The notes below the pieces were generated by a model. It made no database searches, was not told the DNA's origin, and saw nothing but the letters and a program-made list of their open reading frames with translations. Of a DNA stretch of 64,000 nucleotides, positions 1-64,000 are shown piece after piece. This DNA is from Parvibaculum indicum. GTDB lineage: Bacteria > Pseudomonadota > Alphaproteobacteria > Parvibaculales > Parvibaculaceae. The DNA lies in contig NZ_JAASQO010000001.1 of the NCBI RefSeq assembly GCF_011762095.1, forward strand, positions 186,001-250,000, read 5' to 3'. The position numbers and the translations under genes were made by a program. Each line of letters starts with the position of its first letter. Position 1 is the stretch's first letter.

Positions 1-1411
1 CGGTGCGGGCGGCTTCGCGCATTTCCTCCGCGCGCGGGGTTTCGGATTTGGTCCAGCGGTCCATCACCACGCAGGCGACGAGGTCGCCCGTGATGTTGAG
101 GCTGGCGCGGAAGCGCTCCAGGATGCGGTCGAGGCCGATGATGAGCGCGAGCCCCGTCAGCGGCACGCCGACGCTCGACAGCACCGAGGCAAGCACCACA
201 ATGCCGACGCCCGGCACGGCGGGCGTGCCGATGGAGGCGCCGACCGTGGTGGCGATGAGCGCGATCAGGACGCTCGCCGGCAGGTCGATCTGGTAGAGCT
301 GCGCCATGAAGATGGTCGCAAGCGCCTGATAAAGCGCGGTGCCGCCCATATTCATGGTCGCACCGAGCGGCACGATGAATTGCGAGAGCGAGGGCCGCAC
401 CTTCAGCACTTCCTCAGCCGTCTTCACCGTGACGGGCATGGTGGCGGCGGAAGAATTGGTGGAGAAGCCGAGCAGCAGCGGCTCGCGGATCGCCTTCAGC
501 ATGAAGACGGGCGAGCGACCGCCCAGCACCATCGCCGTCAGCAGATAGGCGACCAGCAGCACGAGCATGCCGAAGACGACGACGGCGGCATAGGCGACAA
601 GCCCCGTCAGCACGTCCGGCCCGGTCTTGATCATGACCTGCGCCAAAAGGCCGAACACGGCGACCGGCGCAAAGCGCATGACATTGGCGACGATGGCCAT
701 GCTGACTTCCTGCACCGAGCCCAGGAGCTCGAAAAGCGGCTTGGACGACGCCACCGGCACGCTCAAAAGCCCCACCCCCAGCACGATGGCGAAGATGACG
801 ATCTGGAGCATGTCGCCCCTAACGATGGAGCCGAGCGGATTGGAGGGCAGCACATCCGTGATCTTGCCGGGCAGCTCCTTCAGCCGGGCCGCCGGATCCT
901 CGTTCGCATCCTCTTTCGCCTTTTCGACCTCGGCGGCGACCATCTCGCCGACCGGGCCCTGAAGCTCGACCTGCGGCGCGACGGCGCGGTCCACATAATC
1001 GCCGGGCTTCAGCGTGAGGCCGATCACGATGCCGAGCACGGCGGCGGCAATCGTGGAGACGACGAAATAGACCCCGAGCCCCATGCCGGTGCTCTTGAGC
1101 TGGCGCACATCGGTCGCCGCCGCGATACCCCTGACGATGGAGGCCAGGATCAGCGGCACGACGATCATCTGGATGAAGACGAGAAAGAGATTGCCCGGCA
1201 GCGCCAGCCATTCGCCGAGCGCATTGGCGACCGGGAGGGACACGAACCCCGAATCGGGATTGAGGAAGAGACCGGTGGCGATGCCCAGCACCATGCCGAT
1301 CAGCACCTGCAGCCAGAGGCGGCCCCGGGTCAGCCGGTTGAGCGGATCGGTGAGGAATTTCAGGCTCTTGGGAGAGACGTTTTCCAGCGTGGAGAAGAGC
1401 TTTCCGAGCAT
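1..1411 (-). CDS. Dicarboxylate/amino acid:cation symporter (DAACS), C-terminus cut by window edge
   Basis: Sodium- or proton-coupled inner-membrane symporter for dicarboxylates or acidic amino acids, of the GltP/DctA family. About 470 residues are visible, starting MLGKLFSTLENV. The stop codon lies beyond base 1. The protein is hydrophobic throughout, with a charged loop around residues 160-180. The family signature elements are present in order: a serine-rich SSAATMPV reentrant loop near residue 317, GATMNMGGTALY near 349 and GTPAVPGVGIV near 392. These form the substrate and cation sites of the GltPh fold. The ATG at 1409-1411 fits the family's N-terminus. The closest same-strand neighbour upstream is glpX, separated by a repeat, so it is probably transcribed on its own. 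The substrate (glutamate, aspartate, succinate or other) cannot be told from sequence. Confidence 0.9.
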   Translation of the reverse strand, partial: MLGKLFSTLENVSPKSLKFLTDPLNRLTRGRLWLQVLIGMVLGIATGLFLNPDSGFVSLPVANALGEWLALPGNLFLVFIQMIVVPLILASIVRGIAAATDVRQLKSTGMGLGVYFVVSTIAAAVLGIVIGLTLKPGDYVDRAVAPQVELQGPVGEMVAAEVEKAKEDANEDPAARLKELPGKITDVLPSNPLGSIVRGDMLQIVIFAIVLGVGLLSVPVASSKPLFELLGSVQEVSMAIVANVMRFAPVAVFGLLAQVMIKTGPDVLTGLVAYAAVVVFGMLVLLVAYLLTAMVLGGRSPVFMLKAIREPLLLGFSTNSSAATMPVTVKTAEEVLKVRPSLSQFIVPLGATMNMGGTALYQALATIFMAQLYQIDLPASVLIALIATTVGASIGTPAVPGVGIVVLASVLSSVGVPLTGLALIIGLDRILERFRASLNITGDLVACVVMDRWTKSETPRAEEMREAART

Positions 1412-1508
1412 CGCACCGCCTTGTGGTTCCGGTTACCGGCTTCTAGACGATCATGCTGCCCCGGCCCTTGAGAAAGATCAAAGGGCGGGAGTGGTTCTCC
1501 ATGAAGGC

Positions 1509-1592
1509 GTCATTGCGAGCGCCAGCGAAGCAATCCAGAGCCCCGCGGCACGGGCTGGATTGCTTCGTCGGCTGCGCCTCCTCGCAATGACG
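1509..1592. repeat. Family A intergenic palindrome (copy A1)
   Basis: Imperfect inverted repeat with outer arms GTCATTGCGAG/CTCGCAATGAC and inner arms GAAGCAATCCAG/CTGGATTGCTTC. It lies between the symporter and glpX. Near-identical copies lie at 8781, 17347, 42763 and 49425, and a half copy at 4099. A transcript could fold into a long stem, so it may act as a 3' end or stability element. Confidence 0.85.
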
Positions 1593-1596
1593 AGGA

Positions 1597-2571
1597 TTAC
1601 TTGAACTTCTCGATGCTCGGATGGAAGGACTTCACCTGGCGGACCGTCTTGGTGGAGGAGCGCATCACGATGGAATGGGTGGTGATGCCGCCGCGCACAT
1701 TGTGGATACCGTCCAGCAGCCAGCCCGGCGTGACGCCGGTGGCGGCGAAGATGACGTCGCCCGAGGCCATTTCCTCAAGCTCGTATTTCTTGTTGAAATC
1801 CTCGACGCCCATTTTGGCGGCGCGGGACTTCTGCTCTTCCTTCTCGGTGACGAGACGGCCCTGCATCTGGCCGCCGATACAGCGCAGCGCCGCCGCCGCC
1901 AGTACGCCTTCCGGCGCGCCGCCCTGCCCCATATAGATATCGACGCCCGTATCGGGATCGGTGGTCGCGATCACGCCCGCCACGTCGCCATCGGTGATGA
2001 GCTGCACCCGGGCGCCCGCCTCGCGTACCTTGCGGATGATGTCGGCATGGCGCGGCCGGTCGAGAATGCAGGCCGTGATCTGTTCCACCGCCACGCCCTT
2101 TTCCTTGGCGAGCGCGCGGATATTGTCGACGGGGTCGGCATCGAGATCGACAAGGCCCTTGGGATAGCCGCCGCCAATGGCGATCTTGTCCATATAGGTG
2201 TCGGGCGCGTTGAGCAGCGTGCCGCCCTCCGCCGCCGCCAGCACGGCCATCGCATTCGGCATCGCCTTGGCGGTGAGCGTCGTGCCTTCCAGCGGATCGA
2301 GCGCGATGTCGACCGCCGGTCCCTTGCCCGTGCCGACCTTCTCGCCGATGTAGAGCATGGGCGCTTCGTCGCGCTCGCCCTCGCCGATCACCACGACGCC
2401 GTCGATGTCGAGGACGTTGAGTTCCTTGCGCATGGCATCGACCGCGGCCTGGTCGGCCTGCTTCTCGTCGCCCCGGCCTACCCAGAGCGACGACATGACA
2501 GCCGCGCGTTCCGTCACGCGCGCCATCTCCAGCGCCAGCATTCTGTTCAGACCTTTAGATTTCGCCGCCAT
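1597..2571 (-). CDS. glpX: Class II fructose-1,6-bisphosphatase (GlpX type)
   Basis: Hydrolyses fructose-1,6-bisphosphate (in some relatives also sedoheptulose-1,7-bisphosphate) for gluconeogenesis or pentose regeneration in the cytoplasm. The 324-residue product is full length for the family. It has the lithium-sensitive phosphatase motifs: GEGERDEAPM near residue 60 and the metal-binding DPLEGTT near residue 92. The ATG start follows the family pattern MxxKxxGLNRxLALE. The gene lies 63 bases downstream of hom on the same strand, an arrangement I recall from other alphaproteobacteria, so hom-glpX co-transcription is likely. Repeat A1 follows the stop within a few bases and may form the transcript end. 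Confidence 0.96.
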   Translation of the reverse strand: MAAKSKGLNRMLALEMARVTERAAVMSSLWVGRGDEKQADQAAVDAMRKELNVLDIDGVVVIGEGERDEAPMLYIGEKVGTGKGPAVDIALDPLEGTTLTAKAMPNAMAVLAAAEGGTLLNAPDTYMDKIAIGGGYPKGLVDLDADPVDNIRALAKEKGVAVEQITACILDRPRHADIIRKVREAGARVQLITDGDVAGVIATTDPDTGVDIYMGQGGAPEGVLAAAALRCIGGQMQGRLVTEKEEQKSRAAKMGVEDFNKKYELEEMASGDVIFAATGVTPGWLLDGIHNVRGGITTHSIVMRSSTKTVRQVKSFHPSIEKFK

Positions 2572-2634
2572 GCGGACCCCCGTCTAGTTCGCCCGGTCGC
2601 CGGGCATCAGGTTCAGACCAATTGTTTTATTCTT

Positions 2635-3963
2635 CTAGCGAAGCTCGCCATCCTCGATGCGGATCATCAACGGCTCGCCTGCCACATCTTCATGGGCCTT
2701 CAGCAGATCCATGGCGCGCACCATGGTCGCCTCGTCGCATTCATGCGTGACGAATACGACAGGAAGACGACCGCTGGCATCGCTGCCGCCCCCTTTCTTG
2801 TCCCCCTTCGGACCGCGCTGGACAATGCGTTCGATCGACACGGAGGCCTCCGCGAGCGCCTTTGTGATCGCCGCCATGCTGCCCGCCCGGTCCACCGCGC
2901 GCAGACGCAGATAATAGGCGCTCTTGTGTTGCGCCATGGCCGACGGGGCTTTCGCCTTCAGCCGGTCCACCGGCAACATAAAGGGCGAAACGACGAGACC
3001 GCGCGCAATATCGATCAGATCGGAGAGAACGGCGGAGGCCGTGGGCCCCTCGCCCGCGCCGCGGCCTTCCAGCACCGCATGGCCGATCCGGTCGCCATCG
3101 ACCGCCACCGCATTATAGACGCCGGAGACGGCGGCAAGCGGCGTGCCGACCGGCACGAGCGCGGGATGCACGCGCTGCACCAGCCCGTCGCCGATCTTCT
3201 CGGCAATGGCGAGCAGCCGGATCTTGTAGCCGAACTCGGCGGCGAAATGGATGTCGGTCGCGCTGATCGTCTCGATCCCCTCGATATGGACGGTATCGAA
3301 ATCGAGTTCGGTGCCGAAGGCGAGCGTGGCGAGGATCGCCAGCTTGTGCGCGGCGTCGATACCGCCGACATCGAAGCTCGGATCGGCCTCGGCATAGCCG
3401 AGATCCTGCGCGTCCTTCAGCACGTCGGCGAAGTCGCGGCCGGTTTCCTCCATCTCGGTGAGGATGTAGTTGCAGGTGCCGTTGAGAATGGCGTGGATGG
3501 AGGCGATCTCGTTCGCCGCCAGCCCCTCGCGCATCGCCTTGACGATGGGAATGCCGCCGGCCACCGCCGCCTCGTAATTGAGGGCGACGCCGCTGGCCTC
3601 CGCCAGCTTCGCAAGCGCGACGCCGTGATGGGCGACCATGGCCTTGTTGGCCGTGACGACATGCTTGCCGGATTTGAGCGCGGCCTCGGTGAGGTCTTTC
3701 GCGATGCCTTCCGAACCGCCGATGAGTTCGACCACGAGATCGATGTCGGAGGCGGCGGCCAGCGCCATCGGATCGTCTTCCCAGCGCATGGACGAAAGGT
3801 CCACGCCGCGATCCCTGTTGCGGTCGCGCGCGCTGACGGCCACGACCTCGACCGAACGCCCGCACACGGCGGTTAGCCTGTCGCCCTGGGCGGCCAGTAT
3901 CTTGAGCACGCCCGCGCCAACCGTTCCGAGCCCTGCGACCCCTATCCTCAATGCCTCGCTCAA
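2635..3963 (-). CDS. hom: Homoserine dehydrogenase
   Basis: NAD(P)-dependent reduction of aspartate-4-semialdehyde to homoserine, on the way to threonine and methionine. The protein is 442 residues. It opens with a Rossmann motif GVAGLGTVGAGV, continues with the substrate-binding catalytic core (EAAVAGGIPIVK, then GTCNYILTEM) and ends in an ACT domain (about residues 345-420, SAYYLRLRAVDRAG), which in this family mediates threonine feedback. The start is TTG at 3963, preceded by GAGG with a 4-base spacer; no ATG lies near the Rossmann strand. An insertion (GPKGDKKGGGSD) inside the ACT region is rich in Gly and Lys. metY, which acts on O-acetylhomoserine, lies 16 kb away. Confidence 0.96.
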   Translation of the reverse strand: MSEALRIGVAGLGTVGAGVLKILAAQGDRLTAVCGRSVEVVAVSARDRNRDRGVDLSSMRWEDDPMALAAASDIDLVVELIGGSEGIAKDLTEAALKSGKHVVTANKAMVAHHGVALAKLAEASGVALNYEAAVAGGIPIVKAMREGLAANEIASIHAILNGTCNYILTEMEETGRDFADVLKDAQDLGYAEADPSFDVGGIDAAHKLAILATLAFGTELDFDTVHIEGIETISATDIHFAAEFGYKIRLLAIAEKIGDGLVQRVHPALVPVGTPLAAVSGVYNAVAVDGDRIGHAVLEGRGAGEGPTASAVLSDLIDIARGLVVSPFMLPVDRLKAKAPSAMAQHKSAYYLRLRAVDRAGSMAAITKALAEASVSIERIVQRGPKGDKKGGGSDASGRLPVVFVTHECDEATMVRAMDLLKAHEDVAGEPLMIRIEDGELR

Positions 3964-4009
3964 AACGCCTCGCTTAGTCTTTCATTCTACTTCTGTTATT
4001 GCCGCCATG

Positions 4010-4100
4010 CTTCGAGACGCGGCTTCGCCGCTCCTCAGCATGAGGTTTGTCGTTGTCGGCCCTCATCCCGAGGAGGGCCGCAGGCCCGTCTCGAAGGATG
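4010..4100. repeat. Family C intergenic palindrome (copy C1)
   Basis: Two inverted arms, TTCGAGACGCGG...CCTCAGCATGAGG and CCTCATCCCGAGGAGG...CCCGTCTCGAAGG, separated by a short loop. A second copy, in the opposite arm order, is at 18617. It sits between the aminotransferase and hom and runs directly into half copy A2. Confidence 0.8.
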
Positions 4101-4134
4101 GATTGCTTCGGCGCATTCGCGCCTCGCAATGACG
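4099..4134. repeat. Half copy of family A (A2) fused to C1
   Basis: Only the right half of family A is present (GGATTGCTTCGG...CTCGCAATGACG). It begins at the last bases of C1, which suggests one element inserted into, or recombined with, the other. Confidence 0.7.
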
Positions 4135-4153
4135 CCTGATCCATTTCCAAACT

Positions 4154-5413
4154 CTACGACCGGCCCGCCCGCGTGGCGCTGGGATGGTCCACGACCTTGC
4201 CGCTTTCGGCCTCGTAATCGGCCAGGATCCTGTCGGCGTTCTGCATGAACTTCTTCACGCTGCGCGCGGCCTGACGGATGCGCTGCTCGTTCTCGACAAG
4301 GCCGAGGCGCACATGGCCGTCGCCATACTCGCCGAAGCCGATACCGGGCGCCACGGCAACATCCGCATGCTGAAGAAGCAGCGTAGTGAAGGCGAGCGAG
4401 CCCAGATGCGCGAACTTCTCCGGAATGGGAGACCAGGCGAACATGGTGGCGGGCGGCGCGGGAATGTCCCAGCCCGCGCGCGACATGCTCTCGACCAGAA
4501 CGTCGCGCCGCGTCTCATAGGTCTTGCGGATTTCCTCCACGCATTCCCACGGCCCGTTGAGCGCGGCGGCGGCCGCGACCTGTACCGGCGTGAACGCGCC
4601 ATAGTCCAGATAGGACTTCACGCGGCCAAGCGCGCCGATGAGCTTTTCATTGCCGACGGCAAAACCCATGCGCCAGCCCGGCATGGAGAAGGTCTTGGAG
4701 AGCGAAGTGAACTCCACCGTGCGCTCCATCGCGCCCGGCACCTCCAGGACGGATGGCGGCGGGGTCGCATCGTCGAAATAGATCTCGGCATAGGCGAGAT
4801 CGGAAATCAGATACATGTCGTGGCGCGCGCAGAAGGCGACGACTTCCTTGTAGAAGTCGAGGCTGGCGACCTGCGCCGTCGGGTTCGACGGGTAGTTGAT
4901 GACGAGCGCGATGGGCTTGGGCACCGAATGGCGCACGGCGCGCTCCGCGCTGGCGAAAAAATCGCCCTCGACATCCATCGGAATGTTGCGGATGACGGCC
5001 CCCGAAATGATGAAGCCGAAGGCATGGATCGGGTAGCTGGGGTTCGGCACCAGGATCACGTCGCCCGGCGCGGTGATGGCCTGGGCGAGGTTCGCCAGCC
5101 CCTCCTTGGAGCCGAGCGTGGCGATGATCTGGCTTTCCGGATCGAGCGTCACACCGAAACGGCGCTTGTAATAGGCGGCCTGGGCCCGGCGCAGCCCCGG
5201 AATGCCGCGCGAGGAGGAATAGCGGTGGGTGCGCGGGTCGCGCACCGTCTCCACCAGCTTTTCCACGATATGGGGCGGCGTCGGCATGTCCGGATTGCCC
5301 ATGCCGAAATCGATGATGTCACGCCCCTGTGCCCTCGCCTCGGCCTTGAGCTTGTTGACCACTTCAAAGACGTAGGGCGGCAGACGTTTGATACGGTGAA
5401 ATTCTTCGCTCAT
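4154..5413 (-). CDS. PLP-dependent class I/II aminotransferase (AlaC/LL-DAP aminotransferase-like)
   Basis: Fold-type I aminotransferase of 419 residues. It has the substrate-proximal GMGNPDMPTP near residue 40, the NYPSNPTAQ loop, and a Schiff-base lysine in SLSKTFSMPGWRMGF. Relatives are annotated as glutamate-pyruvate aminotransferase (AlaC) or LL-diaminopimelate aminotransferase, and sequence alone does not decide. The gene is upstream of hom on the same strand, but 190 bases with repeats C1 and A2 lie between, so co-transcription is doubtful. The ATG at 5411-5413 begins the usual MSEEFxRIKRLPPYVF opening. Confidence 0.88.
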   Translation of the reverse strand: MSEEFHRIKRLPPYVFEVVNKLKAEARAQGRDIIDFGMGNPDMPTPPHIVEKLVETVRDPRTHRYSSSRGIPGLRRAQAAYYKRRFGVTLDPESQIIATLGSKEGLANLAQAITAPGDVILVPNPSYPIHAFGFIISGAVIRNIPMDVEGDFFASAERAVRHSVPKPIALVINYPSNPTAQVASLDFYKEVVAFCARHDMYLISDLAYAEIYFDDATPPPSVLEVPGAMERTVEFTSLSKTFSMPGWRMGFAVGNEKLIGALGRVKSYLDYGAFTPVQVAAAAALNGPWECVEEIRKTYETRRDVLVESMSRAGWDIPAPPATMFAWSPIPEKFAHLGSLAFTTLLLQHADVAVAPGIGFGEYGDGHVRLGLVENEQRIRQAARSVKKFMQNADRILADYEAESGKVVDHPSATRAGRS

Positions 5414-5598
5414 GGCTCAATCCAGTGGCGCCGGGGGCGGGTTTGCGCGCCGGCTGCCGGTTCAAATCCCTCCAGCCCGGCCCGCGAGGGTGCGACTCGT
5501 GACGTTCGGACGCGCGGAAAGGCTTGGGTTCAGGGCGCTTCTTATAGCTTCAACTTGCCGCCGCGACCATGCAAATTCACAGCGCGGCACATGGGATA

Positions 5599-5623
5599 AA
5601 TCCACCCGAATTGCGGGTGGATT
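5599..5623 (-). terminator. Hairpin downstream of the lipoprotein gene
   Basis: Ten-base-pair stem AATCCACCCG/CGGGTGGATT with a 5-base loop, about 70 bases past the stop of the minus-strand lipoprotein gene. Only a short T-rich tail follows on the minus strand, so termination is plausible rather than certain. Confidence 0.5.
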
Positions 5624-5692
5624 ATGACGGGAAAGCGCCGGGATCGGGGCCGGAACGTCCGCCCCGGCCGGCCCGGACGCCGCCGCCCGGAC

Positions 5693-6325
5693 TTAGCGGG
5701 CCACCTCGGCGGTCCGGCTGACCTGCTGGCCGGCGGGCGCCACGTCCACGTCGCCGGTGGGCGCGGCGGCGATGTTCTCGTCCTCGCCGGTGGGGGCCGA
5801 CGCGGCTTCTGCCGCGGCAACCGCGTCCTCGTCCGCGCCGTCCGACGGCTTCTGAAGTGCGGCGAAGCTGTCGTGACCGCCCCGCCCGGGCATCGGAATG
5901 GCGCCCTTGGCGTCATATTCGGACTGCTTTTCCATATCTTCCATGGAGCTTTCCGGCACGTCCTTCAGCTCGGGCACCGGGCTCGGCTTCACCGCCTCCG
6001 GCGCGGGCGCGGGCGGCTCGGTCCCGCCCCGCAGCGCCTGGTCGGAATGCATCGCGTTCTTGCGGTCGGAAACGAGGCCCTCGGCGATGTCCTCGCGCTC
6101 ATCGAGCGAGGTGGTGACCGGGGCCTGGCCCGGCACGTCCTTCAGATCGGGATAGTTTTCATTGGAGGTCGCGGGCGCGGGCGGCTCGTCGCCGCCGAAG
6201 ATGCCGCAACCCGCCAGCGTGGCAGCAAGAAGAATCGCGGCGCCCGCGCGGGTAATGGCGGTATGCCTGGCGGCCATCCGCCCCTCGCCGCCGATTGAAC
6301 GCCCTGCCACTTTGCCGATCTTCAT
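5693..6325 (-). CDS. Predicted lipoprotein of unknown function
   Basis: The 210-residue product has a signal peptide with a lipobox (LLAATLAGC, Cys at residue 40) and no enzymatic motif I recognise. The mature part is acidic, rich in Pro, Ala, Glu and Asp, and probably disordered. It contains two LKDVP motifs (in YPDLKDVPG and VPELKDVPE), the first followed by a segment (DEREDIAEGLVSDRKNA) that I recall from other alphaproteobacterial envelope lipoproteins. Start chosen at 6325 because GGGAGAA lies 5 bases upstream. The internal ATG at 6277, also preceded by GAGGGG, would give a more usual 24-residue signal peptide and a 194-residue protein. It stands alone between the aminotransferase and divergent phaC. 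Confidence 0.72.
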   Translation of the reverse strand: MKIGKVAGRSIGGEGRMAARHTAITRAGAAILLAATLAGCGIFGGDEPPAPATSNENYPDLKDVPGQAPVTTSLDEREDIAEGLVSDRKNAMHSDQALRGGTEPPAPAPEAVKPSPVPELKDVPESSMEDMEKQSEYDAKGAIPMPGRGGHDSFAALQKPSDGADEDAVAAAEAASAPTGEDENIAAAPTGDVDVAPAGQQVSRTAEVAR

Positions 6326-6590
6326 TGTCTTCTCCCTGACTTGCCGCAACGGACCGCCCCGCCCGCTGCCAAATTCCTGCAACATCTATCGAATATGCCG
6401 ATTTCTCGCCGCCTCACCCCTTGGCGCGGGACGCACTCTGCGCTTCAATCGGCAGGCGGCAGAGAATGTACAGTAAAGCACCAACCGGCGAAACCGGAAC
6501 GCCCCGCAGGCGGGCGCACAATGGACGAGAGCCCCACGCAAGGGAGCGTCCCTGAAATCCACCCCCCGAACACGAGGGATCGGAACACAC

Positions 6591-8771
6591 ATGACCGATA
6601 CGGCGTCGAGCAGCTCAAAATCCGCCACTGCCTCCGAAAAAGCCGACAAGACCGCGCCTGCCGGGAACGAGCCCGCGAAACAGGCCGCCGAAACCGCCGC
6701 CCCGTCGGCCACCAGGTCCACCGCCAAGACCACCAAAAGCGCCAAATCCGCCAATGCGGGAAAGAGCGCTCCGAAGAAGAAGGCGGCCGCGGCCGGCAAG
6801 AAATCTACCGCGAAGGCCGCCGCCAGGCCGGAAAAGAAGGCCGCGAAGAAGGCGGAGCAGCCCGTAAAGCCGGAAGCCAAATCCGGGCAGAGCAAGGCCG
6901 GCAGCGACAAGCCCGGCGCGGACAAGGCGGCGTCGGGCAAGGCGGCTCCGGGCAAGGACGAGCCGAAATCGGCCAATCGCTCCTTCCAGGACTATCCGAT
7001 GCCGGATATGGCCGAAATGGCCATCAACCTCATTCAGGCCGCGACCTATGGCCAGAAGGCCGCCCGCCTGCTGATGAAGAACGAGGAGACCTCCGATTTC
7101 GGCGGCGCCCTCTCCGACCTTCGCCGCGTGGGCGAAACCCTGATGGAGGTCGCCTCCGGCTATATGCGCGACCCCTTCAAGCTGGTCGAGGCGCAGGCCG
7201 CCCTCTGGGAAGGCTATTTCAACCTCGCCAACGCCATGACGCGGCGGATGATGGGCGAACCCGTGGCGCCGCTGGCCGAGCCCGCCCGCTCGGACAAGCG
7301 CTTCCGCGACCCCGACTGGCAGGAGAACCTCGTCTTCGACGTGATGAAGCAGGCCTATCTGCTGACCGCGAAATGGCTCGTCGACCAGGTGGAACAGACC
7401 GACGGGCTGGACCGGCACACGCGCCAGAAGGCCGACTTCTATATGCGCCAGCTCTCCAACGCGATCTCGCCGTCGAACTTCCCCATCACCAATCCGGAAA
7501 TCCTGCGCACGACGCTGGCCACCAATGCCGAAAACCTCGCCAAGGGCATGAAGCATCTTTTCGAGGATGTGGACCGGGGGCATGGCAAGCTGCAAATCCA
7601 GCAGACGGATATGTCGGCCTTCGAGCTCGGCAAGAACATCGCGCTGACGCCAGGCAAGGTCGTCTACCAGAACGAGCTGATGCAGCTCATCCAGTACGAG
7701 CCGACGACGGAAACCGTGCACAGGACGCCGCTGCTCATCTTCCCGCCCTGGATCAACAAATATTACATCCTCGACCTGACGCCGCAGAAATCGCTCATCA
7801 AATATTGCGTCGACAACGGATACACCGTCTTCGTCGCAAGCTGGGTGAACCCGGATGCGCGCCTCGCCATGAAGACCTTCGAGGACTACATGTATGAAGG
7901 CGTCTATGCCGCGCTCGACGCGGTGGAACAGGCGACCGGCGAAAACGAAGTCAACACGGTCGGCTATTGCATCGGCGGCACGCTGCTCGCCTCCTCGCTC
8001 GCCCATATGGCGGCCAAGGGCGACAAGCGCATCAAGTCGGCGACCTTCCTCGTCGCGCAGGTGGACTTTTCCGAAGCGGGCGATCTGCAGGTCTTCATCG
8101 ACGAGGACCAGATTTCCGAAATCGAAAAGGAGATGAAGCAGAAAGGCGGCTATCTGAAGGGGTCGACCATGGCCAACACCTTCAACATGCTGCGCTCCAA
8201 CGACCTGATCTGGAACTACGTCGTCAACAACTACATGCTGGGCCGCGAACCCATGCCCTTCGACATTCTCTACTGGAATGCCGATGCGACGCGGCTGCCC
8301 GCCGCCATGCATGTGTTCTATATGCGGCAATGCTATCTGGAGAACCGCCTCTCCAGGGGCGAAATGGTGCTGGGCGGCGAGAAGCTCGATCTCACGAAGA
8401 TCAGCATACCGACTTATCTGCAGTCGAGCCGCGAAGACCACATCTCGCCCTTCAACTCCGTCTACAAGGCGACGAAGCTCTTTTCCGGGCCGATGCGCTT
8501 CATCGTGGCGGGCTCCGGCCATATCGCGGGCGTCATCAACCCGCCGCTGGCGAACAAATATTATTATCTCACCAATGAGGAGTTCCCGGAGTCGCCCTAT
8601 GTGTGGGCCGACACCGCCGAACAGCATCCCGGCTCCTGGTGGCCGGACTGGGTGGAATGGCTCGACGAGAAATCCGGCGACATGATCCCCGCCCGCGCAC
8701 CGGGCGACGGCAAGCTCGACGTGATCGAAGAAGCGCCGGGGTCTTACGTGACGGTGAAGTCGGAGGATTGA
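6591..8771 (+). CDS. phaC: Class I poly(3-hydroxyalkanoate) synthase with long Lys/Ala-rich N-terminal extension
   Basis: Polymerises 3-hydroxyacyl-CoA into PHA on the granule surface. The 726-residue protein has the PhaC N-terminal domain (about residues 130-330) and an alpha/beta-hydrolase core. The lipase-like box is GYCIGG, with catalytic Cys460, the Asp in SREDHISPF and the His in GSGHIAGV. Class I synthases are usually near 590 residues. The excess is residues 1-128, a low-complexity Lys/Ala/Pro/Ser tail resembling histone H1-like or PhaF-type tails. The ATG at 6591 is kept because the tail is in frame with no better ribosome site downstream; GGAA lies 6-7 bases before it. No phaA, phaB or phasin gene is adjacent. 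Confidence 0.95.
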   Translation: MTDTASSSSKSATASEKADKTAPAGNEPAKQAAETAAPSATRSTAKTTKSAKSANAGKSAPKKKAAAAGKKSTAKAAARPEKKAAKKAEQPVKPEAKSGQSKAGSDKPGADKAASGKAAPGKDEPKSANRSFQDYPMPDMAEMAINLIQAATYGQKAARLLMKNEETSDFGGALSDLRRVGETLMEVASGYMRDPFKLVEAQAALWEGYFNLANAMTRRMMGEPVAPLAEPARSDKRFRDPDWQENLVFDVMKQAYLLTAKWLVDQVEQTDGLDRHTRQKADFYMRQLSNAISPSNFPITNPEILRTTLATNAENLAKGMKHLFEDVDRGHGKLQIQQTDMSAFELGKNIALTPGKVVYQNELMQLIQYEPTTETVHRTPLLIFPPWINKYYILDLTPQKSLIKYCVDNGYTVFVASWVNPDARLAMKTFEDYMYEGVYAALDAVEQATGENEVNTVGYCIGGTLLASSLAHMAAKGDKRIKSATFLVAQVDFSEAGDLQVFIDEDQISEIEKEMKQKGGYLKGSTMANTFNMLRSNDLIWNYVVNNYMLGREPMPFDILYWNADATRLPAAMHVFYMRQCYLENRLSRGEMVLGGEKLDLTKISIPTYLQSSREDHISPFNSVYKATKLFSGPMRFIVAGSGHIAGVINPPLANKYYYLTNEEFPESPYVWADTAEQHPGSWWPDWVEWLDEKSGDMIPARAPGDGKLDVIEEAPGSYVTVKSED

Positions 8772-8780
8772 GGCGTCGCC

Positions 8781-8862
8781 GTCATTGCGAGGCGCAGAGC
8801 GACGAAGCAATCCAGCGCTGAGGTTGCCGCTTCTGGATTGCTTCGCTGCGCTCGCAATGACG
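8781..8862. repeat. Family A intergenic palindrome (copy A3)
   Basis: Full copy with GTCATTGCGAG/CTCGCAATGAC outer arms and GAAGCAATCCAG/CTGGATTGCTTC inner arms, ten bases after the phaC stop codon. It is followed immediately by family B copy B1. Confidence 0.85.
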
Positions 8863-8869
8863 AAAGAAT

Positions 8870-8955
8870 GTCGTCCCGGCACTTGTTGCCGGGACCCACT
8901 CGCAATAGTCGCCTGCCGAAAGGCCAATGGGTCCCGGCTTTCGCCGGGATGACAT
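8870..8955. repeat. Family B intergenic palindrome (copy B1)
   Basis: Two hairpins in tandem: CCCGGCACTTGTTGCCGGG on the left and CCCGGCTTTCGCCGGG on the right, bounded by GTCGTC and GATGACA, with the ACCCA/TGGGT inner palindrome. The convergent methyltransferase gene ends three bases beyond it. Confidence 0.85.
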
Positions 8956-8957
8956 TG

Positions 8958-9785
8958 TTAGCACTTCGCCCGCAGCACATACATGAACGGGAGCGACGGC
9001 TTGCCGGGCGGCATGGCGTAGAGGCCGTCTTCCGTCTTCACCATGCTCTCCCAACTCTCGAGGATGTTGCGGTCGAGTTCGCGCAGTTCCATGATCGTGA
9101 GCCCGGCGTGGATGAGCGCGGTGACGACCTCGCCCAGCGGATGGTTCCACTGCACGCTGGAGGCATCGGACTCGCTTTCATGCCCGCCCGCATAGGTGAC
9201 GGCCCCGCCCTCGCGAAAGCCCTCGGGCGGCGTGAAATAGGAATAGCGCAGCCGCGTGCCGTCGCCCGCCTCGTCCAGCATCCATTCGACCGGATGGAAC
9301 TCGAAGAGATAAAGCTCGCCGCCGGGCTTCAGGAGATCGCGCACGACGCGCGCCCAGCGGTCCATATCCGGCAGCCAGGGCAGCGCGCCGACGCCGGTGT
9401 AAACGATGTCGTAGGTCTCGCCGAGGGCTGACGGCGCGTCATAGACATCCGCCGTGACGAAGCGCGCTTCGAGCCCGGTTTCAGCCGCAAGCGCCCGCGC
9501 CGCCGCCATCGCCGCGCCCGAAAAGTCGAGCCCCGTGACCTGCGCCCCGAGCCGCGCCCAGGACAGCGTGTCGAGACCGAAATGGCACTGGAGATGGACG
9601 AGCGATCTCCCTCGAACATCGCCCAGATCTTCGACCTCGTGTTTTTGCAGCGAGAGCGCGCCCGCGCGAAAGGCCTCGACATCGTAAACCGGCGATTTGA
9701 GATGGCCCGGCAGCGTCGCGTCCCACATCGCCCGGTTCTGCTCGCGCCAATCCTCACCCTGCCCGCCCTTGTCCTGCCTTGGCAT
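8958..9785 (-). CDS. Class I SAM-dependent methyltransferase
   Basis: A 275-residue protein with a seven-strand Rossmann methyltransferase core. LVHLQCHFGLDTLSWA is motif I, GLDFSGAAM is motif II, and FVTADVYDAP and LKPGGELYLFEFHP are the later strands. The N-terminus (WREQNRAMWD) is shared with many small-molecule methyltransferases annotated only by fold. Start set at the ATG at 9785, with GGGGAGGA 5 bases upstream. A longer open frame reaches 9938, but its first residues are a translation of repeat B2 and are not believable as protein. The substrate is unknown. Confidence 0.85.
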   Translation of the reverse strand: MPRQDKGGQGEDWREQNRAMWDATLPGHLKSPVYDVEAFRAGALSLQKHEVEDLGDVRGRSLVHLQCHFGLDTLSWARLGAQVTGLDFSGAAMAAARALAAETGLEARFVTADVYDAPSALGETYDIVYTGVGALPWLPDMDRWARVVRDLLKPGGELYLFEFHPVEWMLDEAGDGTRLRYSYFTPPEGFREGGAVTYAGGHESESDASSVQWNHPLGEVVTALIHAGLTIMELRELDRNILESWESMVKTEDGLYAMPPGKPSLPFMYVLRAKC

Positions 9786-9855
9786 GCCATCCTCCCCTGA
9801 AAAGCAAAGCCGGCCAGATTGAGTGGTTTCGACGGATTGCGCCATAAAATTATGC

Positions 9856-9937
9856 GTCATCCCGGCGAAAGCCGGGACCCATTGGCTTTTCGGCAAGTGG
9901 CTGTCGCGAGTGGATCCCGGCTTTCGCCGGGATGACA
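9856..9937. repeat. Family B intergenic palindrome (copy B2)
   Basis: GTCATCCCGGCGAAAGCCGG on the left and CCCGGCTTTCGCCGGGATGAC on the right in inverted order, lying in the divergent interval between the methyltransferase and the DMT permease. It would sit within the 5' leader or promoter zone of one of them. Confidence 0.85.
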
Positions 9938-10045
9938 CCCTTATGAGGTTTCCGCAAAGCGTTTTCCCAAAAAGCAGGCTCCGAATCGCGGCCCGCTCGG
10001 GCTAGGGTCCCCCCTGCTGCCATCCCGCGGCGTCAGGAGTTTCGA

Positions 10046-10891
10046 TTGTCCGCCAGCGTCACTTTCCTCGTCCTTTTCGCCGCCCTGCTGCATGCCTGCT
10101 GGAACGCCATGGTGAAGTCCACCGGCGACCGGCTGGTGATGATGGCCTGGATCGCGGGCGCGACCAGCGTCATCGCGCTGCCGCTCGCCTTTTTCGTGGA
10201 CCCGCCGTCATGGGAGGTCCTGCAAATCCTTGGACCCGCCGTCTGCATCCACACGGCTTATATGCTGCTGCTGAGACGGGCCTATGAGCATGGCGATTTC
10301 GGGCAGGTCTATCCGCTGGCGCGCGGGCTCGCCCCCGCTATCGTGACCATGGCGGGCCTTGCCATGGGCGAGACGCTGGCCCCGCACGCCATGCTGGCCA
10401 TCGGCCTCATCATCGCAGGGATCGTGAGCCTGGCCTGGCGGCGGCGGCCCGACGGGGACGCCGAGCCGCGCGACCTGCGCGGCATCACCTATGCGCTCGG
10501 CACCGGGCTTGCCATTGCGAGCTATTCCGTGCTCGACGGCGTGGGCGGACGCACCGCCGCGACGCCGCAGGCCTATACGGTCTGGCTCTTCCTGCTGCAC
10601 GGCTTTCCCATCGCGCTCATCGCGCTTTACCGGCGCGGACCGGCAAAGCTGTTCGCCTCGCGCAATGTGGCGCTGGCGGGCATCGGCGGCGCGGCGATGT
10701 CCATGCTCGCCTATGGGATCGTGATCTGGGCGATGAAATCCGCCCCGCTGGGGCCCGTCTCGGCCTTGCGCGAAACCAGCGTCGTCTTCGCCGCGCTGAT
10801 TTCAGGCCTGGTGCTGAAGGAAGGCCTCGGCCCTCGCGCCCTCATCGCCGCCTGCGTCGTGGCGGCGGGGGTCGTGCTGCTGAGGGTGTGA
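10046..10891 (+). CDS. EamA/DMT-superfamily permease
   Basis: Drug/metabolite transporter of 281 residues with about nine or ten hydrophobic segments in two EamA-like halves. The second half contains APLGPVSALRETSVVFAALI, the pattern of the last EamA repeat. Start is TTG at 10046, supported by AGGAG at 10035-10039 with a 6-base spacer; the first internal ATG would remove the first membrane segment. The exported substrate cannot be inferred. It is monocistronic, flanked by family B repeats on both sides. Confidence 0.85.
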   Translation: MSASVTFLVLFAALLHACWNAMVKSTGDRLVMMAWIAGATSVIALPLAFFVDPPSWEVLQILGPAVCIHTAYMLLLRRAYEHGDFGQVYPLARGLAPAIVTMAGLAMGETLAPHAMLAIGLIIAGIVSLAWRRRPDGDAEPRDLRGITYALGTGLAIASYSVLDGVGGRTAATPQAYTVWLFLLHGFPIALIALYRRGPAKLFASRNVALAGIGGAAMSMLAYGIVIWAMKSAPLGPVSALRETSVVFAALISGLVLKEGLGPRALIAACVVAAGVVLLRV

Positions 10892-10968
10892 GACCGGCAA
10901 CCTCCGTTCCGGCCTGCCATAGGGAAGGAAGGGGGAATTCGGTCGGAGAAAGTTTTCAGCACAAGGCT

Positions 10969-11053
10969 GTCATCCCGGCGAAGGCCGGGACCCACTCGCT
11001 TCTCCAGTTTGCCGAAGTGCCAATGGATCCCGGGAACAAGTCCCGGGATGACA
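10969..11053. repeat. Family B intergenic palindrome (copy B3)
   Basis: Left arm GTCATCCCGGCGAAGGCCGG, right arm CCCGGGAACAAGTCCCGGG. The two hairpins are of different sub-types (GAAGG loop and AACAAGT loop), so the copy is a composite. Together with B4 it fills most of the 304-base gap between the permease and argC. Confidence 0.85.
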
Positions 11054-11088
11054 TTTGTTGTTTGGGTCAGGCGGAACAAAAAAACCGG

Positions 11089-11175
11089 TGTCGTCCCGGC
11101 ACTTGTTGCCGGGACCCAATCAACTTTTCCGATTTGCCGAGACGCCAATGGGTCCCGGCTTTCGCCGGGATGACA
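11089..11175. repeat. Family B intergenic palindrome (copy B4)
   Basis: Left hairpin CCCGGCACTTGTTGCCGGG, right hairpin CCCGGCTTTCGCCGGGATGAC, 35 bases after B3 and 20 bases beyond the argC stop codon. It may serve as the 3' end of the argC transcript. Confidence 0.85.
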
Positions 11176-11195
11176 CAGATGTGGTGCCGCTCTTC

Positions 11196-12149
11196 CTAGA
11201 GATCGACGCCCAGTCCCTCTTCCGCGCCGATCATGATGTTGAGGCACTGCACGGCCTGTCCGGAAGCGCCCTTGCCGAGATTGTCGAGCAGCGCCACGAG
11301 GCGGGCCTGCTGCGTCGCCTCGTTGCCGAAGACGAAGAGCTTCAGCCGGTTGGTGCCGTTGAGACCTTCCGGGTCGAGACCCTTCATGGCGTCGGTTTCC
11401 GCCGCGCTCGCCACGCTGACGAACTGCCGGCCCTCGAAATGCGTCGCCAGCACATCGCGCAGCGCATCGGGCGTCGGCGCGCCGTCGAGCGCCCAGAGCT
11501 GCAGCGGTACGTCTACAATCATGCCCTGCGCATAACGGCCCACGGCGGGCGCGAAAAGCGGCGGATGGGCAAGGCCGCCATAGGCCTGCATTTCCGGCAC
11601 ATGCTTGTGCGCCAGCGTGAGCGCATAGGTCCGGTAATTGTCTTTGGTGAAGTTGGAGGCGGTTTCGTCCTCGAACTCCGCGATCATGCCCTTGCCGCCG
11701 CCGGAATAGCCCGACACGGCATTGACGGTAAGCGGCCAGCCCGACGGCACGAGCCCGGCATCCACCAGCGGGCGGACGAGCGCGATCATGCCGGTCGGAT
11801 AACAGCCGGGATTGGTGACGCGCATCGCGCCGGAAATCTGCTGCTTCTGCGAGGGCGTCATCTCCGGGAAACCGTAGGTCCAGCCATCGGCCACCCGATG
11901 CGCGGTGGAGGCGTCGATCACCCGGGTCCGGTCATTGTCGATGAGCGCGACGGCTTCGCGCGCGGCATCGTCCGGCAGGCAGAGAACAACCACATCGGCC
12001 TCGTTGAGCGCCTCGCGACGGGCGGCGGCGTCCTTGCGCTTCTCCTCGCCGAGCGAGATGAAGTCGAGATCGGTGCGCGTGGCGAGCCGCGACTTGATCT
12101 GAAGACCCGTCGTGCCGACTTCGCCGTCGATGAAAATTCTGGTCGCCAT
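11196..12149 (-). CDS. argC: N-acetyl-gamma-glutamyl-phosphate reductase (short, type 2)
   Basis: NADPH-dependent reduction of N-acetyl-glutamyl phosphate, the third step of arginine synthesis. At 317 residues it matches the shorter type 2 ArgC group. It begins with IFIDGEVGTTGLQI (nucleotide-binding strand and loop) and carries the catalytic Cys in NPGCYPTGMIALVRP near residue 115. ATG at 12149 chosen because AGGAG lies 8 bases upstream; the frame stays open to 12380 without a ribosome site. In many alphaproteobacteria argC follows rplM-rpsI directly. Here a TetR/monooxygenase pair and a terminator intervene. Confidence 0.96.
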   Translation of the reverse strand: MATRIFIDGEVGTTGLQIKSRLATRTDLDFISLGEEKRKDAAARREALNEADVVVLCLPDDAAREAVALIDNDRTRVIDASTAHRVADGWTYGFPEMTPSQKQQISGAMRVTNPGCYPTGMIALVRPLVDAGLVPSGWPLTVNAVSGYSGGGKGMIAEFEDETASNFTKDNYRTYALTLAHKHVPEMQAYGGLAHPPLFAPAVGRYAQGMIVDVPLQLWALDGAPTPDALRDVLATHFEGRQFVSVASAAETDAMKGLDPEGLNGTNRLKLFVFGNEATQQARLVALLDNLGKGASGQAVQCLNIMIGAEEGLGVDL

Positions 12150-12231
12150 GTTTCCAGCTCCTGTCCGAGAGCGAGGGGATATATGGAACGGGGAGAGACC
12201 GCAAGACACCGCGGAAAGGCGATGTGCCCGG

Positions 12232-12903
12232 CTAGCCCGCCGCCGCCGGCTTGCGGCGGGGCTTTTTCGGCGGTTTCGCAGGCGTCTCGCCCTCTTCCAC
12301 GCCCAGAACCTGGCGCAGCAGATCGGCGAGATCCGCGATATCCGCCGCGATCCGGTCGTCCGCGCGGGAGGCGGAGGCATAGAAGATGCCGTCCAGCGTC
12401 AGGCTGACCTGCCTTGCGGTGCGCTTCACATCCACCTTGCGGAAATGGCCCTGCCGGATGCCGCGCCGGATCGCCTTTTCCAGCACCGCCTGCTCGCGGG
12501 CATAGAATTCGCCGATCATCTGCCCGATCTCGTCATGCCGGTCGCCGGAGACGGAATAATCCGCCATCAGCTTCACCATCCTGAGAAGCGTCGGCGCCAT
12601 CTCGACATTGGCGTCGAGCCAGGCCCCGATCTCGCCGAGCGGATCGTCGCCCGGCGCTTTGGTGCGCGCCGAATAGGCCTCCAGAAAGCCGCCGATCGCA
12701 TGGGCGAGCGTGGAGCGGACCAGATGATCCTTGTCGTCGAAATAGTGATAGATGAGCGCGACATTCATCCCGCAGCCGCGCGCGATATCGCGCACCGTGA
12801 CGGTGGTGTAGTGCCGCTCGGCAAAGAGCCTGAGCGCCCCTTCCAGGATCAGCTCCTTGCGCTCCGCCGGGTCCAGCCGTTTTCTCGTCTGTTTGCCGCT
12901 CAT
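12232..12903 (-). CDS. TetR/AcrR-family transcriptional regulator
   Basis: A 223-residue repressor-type protein. The N-terminal helix-turn-helix runs over about residues 12-58 (ILEGALRLFAERHYTTVTVRDIA, then GMNVALIYHYFDDKDHL). An all-helical ligand domain follows, then a basic Pro/Lys tail (PAKPPKKPRRKPAAAG). ATG at 12903 is preferred on family length. A GTG at 12957, with GAGGGG upstream, would add 18 residues. It is divergent from the flavin monooxygenase, and a perfect inverted repeat lies between them, so it probably controls itself and that gene. argC starts 82 bases beyond its stop and might be reached by readthrough. Confidence 0.88.
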   Translation of the reverse strand: MSGKQTRKRLDPAERKELILEGALRLFAERHYTTVTVRDIARGCGMNVALIYHYFDDKDHLVRSTLAHAIGGFLEAYSARTKAPGDDPLGEIGAWLDANVEMAPTLLRMVKLMADYSVSGDRHDEIGQMIGEFYAREQAVLEKAIRRGIRQGHFRKVDVKRTARQVSLTLDGIFYASASRADDRIAADIADLADLLRQVLGVEEGETPAKPPKKPRRKPAAAG

Positions 12904-13029
12904 CTTCCGTGTCCGATCGTCGGGCTCTTCAGGGGCCGGCGCACAAGCTAGTGACACCCGCCCCTCATTGCAAAATTTCCTTACGGCGCATCGGGGCTTT
13001 CATGCCTACAACAAAATCCTTGCCAGCCA

Positions 13030-13051
13030 CTATTAAACAAGCGCTTAATAG
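13030..13051. promoter_or_regulatory. Palindromic operator between tetR and the LLM monooxygenase
   Basis: CTATTAA and TTAATAG form a perfect 7-base inverted repeat around an 8-base centre that itself contains AAGCGCTT. Length and symmetry fit a TetR-family dimer site. It lies 74 bases before the monooxygenase start and in the divergent interval with the TetR gene. Confidence 0.65.
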
Positions 13052-13124
13052 CGGCGTCACCCGTTCGTTTCGTATCCGCCTGCGCGCGCGCCGCGCCCGG
13101 GCGGCAGAGTTTCAAGGATCTGCA

Positions 13125-14438
13125 ATGACCGACAAGCGTTTTCACCTCTCCTGGTTCATGAACTTCACGCCGGACGAATGGCGCGAGCCCTTCGGCAATG
13201 GCGGCATGCCCTGGGACGGCGAGTTCTATATCGAGATGGCGAAGATGCTGGAGCGGGCCTGCTTCGACTACATCATGATCGAGGACAAGCTCATGGTGCC
13301 GGAGATTTATGGCGGCAGCCGCGACCTGGCGCTGAGGGCCGCGATGATCGCGCCCAAGCACGACCCCGCCCCGCTGGCCGTCGCCATGGGCATGGCCACG
13401 CAACATCTCGGCGTCATCGCCACCATGTCCACCATGGCCTACCCGCCCTTCATGCTGGCGCGGCTTTCTTCCACCATCGACAGCCTGACCAAAGGCCGCT
13501 TCGGCTGGAACATCGTGACGAGCGCGGAAGACCTCGCCGCGCAGAATTTCAGCATGGACGTGCTTCCACCGCGCGAGCAACGCTATGCGATGGCCGACGA
13601 ATATATGGAAGTCGTGCACAAGCTTTTCGAAAGCTGGGACCCCGACGCGGTGGTGCTGGACCGCGAGAACGGCATCTATGCCGATCCGTCCAAGGTCCGC
13701 ACCATCGACCACAAGGGCGAGTTCTTCAGCGTGCGCGGGCCGCTCAATACCGTGCCCTCGCCGCAGCGAAAGCCCGTCTTCGTGCAGGCCGGCGCCTCGC
13801 CGCGCGGCCGCGATTTCGCCGCGACCCATGCGGATTCGATCATCTCGGTCGCCAATGGCATCGACGGCATGAAGGCCTTCCGCGACGACATTCGCGCGCG
13901 CGCCGAAAAGCTCGGCCGTAATCCGGACGATATCAAGGTGCTTTTCTGCATCACGCCGACGCTGGCCGATACGGAAAAGGAAGCGCGCGAGAAATACGAG
14001 CGCGTGATGATGTCGGACAATTTCGTCACCGACATTCTGATTTCCATGTCGGGCATCACCGAAATCGACTTCGCGCAATTCGACCTCGACAAGCCGCTGC
14101 CGGAAAAGCTGGAGACGAACGGCGAGTCCGGCACGCTCGACAAGTTCCAGCAATGGGGCAGCGGCAAAACCTTGCGCGAACTCGCCGCCGACAGCGGCGG
14201 CGGCATGGTGTCGTCCATGGAACTGATCGGCACGCCCGACCAGGTGGCCGAGCGCATGGGCGAGGCGATGGCGGAAGTGGGCGGAGACGGCTTTCTCGTG
14301 ACGACGCCGACGCTGCGCGTCAGCCGCCGCTATGTGGTGGAAGTAACCGACGGCCTCGTCCCCGCGCTGCAAAAGCGCGGCCTGATGCGCACCGAGTACA
14401 AGCACAAGCTGCTGCGGGACAATCTGCGGGAGTTTTGA
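13125..14438 (+). CDS. LLM-class FMN-dependent monooxygenase (NtaA/SnaA/DszA type)
   Basis: Two-component flavin monooxygenase of 437 residues. It uses reduced FMN, provided by a separate reductase, to oxidise a small molecule. TIM-barrel landmarks of the NtaA/DszA group are present: the FYIEMAKMLERACFDYIMIED strand-helix near residue 30, RLSSTIDSLTKGRFGWNIVTS near residue 110 and KPVFVQAGASPRGRDFAA near residue 220. ATG at 13125 has AAGGA with a 6-base spacer. Open sequence further upstream covers the operator and is not coding. A flavin reductase gene exists at 58.3 kb but is far away. The substrate is unknown; the divergent TetR suggests induction by it. Confidence 0.9.
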   Translation: MTDKRFHLSWFMNFTPDEWREPFGNGGMPWDGEFYIEMAKMLERACFDYIMIEDKLMVPEIYGGSRDLALRAAMIAPKHDPAPLAVAMGMATQHLGVIATMSTMAYPPFMLARLSSTIDSLTKGRFGWNIVTSAEDLAAQNFSMDVLPPREQRYAMADEYMEVVHKLFESWDPDAVVLDRENGIYADPSKVRTIDHKGEFFSVRGPLNTVPSPQRKPVFVQAGASPRGRDFAATHADSIISVANGIDGMKAFRDDIRARAEKLGRNPDDIKVLFCITPTLADTEKEAREKYERVMMSDNFVTDILISMSGITEIDFAQFDLDKPLPEKLETNGESGTLDKFQQWGSGKTLRELAADSGGGMVSSMELIGTPDQVAERMGEAMAEVGGDGFLVTTPTLRVSRRYVVEVTDGLVPALQKRGLMRTEYKHKLLRDNLREF

Positions 14439-14451
14439 GCCCTGCCATTAT

Positions 14452-14535
14452 TGTCATCCCGGCCTTGTGCCGGGATCCAGGGCGTCAGACTCAGTGCTTG
14501 CGGCCCCTGGGCCCCGGGACAAGCCCGGGGTGACA
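14452..14535. repeat. Family B intergenic palindrome (copy B5)
   Basis: Left hairpin CCCGGCCTTGTGCCGGGATCC, right hairpin CCCCGGGACAAGCCCGGGG, bounded by TGTCAT and TGACA. It is placed between the convergent ends of the monooxygenase and rpsI, just outside the rpsI terminator. Confidence 0.85.
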
Positions 14536-14564
14536 TCAAAATAGAGACGGCATTCCGAACAAAC

Positions 14565-14596
14565 AAAAAAGGGCGCCCCGGCAATCCGGGGCGCCC
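14565..14596 (-). terminator. Rho-independent terminator of rplM-rpsI
   Basis: Perfect 11-base-pair stem GGGCGCCCCGG/CCGGGGCGCCC with a CAAT loop. On the minus strand it is followed by six T residues (AAAAAA at 14565-14570 on the plus strand). It starts 24 bases after the rpsI stop. Confidence 0.93.
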
Positions 14597-14619
14597 TGAT
14601 TTCGTGTCCTTCGGAACGC

Positions 14620-15123
14620 TTAGCGCTTCGAGAACTGGAAGCTGCGGCGCGCCTTGCGCTTGCCGTACTTCTTGCGTTCCACGACGCGCGGGTCGCGGGT
14701 GAGGAAGCCTTCGGCCTTCAGCGCCGGGCGGAGCGCCGGCTCGTAATAGGTCAGCGCGCGGGAAATACCGTGACGCAGCGCACCGGCCTGACCGGACAGA
14801 CCGCCGCCCACCACCGTGCAGGTGATGTCGAACTGGTCTTCGCGCTGAGCGGTCTCGATCGGCTGCTTCAGGATCATGCGCAGCACCGGACGCGCGAAAT
14901 AGCGGTCCAGTTCCTTGCCGTTGATCGTGATCTTGCCGGAGCCGGGCTTCAGCCAGACGCGGGCGACCGCGTCCTTGCGGCGGCCCGTGGCATAGGCGCG
15001 GCCGAACTTGTCGAGCTTCGGCTCGGCGGGCGCGGCGGTTTCTTCCGCGGCCGGCGCCGACGCATCGGAAGGCGTGCCTTCCATCGCGTCCTTCAGGTCT
15101 TCAAGGCTGTGTGTGTCGGACAT
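14620..15123 (-). CDS. rpsI: 30S ribosomal protein S9
   Basis: Small-subunit ribosomal protein whose C-terminal tail reaches the P site. The S9 core (from about residue 40: [20 protein letters not shown]) ends in the diagnostic [17 protein letters not shown]. The protein is 167 residues against about 130 in E. coli. The extra 37 N-terminal residues are acidic and Ala/Pro-rich, as in several alphaproteobacterial S9 proteins. Its ATG overlaps the rplM stop (TGATG), showing translational coupling. The operon ends at the strong hairpin downstream. Confidence 0.98.
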
Positions 15124-15587
15124 CAGGCAGTCCTCGCGTTCTTGCGGTTCAGGGCAGCGAAATCGACCGTTTCCGGCTTCTGCGCCTCATGCGGATGCTC
15201 CGCACCGCCATAAACATGGAGATTGGAAAGCTGCTTGCGACCAAGCGGACCGCGCGGAACCATGCGCTGGACAGCGAGTTCAAGCGCGCGCTCGGGATGC
15301 GCGCCTTCCAGGATGCGCTTGGGAGAGGTCTCCTTGATACCGCCCGGATAGCCCGTGTGACGGTAATAGCGCTTGTCGTCATACTTCCGGCCCGAGAACA
15401 CGACCTTGTCGGCGTTCACGATGATGACATTGTCGCCGCAATCGATATGGGGCGTGTAGGTCGGCTTGTGCTTGCCACGCAGCCGGTTCGCAACGAACGA
15501 GGCAAGACGCCCCACCACGACGCCTTCGGCGTCGATCACGATCCACTTCTTCTCGACCTCGGCGGGCTTCGCGGAATAGGTCTTCAT
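15123..15587 (-). CDS. rplM: 50S ribosomal protein L13
   Basis: Large-subunit assembly protein of 154 residues, full length. Typical segments are [17 protein letters not shown] near residue 14, [17 protein letters not shown] near residue 55 and the [20 protein letters not shown] block near residue 108. The ATG at 15587 follows AGGGAA. It is first gene of the rplM-rpsI operon; the 213 bases upstream must carry the promoter, though I cannot point to -35/-10 boxes with confidence. Confidence 0.98.
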
Positions 15588-15799
15588 GCGAATTTTCCCT
15601 GTCGGCTGGTCGCCGGCCCTGAAAGCCCGCTCAAGCCTTGGATGGAGAACAATGAAAAGGAGGCCGGAAAAAGGAGATTCCGGCCTCGATTGGCGCTGGA
15701 TTTACGGGAGGGAACGCTCGCTGTCAACAGCAAAGCGCCGACAGAGGTCCAGAAAAACGGCTTTAAAACAGCAACTTATCTTTGCGGTATCTAAATACC

Positions 15800-17209
15800 T
15801 CAAAAATCGTCGACCTCGCGGCCCGCATCCCTGCCCCGGCCGCCCCGGCGCGACAGCCGCGACAGGCTGAGAACGAGCGCCAGCGCCACGCAGACCGCCG
15901 CCACCATGAGCGCTTCGCGCGCCGCGCCCTCGCCCGAAATGCGGAAAATCACCGCCGCGAAAGCCGCGCCCGTGGTCTGGCCGAGCAGACGCGCCATGCC
16001 CAGCGTGCCGCTCGCCCCGCCCGTACGCTCGGCCGGCGCGGCATTGATGAGGGTGCGGTTGTTCGGCGTCTGGAAGAAGGCAAAGCCGAGCCCGGCAAAG
16101 AACATGCGCCAGATAATGTCGAAATAGCCGGGATCGGCGGGCATCAGCCACAGCGACAGCACGGAGGCCAGCAGCACGACGAGCCCCGCCGAGCCGAGAT
16201 AGCCGGGATGGGCGCGGTCCGTCATCCGCCCCACGATCTGCGCGCAAAGCAGCAGCGCCACCGGCCAGGGCGTCATCAGAAGGCCGGTATCGAGCTCGGA
16301 AAAGCCCAGCACGTTCTGGAAATAGAAAGGCAGCGAAATGAAGATCATGAGCTGCGCGATAAAACTCGTCACCGAGGCCGCGACCGACAGGCTGAAAATC
16401 GGCAGCTTCAGCAGATCGACCGGGAAGAGCGGCGCGTGGCGGCCGAGCTGACGGCGGACGAGAAGGAAGCCCGCCAGCCCCGCCCCGGCAAAGGCGGCCA
16501 GCGGCACGACGAGATTTTCCACCCCATGGCCGAGCTGCTCGATGCCGACGATGAGCAGTGCGAAGGTCGCCGCGTTGAGAACCGCGCTCGGCAGGTCGAA
16601 GCGGTGCCGCCCCTGCCGGGAAAGAGGCAGATAGCGCGACAGCCAGAGCGCCAGCAGGCTGAAGGGAATATTGATGAGGAAAAGCCAGTGCCAGGAGGTG
16701 AAGGAGAGGATGGCGGCGGCCAGCGTCGGCCCCGCCGCCGCGGCGACGGCCACCACCTGCGCATTGATGGCGATGCCGCGCCCCAGCTGCGCGCGCGGAT
16801 AGATGAAGCGCACCAGCGCGGTATTGACGCTCATGATCGCCGCCGCGCCCAGCCCCTGCAACAGGCGCGCGGCGACCAGCGCCCAGAGGCTGTCGACCGA
16901 GGCGCAGACCAGCGAGGCCACACCGAAAACGGCGAGCCCGAAACGGTAGATATGGCGATAGCCGTAAATGTCGCCCAGCGAGGAAAAAGCCAGCAGCGAC
17001 ACCAGCACGATGAACTGATAGGCGTTCACCACCCAGACCGAATCCGCTGCCGTGACGTTGAAATCGCGCGCAATGGTGGGCAGCGCGATGTTCACGATCG
17101 CCCCGTCGAGCACGGCCATGGTGACGCCGGCGGCGACCGTGGCAATGGCGAAATAGCGCTGGGGATTGGGAAGGCCGTCCTCCGGCACTCCCTTGAAGGG
17201 CTTGAACAT
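15800..17209 (-). CDS. DHA2-type MFS transporter (EmrB/QacA-like)
   Basis: Proton-driven efflux permease of 469 residues with about 14 predicted membrane segments. Motif D1 is seen near residue 34 (LDGAIVNIALPTI), motif A in LGDIYGYRHIYRFGL, and motif C-like glycine and alanine runs follow. The C-terminus is Arg-rich and cytoplasmic. It is a single gene with no membrane-fusion partner or regulator next to it. Drug specificity cannot be told. ATG at 17209 is preceded by no strong ribosome site. Confidence 0.9.
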   Translation of the reverse strand: MFKPFKGVPEDGLPNPQRYFAIATVAAGVTMAVLDGAIVNIALPTIARDFNVTAADSVWVVNAYQFIVLVSLLAFSSLGDIYGYRHIYRFGLAVFGVASLVCASVDSLWALVAARLLQGLGAAAIMSVNTALVRFIYPRAQLGRGIAINAQVVAVAAAAGPTLAAAILSFTSWHWLFLINIPFSLLALWLSRYLPLSRQGRHRFDLPSAVLNAATFALLIVGIEQLGHGVENLVVPLAAFAGAGLAGFLLVRRQLGRHAPLFPVDLLKLPIFSLSVAASVTSFIAQLMIFISLPFYFQNVLGFSELDTGLLMTPWPVALLLCAQIVGRMTDRAHPGYLGSAGLVVLLASVLSLWLMPADPGYFDIIWRMFFAGLGFAFFQTPNNRTLINAAPAERTGGASGTLGMARLLGQTTGAAFAAVIFRISGEGAAREALMVAAVCVALALVLSLSRLSRRGGRGRDAGREVDDF

Positions 17210-17346
17210 GCAGGGTCACTTGAAGCGCCCGCCGGGCGTGGCCGCCGGACGCAATGGAAATGGCTTTACGTAACGGTATAGCCCTGTTCCCGCCGCTTTG
17301 CGAGAGCCCCGCCCTCAATTCGCCCCGGACAAGGGTTCCTGTACTC

Positions 17347-17429
17347 CGTCATTGCGAGCGTCAGCGAAGCAATCCAGTGCGGCACGGCAGAGACTGGATT
17401 GCTTCGTCGCGTGGTTCCTCGCAATGACG
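17347..17429. repeat. Family A intergenic palindrome (copy A4)
   Basis: Full copy (CGTCATTGCGAG/CTCGCAATGACG; GAAGCAATCCAG/CTGGATTGCTTC) in the gap between the DHA2 permease gene and the thioesterase gene, both on the minus strand, 40 bases beyond the thioesterase stop. Confidence 0.85.
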
Positions 17430-17468
17430 ATCCGGAGAACGAAATCCCTCCCCCGTCCTGCCCGGCGC

Positions 17469-17906
17469 TCACCGGTTCGGCGGAATGGAATAGGTCGTGG
17501 TCACATGCGCGACGGGGCCGTCCTGGCCTTCCTGCTCGATGGAGACCTCGCCCACGGCGAGGCGGCGGCCGAGCTTCAAGAGCCGCGCATCGGCATAGAC
17601 GTCCGCCGGATCGGGCTTCCTGAGGAAATTGATGTTGAGGTTCGTCGTGACGGCGAGTTCCACCGGGCCGATATGAGCGAGCACCACGGCATACATGGCA
17701 TAATCCGCCAGCGCCATGAGCGACGGCCCGGAGAGCGTGCCGCCGGGCCTCAGATTGCGGTCATGGAACGGCAGATGCAGCCGCGTCGTGCCGGGGCCGA
17801 TGGACACGATCTCGCTGCGCGCGCCCTCTTCGCGGATCTGGGGGAACACCTTGTCCAGAAACGCTTCCAGCTCCGCCACGCTCATCACCGGCTTCATCTC
17901 GCTCAC
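17469..17906 (-). CDS. PaaI-family hotdog-fold thioesterase
   Basis: Acyl-CoA thioesterase of 145 residues. The hotdog signature is present: RPGGTLSGPSLMALADYAMYA around residue 53, whose Asp sits where PaaI-type enzymes carry the catalytic acid, and LNINFLRKPDPADVYADARL. Start is GTG at 17906, with GGAGGG 5 bases upstream; an ATG three codons in is possible. It is divergent from a GNAT gene, with a near-perfect inverted repeat in the shared promoter zone. The acyl substrate is unknown. Confidence 0.88.
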   Translation of the reverse strand: MSEMKPVMSVAELEAFLDKVFPQIREEGARSEIVSIGPGTTRLHLPFHDRNLRPGGTLSGPSLMALADYAMYAVVLAHIGPVELAVTTNLNINFLRKPDPADVYADARLLKLGRRLAVGEVSIEQEGQDGPVAHVTTTYSIPPNR

Positions 17907-17940
17907 CGGGCCCTCCCTCGTTTCAATTCTTGTTGGCCGC

Positions 17941-17968
17941 TTTTACCCCATCGGCGCCTGAGGTAAAA
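17941..17968. promoter_or_regulatory. Inverted repeat between divergent thioesterase and GNAT genes
   Basis: TTTTACCCCA at 17941-17950 is matched by TGAGGTAAAA at 17959-17968, a 9-of-10 inverted repeat with an 8-base spacer. It is AT-rich at the outer ends. Its place in a 92-base divergent gap suggests a regulator site, but no regulator gene is adjacent. Confidence 0.4.
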
Positions 17969-17998
17969 ATGCCGCCCCAACCGGATGGAGGAGCCCCG

Positions 17999-18553
17999 AT
18001 GACGACGCTGACCACGGACCGCCTCATTCTCCGGCCCTGGACCGAGGCGGATTTCGAGCCCTTCGCCGCCATGTCCGCCGACCCGGCGGTGATGGAATAT
18101 TTCCCCGCCACGCTCAGCCGCGCGGAAAGCGACGCGGTGGCGGAAAGGCTCAAATCGCTGATCGAGGAAAACGGGATCGGCTTCTGGGCGCTGGAGGTGC
18201 CGGGCGAGGCGCCTTTCATCGGCTTTGCCGGCATCCAGAACGTGACGTTCGAGGCCCCCTTCACGCCCGCCCCGCCCGCGAGCGCGGTGGAAATCGGCTG
18301 GCGGCTGGCCCGCGCGCATTGGGGCAAGGGCTATGCGAGCGAGGCCGCCCGGGCGGCGCTCGCCTATGGCTTTGGCGAACTGGGGCTCTCCGAAATCGTC
18401 TCCTTCACGGCGGAAGGCAATTTACGCTCCCAAGCCGTGATGGAGCGGATCGGCATGACGCGGGATGCTGGCGGCGATTTCGACCATCCGAACCTGGCCG
18501 AGGGTCATCCGCTGAGGCGGCATGTGCTTTATCGGATTTCTCCCGGGCGATAG
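17999..18553 (+). CDS. GNAT-family N-acetyltransferase (RimJ/RimL-like)
   Basis: Acetyl-CoA-dependent acetyltransferase of 184 residues. It begins with the common LTTDRLILRPWTEADF, has the acetyl-CoA loop region ARAHWGKGYASEAARAAL near residue 105, and ends with NLRSQAVMERIGM followed by the FDHPNLAEGHPLRRHVLYRI tail seen in many RimJ/RimL relatives. ATG at 17999 is supported by GGAGGAG with a 5-base spacer. The acetylated target is unknown. Confidence 0.9.
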   Translation: MTTLTTDRLILRPWTEADFEPFAAMSADPAVMEYFPATLSRAESDAVAERLKSLIEENGIGFWALEVPGEAPFIGFAGIQNVTFEAPFTPAPPASAVEIGWRLARAHWGKGYASEAARAALAYGFGELGLSEIVSFTAEGNLRSQAVMERIGMTRDAGGDFDHPNLAEGHPLRRHVLYRISPGR

Positions 18554-18567
18554 CCAAAACCAGTGCC

Positions 18568-18779
18568 GTCATCCTGGCGAAAGCCGGGACCCACTCGCTC
18601 TTCCGTCGATTAAAGACCTCATCCTGAGGAGGGCCGTTAGGCCCGTCTCGAAGGATGGCGCCCACCCGGGCCTCGCCCTTCGAGACGCGGCTTCGCCGCT
18701 CCTCAGGGTGAGGAACGAAGGTAACGATGAGGGGAAGGTTCAATGAATCCCGGAGGTCCCGGCTTTCGCCGGGATGACA
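18568..18779. repeat. Family B palindrome (B6) split by a family C element
   Basis: The left arm GTCATCCTGGCGAAAGCCGG (18568-18587) and right arm CCCGGCTTTCGCCGGGATGAC (18758-18778) belong to family B but stand about 170 bases apart instead of the usual 45. A complete family C element occupies the space between. This covers most of the 306-base gap between the GNAT and crotonase genes. Confidence 0.8.
18617..18714. repeat. Family C palindrome (copy C2) nested inside B6
   Basis: Arms CCTCATCCTGAGGAGG...CCCGTCTCGAAGG and CCTTCGAGACGCGG...CCTCAGGGTGAGG in inverted order. Same element as C1, with the arms in the opposite order. Confidence 0.8.
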
Positions 18780-18859
18780 CTCTTTTTTGTGACTAGCCAC
18801 ACCACCTGACACCCCCTCCCCGTCCCGCTATGCTGCTCCAAAACAAAAGGGAGAGCGCC

Positions 18860-19681
18860 ATGAGCCAGCCTGCCGAACAATCGGTCCCTGCCGAGCCTGT
18901 CCTGCTGCGCGCGGATGAAGGCGGCGTCGCCACGCTGACGCTGAACCGCCCGAAACAGCGGAACAGCCTGTCCGGCGCGCTGATGGAGGCGCTGACGGCG
19001 GAACTGCACCGGATCGCCGAAGACGGCACGGTGAAGGCCGTGGTGCTGGCGGCGAACGGGCCGGGCTTTTGCGCCGGACACGACCTCAAGGAACTCACCC
19101 AGGCCCGGCAGGCGGAAGACCGGGGGCGCGCCTTTTTCGAGAAGACGATGAAGCAATGCTCGACGCTGATGCAGAGCGTGATGCGCAGCCCCAAGCCGGT
19201 GATCGCGCGCGTGCACGGGATCGCAACGGCGGCGGGCTGCCAGCTCGTCGCGAGCTGCGATCTCGCCGTGGCGGCGGAGGAAGCGAAATTCGCCACGCCC
19301 GGCGTCAATATCGGGCTCTTCTGTTCGACGCCCATGGTCGCCCTGTCGCGGAATGTGACGCGCAAACATGCGATGGAAATGCTGCTGACGGGCGAGATGA
19401 TCCCCGCCGCGCGCGCCGCCGAGATGGGGCTCGTGAACAAGGTCGTGACGGCGGACGAACTCGACGCGGCGGTGCATCACTTTGCCGACATCATTGCGTC
19501 GAAATCGGGCCTCACTGTCTCCATCGGCAAAGAGGCCTTCTATCACCAGCTCGAAATGGGCGTCGGCGATGCTTACGACTATGCAAGCGAGGTGATGGTG
19601 CGCAATATGCTCGCCCGCGACGCGGAGGAAGGTATCGGCGCCTTCATCGAAAAACGCGAACCGAAATGGGAAGATCGTTAG
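18860..19681 (+). CDS. Enoyl-CoA hydratase/isomerase family protein (ECHDC3-like)
   Basis: Crotonase-fold protein of 273 residues. The oxyanion-hole segments are [11 protein letters not shown] near residue 75 and [19 protein letters not shown] near residue 125. The position of catalytic Glu144 in rat enoyl-CoA hydratase is not occupied by Glu in the GLFCSTP region, a feature of the ECHDC3 subgroup, so simple hydratase activity is doubtful. ATG at 18860 is preceded by AGGGAG. The CoA-binding protein gene starts two bases after its stop, so the two are co-transcribed. Confidence 0.88.
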
Positions 19682-19683
19682 AC

Positions 19684-20097
19684 ATGGCAAGCGAACCCGA
19701 AACCATCGAGAAGATCCTGCGCAACGCGAAAGTGATTGCGCTGGTGGGCGCGAGCAACAAGCCCGAGCGCGACAGCAACAAGGTGATGGCCTTCCTGCAG
19801 TCGAAGGGCTATCGCGTGATCCCGGTGAACCCCGGCCTTGCCGGTCAGGAGATCAACGGCGAGACGGTCGCCGGGTCGCTGGCCGACATCAAGGAACCCG
19901 TGGACATGGTGGATATCTTCCGCAATTCCGAAGCGGCGGGCGGCGTCACCGACGAAGCGATCGCCATTGGCGCCAGCGCCGTCTGGATGCAGCTCGGCGT
20001 GGTAAACGAGGATGCGGCCAAGCGCGCCGAGGCCGCGGGCCTCGACGTGGTGATGGACCACTGCCCGAAGATAGAGATTCCGAAATTGGGGTTGTGA
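19684..20097 (+). CDS. CoA-binding (YccU-like) protein
   Basis: Small Rossmann-like CoA_binding-domain protein of 137 residues. It opens with [27 protein letters not shown], the nucleotide-binding beta-alpha-beta unit related to succinyl-CoA synthetase alpha. It ends with [16 protein letters not shown], which carries the conserved Cys-Pro of the family. No catalytic function is established for the family. It starts two bases after the crotonase gene, suggesting a shared acyl-CoA-related role. Confidence 0.88.
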
Positions 20098-20106
20098 CCC
20101 CACATA

Positions 20107-20191
20107 TGTCACCCCGGGGCTTGTCCCGGGGTCCAGGGCTTCGAGCACAGAGTCCGTTGCCCCTGGATCCCGGCACAAGGCCGGGATGACA
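20107..20191. repeat. Family B intergenic palindrome (copy B7)
   Basis: Left hairpin CCCCGGGGCTTGTCCCGGGG, right hairpin ATCCCGGCACAAGGCCGGGAT, with TGTCA and TGACA boundaries. It occupies most of the space between the CoA-binding gene and metY. Confidence 0.85.
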
Positions 20192-20232
20192 GCCCAAGAA
20201 GAAGACAAGACCAGCCAAGACAGGACAGGAAA

Positions 20233-21504
20233 ATGAGCGACCAGGCTTTCAACACGCTTGCCATTCACGCCGGTGCGCAGCCGGACCCGACCACGGGCGC
20301 GCGCGCGACGCCGATCTACCAGACGACCTCGTTTGCGTTCGAGGATGTCGACCACGCGGCGAACCTGTTCGGACTGCAGGCCTTCGGCAACATCTATACG
20401 CGCATCACCAACCCGACGACGGCGGTGCTGGAAGAGCGCGTGGCAGCGCTGGAAGGCGGCACGGCGGCACTGGGCGTGGCGTCCGGTCACGCGGCGCAGC
20501 TCCTCGTCTTCCACACCATGCTGGAGCCGGGCGATCATTTCGTGGCGGCCAAGCAGCTCTATGGCGGCTCCATCAACCAGTTCGGCCATGCCTTCAAGAA
20601 GTTCGGCTGGGAAGTCGACTGGGTGGACGTGTCCGACCCGGAAAATGTGAAGGCCGCCATCGGCAAGAAGACCAAGGCCGTCTTCATCGAAAGCCTCGCC
20701 AATCCCGGCGGCGTGGTGACGGACATCAAGGCGATTGCCGACATTGCGCATAATGCCGGCATTCCGCTCGTCGTCGACAACACGCTGGCCTCGCCCTATC
20801 TGTGCAACCCGCTGGCGCATGGCGCGGACATCGTCGTGCATTCCATGACGAAGTTCCTCGGCGGGCACGGCAACTCCATGGGCGGCGTGATCGTGGACGG
20901 CGGCGGCTTCGACTGGTCGAAGGACGGCAAATACCCGACGCTCTCCGAACCGTGCGAGAGCTATCACGGCATGAAGCTGCATGAGACCTTCGGCAATATC
21001 GCCTTCGCCATCGCCTGCCGCGTGCTGGGCCTGCGCGATCTCGGCCCCGCCATCTCGCCCTTCAATGCCTTCATGATCCTGACCGGCATCGAAACGCTGC
21101 CGCTCCGGATGCAGCGCCATTGCGACAATGCGCTGGAAGTGGCGACCTTCCTGAAGAACCACCCCAAGGTGAGCTGGGTCTCCTATGCGGGCCTGCCCGA
21201 CGACCCGCATCACGCATTGATGAAGAAATACTCGCCCAAGGGCGCGGGCGCGGTCTTCACCTTCGGCGTCGAAGGCGGATACGACGCAGGCGTGAAGCTG
21301 GTGAATTCGGTGAAACTGCTGAGCCATCTCGCCAATGTCGGCGACACGCGCAGCCTCATCATCCACCCGGCCTCGACCACGCATCGTCAGTTGTCGGAAG
21401 ATCAGCAAAAGGCGGCGGGCGCGGGGCCCGACGTAGTGCGGCTTTCGGTCGGCATCGAGGATGCGAAAGACATCATCGCCGACCTGGAGCAGGCGCTGGC
21501 CTGA
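20233..21504 (+). CDS. metY: O-acetylhomoserine aminocarboxypropyltransferase (O-acetylhomoserine sulfhydrylase)
   Basis: PLP enzyme that makes homocysteine (or methionine) from O-acetylhomoserine and sulfide (or methanethiol). The 423-residue length fits MetY rather than the shorter MetB/MetZ. Cys/Met-metabolism landmarks are TLAIHAGAQPDPTTGARATP at the N-terminus, YTRITNPTTAVLEERVAALE near residue 56 and the Schiff-base lysine in SMTKFLGGHGNSMGG near residue 208. RBS AGGA lies 4 bases before the ATG. I see no SAM riboswitch in the short interval between repeat B7 and the start. hom is in this window; metX is not. Confidence 0.95.
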   Translation: MSDQAFNTLAIHAGAQPDPTTGARATPIYQTTSFAFEDVDHAANLFGLQAFGNIYTRITNPTTAVLEERVAALEGGTAALGVASGHAAQLLVFHTMLEPGDHFVAAKQLYGGSINQFGHAFKKFGWEVDWVDVSDPENVKAAIGKKTKAVFIESLANPGGVVTDIKAIADIAHNAGIPLVVDNTLASPYLCNPLAHGADIVVHSMTKFLGGHGNSMGGVIVDGGGFDWSKDGKYPTLSEPCESYHGMKLHETFGNIAFAIACRVLGLRDLGPAISPFNAFMILTGIETLPLRMQRHCDNALEVATFLKNHPKVSWVSYAGLPDDPHHALMKKYSPKGAGAVFTFGVEGGYDAGVKLVNSVKLLSHLANVGDTRSLIIHPASTTHRQLSEDQQKAAGAGPDVVRLSVGIEDAKDIIADLEQALA

Positions 21505-21516
21505 TCAAACAAAGGG

Positions 21517-21607
21517 TGTCGTCCCGGCATTTATTGCCGGGACCCACTCACCTCTCGGAAAGCCTGGGCACCGCGATTGGATCCCGGGAACAAGTCCCGG
21601 GATGACA
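21517..21607. repeat. Family B intergenic palindrome (copy B8)
   Basis: Left hairpin CCCGGCATTTATTGCCGGG, right hairpin CCCGGGAACAAGTCCCGGGA, between the convergent 3' ends of metY and ctaA, where it could act as a two-way transcript end. Confidence 0.85.
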
Positions 21608-21621
21608 CTGCGGAATATTGT

Positions 21622-22725
21622 TCAGCCTGTCGCCACGCCCAGCCTTGCCGAGGGCGTCAGCCGGTGGGCGTGCCAGACGGCGGCGGCGAGCAGGATGACG
21701 GCGCCGCCCTGATGCGCCGCGCCCATGGGGATCGGCACCACCATGACCAGCGTCGCGATGCCGAGCGCCGCCTGCCCCAGCAGGGCGGCCAGCAGGCAGT
21801 TGGCCGACAGCATGGCCTCGCGCACGCCGCTGGCGCGGACGCGCCACCAGTGCCAGCCGGTGAGGATCACCAGCGCATAGGCGACCATGCGGTGCTGATA
21901 CTGCACGGTGAGCAGGTTCTCGAAGAAGTTGGACCACCAGGGCTGAAGATGGAAAAGCCCCTCGGGCGCGAAGAAGGCGCCCTGAATGAGCGGCCATGTG
22001 TTGTGGATGAAGCCCGCCCGCGTGCCCGCCACGAAAGCGCCCAGCACGATCTGAAAGAAGAATGCCGCGATCAGCCAGCGCGCGGCGGTGGACAGCCCTT
22101 GCCCCGCCTCCGGCGCGCGGGACACCGCCTCGCGGCTGCTGCGCCACAGGCTGAGCCCCGTCCAGAATATGTAGGCGAAGAGGATGAGCGCCAGCGTCAG
22201 ATGCGCGGCGAGACGGTATTGGCTCACCTCGGTGCGATGCACGAGGCCGCTCTTCACCATCCACCAGCCGAGCGCGCCCTGCAGGCCGCCCAGCACGAAC
22301 AGAATGGCGAGCCTCGGCACCAGGGCGCGCTCGACCTTTTTCGTGGCGACGAACCAGAGGAACGGAATAAGGAAGGCAAAGCCGATGAGGCGACCGAGCA
22401 GCCGATGGGCCCATTCCCACCAATAGATCTGCTTGAATTCCGACAGCGACATGCCCTTGTTGAGCGCGGCATATTGGGGGATCTGCTTGTAGAGATCGAA
22501 TTCGCGCTGCCAGTCGGTCTGGCTCAGCGGCGGGAGCGCGCCCGTCACCGGCTTCCATTCGGTGATGGAGAGCCCCGACTCGGTGAGCCGGGTCAGCCCG
22601 CCGACGACCACCATCACGAAGATGAGCGCGGCCACGCCGAAGAGCCAGACGGCGATCCGGCGGTTGGCCTCGGGCTTGGCGCCCAGATGGGACGAGGATG
22701 CGGTGTCGATGCTCTGTACGGTCAT
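21622..22725 (-). CDS. ctaA: Heme A synthase (COX15/CtaA type 2)
   Basis: Converts heme O to heme A for aa3-type cytochrome oxidase in the inner membrane. The 367-residue protein has eight hydrophobic segments. Family markers are VVGGLTRLTESGLSITEWKP near residue 41, with the conserved Glu, and QIYWWEWAHRLLGR near residue 99, with a heme-ligand His. Further His residues occur in VQYQHRMVAY and GAAHQGGAVILL. It is divergent from the DUF2842 gene. No other cytochrome oxidase gene is in the window. Confidence 0.95.
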   Translation of the reverse strand: MTVQSIDTASSSHLGAKPEANRRIAVWLFGVAALIFVMVVVGGLTRLTESGLSITEWKPVTGALPPLSQTDWQREFDLYKQIPQYAALNKGMSLSEFKQIYWWEWAHRLLGRLIGFAFLIPFLWFVATKKVERALVPRLAILFVLGGLQGALGWWMVKSGLVHRTEVSQYRLAAHLTLALILFAYIFWTGLSLWRSSREAVSRAPEAGQGLSTAARWLIAAFFFQIVLGAFVAGTRAGFIHNTWPLIQGAFFAPEGLFHLQPWWSNFFENLLTVQYQHRMVAYALVILTGWHWWRVRASGVREAMLSANCLLAALLGQAALGIATLVMVVPIPMGAAHQGGAVILLAAAVWHAHRLTPSARLGVATG

Positions 22726-22923
22726 GCCGCTGATTTAGCGCGCCCGCCGCGAAAAGCCTAGCCCGTGAAAGGTCGCACCGGCTCTTTCGGGCCTGAAATT
22801 TCGGTCATGAAGGCGGGGTCGAGGCGCGCGGCGCGGGGGCCTTTGCTCGTCTCTTTTCGCGATCCGGGCTTTGCCCCGCGGGCGAGAATGTCCTATCAGG
22901 TGGCATTCCCAATGGAGACGGAC

Positions 22924-23142
22924 ATGCGCCTCAATATCCGCACAAGGAAGCTGATCGGCACCATCGTGCTTCTGGTCTTCCTGACGCTTTACGCTTTTCT
23001 GGTGATGACCATCGCGGTCAGCCACCTGCCGGAAAACGGCTTCATCGAATTCGTCTACTACCTGACGGCGGGCGTCATCTGGGCGTTTCCGATGAAATAT
23101 CTGATCGTCTGGATGGTCCGGCCCGACCCCGAAGAGGAATAG
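22924..23142 (+). CDS. DUF2842 small membrane protein
   Basis: A 72-residue protein with two hydrophobic segments (about 12-34 and 44-62) and a charged C-terminus DPEEE. The start MRLNIRTRKLIGT is typical of DUF2842, an alphaproteobacterial family without known function. ATG at 22924 has GGAG with a 6-base spacer. An ATG four codons upstream and longer open sequence before it are less likely. Its divergent pairing with ctaA hints at a role near respiratory membrane assembly, but that is inference. Confidence 0.85.
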   Translation: MRLNIRTRKLIGTIVLLVFLTLYAFLVMTIAVSHLPENGFIEFVYYLTAGVIWAFPMKYLIVWMVRPDPEEE

Positions 23143-23170
23143 GCCGACATCCGATCGCATCAGCCGGCGA

Positions 23171-23251
23171 TTACATCAGCCGGCCGGTCTTCAGATAGTT
23201 GAAGAACAGGATCGCGACGAAAAACAGGACGATGGGAAGGATATTGGCCAT
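23171..23251 (-). CDS. 26-residue single-span membrane peptide (candidate)
   Basis: Short minus-strand frame starting MANILPIVLFFVAIL and ending YLKTGRLM, with one strong hydrophobic stretch followed by a Lys/Arg end. The ATG has GGAG 8 bases upstream, a good ribosome site, and the TAA stop is clean. I do not recognise the family. It lies between DUF2842 (convergent) and the tRNA-Pro terminator. Its protein-like composition and ribosome site support it, but so short a frame could be chance. Confidence 0.55.
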   Translation of the reverse strand: MANILPIVLFFVAILFFNYLKTGRLM

Positions 23252-23346
23252 CGATAAACTCCGGCGGATGGAAAGCTGAACGAAGCGCCCGGTCGAATGC
23301 TCGGGTCCCGGCGCCGATTGGGCCGCAATGTGCCCCAGCTTCGCGC

Positions 23347-23387
23347 AAAAGAAAAGGGCCGCTCCGGCGAAATACCGGGCGGCCCTT
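23347..23387 (-). terminator. Terminator after tRNA-Pro
   Basis: GC-rich hairpin with arms AAGGGCCGC...CCGG and CCGGGCGGCCCTT. On the minus strand a T-rich tract follows (AAAAGAAAA on the plus strand at 23347-23355). It lies 14 bases past the tRNA 3' end. Confidence 0.88.
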
Positions 23388-23400
23388 CATCTTCACAGAA

Positions 23401-23477
23401 TGGTCGGAGCGGCGGGATTCGAACCCACGACCCCTTGTCCCCCAGACAAGTGCGCTACCGGGCTGCGCTACGCTCCG
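23401..23477 (-). tRNA. tRNA-Pro (anticodon GGG)
   Basis: A 77-base gene folding into a cloverleaf. The acceptor arms are CGGAGCG/CGCTCCG, the T-arm is GGTTCGAATCC and the anticodon stem is CTTGT/ACAAG with loop CTGGGGG, giving anticodon GGG. The discriminator A and the CCA end are encoded (23401-23404 read ACCA on the minus strand). It lies after merR on the same strand and is followed by a clear terminator. Confidence 0.96.
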
Positions 23478-23548
23478 TCGGCTGTGAAGGCGCGGACTAT
23501 AGACGCGCCCTTTCGGCTCGGCAACCGCAGAAAACGGTGCATCCGCCC

Positions 23549-24082
23549 TTAATTTTCGTCTTCTTCCTCTTCCCAGAGCGTCTCGTCGATCTCTTCCTTC
23601 AGGGAGACCAGATCGTCGAGGATTCGCAAGAGCCGGCGGCGTCCGGAGGTGCCGATGGAATCGCCCGCGGCCTGGACGTCTTCCTCGTCTCCGTCATGGT
23701 CGGATCGCTGTACCGCCTCGCGAGCAAGCTCTGCGAGCGAGGCGTCGGCCGTGCCCCGGCCCGTCTCTGAAACGAATTTCGCGCCCTGCTCGCGAAAGAC
23801 CTTCTGCACGCCCTTGATGGTGTAGCCGTCATTGTAGAGAAGCGTGCGCACGCCGCGCAGAAGGTCCACGTCTTCGGGGCGGTAGTAGCGCCGCCCGCCG
23901 CCGCGCTTCAGCGGACGGATATGACTGAACTTGCTTTCCCAGAAACGCAGCACATGCTGCGGCACATCGAGTTCGGCAGCGACTTCGCTGATTGTCCGAA
24001 AGGCTTCAGGCGATTTTTGTGCAGTAGAATGAGGCACTTGCCGACCGTCCTCAATCCGGTTTCCGACCACAGATTTTACCAT
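23549..24082 (-). CDS. MerR-family transcriptional regulator
   Basis: A 177-residue DNA-binding protein. The winged helix-turn-helix spans about residues 28-97 ([25 protein letters not shown], then [18 protein letters not shown]). The middle ([14 protein letters not shown]) is the usual MerR hinge. The C-terminus is acidic ([12 protein letters not shown]) and has no Cys metal site, so it is not a metal sensor. The order ihfA-merR is widespread in alphaproteobacteria. ATG at 24082 lacks a strong ribosome site; a GTG 16 codons later is possible. Role unknown. Confidence 0.9.
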
Positions 24083-24123
24083 ATTCTACGCGAAGCCGGC
24101 GGGAGCGCCGGCACTTGCGAGCC

Positions 24124-24441
24124 TCAATCCGCCGCCGCGGCCTTGCTGCTCAACGCATCGTTGATGCGCTCCTTCAGGACATGGCTCGGACGGAACACGA
24201 GAACGCGCCGGGGTTTGATCGGCACTTCCTCGCCCGTTTTCGGGTTACGGCCCATACGGCCGCCCTTCTGCCGGACGGAAAACGACCCGAAGGACGACAG
24301 CTTCACCGTGTCGCCGCCGGCCAGACAGTCCGAAATTTCCTGCAATACCCGCTCGACCAGATCCGCCGACTCGTTCCGCGACAAGCCGACTTCCTGATAA
24401 ACCGCTTCGCTCAGATGAGCGCGCGTGATCGTATCCCCCAT
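24124..24441 (-). CDS. ihfA: Integration host factor subunit alpha
   Basis: Nucleoid-associated DNA-bending protein of 105 residues. It shows the HU/IHF signature [21 protein letters not shown] and the IHF-alpha start [19 protein letters not shown]. The ATG is preceded by GAGGTG with a 5-base spacer. Follows fabH and precedes merR on the same strand. Confidence 0.97.
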
Positions 24442-24566
24442 CGCCGCACCTCTGTCATTTCGTTTCCAAGCGTAGGGCTAGCCCAGAAACCCGTCAATAT
24501 CAATGAATTGGCCGATTTTTCTAATCGCCCGTTTCATGGATGGCCGCGATTATGTCCTGCGCCGGT

Positions 24567-25544
24567 TCAATAGCGCAGCATAAGCGATCCCCAGGTGAAC
24601 CCACCGCCCATCGCTTCGAGCAGAACGAGATCGCCCCGCTTGATTCGACCGTCCCGGAGCGCCGCGTCGAAGGCGAGCGGCACGGACGCCGCGGAGGTAT
24701 TGCCGTGCTCGGCCACCGTCATCACCACCTTTTCCGGCGGCAGGCCGATCCGCTTGGCCGTGCTGTCCAGGATACGCTTGTTGGCCTGATGCGGCACGAA
24801 CCAGTCGATATCGTCCACGCCGAGCCCCGTCGCCTCGAGCGACTCGGTGATGGCCTCGGCGATATTCACTACCGCATGGCGGAAGACCTCTCGGCCTTCC
24901 ATCCGGACATGACCGACCGTGCCGGTGGAGGACGGGCCGCCATCGACATAGAGCTTTTCCTTCAGCCGCCCGTCGGAATGGAGATGCGCGGTGAGGATGC
25001 CCCGGTCGGCATTCGTCCCCTCGCCCTCGCCCGCCTTGACGATCATGGCGCCGGCCCCGTCGCCGAACAGCACGCAGGTCGTGCGGTCGGTCCAGTCCAG
25101 CAGCCGGGAAAAGGTCTCCGCGCCGATGACCAGCGCCGTTTTCGACTGGCCTGCGCGGATGAAGGTATCGGCGATGGTGAGCGCATAGACGAAGCCGGAG
25201 CAGACCGCCTGCACGTCGAACGCCGCGCCGTGCTCCAGCCCGAGGGCCGCCTGCACCGTGGTCGCCGTCGCCGGGAAGGTGTTGTCCGGCGTCGTCGTCG
25301 CCATGATGATCGTGTCGATCTCCTGGACGTCGATGCCCGCATCGGCGATCGCCGCCCGGGCCGCGTGAAGCGCGAGGTCGGAGGTAAGTTCCCCCTCCGC
25401 CGCGATATGCCGGCTCTTGATGCCGGTCCGCTCGGTGATCCAATCGTCGGTGGTGTCGACGACCTTTGCCAGATCGTCATTCGTCATGATCCGTTCCGGC
25501 AGATAACTGCCGGCACCGGCCACGATACTTCTTACTGATGTCAC
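24567..25544 (-). CDS. fabH: Beta-ketoacyl-ACP synthase III
   Basis: Condenses acetyl-CoA with malonyl-ACP to start fatty acid synthesis. The 325-residue protein has the complete triad: Cys in [12 protein letters not shown] near residue 113, His in PHQANKRI near residue 252 and Asn in [11 protein letters not shown] near residue 282. Start is GTG at 25544, overlapping the plsX stop by four bases (GTGA), so the two are translationally coupled. Confidence 0.97.
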
Positions 25545-26629
25545 GGCAGAGCTGCCTCGGATTCTTGAGTGTCCTGTTTACCGCCATTGCGGCCGCTCGC
25601 GAGCTGTTCCAGCCCGTCCAGATGACCGAGATCGGTCACGATCTTGTTCAGCAGGTCCGCCGCCGCCACATCGACGGCCACGTCGATGGCCGCGGCGAAG
25701 CCCAGCGCGTCCGTGCCGCCATGGCTCTTCACCACCAGCCCGTTCAGGCCGAGAAAGAGACCGCCATTATTGGCGCGCGGATCGAGCCGTGTGGAGAGCG
25801 CCTTGAACGCGCCCTGCGCAAAGAAATAGCCGATCTTCGCCAGCAGCGACCGCGAGATGGCCGCGCGCAAATATTCGGAAATCTGCCGCGCCGTGCCTTC
25901 CGCCGTCTTGAGGGCGATATTGCCGGTGAAACCGTCTGTCACCACGACATCGACCGTGCCCTTGCCCAGATCGTCGCCCTCGACGAAGCCCTTGAAGACG
26001 ATGGGAAGCGCGCTCTCGCGCAGCATCTGCGCGGCGGCCTTCACCTGCTCGGTACCCTTCACTTCCTCCTCGCCGATATTGAGAAGGCCGACGGTGGGCT
26101 TGTCGACATTGAAGATGACGCGGGCATAGGCCTCGCCCATCGCCGCGAACTGCACGAGCTGCATCGCATCCGGGCCGATGGTGGCGCCCACATCCAGCAC
26201 CACGCTCTCGCCGCGCGTGGTCGGCCAGAGCGCGGAAATGGCCGGGCGCTCCACATGGGGCAGCGTCTTCAGGATGAACATGGACATGGCCATCAGCGCG
26301 CCGGTATTGCCGGCGGAGACGACGGCCTGCGCCTGCCCCTCCTTCACCGCGTCGATGGCCTGCCACATGCTGGAGACCTTGCGGCCGCGCCGGAGCGCCT
26401 GGCTCGGCTTGTCGTCCATGGAAATGGAGACGTCGCAGTGATGAACCTCGCTGACCGAGGCGACGCGCGGGAAGCGCTCCATCACCGCGTTCAGCTTCTC
26501 TTCGTCGCCATAGACGAGGAAGCGCACATCGGGATGCCGGACCGACGCGATGTCGATGCCGCCGATCACGGTTTCGGGACCGTAATCGCCGCCCATCCCG
26601 TCCACGGAAATCGTAAGTCCTCGCGTCAT
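25541..26629 (-). CDS. plsX: Phosphate acyltransferase PlsX
   Basis: Makes acyl-phosphate from acyl-ACP for the PlsY step of phospholipid synthesis; a peripheral membrane enzyme. The 362-residue product shows [19 protein letters not shown] at the N-terminus, a central [13 protein letters not shown] motif and the later [16 protein letters not shown] motif. Its ribosome site AGGAGGGG before the ATG is strong. It is coupled to fabH; the 177-base gap upstream of it may hold an internal promoter. Confidence 0.97.
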
Positions 26630-26806
26630 TCCAGCCCCTCCTGATACGGCTCAATGCCCCGGCTTCGAGGCCAAACGGGGTCAAACGGGCGAATCGAACC
26701 GGGAAGGGTCCCGCCGACCAGACTCGCGCGCCCCGAACATACAGCCATCATACCCCGATACAACACCCAACAAACAGAGCCGGTACGGCACCGCCATGGT
26801 ATGCGA

Positions 26807-27400
26807 CTAGTCGTTTTTCTTGAGTTTTTCCAATATGGCGAAGGGATTTTCACGCTCTTCCCCAGCGTCGGCCTCTTCCGGCGGCGCTTCCTCGGCGGGC
26901 CCTTCGAAGGCCGCGCCGGGCTTGCGGGGATAAGGCTCCATGGCCAGCGAGAGCTGCTCGGCCACCGCCTCGCCATAGTCCACCCTGTCGCCGTTCAGAA
27001 ACGGCTCGGGCGGCTCCACCGCTTCCGGGTCGATGAGAATTTCCTTCTCCTCGGCCCCCGAAAAGCGCGCATCCCGCTCGATCTGCTCGTCGGGCAGGTA
27101 ATGCAGGGTGAATTCCTCGGAAATCTCTTCCGTCATCGGCTCCAGCGTCACGACGCATTCGCGCGCCAGCGCGGCTTCATAGGCGCATTCCAGGGTCAGA
27201 CCCGTCTTGCGCCAGGGCCGCAGCCGCGCCACGCCGGAAAGCCGCGAAATACCGGGGATCGCGAAGCGGCGGGCCAGCGCCGCGCATTCGGCCTCATCGG
27301 CCTCGAAGGGGATGGAGACGCCCTTGGGCGGCACCTCATGGGCGGAGACCAGACGGCGAAACTCCGGCTTCCTGCCCTTGTCGTTCACGGGATCGCTCAA
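26807..27400 (-). CDS. DUF177 (YceD-like) protein
   Basis: A 197-residue member of the YceD/DUF177 group, often found next to rpmF or plsX, with roles proposed in ribosomal RNA metabolism. The family core is seen in RRFAIPGISRLSGVARL and ARECVVTLEPMTEEI. The C-terminus NPFAILEKLKK is characteristic. TTG at 27400 is chosen because GAGGAG lies 6 bases upstream and overlaps the stop of the preceding gene. The same frame is open to an ATG at 27427 and a GTG at 27442, both without a good ribosome site. Confidence 0.85.
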   Translation of the reverse strand: MSDPVNDKGRKPEFRRLVSAHEVPPKGVSIPFEADEAECAALARRFAIPGISRLSGVARLRPWRKTGLTLECAYEAALARECVVTLEPMTEEISEEFTLHYLPDEQIERDARFSGAEEKEILIDPEAVEPPEPFLNGDRVDYGEAVAEQLSLAMEPYPRKPGAAFEGPAEEAPPEEADAGEERENPFAILEKLKKND

Positions 27401-27410
27401 AAGCTGCTCC

Positions 27411-28016
27411 TCAGGCCGAGATTTCATGCGCCGCGGGCTCACCGATGCCCAGAGCGGCGCGCGTGGCGGCCACGTCTTCGGCGGCGGGCGGCGCGGGAAA
27501 GCGGATTTCGCCGCCGGTAAGCCCGGCTTCGGGCTGTGCCGTCAGCGCCGAGGCGGCCCGGACCGCATAGGCCGCCATCAGGGCAAGCTGCGCCGCATCG
27601 ACGGCCGCATCGCCGTAGATATTGCGCCGAATCGCCTCGCGCAAGGCGTCCCGATCGCCCGCCAGCCCCGCCTCATAGGCCGAAATCCGGCCGTAAAAGG
27701 AGGATGCGAGCTTCTTGACCTTCTTGCCGACGCTGAGATCGCCCACGCCCATTTCGCGCATGGTCTGGTCCAGATCGTCGAAAAACACGTCGAAAAAGCG
27801 CTGCCCGAGGGCCTTGGCGCCGTCGCCGCCCTGTTTCAGGCGGTGCATGGCCAGAAAGGCGTGGAGCGCGACCATCTCGAAACGGCTTTCCACGGTATCG
27901 GGAACGCCCGCATGACGATAGAATTCCGCGCGGCGCGCCTGTTCGCTTACCGCCCGGTAGAGCCGGAAGGCGGCGTCATCGTTTTGGGGACGGCGAAACA
28001 ATTTGTTCCATATCAT
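27411..28016 (-). CDS. Ubiquinol-cytochrome c chaperone (CBP3 family)
   Basis: Homologue of mitochondrial CBP3, which assists cytochrome b maturation in complex III. It has 201 residues. Recognisable parts are MIWNKLFRRP at the start, AEFYRHAGVPDTVESRFEMVALH near residue 30, and FFDVFFDDLDQTMREMGVGDLSVGKK near residue 77, the conserved core. ATG at 28016 has AGGAG 8 bases upstream. DUF177 begins within 12 bases of its stop. It is divergent from bamE. Confidence 0.93.
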   Translation of the reverse strand: MIWNKLFRRPQNDDAAFRLYRAVSEQARRAEFYRHAGVPDTVESRFEMVALHAFLAMHRLKQGGDGAKALGQRFFDVFFDDLDQTMREMGVGDLSVGKKVKKLASSFYGRISAYEAGLAGDRDALREAIRRNIYGDAAVDAAQLALMAAYAVRAASALTAQPEAGLTGGEIRFPAPPAAEDVAATRAALGIGEPAAHEISA

Positions 28017-28138
28017 TCGGTAATCTCCTGCCCGACCCGCCGGGCACCGCGAACTCGGCCTGACATGCCGATTGAATTTAGTAGCCGACAAGGGTAGGTC
28101 AACGCATGAAGCAGATGTGTCGAGGAGGCAATCACGCC

Positions 28139-28624
28139 ATGAAGTCCGCTCACCCGCGCCGTAAGTTCAAGGCCGTCCTGGCCGCAGCCCTGATCGCGAC
28201 CAGCGCCTCGCTGACGGTTGCCTGCTCCCCCGTCGTGGAAGAGCGCGGCTACATCTTCGACGCGAAAGACCTGGAACAGGTCCATGCCGGCGACAGCCGC
28301 GAACAGGTGAAACGGCTCCTCGGCACGCCCTCGACCGTTTCCACCGTCAGCGGCGAAGCCTGGTACTACATCTCCAGCACGTTCGAAACCTACGCCTTTT
28401 ACGCGCCCGAAGAGGTCGACCGCAAGGTCGCAGCCGTCTATTTCGACAAGTCCGGCATCGTGGATGATGTCGCCTATTACGGACTGGAAGACGGCAATGT
28501 GATCAATTTCGCCGACCGCAAGACGCCGACGCGCGGCAAGGAGATGACGGTTCTCGAACAGCTCTTCTCCAATATCGGCCGCTACAACAATGCGGGCGCC
28601 AACCAGCCGCAACCCGGCAACTGA
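28139..28624 (+). CDS. bamE: Outer-membrane assembly lipoprotein BamE (SmpA/OmlA)
   Basis: Lipoprotein component of the BAM complex. The 161-residue protein has a basic N-region (KSAHPRRKFK), a hydrophobic core and a lipobox ending at Cys29 (LTVAC). The SmpA/OmlA domain follows, with the typical VHAGDSREQVKRLLGTPSTV and a WYYISS strand. ATG at 28139 is placed after GAGGAGG (10-base spacing); an ATG at 28106 would add 11 residues. It is divergent from the complex III chaperone. Confidence 0.93.
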   Translation: MKSAHPRRKFKAVLAAALIATSASLTVACSPVVEERGYIFDAKDLEQVHAGDSREQVKRLLGTPSTVSTVSGEAWYYISSTFETYAFYAPEEVDRKVAAVYFDKSGIVDDVAYYGLEDGNVINFADRKTPTRGKEMTVLEQLFSNIGRYNNAGANQPQPGN

Positions 28625-28668
28625 TCGCGCGGCGGGCCGCGCAGGCCCGCAACGCTCAACGGCAACGG

Positions 28669-29811
28669 TCAGGCGAATTTCAGCCTGACATAGCCCGCGC
28701 CTGTGCGCAGATGCCGACGCAGGACGTCCTTCATCGCGTTCGTCCAGGGCGTGATGAGCACGGTGACGCCGATCACGCCGAGAAAGACGGCGAGCTTTTG
28801 CGGCGTGGAATGCGCGTCGTAAAGCCCGAGCGCGGCAACGCAGACGAAAATCGGGAAGTGGAAAAGATAGATCGGGAAGGTCGCATCGCCCGCCTTCCGG
28901 GCCAGCGTCCTGAGACGTTCCGGCACGCGCAGCCGCGGACCGAGCGCATCCAGCGCCCAGAAAATCAGGGCGAAAGCGGCAAGCGCCGCGATGGACGGCA
29001 GCACGAGCGAGACCGACACGCGCGCCGGGTCCACATGCAGCGCGCCGAAAAAGACCTCGATGACATGCCGGATCGTCTCGGCGAAGCCGTTGAGATCGAT
29101 GGCGGCGAGCGCCATCACCGCGACGGCGAGCGCGGCCACCGCGGCGCGAATGACGGTGCCGACCCTGCGCTCCTTGCGGCTGTAGACATCGTATAGCGCC
29201 GCCCCGCCGACCCAGACCGCCAGCATGAAGAGAATGTTCGGCCCCAGCAGCAGCGCCGTCAGCCCGAGCAGCACATAGCGGCGCGACAGATAAAGGCCGT
29301 ACATCAGATAGAAGGCGGCCTCGTAACCGAGCGACCAGAAGGGCGAATTGGAAAACGGATAGATGCTGTAGCCCCAGATCTGCCCGAAGAACCCGGCATT
29401 GGCCGCGAGGCGGAACAGCGGGCGATCGGTCTCCCCGCCCCAATGGCTCATATAATAATCGGGCGCGGCATATCGCGAGACAGCATCGAGAACGATCGTG
29501 GCGAGAAGCGCGGGCAGCACCACCGACCACAAACGCGACAGGCGGTCGACATAATAGCGGGTCTCGTCGAAATTATTCCCGTCCGGATAGACCATCCTGA
29601 TCGTGTAACCGCTCAGCACGAAAAACCCGCCAACGGCGGCAACGCCGAAGATCGTGAGATCCGGCCAGTCCTGCTGGAAATAGCTCTGGGTCCAGTGCGC
29701 GCCCGCGACGGCGAGCGCGAGAAACGCCCGCGACACGTCGAGAAGCACGGAAATGGAATCGGGAATGTTTCTGCCCTTCGCCGTATCGCCCCGCCCGTTC
29801 ATCTGCCCCAT
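28669..29811 (-). CDS. Acyltransferase 3 family membrane protein
   Basis: OafA/NodX-type acyltransferase of 380 residues with about ten membrane segments. The N-terminal helix has the conserved Arg and His (LLDVSRAFLALAVAGAH), followed by GGFFVLSGYTI and, later, FSNSPFWSLGYEAAFYL, the family's pattern around helices 3 to 5. These proteins transfer acetyl or succinyl groups to sugars of surface polysaccharides, lipids or small molecules. No glycan gene cluster is adjacent, so the acceptor is unknown. Confidence 0.88.
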   Translation of the reverse strand: MGQMNGRGDTAKGRNIPDSISVLLDVSRAFLALAVAGAHWTQSYFQQDWPDLTIFGVAAVGGFFVLSGYTIRMVYPDGNNFDETRYYVDRLSRLWSVVLPALLATIVLDAVSRYAAPDYYMSHWGGETDRPLFRLAANAGFFGQIWGYSIYPFSNSPFWSLGYEAAFYLMYGLYLSRRYVLLGLTALLLGPNILFMLAVWVGGAALYDVYSRKERRVGTVIRAAVAALAVAVMALAAIDLNGFAETIRHVIEVFFGALHVDPARVSVSLVLPSIAALAAFALIFWALDALGPRLRVPERLRTLARKAGDATFPIYLFHFPIFVCVAALGLYDAHSTPQKLAVFLGVIGVTVLITPWTNAMKDVLRRHLRTGAGYVRLKFA

Positions 29812-29973
29812 CCCGAATTGATACGAAACGCCTGCCGGACAGATGCCTGTCCGAAAGCTGGACAGCCCGACCGGCCCTTTGCGCCGTTTTTGCGTCCGCC
29901 GTCCTTATGCGGTGTTCGCGTTTCAAGTCGCGGGCCATTCCCCGCGGGGGGCATATCGTCGAGCGGGGCAAAG

Positions 29974-30004
29974 CAAAAGGCCCCGGCGTTTCCGCCGGGG
30001 CCTT
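29974..30004 (-). terminator. Rho-independent terminator of hppA
   Basis: Perfect 12-base-pair stem AAGGCCCCGGCG/CGCCGGGGCCTT with a TTTC loop, followed on the minus strand by TTTTGC. It begins 22 bases after the hppA stop. Confidence 0.93.
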
Positions 30005-30025
30005 CCGTTTTTCGATATCCGACGC

Positions 30026-32137
30026 CTAGTGCGCCAGGATCGCCAGCAGCAGCAGCGCCACGATGTTCGTGATCTTGATCATCGGGTTCACCGCCGGGCC
30101 GGCCGTATCCTTGTAGGGATCGCCGACCGTATCGCCGGTCACGGCCGCCTTGTGGGCTTCCGAGCCCTTGCCGCCGTAATTGCCGTCTTCGATGTACTTC
30201 TTGGCGTTATCCCAGGCACCGCCGCCGGCGGTCATGGAAAGCGCCACGAAGAGGCCGGTGATGATGACGCCGAGCAGCATCGCACCGACCGCGGAGAAGG
30301 CCGCCGACTTGTCGGCGATCTGCGCGATGACGAAATACAGCACGACCGGCGACAGCACCGGCAGCAGCGAGGGAACCACCATCTCCTTGATGGCCGCCTT
30401 GGTGAGCATGTCCACCGCGCGGGCATAATCGGGCTTGGAGGTGCCCTGCATGATGCCCGGATCCGCCTTGAACTGACGGCGCACTTCTTCCACCACGGCG
30501 CCGCCTGCGCGGCCCACGGCCATCATGCCCATCGAGCCGAAGAGGTAAGGCAGAAGACCGCCGATGAAGAGACCGATCACCACATAGGGGTTGGAGAGCG
30601 AGAAGTCCGCCACCACGCCCGCGAAATACGGGTAATCGGCCGGATTGGCCGCGAAGAAGGTCAGATCCTGCGTATAGGCTGCAAACAGCACCAGCGCGCC
30701 GAGACCGGCCGAGCCGATGGCATAGCCCTTGGTCACCGCCTTGGTGGTGTTGCCGACCGCGTCGAGCGCATCCGTCGTCTTGCGGACGTCCTCAGGCAGT
30801 TCGGCCATTTCCGCGATGCCGCCCGCATTGTCCGTCACCGGACCGAAAGCGTCGAGCGCGACCACCATGCCCGCCAGCGCCAGCATGGTCGTCACCGCGA
30901 TGGCGATACCGAAGAGGCCGGCGAGGTTGAAGGCGATCAGAATGCCGATCACGATGATGATCGCGGGCAGCGCCGTCGCTTCCATCGAAACCGCGAGGCC
31001 CTGGATGACGTTGGTGCCGTGCCCCGTTTCCGAAGCGGCGGCAATGCTCTTCACCGGGCGGAAGTTCACGCCGGTGTAGTATTCCGTCACCCAGATGATG
31101 AAGCCCGTCACCGCCAGACCGACAATGCCGCAAATGTAAAGCGTCATGCCCGTGAAGGAGAAGGTCCCGAAGGAATAGGCCGTCTCGAGGCCGACCACCC
31201 AGTCGGTGACGAAATAGAGCGCGATCAGCGACAGCACCGCCGAGGCGATGAAGCCCTTGTAGAGCGCGCCCATGATGTTCTGGCTCTTGCCGAGGCGCAC
31301 GAAGAAGGTGCCGATGATGGAGGTGACGATGCAGGCCGCGCCGATGGCGAGCGGATAGGTCATCATCGCCGTTTCGGCCATGCCGCTGAAGAAGATCGAG
31401 GCCAGCACCATGGTCGCAACCACGGTCACCGCATAGGTCTCGAAAAGGTCGGCGGCCATGCCCGCGCAGTCGCCGACATTGTCGCCGACATTATCGGCGA
31501 TGGTGGCCGGGTTGCGCGGATCGTCTTCCGGGATACCCGCTTCGACCTTGCCGACGAGGTCGCCGCCGACATCCGCACCCTTGGTGAAGATACCGCCGCC
31601 GAGACGGGCGAAGATGGAGATGAGCGAGGCGCCGAAGCCGAGCGCCACCATGGCGTCGATCACTTCGCGGTCGCCGGGGTTCAGGCCCAGCCCGAAAGTG
31701 AGCACCGTGAAATAGACGGCCACGGCGAGCAGCGCGAGACCGGCAACGAGCATGCCCGTCACCGCGCCGGAGCGGAAGGCGATCGCAAGACCGGCGGCAA
31801 GGCTGGTCGCGGAAGCCTGCGTCGTGCGCACATTGGCGCGCACCGACACCAGCATGCCGATATAGCCCGCAAGACCCGACAGCGCGGCGCCGATGACGAA
31901 GCCGATGCCGACGCGAAGGCCGAGAAGATAGGAAACGATGATGAAAATGGCGAAACCGGCAATCGCAATCGTCGTGTACTGACGATTGAGATAGGCGGCG
32001 GCGCCTTCCTGGATCGCACTCGCAATTTCTTGCATGCGTTCATTGCCCGCGTCCGCTGCCAGCACGGAGCGGATCGCCCACATGCCATAGAGGATCGCGA
32101 GCACGCCGCAAGCAATGATAGCCCACATTGTGCTCAT
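30026..32137 (-). CDS. hppA: Proton-translocating membrane pyrophosphatase, potassium-independent type
   Basis: Integral membrane enzyme of 703 residues that couples pyrophosphate hydrolysis to proton pumping, with about 16 membrane segments. The substrate and magnesium site is [20 protein letters not shown] near residue 190, followed by [18 protein letters not shown]. The [10 protein letters not shown] stretch carries Lys and Thr at the two positions that distinguish potassium-independent proton pumps from potassium-dependent ones (which carry Ala). ATG at 32137 follows AGAGAG. It stands 222 bases downstream of thiL with its own terminator, so it may be expressed separately. Confidence 0.97.
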
Positions 32138-32358
32138 TCTCTCTGTCCTTAATTTTTATGAAGGTCAGGTCGGCTGTTACGCACGCAACAAACACAAGAC
32201 GAGAGAAATCCCCCAAACCTCCCTGGGAATCCCCTCTACCTCCCCGGCCATACTCTTAAGCGGGAAAAACGATGCCAAATGCTCAAGATGAAAGCAACCG
32301 GACCGATGCACTCATTTTATAAAGGGGTCCGCAAGCGTCCGCGGGGCCATGAAGACGC

Positions 32359-33381
32359 TCAGAAATGGCGAAAACCCTGATGGGGAACGGCGATGGGCTC
32401 GCCCTCCGCATCGACCAGCCGGACGAGCGTTTCGGGCGCACGATTCGCCCTCTCCTCAAGATGACCGATGAGGGCCACCGGTACCCCTGCCCCTGCGGCA
32501 ATGGCGAGAAACGCCTCTTCCTCCTCGGCGGGCACGGCGAGAAGCAGTTCGTAATCGTCGCCGCCGGTGAGAAGCGACGCGAAAGTGACATCGGCCTCGG
32601 CGACGAGCATGGCCGCCGCCGCGCCGGAGAAAGGCACGTCCGCCGCCCGGATCGTGGCCGCGAGACCGGAGGCGTCGCACATATGCGTCAGATCGGCGAC
32701 AAGCCCGTCCGACACGTCGAGCGCGGCGTGGACGACGCCGGAAAGCAAAGGCCCCAGCGTCGTGCGCGGCCGCGGCAGGCGGTAGCGGTCCGCCAGAAAG
32801 GCGCGGTCCGCCTCCGAGGCGGAGGGCAGCCGGTCCCGCAGCACGGCAAGACCGAGCGCCGCATCGCCGATGGTGCCGGTGACATAGACCCTGTCACCCG
32901 CCTTCGCCCCGCCACGCGGCAGCATGGCGCCCTCCTTCACCTCGCCGATGGCGGTGAGCGACAGCGTCAGCGGGCCGGGCGTCGAAACCGTGTCGCCGCC
33001 CCAGAGCGAGATCCCGAATTCGGCCTGGTCCGCGGCAAGCCCGGCGGCGAAATCCTCCAGCCAGGGCATGGAGGTTTCTTCGGAGAGCGCGGTGACGAGA
33101 AGATAGCCGCGCGGGCGCGCGCCCTTGGCGGCAAGGTCGGACAGGTTCACGCGGAGAAGTTTGCGGGCAACCGTGTCGGGCGGATCGGTGGGAAGGAAAT
33201 GAACGCCCGCCACCATCGCATCGACCGTCAGCACCGTCTCCATGCCTGGCGCGGCGCGGTAAAGCGCGGCATCGTCGGTCAGCCCGAACGCGCCGGCGGC
33301 ATTGCGCGCCAGCGGGGCGAAGAGTTCGGCGATCAGCTCGAACTCGCCGGGGCGGGGCCTGTCAGCTTTCCCGCCCGCCAC
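32359..33381 (-). CDS. thiL: Thiamine-monophosphate kinase
   Basis: Phosphorylates thiamine monophosphate to the active cofactor. It has 340 residues in the AIR-synthase/PurM-like fold. Motifs are DDAALYR near residue 36, TVDAMVAGVHFLP near residue 52, VNLSDLAAKGARP near residue 78 and WGGDTVST near residue 126, which bind metal and ATP. The second half has ALDVSDGL and GGDDYELLLAVP. Start is GTG at 33381, two bases after the nusB stop, indicating coupling. Last gene of the rib-nusB-thiL operon. Confidence 0.96.
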   Translation of the reverse strand: MAGGKADRPRPGEFELIAELFAPLARNAAGAFGLTDDAALYRAAPGMETVLTVDAMVAGVHFLPTDPPDTVARKLLRVNLSDLAAKGARPRGYLLVTALSEETSMPWLEDFAAGLAADQAEFGISLWGGDTVSTPGPLTLSLTAIGEVKEGAMLPRGGAKAGDRVYVTGTIGDAALGLAVLRDRLPSASEADRAFLADRYRLPRPRTTLGPLLSGVVHAALDVSDGLVADLTHMCDASGLAATIRAADVPFSGAAAAMLVAEADVTFASLLTGGDDYELLLAVPAEEEEAFLAIAAGAGVPVALIGHLEERANRAPETLVRLVDAEGEPIAVPHQGFRHF

Positions 33382-33383
33382 GA

Positions 33384-33878
33384 TCAGCGCTTCCCGGCCT
33401 GGGGGGGACGAATTTCCTTCGCCATGCGATCGAGCACGGCATTCACCACGCCCGGCTCGTCGCCCTCGAAAAAGGCGTGGGCGATATCGACATATTCGTT
33501 GATGACGACCTTTACCGGCACGTCCTTGCAGCGGCGCAGCTCATAGGCGCCGGCGCGCAGGATGGCCCGCAGCGTGGAATCGACGCGGGCCAAAGCCCAG
33601 CCCCTGGCGAGCGACTTGTTCACATGGGTGTCGATGTCGCGCTGTTCGCGCAGCACGCCGCGCACGAGATCCTCGAAATGAGCGGCGTCGCCCGTGACGA
33701 TTTCCTCGCCCTCGATGGTTTCGCCCAGACGGTAGGTCTTGAACTCGGCCACGACCTCTTCCATGGGCGTGCCCGCCACATCCATCTGGTAAAGGGCCTG
33801 AACGGCCCCCAGCCGCGCGGCGCTGCGGGCGCGCGGATCGGTTTTCCGGTTGTCGGCGTGTTCGGCGTTACTCGTCAC
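33384..33878 (-). CDS. nusB: Transcription antitermination factor NusB
   Basis: Binds boxA RNA with S10 (NusE) in rRNA antitermination. It has 164 residues, all helical. Family segments are SAARLGAVQALYQMDVAGTP near residue 19 and ILRAGAYELRRCKDVPVKVVINEYVDIA near residue 105, the latter the most conserved. GTG start at 33878. Between ribH and thiL on the same strand, the usual alphaproteobacterial order. Confidence 0.97.
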   Translation of the reverse strand: MTSNAEHADNRKTDPRARSAARLGAVQALYQMDVAGTPMEEVVAEFKTYRLGETIEGEEIVTGDAAHFEDLVRGVLREQRDIDTHVNKSLARGWALARVDSTLRAILRAGAYELRRCKDVPVKVVINEYVDIAHAFFEGDEPGVVNAVLDRMAKEIRPPQAGKR

Positions 33879-33916
33879 TTGCGGCTGTCGCTTTCAAAGA
33901 ACGGGCGAAACGGGGC

Positions 33917-34375
33917 TCAGGCCCCGAGGCGCTTTTTCAGGTCGATCATGTCGAGGCATGCCTTTGCCGCGCCGCCGCCCTTGTTCTTGTCGGAGACGTT
34001 GGCGCGGGCCCATGCCTGCCCCTCGTTTTCCACTGTCTGGATGCCGTTGCCAAGGGCCAAGGCGCGATCGACGGTCAGATTCATGAGCGCACGGGCGGAT
34101 TCGTTGGACACGATGTCATAATGCGTCGTTTCGCCCCGGATCACGCAGCCCAGAACGACATAGCCGTCGAACCGAGCCTTCGGGCCGCCATGGGTCATGC
34201 CTTCCAGCGCGAATTTGACGGCGGCGGGCGTTTCCAGCACGCCCGGCACGGCCACGCGCTCATAGCTGGCGCCGCGCGCCTCGATCTCGGCAATGGCGCC
34301 CCGGGCCAGCTCGTCGGCCAGCTCGTCGTAGAAACGCGCCTCGACAATGAGGATATGGGGTTTGCTGTCGCTCAT
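33917..34375 (-). CDS. ribH: 6,7-dimethyl-8-ribityllumazine synthase
   Basis: Penultimate step of riboflavin synthesis. The 152-residue protein shows [21 protein letters not shown] at the N-terminus, [14 protein letters not shown] near residue 43 and [20 protein letters not shown] near residue 71, which contains the conserved His of the active site. The ATG overlaps the stop of the upstream gene by four bases (ATGA). Confidence 0.97.
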
Positions 34376-35523
34376 TCCGCCTTTTCCTTGACCGGTTTCG
34401 CCTTCGCGCCGCCCGCCGCGACGGAGCGCTGACCGGTGATCCTGAGCCCGTAGCCCTCAAGGCCGACCAGGCTGCGGTCCGTATCGGAGAGAAGTTCCAT
34501 TTCGTGAATGCCGAGATCGAGAAGGATCTGCGCGCCGACGCCATATTCGCGCAGGCGGCGCGGCATGCCCTGATCCTCGCTTTCGCCCTCGCCCTTGTGG
34601 AGCAGCCTGTCGGAAATCACGGTCGAGGTGGTGTCGCGGATGAGCACGACCACGCCGCGCCCTTCCTCGCCGATAATCCGCATACTGTCTTTCAGCACCG
34701 AGGAACGCGGACCGGATGCGCCCAGCACGTCGTCGAATATGTTGACGGCATGAACGCGCACCAGCACGGGTTCCGGCGTGGAGATGTCGCCCTTCACCAG
34801 CGCGACATGCTCGGCATATTCGACCGTGTTCTGATAGACCATCAGCTTGAAGTCGCCGCCGAACTCGCTCGTCAGCTCGCTCTCGATGGCACGGCGGATG
34901 AAATTGTCGTAGCGGCGGCGATAGGCGATGAGATCGGCGATGGTCGCGATCTTGAGGCCGTGAAGCTGCGCGAAATTCACCAGATCCGGCAAACGCGCCA
35001 TGGTGCCGTCATCGTTCATGATCTCGCAGATGACGCCGCCGGGATAAAGACCGGCGAGACGCGCGATGTCGACCGCGGCTTCGGTATGGCCCGCGCGCAC
35101 CAGCACGCCGCCATCGCGCGCGACCAGCGGAAACACATGGCCGGGCGACACGATGTCATGCGCGCCCTTGGTCGGGTCGATGGCAACCGACACGGTATGT
35201 GCGCGGTCATGCGCGGAAATGCCTGTGGAGATGCCCTCGCGCGCCTCGATGGAGACGGTGAAGGCCGTCTGGTGGCGCGACTGGTTGTGGCTCGACATGA
35301 GCTGCAGATTGAGCTCTTTCGCCCGGTCGGCATTCAGCGACAGGCAGATGAGCCCGCGGCCGTATTTCGCCATGAAGTTGACCGCTTCCGGCGTGCACAT
35401 TTGCGCCGGGATGACGAGATCGCCCTCGTTTTCCCGATCCTCCGCATCGACCAGCACGAACATCTTGCCGTTGCGCGCGTCTTCGATGACTTCTTCTATG
35501 GGCGACAGAAATTCCTTGTACAC
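34372..35523 (-). CDS. ribB: 3,4-dihydroxy-2-butanone-4-phosphate synthase with degenerate RibA-like C-terminal domain (RibBX type)
   Basis: Supplies the four-carbon unit for riboflavin. Residues about 1-205 form an intact RibB domain: [17 protein letters not shown] near residue 26, [20 protein letters not shown] near residue 80 and [17 protein letters not shown] near residue 146. Residues 210-383 resemble GTP cyclohydrolase II but lack its three zinc cysteines: the usual ECLTGD reads AVNIFDD and RCDCG reads GPRSS. So the second half is probably not a cyclohydrolase. Hybrid RibBX proteins of this kind are known in Proteobacteria. It is 6 bases from ribE and coupled to ribH. Confidence 0.93.
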
Positions 35524-35529
35524 GGAGCC

Positions 35530-36141
35530 TTAGTCCTTCTCAGCCAGGCGCGCGACATAGCGGGCCAGCATATCAATTTCAAGATTAATCGCATCGCCCT
35601 CGCGGGCGCCGCCCCAGGTGGTGACCTCCTGGGTATGCGGAATGATGTTGACGCCGAAATGGCAGGTGCCGTCGGCCTGGTCCTCGACCTCGTTCACGGT
35701 GAGGGAGGTGCCGTTGATGGTGATGGAGCCCTTGGAGGCGATATAGCGGGCAAGCGATGCCGGCGCCTCGAAGGTGAAGCGTTTGGAATCGCCCTCGTCG
35801 CGGATGACGACGATCCGCCCCACCCCGTCCACATGGCCGGAGACGATATGGCCGCCCAACTCGTCGCCCGCTTTCAGCGCACGTTCGAGATTGATCCGCG
35901 TACCCTCTTTCCAGCCGCCCAGAACGGTGCAGTCGAGCGTCTCGGCGGAGGCATCGACGGCAAACCAGTTGCCGCCGTCCGTGCCCTTGTCCACCACGGT
36001 GAGGCAGCAGCCCGAACAGGCGATGGACGCGCCCATGTCGATGCCGGCGGGGTCGTATGCCGTGGCGATGACGAAGCGCGTGTCGCCGCGCTTTTCGACG
36101 GCGCGAACGGTGCCTATGTCCGTCACGATACCGGTGAACAT
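35530..36141 (-). CDS. ribE: Riboflavin synthase alpha subunit
   Basis: Dismutates two lumazine molecules to riboflavin. Its 203 residues hold two lumazine-binding beta-barrel repeats. It starts MFTGIVTDIGTVRAVEKRGD. The first barrel has IACSGCCLTVVDKG near residue 41, and the second has the equivalent SITINGTSLTVNEVED near residue 138. Sits between ribD (6-base gap) and the RibBX gene (6-base gap), so it is tightly co-transcribed. Confidence 0.97.
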   Translation of the reverse strand: MFTGIVTDIGTVRAVEKRGDTRFVIATAYDPAGIDMGASIACSGCCLTVVDKGTDGGNWFAVDASAETLDCTVLGGWKEGTRINLERALKAGDELGGHIVSGHVDGVGRIVVIRDEGDSKRFTFEAPASLARYIASKGSITINGTSLTVNEVEDQADGTCHFGVNIIPHTQEVTTWGGAREGDAINLEIDMLARYVARLAEKD

Positions 36142-36147
36142 GATCGA

Positions 36148-37272
36148 TCAGCTCCGAAAGACATAGCTCGACAGCGTATCGTCGCCGAGCTTCATGCTGT
36201 GCGTGTGAATGAAACCCGGCGCATCGCCGACGCGCCCGATGCCGAGCGAGGCGATGGCGGGATAGCCGTCGCCGCCCAGCAGCGTCGGCGCGCGGAACCA
36301 TTCGAGCCGGTCCACGAGATGCGCCTGAATGAGCGAGGAGGCAAGCCGCGCCCCACCCTCGACCAGCACGCGGGTCAATCCGCGTTCGGCGAGTTTTTCC
36401 ATGGCGATGCGCATATCCATGACGCCGTTTTTGTCGGGCGCGACGTCGACAAGGTCCACACCGCATCCCTCGAACGCCTTGCGCCGCTCCGTATCGCCTT
36501 CCGGATGGGTGAGGACGATGAGCGGCACATCCTTCGCCGTGCCGACGAGCTTCGAGGTCAGCGGCAGACGCAGGCGCCCGTCCGCGACGATGCGGATCGG
36601 ATGGCGGTCGGCCATGCCCGGCAGGCGGCAGGTGAGTTCGGGATCGTCGACGATGGCGGTGGCGCTGCCAACCATGATGGCGTCATGCGTGGCGCGCAAA
36701 AGATGTCCGCGGGCGCGCGCGGCCTCGCCGGTGATCCACTGGCTATGACCGGAATGGGTCGCGGTGCGCCCGTCCAGCGTGCTGGCGATCTTGAGCGTCA
36801 CCAGCGGGCGATTGTCGCTTACCTTGAGGAAGAAACCTTCATTGAGCGCATGGGCCTCGAGCGCGCAGACGCCGTCTTCGACCTCGATGCCCGCCTTTTC
36901 CAGCAGTGCGAGCCCACGCCCGCCGACGCGCGGGTCCGGATCGGCGATCGCCGCGACGACGCGCGCAATCCCCGCATCGATCAGCGCCTGGGCGCAGGGC
37001 GGCGTCTGTCCGTGATGGGCGCAGGGCTCAAGCGAGACATAGGCGGTCGCGCCACGCGCCGCCTCGCCTGCGCGCCCCAGCGCTTCCGTTTCGGCATGAG
37101 GACGGCCGCCGGGCCGGGTCCAGCCGCGCCCGACGACGCGCGGAGCGTCTTCGTCCTCGCGCACGATGACGCAACCGACAGCCGGGTTCGGCGCCACACG
37201 GCCCAGACCGCGCGCAGCCAGCGCCAGCGCCATTTTCATGCAATCCGTATCGTAGGGCCGGACCATGCTCAT
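36148..37272 (-). CDS. ribD: Bifunctional riboflavin deaminase/reductase RibD
   Basis: Steps two and three of riboflavin synthesis in one chain of 374 residues. The N-terminal deaminase domain (about 1-150) has the zinc site: HAETEAL near residue 59 and EPCAHHGQTPPC near residue 82. The C-terminal reductase (about 155-365) has LKIASTLDGRTATHSG and MVGSATAIVDDPELTCR. The annotated ATG at 37272 has GGGAG directly against it; the ATG two codons in (37266) has better spacing. Second gene of the nrdR-rib operon. Confidence 0.97.
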   Translation of the reverse strand: MSMVRPYDTDCMKMALALAARGLGRVAPNPAVGCVIVREDEDAPRVVGRGWTRPGGRPHAETEALGRAGEAARGATAYVSLEPCAHHGQTPPCAQALIDAGIARVVAAIADPDPRVGGRGLALLEKAGIEVEDGVCALEAHALNEGFFLKVSDNRPLVTLKIASTLDGRTATHSGHSQWITGEAARARGHLLRATHDAIMVGSATAIVDDPELTCRLPGMADRHPIRIVADGRLRLPLTSKLVGTAKDVPLIVLTHPEGDTERRKAFEGCGVDLVDVAPDKNGVMDMRIAMEKLAERGLTRVLVEGGARLASSLIQAHLVDRLEWFRAPTLLGGDGYPAIASLGIGRVGDAPGFIHTHSMKLGDDTLSSYVFRS

Positions 37273-37317
37273 CTCCCGCGGGCTCTTCAGACAAGACCGG
37301 GCCCGGCAGGGAAAAAG

Positions 37318-37797
37318 CTAGTCCCGATCTTCGTCCACGTCCGGTTCCGGGCCGCTCAACTCGCCCAGAAACTCTTCGAAATCCTTGACTTCGCGGAAGT
37401 TTCTGTAAACCGAGGCGAAGCGTACATAGGCCACGGCGTCGAGAGAGCTGAGGCCTTCCATCACGAGCGTTCCCACCATTTTGGAGGGAATCTCGCTCTC
37501 GCCCATGCTCTCAAGCCGCCGGACGATGCCCGATACCATACGCTCGATGCGTTCCTGCTCAACCGGGCGTTTGCGCACGGCAATTTGCACGGAACGCATA
37601 AGCTTGTCCCGATCGAAGGGCACCCGGCGGCCATTGCTCTTCACAATGGTCAGCTCGCGGAGCTGAACACGCTCGAAGGTCGTGAACCGCCCGCCGCAGG
37701 CCGGGCAGAAGCGGCGGCGCCGGATCGCCGTGTTGTCCTCGGTGGGACGCGAGTCCTTCACCTGGGTATCTTCGTTTCCGCAATATGGACAACGCAT
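37318..37797 (-). CDS. nrdR: Transcriptional repressor NrdR
   Basis: ATP/dATP-sensing repressor of ribonucleotide reductase genes. It is 159 residues long. The zinc ribbon has [18 protein letters not shown] and [18 protein letters not shown]; the ATP-cone begins near residue 49 ([19 protein letters not shown]). Start taken at 37797, where the family's MRCPYCG begins; the open frame extends 8 codons further upstream. Located between glyA and ribD, its common alphaproteobacterial place. Confidence 0.97.
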
Positions 37798-37868
37798 GCG
37801 ATGCCGCCCCCGCCTTTCCATCGGCCTTCAGGCCGATATGTGCCCCTCAGAAAAAGATCGGTCCCAGT

Positions 37869-39185
37869 CTACTGCGGACCGCCATAGATCGGAAACCGCT
37901 TGCACAGCTCCAGAACGTCCGCGCCGACCTTTTGTTCGACATCGGCGTTCTTTTCCGGGCCATTGGCGGCCAGGCCGTTCAGCACGTCGACGATCATGCG
38001 GCCGACTTCCTGGAACTCCGTCACGCCGAAACCGCGCGTCGTGCCCGCGGGCGTGCCCAGACGCACGCCGGAAGTGACGGTCGGCTTTTCCGGATCGAAG
38101 GGAATGCCGTTCTTGTTGCAGGTGATGCGCGCTTCTTCCAGCGCCTTCTCGGCGATATTGCCGGTCAGCGACTTCGGACGCAGATCCACCAGCACGACAT
38201 GCGTGTCGGAACCGCCCGAAACGATGTCGAGACCGCCATCGACCAGCGTCGCGGCCAGCGCGCGGGCATTGTCGACGACGCCCTGCGCATAGACCTTGAA
38301 GTCGGGCCGCAGCGCTTCGCCGAACGCAACCGCCTTACCCGCGATCACATGCATGAGCGGACCGCCCTGAATGCCGGGGAAGATCGCAGAATTGATCTTC
38401 TTGCCGAGATCGGGGTTGTTGGACAGGATCATGCCGCCGCGCGGACCGCGCAGCGTCTTGTGCGTCGTGGTGGTGACCACATCGGCATGCGGCAGCGGGC
38501 TGGGATGCGCGCCACCGGCCACAAGACCGGCGAAATGCGCCATGTCGACCATGAAATAGGCACCGACCTTGTCGGCGATCTCGCGGAACGCCTTGAAGTC
38601 GATCTGGCGCGGATAGGCCGAACCGCCCGCGATGATGAGCTTGGGCTTATGCTCCATGGCGAGGCTTTCGACCTCGTCCATGTCGATGCGATGATCCTGC
38701 TGGCGCACGCCATACTGAACCGCATTGAACCATTTGCCCGACTGGTTGGGCGCCGCGCCATGCGTCAGGTGACCGCCGGCGGCAAGGCTCATCCCCAGGA
38801 TCGTATCGCCGGGCTGCAGCAGCGCCTGGAAGACGCCCTGGTTCGCCTGCGAACCGGAATTGGGCTGCACATTCACATAGGCGCAATCGAACAGGCGCTT
38901 GGCGCGTTCGATGGCCAGGTTCTCGGCAATATCGACGAACTCGCAGCCGCCATAATAGCGGCGGCCCGGATAGCCTTCCGCATATTTGTTCGTCAGCACC
39001 GATCCCTGCGCCTCAAGCACGGCGCGGGACACGATGTTCTCGGAAGCAATGAGCTCGATCTGCGTTTGCTGGCGCCCGAGCTCCTGCTCGATCGCCTTCG
39101 TGATTTCAGGATCGCTCTCCGCGAGGCTCGCGGTGAAGAAACCGGCGGACTGACCAGCGCCGGTCGCAGCTTTGCTTAGAGACAT
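37869..39185 (-). CDS. glyA: Serine hydroxymethyltransferase
   Basis: PLP enzyme interconverting serine and glycine with tetrahydrofolate. It has 438 residues. Key parts are [19 protein letters not shown] near residue 41, [18 protein letters not shown] near residue 67 and the Schiff-base lysine in [15 protein letters not shown] near residue 241. The ATG has AAGG 7 bases upstream. Its leader contains a strong GC-rich hairpin. Heads the glyA-nrdR-rib-nusB-thiL run. Confidence 0.97.
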
Positions 39186-39212
39186 AAATCTACCTTTTTC
39201 AGTTCATATTGC

Positions 39213-39238
39213 CCGCGGGCGCTTCGCGCGCCCCGCGG
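39213..39238 (-). promoter_or_regulatory. GC-rich hairpin in the glyA leader
   Basis: CCGCGGGGCGC and GCGCCCGCGG can pair around a GCGAA loop, ending about 28 bases before the glyA ATG. No T-run follows, so it is not a simple terminator. It could affect translation or mRNA stability; no riboswitch class is recognised. Confidence 0.35.
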
Positions 39239-39744
39239 TGGCCGGTCGTACGAACCTTGTGCCGCGGGGCCCTTCAACACCACCATCAAAGCGCAGGAGT
39301 TCCAGCGCTCTCGCATCGGTATTGCCGCTTAATCCGTCGCCTTCGGTTCGGGCGGGCCCGGGGGACCGGCCAGTGGCGGCGTCATACCATATATGGCCGT
39401 TTGAGAGCAATTGACCCCCATGCGGCAAACGCGGGAACGGAGCGGCAAACCGTTACCGTCTCGTTAAGAGACAATCGCCTGTTCAAGAATAGAATCCGGA
39501 CGGAAATATCCATTTAGAACCTACGGGCAAAAATACGGAGTGCCGATTTCCGCCATGGAACAATAGACGTTTCACTAAATATTCTATCTAATATTTGCCG
39601 ATCTCATGTTTTTCTCGTCTATCTGCTTCAGCTAAATCACGACGCCAGTAACTCACACGGCGTTTGTTGATGTTTTCGTAAAAAGAAGCAGGTTAATTGC
39701 TTGCAGCCCAATGTTGTATCGCGCTAGAAGTTGGGCGTTATTGC

Positions 39745-39763
39745 CACTGAGAGATTCTCAGTG
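39745..39763. promoter_or_regulatory. Perfect 8-base inverted repeat upstream of the MucR-like gene
   Basis: CACTGAGA and TCTCAGTG around GAT, 36 bases before the start codon. It may be an operator or a leader hairpin, and autoregulation by the MucR-like protein is one explanation. Confidence 0.45.
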
Positions 39764-39799
39764 CGCCGATCTCACGAAAATTAAAGGTAAATTCTCAGG

Positions 39800-40246
39800 A
39801 TGGACCAGAACACCACCGGCGACGAAGCCCAGAACAGCGACTATCTTGGCCTCGCTGTTGAGATCGTTTCTGCCTATGTAAGTAATAACGCGATGTCTTC
39901 GGCCGACCTGCCGGCAATGATCCGCACGGTTCATTCGACACTGGCCGACCTCGGACAGGGAACGGACAGCACCGAGCCCGACCTGACGCCCGCCGTGCCG
40001 GTGAAGAAATCGGTGACGCCCGATTACATCATTTGTCTTGAAGACGGCAAAAAGCTGAAAATGCTGAAGCGTTATCTGCGCTCGCAATACGGCATGACGC
40101 CCGAAGAATACCGCGCCCGCTGGGGCCTGCCGCACGACTATCCGATGGTCGCGCCGAACTACGCCGCGCAGCGCTCCAAACTTGCCAAGCAGATCGGTCT
40201 CGGCCGCGCCGGCACCGCCCCCACCCGCGGCCGCCGCAAGAAGTAA
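39800..40246 (+). CDS. Ros/MucR-family regulator with degenerate zinc finger
   Basis: A 148-residue DNA-binding protein of the MucR type, which controls cell-surface, motility and cell-cycle genes in alphaproteobacteria. The N-terminal oligomerisation part (LGLAVEIVSAYVSNNAM) and the region PDYIICLEDGKKLKMLKRYL, MTPEEYRARWGLPHDYPMVA are plain. Cys79 and Asp82 of the finger are kept, but the two histidines of the usual KRHLxTH are Tyr92 and Gln96. The fold must therefore do without the normal zinc set. The C-terminus is basic (TRGRRKK). AGGA lies 4-5 bases before the ATG, behind a long AT-rich promoter zone. Confidence 0.93.
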   Translation: MDQNTTGDEAQNSDYLGLAVEIVSAYVSNNAMSSADLPAMIRTVHSTLADLGQGTDSTEPDLTPAVPVKKSVTPDYIICLEDGKKLKMLKRYLRSQYGMTPEEYRARWGLPHDYPMVAPNYAAQRSKLAKQIGLGRAGTAPTRGRRKK

Positions 40247-40257
40247 GCGCCGACCGG

Positions 40258-40566
40258 TCAGACGACGATACCGCCCCCCGATCCTCCCCCGGAGTTTCGG
40301 GGGGTCGTTTTTTCAGGTGCTTTTTCCGCGCCCTCTTCCAGCCGTTTGAGACGATAGCGAAGTTTGCCCAGCGCCACGCGCTCCAGCTCGCGCTGCGGCG
40401 CGGTGTGCGATCCGATCACCGACACCTCGACGCCGGTTTCGACATCGATCGCCGACACCTTGACGCTGCCGCCCATGGGCTGAAATTCGAAAATGACTTC
40501 CCCGCCGGCGCCCGCCGGCGTTCCGGGACGGCCCCCGCCGCCCTTTTCGGGATCGTCAGGCGGCAC
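40258..40566 (-). CDS. DUF6898-type small protein
   Basis: A 102-residue protein with the core [32 protein letters not shown] recall this alphaproteobacterial domain of unknown function as a neighbour of hemA. The ends are low-complexity (Gly/Pro-rich N-terminus, Gly-rich C-terminus). The GTG start overlaps the 3' end of hemA by 11 bases, so it is in the hemA transcript. It converges with the MucR-like gene 11 bases away. Confidence 0.72.
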
Positions 40567-41767
40567 GCCTGATGTTCCGGCGTGTCCACACCTTGTCGAG
40601 CGCGCCCACGAGTTCGCGCATCATCTCGTCGGTATGAACGGGCAAGGGCGTGAAGCGCAGCCGCTCCGTGCCGCGCGGCACGGTGGGATAGTTGATGGGC
40701 TGCACATAGATGTCGAAATCCATCAAAAGCTCGTCGGAGACGGCCTTGCAGACCACCGGGTCGCCCACCATGACCGGCACGATATGGCTTTCGCACATCA
40801 TCACCGGCAGGCCCGCTTCGGCCATCATGGAACGCAGGGTGCGCGCCCGTTCCTGATGCAGCTCGCGCTCCGCATTGCTGCTCTTCAGGTGGCGGACGGA
40901 CGCCAGCACGCCCGCCGCGAGCACCGGCGCAAGCGAGGTGGAGAAGATGAAGCCCGGCGCATAGGAGCGCACGACGTCGATCAGCGTCGAGGAGGCCGCG
41001 ATATAGCCGCCCATCACGCCGAAGCCCTTGGCCAGCGTCCCTTCGATGATGTCGACCTTGTCGAGCACGTCGTCGCGCTCGGCAATGCCGCCACCGCGCG
41101 GCCCGTAAAGGCCGACCGCATGCACCTCGTCCAGATAGGTCAGCGCATTGTAGCGATGCGCCAGGTCGCAGATCTCACCGATGGGCGCAATGTCGCCATC
41201 CATCGAATAGACGCTCTCGAAAGCGACGATCTTCGGCTGGTCGGGATCGATCTCGCGCAGCAGCTCTTCCAGATGCTGAAGATCGTTATGACGCCAGACG
41301 CGCTTGGGCCCGCCGCCGCGGCGAATGCCCTCGATCATGGAGGCGTGGTTCATCTCGTCGGAGATCATCACGCAGTCGCCGAGAATGCGCGCCAGCGTGG
41401 AGAGCGTCGCGTCGTTCGCGGCATAGCCCGAGGTGAAAAGCAGCGCCGATTCCTTCTGGTGAAGATCGGCAAGCTCCTGTTCCAGCTCGACATGGTAATG
41501 CGTGGTACCGGAAATATTGCGCGTACCGCCGGAGCCCGCGCCGACTTCGTCCACCGCCTGCTTCATGGCCGCGACCACCTTGGGGTGCTGGCCCATGCTC
41601 AGATAGTCGTTGGAGCACCAGACGGTGATTTCCTTCGTGCCTTCGGGCGTGTGATAGGTCGCGCGCGGAAAATTGCCGCGATGACGCACGATGTCGGTGA
41701 AGACGCGATACCGCCCTTCATCCTTTACCGCCTGCAGCGCGTCCGCCAGTTTCTTGTCGTAATCCAT
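40556..41767 (-). CDS. hemA: 5-aminolevulinate synthase
   Basis: Condenses glycine and succinyl-CoA to 5-aminolevulinate, the first heme step in alphaproteobacteria. It has 403 residues. Landmarks are [14 protein letters not shown] near residue 49, [19 protein letters not shown] near residue 78, [17 protein letters not shown] near residue 211 and the PLP lysine in [14 protein letters not shown] near residue 245. ATG at 41767 preceded by AGGATAGGG gives the standard length; upstream open sequence is discarded. hemB, the next pathway step, is 7 kb away. Confidence 0.97.
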
Positions 41768-41942
41768 CGCCCTATCCTGCCTTTCCCCGGCCTGTGCCGG
41801 GAGCCTCTCCGTGAGAAGGCACGCAAACGTCACGCGACACCGCTCAATGCCGCCCCCAAACGGGTCCTTGCGCAAACTAACCGTTTGAAACCGCGGGGCC
41901 AGACGCGAATTGTCGCATTATTTTCATAGCATTGATGGGGGA

Positions 41943-42725
41943 TCAGGACGAGGCCCAAAGACCGCGCTCCTCCAGAACCGATTTCAGGATTTTCGGCTCG
42001 TCGGTCATGAGCCCGTCCACCCCGATATCGATGAGGCGATGCATCTCCTCCGGATCGTCGATGGTCCAGACATGGACCTGCATGCCCAGTTCATGCGCAC
42101 GCTCGACGAGCCGCCGGTCGGCGATGGGAATGCCGTGCTGGCGAACGGGCAATTGGGCGCATCCCGCCGCGAAACCGCCCCACAGAAAGCCCAGCGGCCC
42201 GCTCCAGCTTGAAAAACGCAGCCGCGTCGTGCCCAGCGGGCCGATGCCGGTGCACAGATCCGGCCCCAGCGCCTCGCGGACGGCCGCGATACGCCGGTCG
42301 GAAAACGCATTCACACAGACCCGGTCGATCGCCCGCTGCTCTTTCAGAACGCGGATCAGCGGCTCTACCGCATTGTCGAGCTTGGGGTCGATATTGATCC
42401 TGAGATCGGGCCAGGCGGCGAGCATGTCGGCAAAAAGCGGGATCGGCTCCTCGCCCGCGACCAGCGCCGGCTTCACCTCGGCATAGTCCATCTCGCGGAT
42501 GAGGCCCGAGCGGTCCGTCACCCGGTCGAGCCGGTCGTCGTGAAAGGCGAGCAGCACGCCGTCCCGCGTCGCATGGACATCGGTCTCGATATAGCGATAG
42601 CCGAGATCCACCGCGCCCTGAAAGGCGGGCATGGTGTTCTCCGGCCAGGCGCCCGCGCCGCCGCGATGCGCGAAAGCGAGAAGGCCGTCGAATTCGAGAT
42701 AGGGAAATCTGGCGGGCAGCGTCAC
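41943..42725 (-). CDS. Glycerophosphodiester phosphodiesterase
   Basis: UgpQ-like GDPD of 260 residues that splits glycerophosphodiesters into glycerol-3-phosphate and an alcohol. It has the diagnostic FAHRGGAGAWPENTMPAF near residue 18, ETDVHATRDGVLLAFHDD near residue 47 (metal and catalytic His) and the late VHVWTIDDPEEM. There is no signal peptide, so it should be cytoplasmic. Start is GTG at 42725. Confidence 0.93.
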   Translation of the reverse strand: MTLPARFPYLEFDGLLAFAHRGGAGAWPENTMPAFQGAVDLGYRYIETDVHATRDGVLLAFHDDRLDRVTDRSGLIREMDYAEVKPALVAGEEPIPLFADMLAAWPDLRINIDPKLDNAVEPLIRVLKEQRAIDRVCVNAFSDRRIAAVREALGPDLCTGIGPLGTTRLRFSSWSGPLGFLWGGFAAGCAQLPVRQHGIPIADRRLVERAHELGMQVHVWTIDDPEEMHRLIDIGVDGLMTDEPKILKSVLEERGLWASS

Positions 42726-42762
42726 CTGAATTTCGTCCTTTCCTCAGGACTCTTCCTGTTCC

Positions 42763-42856
42763 CGTCATTGCGATGAGGCGCAGCCGACGAAGCAATCCAG
42801 CGCCGAACCAACCGCTTCTGGATTGCCGCGCGCCCTGAAGGGCGCTCGCAATGACG
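42763..42856. repeat. Family A intergenic palindrome (copy A5)
   Basis: Outer arms CGTCATTGCGATGAGG and CTCGCAATGACG, inner arms GAAGCAATCCAG and CTGGATTGC. The right half has a divergent loop (CGCGCGCCCTGAAGGGCG) also seen in A6, so A5 and A6 form a sub-type. Lies between the L,D-transpeptidase and GDPD genes. Confidence 0.85.
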
Positions 42857-42894
42857 ATCCCTTTGAAATCGATGCAACCGCATCAGATCGCCGG

Positions 42895-44313
42895 TCAGTA
42901 CTGCGCGGTCGCAGTGCTGTAGAGGCGGTCGCGATTATAGATGTCGGGTCGGAAATTGACCATGCCGTCGCCATCCACCCAGGCGGTGATGTATTTCAGA
43001 TGGATCGGCACCGCCTGCTTCAGCCCGACGGCCTGGAGATAGCCTCTGGAAATGGTGGCGTCGATGCGCGCGCGGTTCCAGCCCTCCTTGCCTTCGAGCA
43101 GCCAGGTGGCGAGCGTGCGCACTTCCTTCACACGCACGCAACCCGACGAAAAGCTGCGCGAGCTGAGCTGGAAGAGATAGCGCGTCGGCGTGTCGTGCAG
43201 ATAGACCGCATGCTGATTGGGAAAGTCGATCTTCACCCGTCCCAGCGCATTCCACTTGCCCGGATCCTGCCTCAGGTAATAGCGGTTGAACGTATCCGCC
43301 GACCAGTCGACCGAATAGGGATTGATCTCGCGCGCGGTATCGCCCCACCCGGCCATCAGCTTGAAGCCGGCGCGCTGCAGATAGCCGGGATCGGCCTTGA
43401 TCTTGGAGAGCTTGTCCTTGATCGCGATGGATTTCGGCACGAACCAGTAGGGGTTCAGGATGACCGAACTGACGGCGCTCGACAGTTCCGGCGTCTGCCG
43501 GTCGCGCTTGCCGACCACGACGCGCTGGCGGAACTCGACGCGGTTATCGGCAACCGCCTCCACTTCCTGCGCGGCGATGTTCACGAAGACATAGCGTTTG
43601 CTGCCGGCCACCCTGGGGCCCATCTCCGCCAGCCGGGACCGGTTCTGCCGGAGCTGCGCGATACGCCGCGACACCGGCACATTCATCATTTCGAGCGTGC
43701 GCGGGCCGACCACCCCGTCGGGCTTCAACCCGTTGCGGCGCTGAAAGCGCTTCACCGCGGCATCGACCTGCGGCGTGAACAGATAGGGGTCGGCCTCGGA
43801 AGCCTTCATGTCGCCGCCCGCCACCAGCCGCTCGCGCAGCAGCGCCACGCGCCGCTCGGTCACGCCGAGTTCGAGCTTCTCGCCCTGCGGAATGCGCGGC
43901 CAGCCGCCCCAGCTTTCGATTTCCCGGTAAAGCGCAATCGCATGGTCGATACGCCCGACGGCCTCGCCGCCAAGCGTCGGCACACTGCTCTGGGCGACCG
44001 GAACCTCGTCGATCTCGTCGGCCGCCGCGGCGGCGCCGCCCGGCGCATCCGCCGTCGACAGCCCCGCATCGTCCACCGCCGGGGCGTCCCAGGGATCGAC
44101 CCAGGCGTCCGCCGAGCCGTCGAGCCCCCGCGCCTGCACCGCGCCCGCCGAAACGGCGGCGGCAAGGCCGAGCCCGAAAAGGGCCGTCGAAACGGCCCTG
44201 AACGGCAAATATGAGAAAAAACGAACCACCGACCTGCTCTTTCCAGCCCCGCGCGCGAAGGACGCGCTTCCCGCCATGTTTACCATTTCGGGACAGGGAG
44301 CGCGATTGTTCAC
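42895..44313 (-). CDS. L,D-transpeptidase (YcbB/LdtD type)
   Basis: Periplasmic 3-3 peptidoglycan cross-linking enzyme of 472 residues. A basic N-terminus and a hydrophobic stretch (AVSTALFGLGLAAAVSAG) form a signal peptide or anchor. A peptidoglycan-binding repeat lies near residues 185-225 (VKRFQRRNGLKPDGVVGPRTL), then the YkuD catalytic domain with HDTPTRYLF and the active Cys in SSGCVRV near residue 400. GTG at 44313 opens the frame; the ATGs 9 and 12 codons later could also be used. Directly downstream of a MarR-type gene of the LdtR group, which in relatives controls an L,D-transpeptidase. Confidence 0.93.
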   Translation of the reverse strand: MNNRAPCPEMVNMAGSASFARGAGKSRSVVRFFSYLPFRAVSTALFGLGLAAAVSAGAVQARGLDGSADAWVDPWDAPAVDDAGLSTADAPGGAAAAADEIDEVPVAQSSVPTLGGEAVGRIDHAIALYREIESWGGWPRIPQGEKLELGVTERRVALLRERLVAGGDMKASEADPYLFTPQVDAAVKRFQRRNGLKPDGVVGPRTLEMMNVPVSRRIAQLRQNRSRLAEMGPRVAGSKRYVFVNIAAQEVEAVADNRVEFRQRVVVGKRDRQTPELSSAVSSVILNPYWFVPKSIAIKDKLSKIKADPGYLQRAGFKLMAGWGDTAREINPYSVDWSADTFNRYYLRQDPGKWNALGRVKIDFPNQHAVYLHDTPTRYLFQLSSRSFSSGCVRVKEVRTLATWLLEGKEGWNRARIDATISRGYLQAVGLKQAVPIHLKYITAWVDGDGMVNFRPDIYNRDRLYSTATAQY

Positions 44314-44419
44314 AATCCGGACGCCCCCGACATGGCCGAATTAGGCCCCCAGTGTTGCAAATGGGTGCGCCGGGGCGCGACACAAGTCCACCCCTTGCAA
44401 CCCCCGTGCAAACGGCGCC

Positions 44420-44947
44420 TCAGAGACGGTAGCGAATCTGGTCGGTCCAGAAGCGTTCGAGCTTGAAAAGCGTCTGGTTGAGCTGGCGCAGCTCTTCCAC
44501 CGAAATGTCGCCCACTTCCGCGATCTGCTCGCAATGCTTGTCGTAGAGCCGGTCGATCACCGCGCAAATCTCGCGGCCCTTGTCCGTCAGGCGTACCCGC
44601 ACCGAACGGCGGTCCACATTGGAGCGCTGATGATTGATATAGCCCGTCTCGACAAGCTTCTTGAGATTGTAGGAGACATTGGAGCCCAGATAGTGGCCCC
44701 GCGTCTTCAATTCGCCCGCGGTCATCTCGGAACCGCCGATATTGAAGAGCAGCAATGCCTGAACGGAGTTGATTTCGGAGCAGTTCTGGCGCTCCAGCTC
44801 ATCCTTTATGACGTCCAGGAGACGTCGATGCAGACGCTCGACATATGTCAGCGCTTCGAGATAGGTCGTCTTCGACGCTTCATCATTCTGATTGGCGTCT
44901 TCGCCGTCGCGGACAACCGGATTCGGCTTCATTTGTGTCGCACCCAT
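44420..44947 (-). CDS. ldtR: MarR-family regulator of the LdtR group
   Basis: A 175-residue winged-helix regulator. The DNA-binding part spans about residues 65-130 (EMTAGELKTRGHYLGSNVSYNLKKLVETGYINHQRSNVDRRSV). The preceding ALTYVERLHRRLLDVIKDEL and the YLGSNVSYNLKKL helix match LdtR of Liberibacter and Sinorhizobium, a stress-linked activator of a cell-wall transpeptidase. It precedes the L,D-transpeptidase on the same strand by 106 bases, supporting this role. Symbol by homology only. Confidence 0.85.
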   Translation of the reverse strand: MGATQMKPNPVVRDGEDANQNDEASKTTYLEALTYVERLHRRLLDVIKDELERQNCSEINSVQALLLFNIGGSEMTAGELKTRGHYLGSNVSYNLKKLVETGYINHQRSNVDRRSVRVRLTDKGREICAVIDRLYDKHCEQIAEVGDISVEELRQLNQTLFKLERFWTDQIRYRL

Positions 44948-45076
44948 GACTTCGGCCCAAGCAAGCTGTTACACACCCGGGTCCTTCTGACCCGACTCGC
45001 CGAAAAACATAGCGGTGCCATACTAATGATGGCTTAAGACCCGATTTGGCCTGTCCTCATATGAACCAAAAAACGG

Positions 45077-45973
45077 CTATTTCGTCAGATTTCCCTGAAT
45101 GAGCTTGATGATTCCGGAAAAATCCAGGCTGTCGGCCCCGGCCGCTTCCATCAGCGTGTAGAGCTGCTCCGCCGCCGCGCCCAAGGGCGTGGCCGCCTTG
45201 ACGCCGGTCGCCGCGTCCTGCGCCAGCCGCAGATCCTTCAGCATCATGCCCGCCGAGAAGCCGGGCTGATAGTTCCGGTTGGAGGGCGCCGCCGGCACCG
45301 GCCCCGGCACCGGGCAATAGGAGGTCATGGACCAGCACTGGCCCGACGCGGTGGAGGAGATGTCGAACAGCGTCTGCGCATCGAGGCCGAGCTTCTCGCC
45401 CAGGCTGAAAGCCTCGCAGACGCCGATCATGGAAATGCCCAGGATCATGTTGTTGCAGACCTTGGCGACCTGCCCGTTCCCCGCCTGACCGGCATGGAAG
45501 ATGTTCTTGCCCATCACCTCGAGCACCGGCTTCGCCTTCGCAAAGGCCGCCTCCGCGCCGCCCACCATGAAGGTGAGCGTACCGGCCTCCGCACCGCCGA
45601 CGCCGCCCGAGACCGGCGCATCGACCATCGGCATGCCCGCCTCCTCCGCCGCCGCGATCACCTCGCGCGCCGAGGGCACGTCGATGGTGGAACTGTCGAT
45701 GAAGAGCGTGCCCTTCTCGGCCGCTGCGAGAAGACCGTCATCGCCCAGATAGACCGATTTCACATGCGCGCCCGCCGGCAGCATGGTGACGACGAATTCC
45801 GCGCCCTTCACGACATCCGAGGCCTTGTCCGCCGCGCTGGCGCCTGCCTGCGTGAGTTTTGCGACCGGATCCTTCGACAGGTCGAAGACGGTGAGGTCGT
45901 GTCCCGCCTTGACGAGGTTGAGCGCCATGGGGCCGCCCATATTGCCGAGACCGATAAATCCGATTGCCGCCAT
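45077..45973 (-). CDS. mmsB: 3-hydroxyisobutyrate dehydrogenase
   Basis: NAD-dependent oxidation of 3-hydroxyisobutyrate to methylmalonate semialdehyde in valine breakdown. It has 298 residues. The Rossmann motif is IGFIGLGNMGGPMALNL, the substrate loop DAPVSGGVGGAEAGTL near residue 120 and the catalytic Lys in GNGQVAKVCNNM near residue 171. Its place after the acyl-CoA dehydrogenase and hydrolase genes on the same strand supports the valine assignment over other members of the family. Confidence 0.94.
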   Translation of the reverse strand: MAAIGFIGLGNMGGPMALNLVKAGHDLTVFDLSKDPVAKLTQAGASAADKASDVVKGAEFVVTMLPAGAHVKSVYLGDDGLLAAAEKGTLFIDSSTIDVPSAREVIAAAEEAGMPMVDAPVSGGVGGAEAGTLTFMVGGAEAAFAKAKPVLEVMGKNIFHAGQAGNGQVAKVCNNMILGISMIGVCEAFSLGEKLGLDAQTLFDISSTASGQCWSMTSYCPVPGPVPAAPSNRNYQPGFSAGMMLKDLRLAQDAATGVKAATPLGAAAEQLYTLMEAAGADSLDFSGIIKLIQGNLTK

Positions 45974-46022
45974 TGTCGTCTCCTCCTGCCTGAACTTTTA
46001 GGGGCCCTTGTTCCGCCGGGCC

Positions 46023-47069
46023 TTACCTCAGCGCTTCCTTGCCCGCGCCCGAGAAATAGCTGTCGATCTCGTCGAGCGTCACATCGGCAAGCGTTGCCGG
46101 TTTCCATTGCGGCGCGCCGTCCTTGTCGAGAATGGTCGCGCGCACGCCTTCGTAAAAATCATGCCCTGCGAAGAAAGACTGGGTGAGGCGATATTCCAGT
46201 GCCATCGCCGCCTCGAAATCGAGATCGCGACCCTCGCGGATCTGGCGACAGGCGACGAGCGTGCTGAGAGGCGATTTGCTTTCGATGGTGTCGGCGGTCT
46301 TCACCGCCCATTCATCGCCCGCCGCGCGCAGCGACGCCACGATCTCCGTCACCGAGGACGCGGCGAAATGCCGGTCGATCGCGCCCTGGAGACCGGCAAG
46401 CGGCGCGGTTTCCGTATCCGCCTCGACTTCCTGAAGCGCCTCGCGCAGGTTCGCGCCGCCGCAGAGACGGTCTTTCAGCGTCTCCAGCGCGGCGGACGGC
46501 ACATAGGTGTCCGCAATGCCTGCATAGACCGCATCCGCCGCCTTGAGGCGGGCGCCGGTCAACCCGAGATAGAGGCCGGTTTCGCCCGGACAGCGCGGCA
46601 GGAAGTAAGTGCCGCCGACATCCGGAAAAAGGCCGATGCCGGTTTCCGGCATGGCGAAGGTGAGCCGCTCCGTCGCGATCCGCATCGATCCGTGAACGGA
46701 CAGACCGACGCCGCCGCCCATATTCACGCCGTCCATCAGCGCGACATAGGGCTTGGGGAAGCGCTTGATGGCGATGTTGAGGAGATATTCCTCTTTCCAG
46801 AAGTCGAGCGCCGTGCGGTCGTTCGCGCGGCCCCAGTCATGCAGGGCGCGAATGTCGCCGCCCGCGCAAAAGCCCTTTTCGCCTGCGCCTTCGATGATAA
46901 CGAGTTGAACGCTGTCGTCCTTCGCCCATGCATCGAGCTGCGGGTGAATGAGCCGCACCATGCCGAGCGTCAGCGCATTGAGCGCCTTGGGACGGTTCAG
47001 CGTGACGATGCCCGCCACGCCGCGTTTTTCGAACAGGACTTCTTCGCTCTTGGGTGCTTCATCGGACAT
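46023..47069 (-). CDS. 3-hydroxyisobutyryl-CoA hydrolase (enoyl-CoA hydratase/isomerase family)
   Basis: Frees 3-hydroxyisobutyrate from its CoA ester. The 348-residue length is that of the HIBCH group, longer than simple crotonases. It has GFCAGGDIRALHDWG near residue 67, GGGVGLSVHGSMRIATER near residue 112 and ETGIGLFPDVGGTYFLPR near residue 136, where the catalytic Glu and Asp lie. ATG at 47069 is 15 bases after the dehydrogenase stop. A much longer frame runs upstream but overlaps that gene and is not coding. Confidence 0.93.
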   Translation of the reverse strand: MSDEAPKSEEVLFEKRGVAGIVTLNRPKALNALTLGMVRLIHPQLDAWAKDDSVQLVIIEGAGEKGFCAGGDIRALHDWGRANDRTALDFWKEEYLLNIAIKRFPKPYVALMDGVNMGGGVGLSVHGSMRIATERLTFAMPETGIGLFPDVGGTYFLPRCPGETGLYLGLTGARLKAADAVYAGIADTYVPSAALETLKDRLCGGANLREALQEVEADTETAPLAGLQGAIDRHFAASSVTEIVASLRAAGDEWAVKTADTIESKSPLSTLVACRQIREGRDLDFEAAMALEYRLTQSFFAGHDFYEGVRATILDKDGAPQWKPATLADVTLDEIDSYFSGAGKEALR

Positions 47070-47083
47070 GAAGTGGTACTCGC

Positions 47084-48223
47084 TTACTCTTTGAGCATTT
47101 CTCTGGCGATAATGACACGCATGATCTCGTTCGTGCCTTCCAGAATCTGATGCACGCGCGCATCGCGCAGATGACGCTCCAGCGGGAAATCCTTGAGATA
47201 GCCATAGCCGCCATGAAGCTGCAGCGCATCGTTGATGACGTTGAAACCCGCATCGGTCGCAAAGCGCTTGGCCATGGCCGCGAATTTCGTCGCATCCGGC
47301 GTCTTGGCATCCACCTTGGCGGCGGCCTGATAGATCATCAGCTTCGCGGCTTCGAGTTCGGTCGCCATGTCGGCGAGCTTGAACTGAAGCGCCTGGAACT
47401 GGGCGAGCGATTTGCCGAATTGCTGGCGCTCGGTCATATAGCTCTGCGCCTGCTTCAGCGCGGCGCGCGCGGTGCCGAGCGAGCAGGCACCGATATTGAG
47501 CCGCCCACCATCGAGCCCCATCATGGCGAATTTGAAGCCTTCGCCCTCTTCGCCGATGCGGTTTTCGACCGGCACGCGGCAATCCTCGAAGATCACCTGC
47601 GCGGTCGGCTGGCTGTTCCAGCCCATCTTCCTTTCCGGCGCCCCGAAGGAAAGACCGGGCGTGCCGTTTTCCGCCACGATGCAGGAAACGCCGCCCGCGC
47701 CCGCGCCGCCGGTGCGCACCATGCAGACATAAATGTCCGACGTGCCCGCGCCCGAGATGAATGCCTTGGAGCCGTTCAGCACATAGTGATCGCCGTCGCG
47801 CACGGCCTTCGTCTTGAGCGAGGCGGCGTCCGACCCGCTGGAGGGCTCGGTCAGGCAGTAGCTGGCGATGATCTCCATCGAGGTCAGGCGCGGCAGCCAG
47901 CGCTGGCGCTGCTCTTCGCTGCCGAAGGTGTCGATCATCCAGGACGCCATATTATGGATGGAAATGAAGGCCGCGGTGGAGGTGCAGCCTTCCGACAGCG
48001 CCTCGAAGATGAGCGCGGCATCGAGACGGGAAAGCGCGGAGCCGCCCACATCCTCGCGCACATAAATGCCCGCAAAGCCGAGTTCGGCGGCCTTTCGCAT
48101 GACCGGCACGGGGAAAATCGCATCCCGGTCCCAGTCCGCCGCGTGGGGGGCGAGCTCGGACGCGGCAAAATTCTGCGCGACCTCCTGAAACGCCCGCTGA
48201 TCTTCGCTGAGTTCGAATTCCAT
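47084..48223 (-). CDS. Acyl-CoA dehydrogenase, probably isobutyryl-CoA dehydrogenase
   Basis: FAD enzyme of 379 residues that oxidises a short branched acyl-CoA to its enoyl-CoA. Family marks are [20 protein letters not shown] near residue 122, the flavin-binding region, and [21 protein letters not shown] with the catalytic Glu in [10 protein letters not shown] near residue 363. The SDAAS pattern and the operon with hydroxyisobutyryl-CoA hydrolase and mmsB point to isobutyryl-CoA, i.e. the valine path. The methacrylyl-CoA hydratase and mmsA are not in the window. Confidence 0.92.
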
Positions 48224-48391
48224 GGAATCTCCCCGAATGACGGCTTTCCCGGCGTAATTTCAATCTTCTCGCCGGGTTTTCAGCGGTTTACTGGCCGCCC
48301 CCGGCCCTGTCAACGCGGGCCGCGGGCCCATCTTAACGCTACCGCAGCGGCAGGCTGGAACATTTGCCAGAGGCCGGTCCAGGGGATATGA

Positions 48392-49408
<1,017 letters not shown>

Positions 49409-49424
49409 GGCTCAGACACATTCC

Positions 49425-49516
49425 CGTCATTGCGAGGAGCAACGCGACGAAGCAATCCAGCCCGGCGTCCGCCGCCCCTGGATTGCCGCGCGCCCTCCCG
49501 GGCGCTCGCAATGACG
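49425..49516. repeat. Family A intergenic palindrome (copy A6)
   Basis: Full copy with CGTCATTGCGAGGAG and GCTCGCAATGACG outer arms. It abuts the 3' end of a short TetR-type gene (stop at 49522), which may have lost its original end. Confidence 0.85.
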
Positions 49517-49521
49517 CTTCC

Positions 49522-49986
49522 CTAAAAACCTTCAAACCCCGCCAGCATGAGCGAGGCTTCGCCATGGAGCGCGGGCAGACCGCCGGCGCGTTCCAGCATC
49601 TCCGCCAGTTGCGCCACCGCGCTCGCCCGGTCCTCCCAACTCGCCTTGTCCTGGAGGCGGGAGAACATCAGCTCGTAGCGGCCCGGAAAATCCTGCGCGA
49701 AGTCGAGATAGGCCCGCCGCATGCGCACGGCGCTCCCCGATGCGCCCACATCCTCAAGCAGCATGTCGAGGCTTTCCACCGCGACCGCGCCCAGCAGCGC
49801 GTCCAGATTGTCGAAATGACGATAGGGCGCGGCCTCCGATACGCCCGCGCGCCGCGCCGCCTCGCGAAGGGTCAGCGCATCGCGCCCGCGAATATCGAGC
49901 AGCGTCGCCGCCGCATCCATCAGCGCCTGTTTGAGATCGCCGTGATGATAGCCGGTCTTCTGTCCCCGCATCCGTGCCCTGGCCAT
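49522..49986 (-). CDS. Short TetR-family regulator (WHG-type C-terminal domain)
   Basis: A 154-residue regulator whose N-terminal HTH (residues about 14-60: LKQALMDAAATLLDIRGRDALTLREAARRAGVSEAAPYRHF) is complete. The ligand domain has RRAYLDFAQDFPGRYELMFS and ends LHGEASLMLAGFEGF. Relatives are usually about 190 residues, and here a helix before the LHG segment and the tail seem to be missing. The stop falls six bases from repeat A6. GGGGGAAC precedes the ATG. It is downstream of the decarboxylase on the same strand. Confidence 0.8.
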   Translation of the reverse strand: MARARMRGQKTGYHHGDLKQALMDAAATLLDIRGRDALTLREAARRAGVSEAAPYRHFDNLDALLGAVAVESLDMLLEDVGASGSAVRMRRAYLDFAQDFPGRYELMFSRLQDKASWEDRASAVAQLAEMLERAGGLPALHGEASLMLAGFEGF

Positions 49987-50088
49987 CGCGTTCCCCCTTT
50001 GTGCCCGAGAAGCCGGATGTTATCGACGTTAACATTGAAAGTAAACCTTAATGGAAGAACGCTCCGTGAACGGATCATGACATAATCT

Positions 50089-51255
50089 TTAAAAATCGAA
50101 ATCGCTATGGGTGCCGTCGATGCGGACGATCGTATCGGTAACGAAACCATTGAAGCCGGTCTGCATGCCGATGGAATAGGCGCCCATCAGGCCGAACTCG
50201 ATCCAGTCGCCTTCCTGAATATTGTCCGGCAGATGGAAAGGCAGCTTCAGCACGTCGAGACTGTCGCAGGTCGGACCGAAAATCCGGAACGGCTGGGTGT
50301 GCCCGGCAAGCGCCTCGCCCTTGCGGCGGATGGCGCGAACCGGCGGGTCGAGATCGCCGTCGCGGATTTCCGACAGGCAACCGTAAATGCCGTCATTGAT
50401 ATAGAGATCGTTGCCCTTGCGCAGATGAACCTGCGTCAGCACCGAGCAGCCGCTGGCGACAAGCGCGCGCCCCGGCTCGCCCATCAGCGGCACGGTGATC
50501 CCGAGCCGGTCTCTGGTCTCCCGGATGACGTCGAAATAGTCCCGCAGCGGCGGCACGTCCATCTTGTAGCGCGCCGGGAAGCCGCCGCCCACATCGAGAT
50601 ATTCCAGCGGTACATCCGCCTTCCCGGCCACGTCCATGGCAAGCTCCATCGCGATGCGGAACGCATCCGGGTCAAGGCACTGACTGCCGACATGAAAGGC
50701 AAGCGCGGTGCGGCAGCCGCGCCGGCTGGCCTCCTTCAGCAGGGCCACGCCATCGTCCGGCGGCGCCCCGAACTTGGCGGAGAGATTGTAGACCGCCCTG
50801 CCCTTGGGCGTGGCCAGACGCACCTCGACGGTAATGTCGGTGCCGGCATAGCGGATCACCTTGTCGAGCTCATGCATGTCGTCCACGACGAAATCCGTGA
50901 GCCCGTAGACATCGACGGCACTGTCCAGCGCGCCGCGGCCCTTCACCGGATGGTTGAAATAGCAATGCGCTTCCGGGAACTGCTCCGTCACCTTCGCGAT
51001 CTCGAAGATGGAAGCCGTATCGAAATGCCGGATACCGCCCTCCCACAGCGACCGCAGCACGTAAGGATGCGGATTGCACTTCACCGCATAGAGAACCGTG
51101 CCGGGAAACCCCTCGACAAAAGTCTGCGCCCGTTCGCGCAGGATGTCGGGAAAGACGCAGAACACGGGATAGGACGGGTTCAGCCGGTCGATTACGTCGT
51201 CGACCGACGCAAACCGCGTTTCGCGCGAATGCCTGCGGAGCTGCTGCTCGCTCAT
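50089..51255 (-). CDS. Ornithine/lysine-type decarboxylase (PLP fold type III)
   Basis: Alanine-racemase-fold decarboxylase of 388 residues that forms putrescine (or cadaverine). The PLP lysine is in LYAVKCNPHPYVLRSL near residue 58, the glycine-rich phosphate loop is LDVGGGFPARY near residue 217 and the second active-site element is GPTCDSLDVL near residue 325, with Cys as in ornithine decarboxylase. Dual ornithine/lysine specificity is common in alphaproteobacteria. It follows the dehydrogenase by 36 bases in the same direction, probably in one transcript. Confidence 0.92.
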   Translation of the reverse strand: MSEQQLRRHSRETRFASVDDVIDRLNPSYPVFCVFPDILRERAQTFVEGFPGTVLYAVKCNPHPYVLRSLWEGGIRHFDTASIFEIAKVTEQFPEAHCYFNHPVKGRGALDSAVDVYGLTDFVVDDMHELDKVIRYAGTDITVEVRLATPKGRAVYNLSAKFGAPPDDGVALLKEASRRGCRTALAFHVGSQCLDPDAFRIAMELAMDVAGKADVPLEYLDVGGGFPARYKMDVPPLRDYFDVIRETRDRLGITVPLMGEPGRALVASGCSVLTQVHLRKGNDLYINDGIYGCLSEIRDGDLDPPVRAIRRKGEALAGHTQPFRIFGPTCDSLDVLKLPFHLPDNIQEGDWIEFGLMGAYSIGMQTGFNGFVTDTIVRIDGTHSDFDF

Positions 51256-51290
51256 ATCCGTCTCCCGTCCTGCCCGTTATGCGACCGCGT

Positions 51291-52175
51291 TCAGTTTTTC
51301 TTGCCGAAGTTCTCAAGCCGCGCAATCAGGCTCGACGTGTCCCAGCGATTGCCGCCCATGGTCTGCACCTCGCCATAGAACTGATCGACAAGCGCCGTCA
51401 CGGGCAGGCTCGCCCCGTTGCGGCGGGCTTCGGCGAGACAGATGCCCAGATCCTTGCGCATCCAGTCCACGGCAAAACCGTGGTCGAACTCGCCCTCTAT
51501 CATGGTCTTGTAACGGTTCTCCATCTGCCAGCTCTGCGCCGCGCCCTTGGAGATGACGTCGATGACCGCTTCGGGGTCGAGGCCCGCCGCCCTGGCGAAG
51601 TGAATGCCCTCCGACAGCCCTTCCACAAGCCCGGCAATGCAGATCTGGTTGACCATCTTGGTGAGCTGGCCCGCGCCGGAGCCGCCCAGCAGCTTCACCG
51701 ACCGCGCAAAGCAGTCGATCACGGGCTCGGCCTTTGCGAAGGCGGCCTCGTCGCCACCGCACATGACGGTGAGGACGCCGTTTTCCGCACCCGCCTGCCC
51801 GCCGGAAATCGGCGCATCGACGAAGGCGATGCCGCGCTCGGCCCCGGCCGCGTAAAGCTCGCGCGCGACCTCGGCAGACGCCGTGGTGTGGTCGACGAAA
51901 ACCGTTCCGCTCTCCATGCCGTGAAAGGCGCCCTCCGCCCCGGCAACGACCTCGCGCAGATCGTCGTCATTGCCGACACAGGCAAACACGATGTCGGCGC
52001 CCGCCACGGCCTGCTTCGGCGTCGGCGCGGACGCGCCGCCATATTCGGCGACCCATTTTTCGGCCTTTGCGGCGGTGCGGTTGTAGACGGTGACCTCGTG
52101 ACCGGCCTTCTTCAGATGACCCGCCATGGGATAGCCCATCACGCCGAGACCCAGAAACGCCACCTTCATCGCCAT
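51291..52175 (-). CDS. NAD(P)-dependent beta-hydroxyacid dehydrogenase (GarR/GlxR-like)
   Basis: A 294-residue member of the 3-hydroxyisobutyrate dehydrogenase superfamily. It has VAFLGLGVMGYPMAGHL at the N-terminus, FVDAPISGGQAGAENGVL near residue 118 and the catalytic Lys in GAGQLTKMVNQI near residue 170. It shares the superfamily with mmsB at 45 kb but is divergent, and its subgroup also includes tartronate semialdehyde reductases and succinic semialdehyde reductases, so the substrate is open. ATG at 52175 (or 52169). Lies between the TonB-like gene (83-base gap) and the decarboxylase. Confidence 0.88.
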   Translation of the reverse strand: MAMKVAFLGLGVMGYPMAGHLKKAGHEVTVYNRTAAKAEKWVAEYGGASAPTPKQAVAGADIVFACVGNDDDLREVVAGAEGAFHGMESGTVFVDHTTASAEVARELYAAGAERGIAFVDAPISGGQAGAENGVLTVMCGGDEAAFAKAEPVIDCFARSVKLLGGSGAGQLTKMVNQICIAGLVEGLSEGIHFARAAGLDPEAVIDVISKGAAQSWQMENRYKTMIEGEFDHGFAVDWMRKDLGICLAEARRNGASLPVTALVDQFYGEVQTMGGNRWDTSSLIARLENFGKKN

Positions 52176-52258
52176 ATCGTCACTCCATCTTCGATCCGCA
52201 AAGGAGTGGCATATGTATCAGGCGAAATGGGGTCCGTCCAAAAGCGGCGCGGCGCGTG

Positions 52259-53116
52259 TCAGCGAGAGGTCATGACGATGCGGCCCTGCCCGGCGAGATC
52301 GCCGCTGCGGCAGATGAGAGAGGACTGCGCCGAACAGGGGGCGTAGTAGAGACGCAGCAGATCGCCGTCCAGCGTCATGTCGAAACAGTCCCGGGCGCCA
52401 TACTGGATCTCCGACGAGCTGAAGCAGAAACGGTTGTTCTCGATCCACCATTTGCCCGACCCGGATTTGTGCTTCTCGCTGGAATATTCCTTCAGATAGT
52501 TCGTGGCGAGATACTGGGTCAGTTCCACGTCCATGCTGCCGTCGGCATCAAGCTCCAGCGTCATGTTGATGAGCTTGTTGGAGCCCTGCCGTTCGATACG
52601 GCCCATTTCGAGCTTCAGGGTCTTGCCCACCATATGCGAGCGGATCTGCCCGCCGGTCAGCGCATTGCCCTTGCGGTTGAGGATCGTCTTCTTCGCGTCG
52701 CCCCCGGCGCCGCCGCCCTTGCCGCCTTCCACGCCGTTGCCCGCGGAGGCCTGCGGCTCTTCCTGTGGTTCGGGCACGGGTTCGGGTTTCCTCTCCGGCT
52801 TGGGCAGGGGCTTGTCCGCCTTGCGCACGGCCTGCTCCGGCTTGGGCTTGGGCGGTTCCGGTTTCACTTCCGGTTTCGGTTGCGGCTTCGCGGCCGCCTT
52901 GCGCGGACGCGGCGCGGCATAGCGGTCGTTCATGGAACCCGCGGCAAGCTGGAACGTCACGGAATCGCCGCCGCCGGGCCCCGGCCCGCCGAAAATGCCG
53001 CCCGCCATGGTGAGCCACAGAAACAGAGCCAGATGCAGCAATGCCGCCGCGACGAGAAAACCGCGCAGGCGCGGCTCCGGAACGGCGGTCGCCTTTTCGT
53101 CCCACGCCACGCTCAT
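52259..53116 (-). CDS. TonB-like energy-transducer with atypical C-terminal domain
   Basis: A 285-residue protein with TonB-like build: a short cytoplasmic start, one membrane helix (about residues 19-39, FLVAAALLHLALFLWLTMAG), then a periplasmic Pro/Lys/Glu-rich arm (residues 65-125). The C-terminal 130 residues do not show the TonB fold motif (YP...A...G.V). They read KLEMGRIERQGSNKLINMTL, then GKWWIENNRFCFSS and later strands, with Cys231, Cys244, Cys261 and Cys269, recalling small lipocalin-like or DUF995-type domains. It overlaps exbD2 by four bases. Likely partner of the ExbB-ExbD pair; target unknown. Confidence 0.7.
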   Translation of the reverse strand: MSVAWDEKATAVPEPRLRGFLVAAALLHLALFLWLTMAGGIFGGPGPGGGDSVTFQLAAGSMNDRYAAPRPRKAAAKPQPKPEVKPEPPKPKPEQAVRKADKPLPKPERKPEPVPEPQEEPQASAGNGVEGGKGGGAGGDAKKTILNRKGNALTGGQIRSHMVGKTLKLEMGRIERQGSNKLINMTLELDADGSMDVELTQYLATNYLKEYSSEKHKSGSGKWWIENNRFCFSSSEIQYGARDCFDMTLDGDLLRLYYAPCSAQSSLICRSGDLAGQGRIVMTSR

Positions 53117-53529
53117 GAACTACGCTCCGTCAGCAACGTCACCTGCTGCACGCCCGCGCCGCGCAGTCCCTCCATCAGCGTCAGCACACTTTCGGCAGGC
53201 GCAGCCTGGTCGGCCTTGATGGAGACGCGCGACTTGTCCTTGTCCTTCATGAAGTCCTTCAGCATGAAGCCCGCGAGCGAGGGCTCCATCACCTGATCGC
53301 CGACCCAGACGAACCCGTCCGACTCAACATAAAGCGTGACCTTTTGCGGCGGCGCCGGATCGTCGATCGTCCCGCTCGGCAGCGTCACGCCTACGTCGCT
53401 GCTCTCGCCCAGCGTGCCCGCCAGCAGAAAGAAGATCAGCAGCAGAAACACCACATTGATAAGCGGGATCGTCGTCTCGAACTCCCGCCGCGGCGCCGGC
53501 GCGCCATCCTGTTCGTCGAACTCGATCAT
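53113..53529 (-). CDS. exbD: ExbD/TolR-family protein with Asn in place of the proton-carrying Asp
   Basis: A 138-residue inner-membrane protein with one N-terminal membrane helix and a periplasmic domain. The helix reads TIPLINVVFLLLIFFLLAG. The residue matching Asp25 of E. coli ExbD is Asn25 here, read directly from the codon AAT. Asp25 is essential for proton flow in ExbD, TolR and MotB relatives, so this copy should not carry protons itself. It overlaps the gene before it (ATGA) and the TonB-like gene after it. Confidence 0.9.
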   Translation of the reverse strand: MIEFDEQDGAPAPRREFETTIPLINVVFLLLIFFLLAGTLGESSDVGVTLPSGTIDDPAPPQKVTLYVESDGFVWVGDQVMEPSLAGFMLKDFMKDKDKSRVSIKADQAAPAESVLTLMEGLRGAGVQQVTLLTERSS

Positions 53530-53942
53530 TGGCCCAGACGCTCCACCCTTGCCGTGCCGACATTCGTCGCACCCGCCTCACGTGCCGCTTCCACCGCGCG
53601 CACCAGTTGCTGCGTATGCGAATCCCGCTCCGCCAGAATGGTCACGGTCATGTCCGTCCGATCGCCGATCTTGTCGCCGACCGCATCGGCCAACCCTTCC
53701 GGGGAAACCGGATCGCCGTCCACGCGCAGCGACCCGTCTCCCATCAGCCAGATCTCGACCACGCGGGCATCCTCCGGCAGTTCCTTCCGGTCGGCCGCCG
53801 GGGTTACCACGGACAGCGCCTGCGTCTGCAGGAAGCTCGTGGTGAGCATGAAGAAGATCAGCAACTGAAAGACGACGTCGATCAGCGGCGTGAGACTGGT
53901 CATCCGCCGCCGCCGAACCGGTACGTCGAACGTATCTGCCAT
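53526..53942 (-). CDS. exbD: ExbD/TolR-family biopolymer transport protein
   Basis: A 138-residue proton-channel partner of ExbB. The single membrane helix carries the canonical SLTPLIDVVFQLLIFFML, with Asp22 as the expected proton carrier. A basic stretch (RRRRM) precedes it on the cytoplasmic side. It overlaps exbD2 by four bases and starts 26 bases after exbB. As it differs in sequence from exbD2, the two could form a heterodimer in the ExbB pentamer. Confidence 0.95.
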   Translation of the reverse strand: MADTFDVPVRRRRMTSLTPLIDVVFQLLIFFMLTTSFLQTQALSVVTPAADRKELPEDARVVEIWLMGDGSLRVDGDPVSPEGLADAVGDKIGDRTDMTVTILAERDSHTQQLVRAVEAAREAGATNVGTARVERLGQ

Positions 53943-53968
53943 GGCGCTTGCTCCGGCTCTGGTCCGGC

Positions 53969-54763
53969 TCAGTCCGCCGCCTTGGCGGGCCGGCTCATCG
54001 GACGGGCATGGAGCGCGGCGAGAATCCGGGCCGACGCATCGCGCATCGAAAGCCGGACCTGATCGACACGGCCCTCGAAAAGATTGAGCGCGGTGATCGC
54101 CGGCAGCGCCACGATAAGGCCGACCGCCGTGGTCAGAAGCGCCTGCCAGATACCGCCCGAGAGCAATGCCGGGTCGACCTTGGACCCCGATTCCTCAAGC
54201 TGCTGGAACGCCTCGATCATGCCGATCACCGTGCCCAGCAGGCCGAGCAAGGGCGAGATATTGCCGATCACTTCCAGCCAGCGGAAATGACGCTGCAACG
54301 CGCCGAGTTCGACGGCGCCGACACGGGAAATTTCCGCGGCGACATCCTCGTCGCGCAGATCGCCGCGCGCCTTGGCCCGCACGCCGGCCGCCATGGCCCG
54401 CGAAAGCGGCGTCTTGTATTTGGAGAGAATGGCGAGAGCCCCTTCCGGGTCGCCCGCCTCCACCTTGTCGACGGCCGGGTCGACGAAATTGTGCCGCTTC
54501 AGGTCGGACCGCCAGAACTGCCAGAGTTTCAGCAGAATGACCGCCGCCGAAATAATCGACAACACAATGAGGATGACGACGATGACGCCGCCCTTGTCCA
54601 CCAGAGACGCCAGGCTGTACCAGGGATCCGAGCCCCCCGCCGCGAGCGCATCGGCCGCGCCCTTAATCGTCCCCGCCGCCTGATCCGCACCCGCGACCGC
54701 GGCATCCGCACCGCCATTGGCAGCCGACGTCGCGTCGGCAGCCGTCTGAGCTGCATCCGGCAT
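53969..54763 (-). CDS. exbB: ExbB/TolQ/MotA-family proton channel protein
   Basis: A 264-residue protein with three membrane helices. The first follows an Ala-rich N-terminal extension of about 45 residues. The last two lie in the family domain (LEVIGNISPLLGLLGTVIGMIEAFQ near residue 165, and LLTTAVGLIVALPAITALNLF near residue 210). Forms the pentamer around ExbD. AGGAG lies 5 bases before the ATG. First gene of the exb run and divergent from a MarR-type gene. Confidence 0.94.
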   Translation of the reverse strand: MPDAAQTAADATSAANGGADAAVAGADQAAGTIKGAADALAAGGSDPWYSLASLVDKGGVIVVILIVLSIISAAVILLKLWQFWRSDLKRHNFVDPAVDKVEAGDPEGALAILSKYKTPLSRAMAAGVRAKARGDLRDEDVAAEISRVGAVELGALQRHFRWLEVIGNISPLLGLLGTVIGMIEAFQQLEESGSKVDPALLSGGIWQALLTTAVGLIVALPAITALNLFEGRVDQVRLSMRDASARILAALHARPMSRPAKAAD

Positions 54764-54864
54764 CTATTCTCCTTCCCTGCTCCCTCCGGGCCCCCCGCCG
54801 ATCCGGAACTCCCTGTCCCGTCCCGATCGCCCTTTTTAGTAAATTATCTTTACGAGATCATCGT

Positions 54865-54881
54865 TGACCTCTTCGGTCAAG
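54865..54881. promoter_or_regulatory. Inverted repeat between exbB and marR
   Basis: TTGACC and GGTCAA form a perfect 6-base inverted repeat around TCTTC in the AT-rich divergent interval. TTGACC could also be a -35 box. A site for the adjacent MarR-type regulator is plausible. Confidence 0.45.
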
Positions 54882-54961
54882 AGCCACATTGTGGATCTGT
54901 AGCAAAATAATATTACCCGCGCGGCGATCATCGCCGGATCGCAGAATATAACGCAAGAAGC

Positions 54962-55501
54962 ATGAAAAACGGGGGTAACCCGATGGCAGGAGCCAAGGGG
55001 GAACGCATCGAGGCGGCACTGTCCGGCGATGCCGGACATGAAATGTCCGCCGCCTATTTCGGCCAGCTGCTCGGCGCCGTGGGCGAACAACTCAGCCAGC
55101 TCTACGACGACGCCACGGGCCTCACGCGAAACCAGAACCGCATCCTGGTCGCCCTCATGCGGGAGGACGGCCTCACCCAGACCGAAATCGCGCACCGGCT
55201 CGACATGCACAAGGTTTCCGTCGGCCTGCACATTGCGGAACTGGAAGCGCTGAACCTCGTGGCCCGCGAAGCGCACCCGACCGACGGGCGGGCGAAATGC
55301 ATCCACCTGACCTCCCACCTGAAAACGCAGGTGCCCCACGCCCAGCAGGCTTTTGCCCGCATCCATGCCACCGCAACCGAGGGCATCGCCCCCCATGATT
55401 ATCTGACGATGATCGACTGCCTGTCGCGGATGCATGACAATCTGGCGCGGATGAATCAGGCGGAAGAAGACCTCCCCGCCGCGACGAAACAGGGCGCGTA
55501 A
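54962..55501 (+). CDS. MarR-family transcriptional regulator
   Basis: A 179-residue winged-helix regulator. The DNA-binding core is NQNRILVALMREDGLTQTEIAHRLDMHKVSVGLHIAELEALNLVAREAHPTDGRAK (residues about 57-112 shown here by its elements LTQTEIAHRLDM and HPTDGRAK). Flanking helices form the dimer. Divergent from exbB across 198 AT-rich bases that hold an inverted repeat, so control of the exb operon and itself is a fair guess. Ligand unknown. Confidence 0.88.
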   Translation: MKNGGNPMAGAKGERIEAALSGDAGHEMSAAYFGQLLGAVGEQLSQLYDDATGLTRNQNRILVALMREDGLTQTEIAHRLDMHKVSVGLHIAELEALNLVAREAHPTDGRAKCIHLTSHLKTQVPHAQQAFARIHATATEGIAPHDYLTMIDCLSRMHDNLARMNQAEEDLPAATKQGA

Positions 55502-55759
55502 TCTGCGCGCCGAGCCGTCTTTTTCCTCGCGCGCCCGTCCCGATACGAAACGGTCCGGGAGTCCACCGGCGGGACGATCTCATTTTTTCAGCGGTTGAAT
55601 CACACGTCCTGAAAAAACGCCGTATTCGGACCAATCCATTCAGGTTTGGGTAACATACCGAAGCCTAGGGTCATTCATCCAGCACGCGGCCGGGGTCCAT
55701 CGGCACAGTCGGATAGCCGCCACGGAATGAGGGCAACCCGAGGCAAAGGTGCGAAACGC

Positions 55760-58240
55760 ATGCATGAGAAAACCTTCACGCGGCACGAGTTGATCGAGGC
55801 CGTGTTCAAGGGCGCATCCGAAGCGGCGATGTTCGCGGACGAGAACCGCCGTATCGTCCAGGTCAATCCGGCCACGCTCGAAATGTTCGGCTATGGCCCC
55901 AACGAGTTGATCGGCCAGCAGACATCGATCCTCTATGCCGATGAATCCCAGTTCCACGAACAGGGACAGTTGCGTTTCAGTTCGTCGGCGCCTGCCGGGA
56001 CGGAAGCCTATCGCATCAGCTACAAGCGTAAATCGGGCGAGGTCTTTCCCAGCGAGACGATCGGCGGTCCCGTTCGCGACCAGGACGGCGAAATCCTCGG
56101 CTATTTCGGTCTGATCCGCGACATCAGCGACCAGGTCCGCACGGAAAACAGCCTGCACGAACTCTACAAGATTTCGACCGACCAGCGGCTCACGGGACAA
56201 CAGAAGATCCAGTCCATCCTGGAACTTGGCGCGAAACATTTTTCGATGGATTTCGGCATCGTCTCCCGCATCGCCGACGACACCTATACGGTCGAATATG
56301 CCACCTCGCCCGACCAGAGCCTCAAACCGAACAGCGTCTTCCCGGTGGAAAACACCTATTGCGTCCACACGCTGGCCAGAGACGACGTGACCACGTTTCA
56401 CAATGCCGGCGACAGCGAGATCGCCACGCATCCCTGCTACCGGGAATTCCAGCTCGAATCCTATATCGGCCTGCCCCTGACCGTGGACGGCAAGCAATAC
56501 GGCACCGTGAACTTCTCAAGCCCGACAGCGAAACGGAGCCCTTTCTCGTCACAGGACGAGGAGTTCATGCGGCAGTTCGAGCAATGGATTTCCAACGAGC
56601 TGCAAGAGATGCAATCCGTCGAACGCCTGATGCAGGCGCGGCGGGACGCGGAAGAGGCGAACAGGACGAAATCTCGTTTTCTCGCCACCATGTCGCACGA
56701 ATTGCGCACCCCCATGACCGGCATCTTCGGCATGCTCGACATGATGGGAACGACCGCGCTGACGCCGGAGCAGAAGACCTATCTGCGCCAGACCCGCGAA
56801 TGCGCGGAAAACCTCCTCACCCTGCTCAACGACGTCCTCGACCTTTCCAAGGTGGAGGCCGGACGCCTGACGCTGGAAAGCATTCCGCTGCAGCCGCGCG
56901 AGCTGATCGACTCCATCGCCTCGACGAACCTGCCCTCAGCGCAGAAGAAGGGCCTGAAACTCTGCGTCGACACCGACGTTTCCCTTCCTTCCGTGCTGTG
57001 CGACCCGACGCGGATGCGCCAGGTGCTGGCCAACCTCGTTTCCAATGCGATCAAATTCACCCGGGAAGGATCGATTACGCTGGGCTGCCATCTCGTGGAA
57101 ACGGGTACCGACGAGGTGACGCTGCGCTTCGAGGTGTCCGATACCGGCATCGGCATTGCGCAGGAACAACTCGGCCGCATTTTCGAATCCTTCGGCCAGG
57201 CCGATGCCAGCACCAGCCGCCTCTATGGCGGCACGGGCCTCGGACTGGCGATCTGCAAACGCCTCGTTGAAACCATGGGCGGACAGATCGAGGTCGAAAG
57301 CGAACTCAATCACGGCGCGACCTTTCGTTTCGACGTCACCTTTCCCCTCGCATACGGCAAAGCCGACCCCGCGCCGGATGCTGTCGGCGGCGATGCAACT
57401 GTGCAGGACAACGATAATGACGGACTGCGCGTGCTGGTGGCCGAGGACAATGAGGTCAACGCCATGCTGCTCGACAGTATGCTGAGCAAAATGGGGCACA
57501 GCGTCACCATCGTGACGAACGGCGCCGAAGCGCTGCGGGCGGTCCAGGACGAAACATTCGATATCGCGGTCTTCGACATGAACATGCCGGTGATGGACGG
57601 CGTGGAGGCCACGCGGCGTATCCGCGCCCTCGACAGCACGGCGGCACGGCTGCCCATCGTCGCGCTGACGGCGGATGCGATCCTGGAACGCCGCCAGCAA
57701 TATCTCGACATCGGGCTCAGCGAATTCCTCACCAAGCCGATCAACTGGACGGCCTTGCAGAAGGCGCTGCGCACCCATACGCAGTCCGGCGACAACGCCG
57801 CCCCCGTCCCCGACCTTCAGCAGGCTTCGCTCAGCCTCTTCGAGAGGGAGCTGCAGAACGTACCGCTGCGCGAAAGCGCCCAGCTCGACGAGCTGGAACA
57901 CCGCCTCGGCTCCGGCGCCCTGGCCACGCTTGTCATCTCCTCCTTCGAGGCCTTCGAGAGCTTCGCCGCCAAGCTCCGCCGCGACCTGGCCAAGGGCATG
58001 CCGGAGGAATCGCGGGCGACGCTGCATTCGCTGAAGGGAACGGCGCTGAATTTCGGCGCGAAAAGGCTCGGCCTGCTCGCCGCCGAACTGCAGCGCCTCG
58101 TCACCGAGGAAACCGAGACGGCGCGTTTCGACATGCTGATCGTCAAGCTACAGCCCACGATCGAGGAAACGCGCAAAGTGTTCGAGGAACGCTACAAGGT
58201 GTCGTTGGCCGAAAAGCAGGAAAACCGCTTCCGGGCATGA
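55760..58240 (+). CDS. Hybrid histidine kinase (PAS-GAF-HisKA-HATPase-REC-HPt)
   Basis: A soluble multi-step phosphorelay sensor of 826 residues with no membrane segment. Order: PAS (about 9-127), GAF (about 142-285), dimerisation/phosphoacceptor helix with His313 in ATMSHELRTPMTG, HATPase with NLVSNAIKF and DTGIGI and GGTGLGLAICKRL, receiver with Asp606 in VFDMNMPVMDG, and HPt with His756 in LHSLKGTALNFGAKRL. Start taken at the ATG at 55760, just before the PAS; the frame is open to a TTG at 55646. No response regulator lies next to it, so the HPt must pass phosphate to a distant partner. The signal is unknown and probably cytoplasmic. Confidence 0.92.
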   Translation: MHEKTFTRHELIEAVFKGASEAAMFADENRRIVQVNPATLEMFGYGPNELIGQQTSILYADESQFHEQGQLRFSSSAPAGTEAYRISYKRKSGEVFPSETIGGPVRDQDGEILGYFGLIRDISDQVRTENSLHELYKISTDQRLTGQQKIQSILELGAKHFSMDFGIVSRIADDTYTVEYATSPDQSLKPNSVFPVENTYCVHTLARDDVTTFHNAGDSEIATHPCYREFQLESYIGLPLTVDGKQYGTVNFSSPTAKRSPFSSQDEEFMRQFEQWISNELQEMQSVERLMQARRDAEEANRTKSRFLATMSHELRTPMTGIFGMLDMMGTTALTPEQKTYLRQTRECAENLLTLLNDVLDLSKVEAGRLTLESIPLQPRELIDSIASTNLPSAQKKGLKLCVDTDVSLPSVLCDPTRMRQVLANLVSNAIKFTREGSITLGCHLVETGTDEVTLRFEVSDTGIGIAQEQLGRIFESFGQADASTSRLYGGTGLGLAICKRLVETMGGQIEVESELNHGATFRFDVTFPLAYGKADPAPDAVGGDATVQDNDNDGLRVLVAEDNEVNAMLLDSMLSKMGHSVTIVTNGAEALRAVQDETFDIAVFDMNMPVMDGVEATRRIRALDSTAARLPIVALTADAILERRQQYLDIGLSEFLTKPINWTALQKALRTHTQSGDNAAPVPDLQQASLSLFERELQNVPLRESAQLDELEHRLGSGALATLVISSFEAFESFAAKLRRDLAKGMPEESRATLHSLKGTALNFGAKRLGLLAAELQRLVTEETETARFDMLIVKLQPTIEETRKVFEERYKVSLAEKQENRFRA

Positions 58241-58249
58241 CCGGCGGGA

Positions 58250-58750
58250 TCAGCTGTCGATCGACAGCGCCCGGTAGGACCCGCGGTGATAGACGAGCGG
58301 TTCGCCCTCCACCGCCCGGTCGAAATGCAGCACCCGGCCGACGAAAATGATGTGATCGCCCGCATCGTGCCTGGCATCGACCTCGCACTCGAAATGCGCA
58401 AGCGCCTGCACCAGCCGCGGGCAGCCGTTCACGCCGCCGATCATCTCGATCCCTTCGAGGCTGTGATCGCCGGGCTTCGCCAGCCGGTTGGACACCTCCA
58501 TATGCTCGTCCCGCAGGACGTTCACCGTGAAGGTTTCGCTCTTCTGGAAGACGTCCAGCGTGTCGGAATTCTTGTCGAGGCACCACAGGACGAGCGGCGG
58601 ATCGAGCGAGACCGACGAGAAGGAATTGATGGTGATGCCGATGGGCTCGCCGTCGGTACAGGTCGTCACCACCGCCACGCCGGTCGCGAAACATCCCAGC
58701 GCATCGCGGAATTTACGCTGGTCCAGTGCAGTGCCTTCGATCGTACTCAT
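58250..58750 (-). CDS. Flavin reductase domain protein
   Basis: A 166-residue FMN-binding split-barrel reductase of the HpaC/flavin reductase group. Typical parts are FRDALGCFATGVAVVTT near residue 14, GITINSFSSVSLDPPLVLWCLDK near residue 38 and the end YHRGSYRAL. Such proteins supply reduced flavin to two-component monooxygenases. The one such oxygenase in this window (13.1 kb) is far away and the pairing is only possible, not shown. Converges with the hybrid kinase gene. Confidence 0.9.
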   Translation of the reverse strand: MSTIEGTALDQRKFRDALGCFATGVAVVTTCTDGEPIGITINSFSSVSLDPPLVLWCLDKNSDTLDVFQKSETFTVNVLRDEHMEVSNRLAKPGDHSLEGIEMIGGVNGCPRLVQALAHFECEVDARHDAGDHIIFVGRVLHFDRAVEGEPLVYHRGSYRALSIDS

Positions 58751-59002
58751 GACTCAATCCGTCTCCGATACGCCCGTCAGAATCCGTTCCGCGCGGAAAG
58801 CGCAGCGGAATGCTCGGATATTAAGGTTTTAGGAACGCCCCGACAGAGGAGCAACCGAGCATTCGCGCAAATCACCAATGCGTCGATGCAAAGCGTTTTG
58901 GTTAAACCGCCTGTTAACAGGCCCGCCTCCACTATGTGGGCTGTGTGGCGCCGGATCGCAGGAAGCGACCGGGGGTAAAAATATCATGGAAGCATTTGGG
59001 CA

Positions 59003-59866
59003 ATGCGGCTGATAGTCGGGCTTTTGGTAGTCATTCTTAGCGTCTTTGGCGGTTATGCCGCGATGGGCGCCCATCTCGAAGTGCTTTTCCAGCCCTTCGA
59101 ATTCGTCATTATTCTCGGTGCCGCGATCGGCGCCTTCGTGATCGGCAATCCGGGTTCGGTGCTGAAATCGATGGGCAAGACCTTCGCCACGCTGGGACGC
59201 GGCTCGCGCTACAACAAGGACGCCTATCTGGAGCTGCTCGGCCTCCAGTACACGCTGTTCAAGCTCGCCAAGAGCAAGGGCAATCTCGCGCTGGAAGCCC
59301 ATGTGGAAAATCCCGGCGATTCCTCGATCTTCGCCCAGTTTCCCGGCTTCGCAAAAGACCATCACGCCGTGGAGTTCATGTGCGACTACCTGCGCATGAT
59401 CACGCTGGGCACGGAGAATGCCTACGAACTCGAAGCGCTGATGGACGAGGAACTCGAAACCCACCATCAGGAACAGGAACGCATGGTCAATGCGCTCCAG
59501 GCGCTGGCCGACGGCACCCCCGCCCTGGGCATCGTCGCCGCGGTGCTGGGCGTCATCAAGACCATGGGCTCCATCGACCAGCCGCCGGAAGTGCTGGGCC
59601 ACCTGATCGGCGGCGCGCTTGTCGGCACCTTTTTCGGCGTGTTCTGCGCCTATGGTTTCTTCGCCCCGATGGCGCAATCCCTGCGCAACATCTACGAGGC
59701 GGAAGGCAAATATTATCTCTCCATGAAGGCCGGCCTTCTTGCGCATATGGCCGGCTATGCGCCCGCCGTCTCGATCGAATTCGCGCGGAAGGCGCTGATG
59801 TCCGATGTCCGGCCGACCTTCGCAGAGGTGGAAGCCACGACCGCCAACCTTCAGGCAGCCACCTGA
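59003..59866 (+). CDS. motA: Flagellar motor stator protein MotA
   Basis: Proton-driven stator subunit of 287 residues with four membrane segments. Family features are VVILSVFGGYAAMGAHLEVL at the start, the cytoplasmic loop with charged helices, and the Pro-containing third helix DGTPALGIVAAVLGVIKTMG near residue 168, where Pro aids torque coupling. ATG at 59003; motB follows 38 bases later. No other flagellar gene is in the window. Confidence 0.95.
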   Translation: MRLIVGLLVVILSVFGGYAAMGAHLEVLFQPFEFVIILGAAIGAFVIGNPGSVLKSMGKTFATLGRGSRYNKDAYLELLGLQYTLFKLAKSKGNLALEAHVENPGDSSIFAQFPGFAKDHHAVEFMCDYLRMITLGTENAYELEALMDEELETHHQEQERMVNALQALADGTPALGIVAAVLGVIKTMGSIDQPPEVLGHLIGGALVGTFFGVFCAYGFFAPMAQSLRNIYEAEGKYYLSMKAGLLAHMAGYAPAVSIEFARKALMSDVRPTFAEVEATTANLQAAT

Positions 59867-59904
59867 CAACCGAAAGGCGCCCCTGCTGAACGGGCGAAAG
59901 CGGC

Positions 59905-60855
59905 ATGGCCGGTAACGAACAATCGATCATCATCAAGAAGGTCAAGAAACAGGTGCATGCCCATCATGGCGGCGCCTGGAAGATCGCCTATGCCGACTTC
60001 GTGACCGCGATGATGGCCTTTTTCCTGCTGATGTGGCTGATCTCCATGACCACACCGGAACAGAAGCAGGGCCTTGCCGACTATTTCGCCCCGCCCAATG
60101 TCAGCCGCTCCACATCGGGGTCCGGCGGCGTGATGGGCGGCACCGCCTTCGATAGCAACGGCGCCCGCATGCCCGGCTCCAAGCCGCAGGTGATGATGAC
60201 GAAATCGACGCCCGCCGCGCCAAAAAGTCCGGACACGGACGATTTGCGCGCCGCCGCTGCCGGTCAGGGCACGAAAAACGGCGAAAAGGACGACCGTTCC
60301 AGCGCCGAGGCCAAGGAAGCCAGCCTGAACCGGGAAAAAGTGATGAACGCGCGTGAGGAACGCAGTTTCGAAAGCGCGGCCGAAAGCATCCGCCAGGCCA
60401 TGCGCGACAATCCCGACCTCGCCGAGCTGTCGCGCAATGTCATCATCGACGAAACGCCGGAAGGCCTGCGCATCCAGATCGTCGACCAGGATGGCCGCTC
60501 CATGTTCCCGCCGGGCTATGCCGAGCCCTATGAACGCACGCGCCTGCTGTTGAAGACCGTCGCCAAGACGCTTCTGCGCCTGCCCAACCGGATCAGCATT
60601 TCCGGCCATACCGACGCCACACCCTATCCCGGCGACAAGGGCTATTCGAACTGGGAGCTGACCGCCGACCGCGCCAACGCCACGCGCCGCATTCTCGCAA
60701 CCGCGGGCATTCCGCAGGACCGCATCTATCAGGTGGTCGGCAAGGCCGATTCCGAACCGCTCTTTCCCGAAGACCCCTATCTGCCCGGCAATCGCCGCCT
60801 GTCGCTCGTGCTGCTGCGCGAGGCGCCCGTCGCCCCGCCCGGCTTCAAGCCCTGA
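59905..60855 (+). CDS. motB: Flagellar motor stator protein MotB
   Basis: Stator subunit of 316 residues that carries the proton-binding Asp31 in AYADFVTAMMAFFLLMWL, then a linker and plug region rich in Ser, Lys and Glu (residues 65-155). A C-terminal OmpA-like peptidoglycan-binding domain follows, with ISGHTDATPYPGDKGYSNWELTADRAN near residue 232. Co-transcribed with motA. Confidence 0.95.
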   Translation: MAGNEQSIIIKKVKKQVHAHHGGAWKIAYADFVTAMMAFFLLMWLISMTTPEQKQGLADYFAPPNVSRSTSGSGGVMGGTAFDSNGARMPGSKPQVMMTKSTPAAPKSPDTDDLRAAAAGQGTKNGEKDDRSSAEAKEASLNREKVMNAREERSFESAAESIRQAMRDNPDLAELSRNVIIDETPEGLRIQIVDQDGRSMFPPGYAEPYERTRLLLKTVAKTLLRLPNRISISGHTDATPYPGDKGYSNWELTADRANATRRILATAGIPQDRIYQVVGKADSEPLFPEDPYLPGNRRLSLVLLREAPVAPPGFKP

Positions 60856-60928
60856 AAAACCCTGTCCTTGAAAGGGCTGTGGGAGCACCCTATCTCACAC
60901 AGGCCGATCACCAGTCTCGGGATGAGGG

Positions 60929-61414
60929 ATGAGCTTCGATAACGATGTCGCCAGAGCCGCGCCGACCTTCGACGGCGAGGGCCCCGTCTGGCCCGCCGGA
61001 AGTTTCGACGGCGTGGTGTCCCGCCGCCTCGCAGCGCTTTTCGCCGATCTGCTGATTCTCATCGTCGTGGTCAGCGCCTGCTACATCCTGCTGGCGATTT
61101 TCGGCATTCTCACGCTGGGCCTCGCATGGCTGGCCTTCGGTCTCGTGCCGCTCGTTCCCTTCCTCTATTTCGGCTATTATCTCGGCGGCCCGGCCTCCGC
61201 GACGCCGGGCATGTCCTGGCAGGGAATCGAAGTCAGGACCTGGGACGGACGCCGTCCCGGTTTCATACAGGGCGCGCTCCATGCCCTTGTCGCCTATGGG
61301 ATTTTCGCGATCAGCAGCATGGTGTTCTTCCTGACCCTGCTGATGCCCTTCTTCAACTCACGCAAACGCTTCCTGCACGACTATCTGTGCGGAACAGTGG
61401 TTGTACGCCGCTAA
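60929..61414 (+). CDS. RDD-family membrane protein
   Basis: A 161-residue membrane protein. The RDD domain has the VSRRLAALFADLLILIV opening with the conserved Arg and Asp, ATPGMSWQGIEVRTWDGRRPGF in the middle and KRFLHDYLCGTVVV at the end. Four hydrophobic segments are likely. Members have roles ranging from ion transport to unknown. ATG at 60929, 73 bases past motB. Confidence 0.87.
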   Translation: MSFDNDVARAAPTFDGEGPVWPAGSFDGVVSRRLAALFADLLILIVVVSACYILLAIFGILTLGLAWLAFGLVPLVPFLYFGYYLGGPASATPGMSWQGIEVRTWDGRRPGFIQGALHALVAYGIFAISSMVFFLTLLMPFFNSRKRFLHDYLCGTVVVRR

Positions 61415-61537
61415 ATCTGATAACGATTCTCCTGTCGCCCCGGCGATGCTGCCGCCTGGCCATCGGGCGGCGACCGGCGCCCGTTCTCCTTTCCGCGGAC
61501 AGGAGGGCGGCTTGATCCCTCTCACAGATTTGCGCGC

Positions 61538-63406
61538 ATGGAAGCTCTGACTCCCTTTGTCTGGCAAATGTGGGTTGTCTACGGCCTGATCGCCGGAGCG
61601 GTCGTGCTGTTCAGCATCGACAGGCTTCCGCTCGAAACGTCGTCGCTGGCCGTTCTGGTCGTGGCGCTGATCTTTTTCTATTTCTTCCCCGTCGCCGGAG
61701 ACGCCGGCGAAAACATGCTCGGCCCGGGCGAACTTCTGGCGGGTTTCGCCAACCCCGCCCTGATAACCGTGCTGGCGCTGCTGGTGGTCGGCCACGGCAT
61801 GTTCCAGACCGGCGCGCTGGACGGCCCTGCCCGCTTCATCTCGGAGCGCGGCTCGAAAATGCCGCAACTGACCATCGTACTGACACTGCTGCTCGTCGCC
61901 GTGGTGAGCGCGTTCCTGAACAATACGCCCGTTGTGGTGATGTTTATTCCCGTTCTGGCGACGATGGCGGGCAAGCTCGGCCGGCGCACACCCAAAATCA
62001 TGATGACGCTGAGCTTCGTCTCCATCCTCGGCGGCATGACGACGCTGATCGGCTCCTCGACCAACCTGCTCGCCGCCGGCGTCGTGCACAGCTACGACCT
62101 GCGGCCCATCGGCATTTTCGATTTCACGGTTCCGGCGCTTTTCCTCGCCGCAATCGGCATGATCTATTCGATCGCCGTTGCGCCTCTTCTGATGCCCGAC
62201 AGGGGCGACCCTTCCACCGAACTCGCCGGACAGGAAGGCACCAGCGGCAAGCAATATATCGCCCAGATCGAAGTGACGCCGGGCCACCCGCTGGTCGGCA
62301 CCACTTCGCGCGCGGGGCTTTTCCCACCGCTGAAGGACATGACCGTGCGCATGATCCAGCGCGGCGAACACCCCATCCTGCCCCCTTATGAGGATGTGAA
62401 ACTGCGCCCGGGCGACGTCGTCATCGTGGCGGCGACGCGCAACACGCTCACCGAGGCGCTGAAATCCGGCTCCAAGATATTCGAGGGCATGCTGGAGGAA
62501 ACCCTTGCCGACCGCGACGAGAACGACACGCCGCGCGGCAAGACCAGCGGCGAACTGACCGTCGCCGAAGCCGTCGTCGCGCCCGCCTCGCGCATGATCG
62601 GCCTCACGGTGGAACAGATCGCCTTTCGCCATCAGACGGGCTGCATCGTGGTCGGCATTCAGCGCCGCAGCCGCATGATCCGCACCCTGCTGAACGACAT
62701 CCGGCTGGAAGCGGGCGACGTGCTGCTGCTGCTCGGCAAACCGCAGGCGGTGCACGGCCTGCGGACGAACCGCGACGTGCTGCTGCTGGAATGGTCGGCG
62801 ACGGAACTGCCGAACCCGGCGCTTGCGCGACGCGCGCTCGCCGTTTTCGGCACGATGGTGCTGAGCGTCCTGGCCGGCATCCTGCCCATCGAGATCGCCT
62901 CCGTCGCGGGCGCGGGCGCCATGGTGCTGACCGGCGTCCTGAATACGCGGCAGGCATCGCGCGCCATCGACCGGCGCATCTTCCTGCTGGTCGGCACCAT
63001 GCTGGCGCTGGCCAGCGCGCTTCAGGTGACCGGCGGCGCGGAGGCCGCCGCCATGGCGGTCGTCTCGCTCTTCCAGGATCAGGGGCCGAGCGTCATGCTC
63101 TCCGCCTTCTTCCTCGTGACGGCCATCGCCACCAATATTCTGACCAATAACGCAACAGCGGTGCTGTTCACCCCCATTGCGATCAGCGCGGCGAACCAGA
63201 TCGGCATCGATCCGATGATCTTCATCTATTGCGTGATCTTCGCCGCCAACTGCTCCTTCGCCACACCCATGGGGTATCAGACCAATTTATTGGTCATGGG
63301 GCCGGGCCATTACGAGTTCCGGGATTTCCTGCGCGCGGGCGTCCCCCTCGTCATCCTGCTCTGGCTGGCCTATTCTGTCTTTGCGCCCTGGTATTTCGGT
63401 CTCTGA
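61538..63406 (+). CDS. SLC13/DASS-family transporter with two TrkA-C (RCK_C) domains
   Basis: A 622-residue transporter of the anion/sodium-coupled (CitT-like) group. The membrane part is split. The N-terminal half has SAFLNNTPVVVMFIPVLA near residue 126 and LIGSSTNLLAAG near residue 170. Then come two cytoplasmic RCK_C units (about residues 245-315 and 350-415, with DVKLRPGDVVIVAATR and DIRLEAGDVLLLLGKP). The C-terminal half repeats the motif as LTNNATAVLFTPIAI. Such proteins carry sulfate, dicarboxylate or related anions; the substrate is not decided by sequence. Confidence 0.9.
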   Translation: MEALTPFVWQMWVVYGLIAGAVVLFSIDRLPLETSSLAVLVVALIFFYFFPVAGDAGENMLGPGELLAGFANPALITVLALLVVGHGMFQTGALDGPARFISERGSKMPQLTIVLTLLLVAVVSAFLNNTPVVVMFIPVLATMAGKLGRRTPKIMMTLSFVSILGGMTTLIGSSTNLLAAGVVHSYDLRPIGIFDFTVPALFLAAIGMIYSIAVAPLLMPDRGDPSTELAGQEGTSGKQYIAQIEVTPGHPLVGTTSRAGLFPPLKDMTVRMIQRGEHPILPPYEDVKLRPGDVVIVAATRNTLTEALKSGSKIFEGMLEETLADRDENDTPRGKTSGELTVAEAVVAPASRMIGLTVEQIAFRHQTGCIVVGIQRRSRMIRTLLNDIRLEAGDVLLLLGKPQAVHGLRTNRDVLLLEWSATELPNPALARRALAVFGTMVLSVLAGILPIEIASVAGAGAMVLTGVLNTRQASRAIDRRIFLLVGTMLALASALQVTGGAEAAAMAVVSLFQDQGPSVMLSAFFLVTAIATNILTNNATAVLFTPIAISAANQIGIDPMIFIYCVIFAANCSFATPMGYQTNLLVMGPGHYEFRDFLRAGVPLVILLWLAYSVFAPWYFGL

Positions 63407-63453
63407 GACCGGGCCCTCGGCCGCAAGCAGGGACGAGGACAAACGAGGATCAG

Positions 63454-64000
63454 GTGAACGAACGAGCCGGCATACGCTATCCGCAGTTCTACATCACGAC
63501 CGCGCAGCCCTGCCCCTATCTGCCCGGACGCTACGAGAAGAAGGTCTTCACCCATCTCCTCGGCGAAGATCCGGTCGCCCTCAACGACCTGCTGACCGAA
63601 GCCGGCTTCCGCCGCAGCCAGAACATCGCCTATCGGCCCGCCTGCGACGGCTGCGATGCCTGCGTCTCCGTCCGCGTGATCGTGGACGAGTTCGCACCGG
63701 GCCGGAATTTCCGCAAGCTGCTGAACCGCAACGCCGATATTACCGCGGTATCGCGCCCGCCCCGTGCCACGCAGGAGCAATTCGCCCTGCTGCGCACCTA
63801 TCTCGATGCCCGCCATCCCGATGGCGGCATGGCCGATATGACGGCCATGGACTACAGCTCCATGATCGAGGACACGACCATCGAGACCGAGGTCATCGAA
63901 TACCGCGCGGCGGACCCGGCGGTCGCCTCCCCCGACCCCGGCGGCCAGCCGCCGCTCATCGCCGCCGCGCTGACCGACCGGCTGCATGACGGTCTCTCCA
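63454..64000 (+). CDS. bpt: Aspartate/glutamate leucyltransferase or arginyltransferase (Bpt/Ate family), 3' end beyond the window
   Basis: N-end-rule aminoacyl-tRNA-protein transferase. About 182 residues are visible, starting at GTG 63454 with GAGG upstream. N-terminal features are the PCPYLPGRYEKKVFTHL stretch, with the early Cys, and the CDGCDACVSVRVIV cluster near residue 70, which typify the family. In bacteria these are usually leucyltransferases for N-terminal Asp/Glu. The remaining C-terminal part lies outside the window. Confidence 0.93.
   Translation, partial: MNERAGIRYPQFYITTAQPCPYLPGRYEKKVFTHLLGEDPVALNDLLTEAGFRRSQNIAYRPACDGCDACVSVRVIVDEFAPGRNFRKLLNRNADITAVSRPPRATQEQFALLRTYLDARHPDGGMADMTAMDYSSMIEDTTIETEVIEYRAADPAVASPDPGGQPPLIAAALTDRLHDGLS

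Follow-up and report, generated by a model that had tools for sequence, protein, structure and literature searches.

Can a Ton-type proton motor run on a single acidic residue? The question is raised by an operon of Parvibaculum indicum in the window analysed here, a stretch of 64,000 nucleotides of contig NZ_JAASQO010000001.1, in which two adjacent genes encode ExbD proteins. The first, ExbD1, bears the motif LTPLIDVVF, with D22 as the acid of the proton site; the second, ExbD2, reads IPLINVVF, with N25, encoded by AAT. The transmembrane aspartate of ExbD and TolR proteins is called strictly conserved in a passage of PMC9008036 and absolutely required for activity in a passage of PMC12905483; this conserved and essential residue is present in ExbD1 and absent from ExbD2.

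The operon resembles the E. coli TonB-ExbB-ExbD system in its ExbB, ExbD and TonB-like genes, in the retention of the Asp and of both ExbB threonines, and in the membership of its ExbD proteins in that family by sequence. It departs from that system, in which five ExbB subunits combine with two copies of one ExbD, by having two ExbD genes, the second with Asn, and also by carrying Gln at the Glu176 position of ExbB and a TonB-like protein without TonB_C. Tandem ExbDs as such are already known: the Ton operons of the alphaproteobacterium Sphingobium SYK-6 and of Xanthomonas campestris likewise contain a pair of neighbouring ExbD genes, and in X. campestris both members carry Asp. In Sphingobium SYK-6, unlike here, both ExbDs retain Asp25 and ExbB1 retains Glu176, according to a portion of PMC8599685. 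The AglRQS system of Myxococcus xanthus also combines one MotA-type with two MotB-type proteins, and a passage of a stator review (PMC9389320) leaves it unknown whether these form hetero- or homodimers; AglQ and AglS are both predicted there to carry the conserved aspartate, so that the comparison with AglS recommended in the preliminary description yielded no precedent. Asn at the proton site is met in MotB D22N of the Campylobacter jejuni MotAB stator, which the same part of the review calls protonation-mimicking (PMC9389320), but that is a mutant of a one-gene MotB, whereas here the Asn is natural and confined to one of two genes. What is new is the acid-less second member in a Ton motor; no description of an ExbD pair with one acid-less member was found in the full-text literature searched, most subscription journals lying outside it.

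If the reading put forward below is true, it would represent a stable, evolved one-site design shared by many proteobacterial species, perhaps by hundreds (at least 527 confirmed stretches, with organisms seen for 80). A working pair would offer a natural stator for comparison with laboratory mutants without the acid, and the catalogue of named genomes includes cultured species that possess it, Tepidicaulis marinus and Nisaea denitrificans among them.

The operon and its tandem ExbD genes

On the minus strand the genes follow each other in the order ExbB, ExbD1 (Asp), ExbD2 (Asn25) and TonB-like protein (Table 1). Both ExbD proteins score well above the PF02472 cut-off of 25.4 bits (70.9 bits for ExbD2 and 75.3 for ExbD1), and N25 of ExbD2 aligns on Asp25 of E. 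coli ExbD (6tyi_Y), a column that also takes in the Asp of ExbD1. The sequence, the family match and this alignment thus bear out the initial claim of two adjacent ExbDs, the second with Asn (AAT) at the E. coli Asp25 position. The four-base overlap of the two genes suggests that their translation may be coupled; the corresponding spacing of -4 is the commonest among relatives (74 of at most 151 loci, the ExbD2 start being taken as the in-frame start nearest the ExbD1 stop). A plasmid search gave no match, nor did searches of PHROGs with ExbD2, ExbD1 or ExbB.

Table 1. Features of the Ton-type operon and its surroundings in the window
Feature	Position	Strand	Evidence
ExbB/TolQ-type channel protein, 264 aa	53969..54763	-	Pfam MotA_ExbB, E 1.8e-29; alignment to solved TolQ chains; column analysis
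ExbD1, acid-bearing, Asp22 = E. coli Asp25	53526..53942	-	Pfam ExbD, E 5.7e-21; alignment to 6tyi_Y
ExbD2, acid-less, Asn25 = E. coli Asp25	53113..53529	-	Pfam ExbD, E 1.3e-19; alignment to 7ajq_F and 6tyi_Y
TonB-like protein	52259..53116	-	Weak TonB/TolA matches at residues 20-122 only; conserved C-terminal domain
ATGA shared by the end of ExbD1 and the beginning of ExbD2	53526..53529	-	Sequence
MarR-type regulator, upstream of operon	54962-55501	opposite to operon

A structure model of ExbD2 shows a helix at residues 23-38 followed by alternating strands and helices (mean pLDDT 77.2, pTM 0.49). The retention of this periplasmic domain would fit a protein that acts mainly outside the pore, as an accessory clamp on TonB or peptidoglycan without proton duty, beside a motor built on an ExbD1 homodimer. 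Conservation speaks otherwise, the transmembrane segment being the most conserved part of the protein: among 24 ExbD2 sequences, 10 of the 11 invariant columns fall within it (P22, L23, I24, N25, V27, F28, L29, F33, F34 and G38), the invariance of N25 stemming partly from row selection. This pattern points to a place inside ExbB, and we regard a mainly accessory clamp as distinctly unlikely.

Retention of the pair among relatives

When ExbD2 was searched against 61 genomes (the window genome and 60 relatives), some ExbD match was obtained in 59. The 28 close loci taken from the best matches (L010-L037), a count outside which lie several genomes with weak E-value matches only, all encode ExbB, an Asp-ExbD and an Asn-ExbD, and the closest orthologue of ExbD2 (L010) is 96% identical. 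Since Asn is kept in 28 of 28 loci, a sequencing error or a strain-specific loss, the doubt raised in the preliminary description, is ruled out. The window genome itself holds a second Asp/Asn operon on contig 3, with an ExbD2 36% identical to that of the window. Given the near-identical orthologue, the 28 loci and this second pair, the Asp-then-Asn order is more than chance.

The same order prevails in broader samples. A class sample of 289 genomes, in which an Asn-type ExbD2 was the query, listed hits of any residue were read and array partners were counted as one locus, gave 125 loci. Of these, 44 are Asp/Asn and 12 Asp/Asp tandems, 68 carry a single Asp gene, and one has an Asn gene whose upstream partner is cut by the contig end. 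These counts omit two listed hits of the window genome (L001, a single Asp, and L005/L006, an Asp/Asn pair), and three of the loci (L027, L029 and L035) also belong to the 28 close loci. No Asn-first tandem was seen among the 125, nor any Asn-ExbD alone, the upstream ExbD of one being cut at the contig end. The Asn type occurs in at least 42 of the 289 genomes, the window genome included. A scan of named contigs, whose pattern requires Asn and which therefore informs on pairing only, matched at least 589 stretches, of which at least 527 encode relatives; among the best 80 of these, the gene directly upstream is an intact Asp-ExbD in 79, and in the remaining one the upstream match lacks the transmembrane part. 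Their titles name Parvibaculum, other Rhodobiaceae/Parvibaculaceae and many other Alphaproteobacteria, together with the gammaproteobacterial Halopseudomonas, Thioalkalivibrio, Nitrococcus and Endozoicomonas. A DNA pattern likewise matched 17 of the 398 genomes of a phylum sample: 13 hold genuine pairs (14 loci, all with Asp upstream) and four have no ExbD in the fetched stretch.

Two loci of irregular appearance may be mentioned here. The upstream ExbD match without a transmembrane part (L095) lies close to a contig end, and L048, where both ExbDs stand in one frame, was considered as a fusion; this was rejected, the locus looking like a frameshift.

Among the top 70 listed hits in a sample of 274 gammaproteobacterial genomes there are 17 Asp/Asn pairs (in 16 genomes), two Asp/Ser pairs and 51 Asp-only loci, counts that are lower bounds, as a pair found by pattern in G494 lies outside the top 70. 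The Ser residue (TPLVSVIF) is likewise found in the second ExbD (L292:1501-1845 and L302:1501-1845), and both proteins group with the Asn clade; the two genomes share a genus code, so that they probably reflect one event. The Ser case suggests that what is kept is the lack of an acid and not Asn in particular.

Wherever the upstream gene is intact in the loci read, the Asn copy follows directly behind an Asp-ExbD. This bears on the possibility of two separate complexes, a motor of five ExbB and two ExbD1 and an inert, non-conducting assembly of five ExbB and two ExbD2 that would tune the number of motors or compete for TonB. A single ExbB gene serves both proteins, and each has a full PF02472 domain with which it could in principle homodimerise. 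Against this, an intact Asp-ExbD stands directly upstream in 44 of 45 class-sample Asn loci (the 45th being cut) and of the acid-less copy in 19/19 gammaproteobacterial pairs; such strict adjacency, one-to-one dosage and tight coupling exceed what a loose regulator would need, and separate complexes appear fairly unlikely. A role of ExbD2 as a regulator or decoy would likewise be compatible with conservation taken by itself. Retention of Asn in all close loci, always behind an intact Asp-ExbD, favours a functional mixed pair.

Decay and deamidation are two further readings. ExbD2 might be a dying duplicate, as the loss of a residue held to be essential could indicate, but the protein is found in two classes, with open frames and a conserved transmembrane segment, and decay is scarcely credible. 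Conversion of Asn25 to Asp by deamidation after translation, which would render both sites acidic, is also very improbable: we found no point in its support, the residue that follows Asn is Val in 106 and Ile in 44 of 150 profiled rows, a slow context for deamidation, the Asn should be buried in the membrane, and one genus carries Ser, which cannot deamidate.

The two ExbD types also differ at the residue corresponding to E. coli Thr21: all 150 profiled Asn rows have Leu, Ile or Val there, and Thr stands in 138 of 146 Asp partners and 66 of 68 single ExbDs, one Asn row and two partner rows lying outside the anchor fit. A hydrophobic residue four positions before the Asn was rejected as a universal mark of the type, L278 carrying Thr there (1 of 17 gammaproteobacterial Asn proteins).

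Phylogeny of the acid-less ExbD

An approximate ExbD tree of 349 rows, part of whose Asn rows come from the Asn-selected scan, unites on one branch (support 76) the complete set of 100 Asn rows, the two Ser rows and two of the Asp rows; the remaining 245 Asp rows lie elsewhere. The acid is hence absent in 102 of the 104 rows of this group, the exceptions being L086_1D and L173_2D. A tree of 260 rows places 83 Asn rows and L086_1D in one group (support 75). On 144 rows, in which both L173 proteins are present twice, 49 Asn rows group with L086_1D and the second ExbD of L173 (support 82), and 51 of the 53 Asp partners of the pairs cluster separately (support 78). Acid loss or gain amounts to two changes on the 260 rows and three on the 349. 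The acid-less type therefore has essentially one origin, and its correlations with other traits are not independent. The simplest reading of these trees is that the gene was duplicated in tandem once and that the second copy then lost the acid.

The two Asp proteins within the acid-less clade, the second of L173 and the first of L086, count against the explanation that we prefer, a motor with a mixed Asp/Asn axle. L173 may be a survivor of an earlier state or a reversal.

As for the loci themselves, L173:1533-2322 is an Asp/Asp pair whose second member falls within the acid-less clade, and L086:4010-6135 encodes three ExbDs and one ExbB in the order acid-less-clade Asp copy, ExbB, Asp-ExbD and Asn-ExbD.

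The ExbB channel protein

The window ExbB has Thr178 and Thr212 at the positions of E. coli Thr148 and Thr181, which line the channel of that species near Asp25. Neither position varies in the 140 ExbBs from Asp/Asn operons or in the 69 others of the set. It differs at the position of E. coli Glu176, a residue described as essential but of unclear function in a portion of PMC8599685, where it carries Gln207; this residue falls on the Glu of the solved TolQ chains.

In the class sample, the Glu176 equivalent is missing from 20 of 40 ExbBs of Asp/Asn operons vs none of 67 in Asp-only single-ExbB operons, a comparison that leaves out 12 Asp-only two-ExbB loci (Gln then Lys in 11, Val then Arg in one), one Asp-only locus whose ExbB match is split (with Glu), four Asp/Asn loci with no, a split or a short ExbB match, and the contig-cut Asn locus. 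The column also tops 20 otherwise near-invariant columns of a wider alignment, with no changes among 69 rows vs 23 among 140 (on trees of length 38.7 and 48.5, respectively). The signal was not repeated in Gammaproteobacteria, where Glu is lost in 8 of 19 acid-less pairs vs 11 of 33 Asp-only single-ExbB operons (p 0.56; replaced in the latter by Lys in six, Gln in four and Thr in one). A smaller, earlier cut of that sample had given 8/17 vs 2/21 (p 0.02), with the two Ser pairs counted among the 21. A tie between Glu176 loss and Asp/Asn pairs is therefore mostly rejected, and we have dropped it as support for the mixed pair. An independent-pairs test comprised two pairs only and had no power; within Asp/Asn operons, the 15 strongest associated sites listed all had a median sign-test p of 0.25 or more after correction for relatedness. 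Hydrophobic residues at the Glu176 position, a post hoc comparison uncorrected for kinship, occur in 16/41 and 5/19 acid-less pairs vs 0/67 and 0/33 Asp-only operons.

A different arrangement was noticed in operons where two successive ExbBs carry unlike residues at the Glu176 position (frequently Gln followed by Lys/Arg) and the ExbDs are Asp-only, an asymmetry of the ring and not of the axle. It is found in the class sample at L150, L166, L170, L177, L180, L190, L197, L200, L205, L206, L207 and L212, and in Gammaproteobacteria at L290, L294 and others up to L325.

The TonB-like partner

The TonB-like protein comprises a hydrophobic N-terminal segment with His28, a Pro-rich linker and a beta-rich C-terminal domain with four cysteines, which are invariant in the window and 15 aligned relatives. 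No profile match to TonB_C (PF03544) was obtained for it, and its C-terminal region gave no hit in Pfam, nor any among PDB sequences up to an E of 1. A structure model (mean pLDDT 82.7) bears a weak likeness to lipocalin-like barrels, the best Foldseek E being 5e-3 and none reaching 1e-3. Outside the family of the window, the partners among the rows listed end, by eye, like normal TonB proteins, and that of the second Asp/Asn operon of the window genome carries TonB_C (E 1.5e-16). Taken with the invariant channel threonines, the Asp of ExbD1 and the conserved transmembrane segment of ExbD2, these features make it most likely that the pair drives TonB-type work. The window genome has 15 Plug (PF07715) matches, i.e. 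TonB-dependent transporters, counted genome-wide and none tied to this operon.

A proposed one-site motor

The two ExbDs are distinct, conserved and adjacent, their order is fixed and one ExbB gene serves both. On this sequence basis, we consider it probable that the operon specifies a 5:2 proton motor of the Ton type, in which ExbD1 (Asp) and ExbD2 (Asn) pair as an obligate heterodimer to form the axle within one ExbB pentamer. The motor should be live, because the Asp of ExbD1 and both channel threonines of ExbB are kept and the transmembrane segment of ExbD2 is strongly conserved.

ExbD2 would take the second place of the axle with a permanently neutral side chain, akin to a site locked in the protonated form, and proton uptake and release would fall to ExbD1 alone. 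Published models work with two sites, and those in a passage of PMC12215075 hypothesise a 36 degree rotation of the dimer per proton. If the two ExbDs pair, the genes predict unequal sites on the axle, in place of the two equivalent ion sites of 5:2 rotary motors; where only one side chain is acidic, the ten-fold cycle would become five-fold, with one proton per 72 degrees and five per turn, the cycle would pass through a state in which no site is charged, and a doubly charged state would be impossible. ExbD2 could in addition provide a fixed face of the axle for binding of the TonB-like partner. A natural 5:2 motor of this kind, combining a heterodimeric axle, a single acid, five protons per turn and a neither-site-charged intermediate, is a tentative proposal with a little short of an even prospect of being right.

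Such an axle requires that rotation be possible with both sites neutral. This holds in the Santiveri model, which a passage of PMC9389320 describes as permitting rotation solely in the doubly protonated state; Figure 6 of that review, by contrast, gives a simple scheme in which this state is locked (PMC9389320), and a one-site motor would not run under it. ExbD D25N of E. coli is described as an inactive mutant in a passage of PMC11658791, which shows that a homodimer does not tolerate a neutral site without harm and counts against the proposal. A fixed handedness, which the preliminary description had offered as one possible outcome of an asymmetric axle, does not follow, as in the published turnstile model the direction is set by the helicity of the ion paths and not by the presence of two sites, according to part of the stator review (PMC9389320).

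About 4 kb from the Ton-type operon, the window also encodes a MotA/MotB stator pair (59003-60855), the MotB of which retains its Asp (YADFVTAMM).
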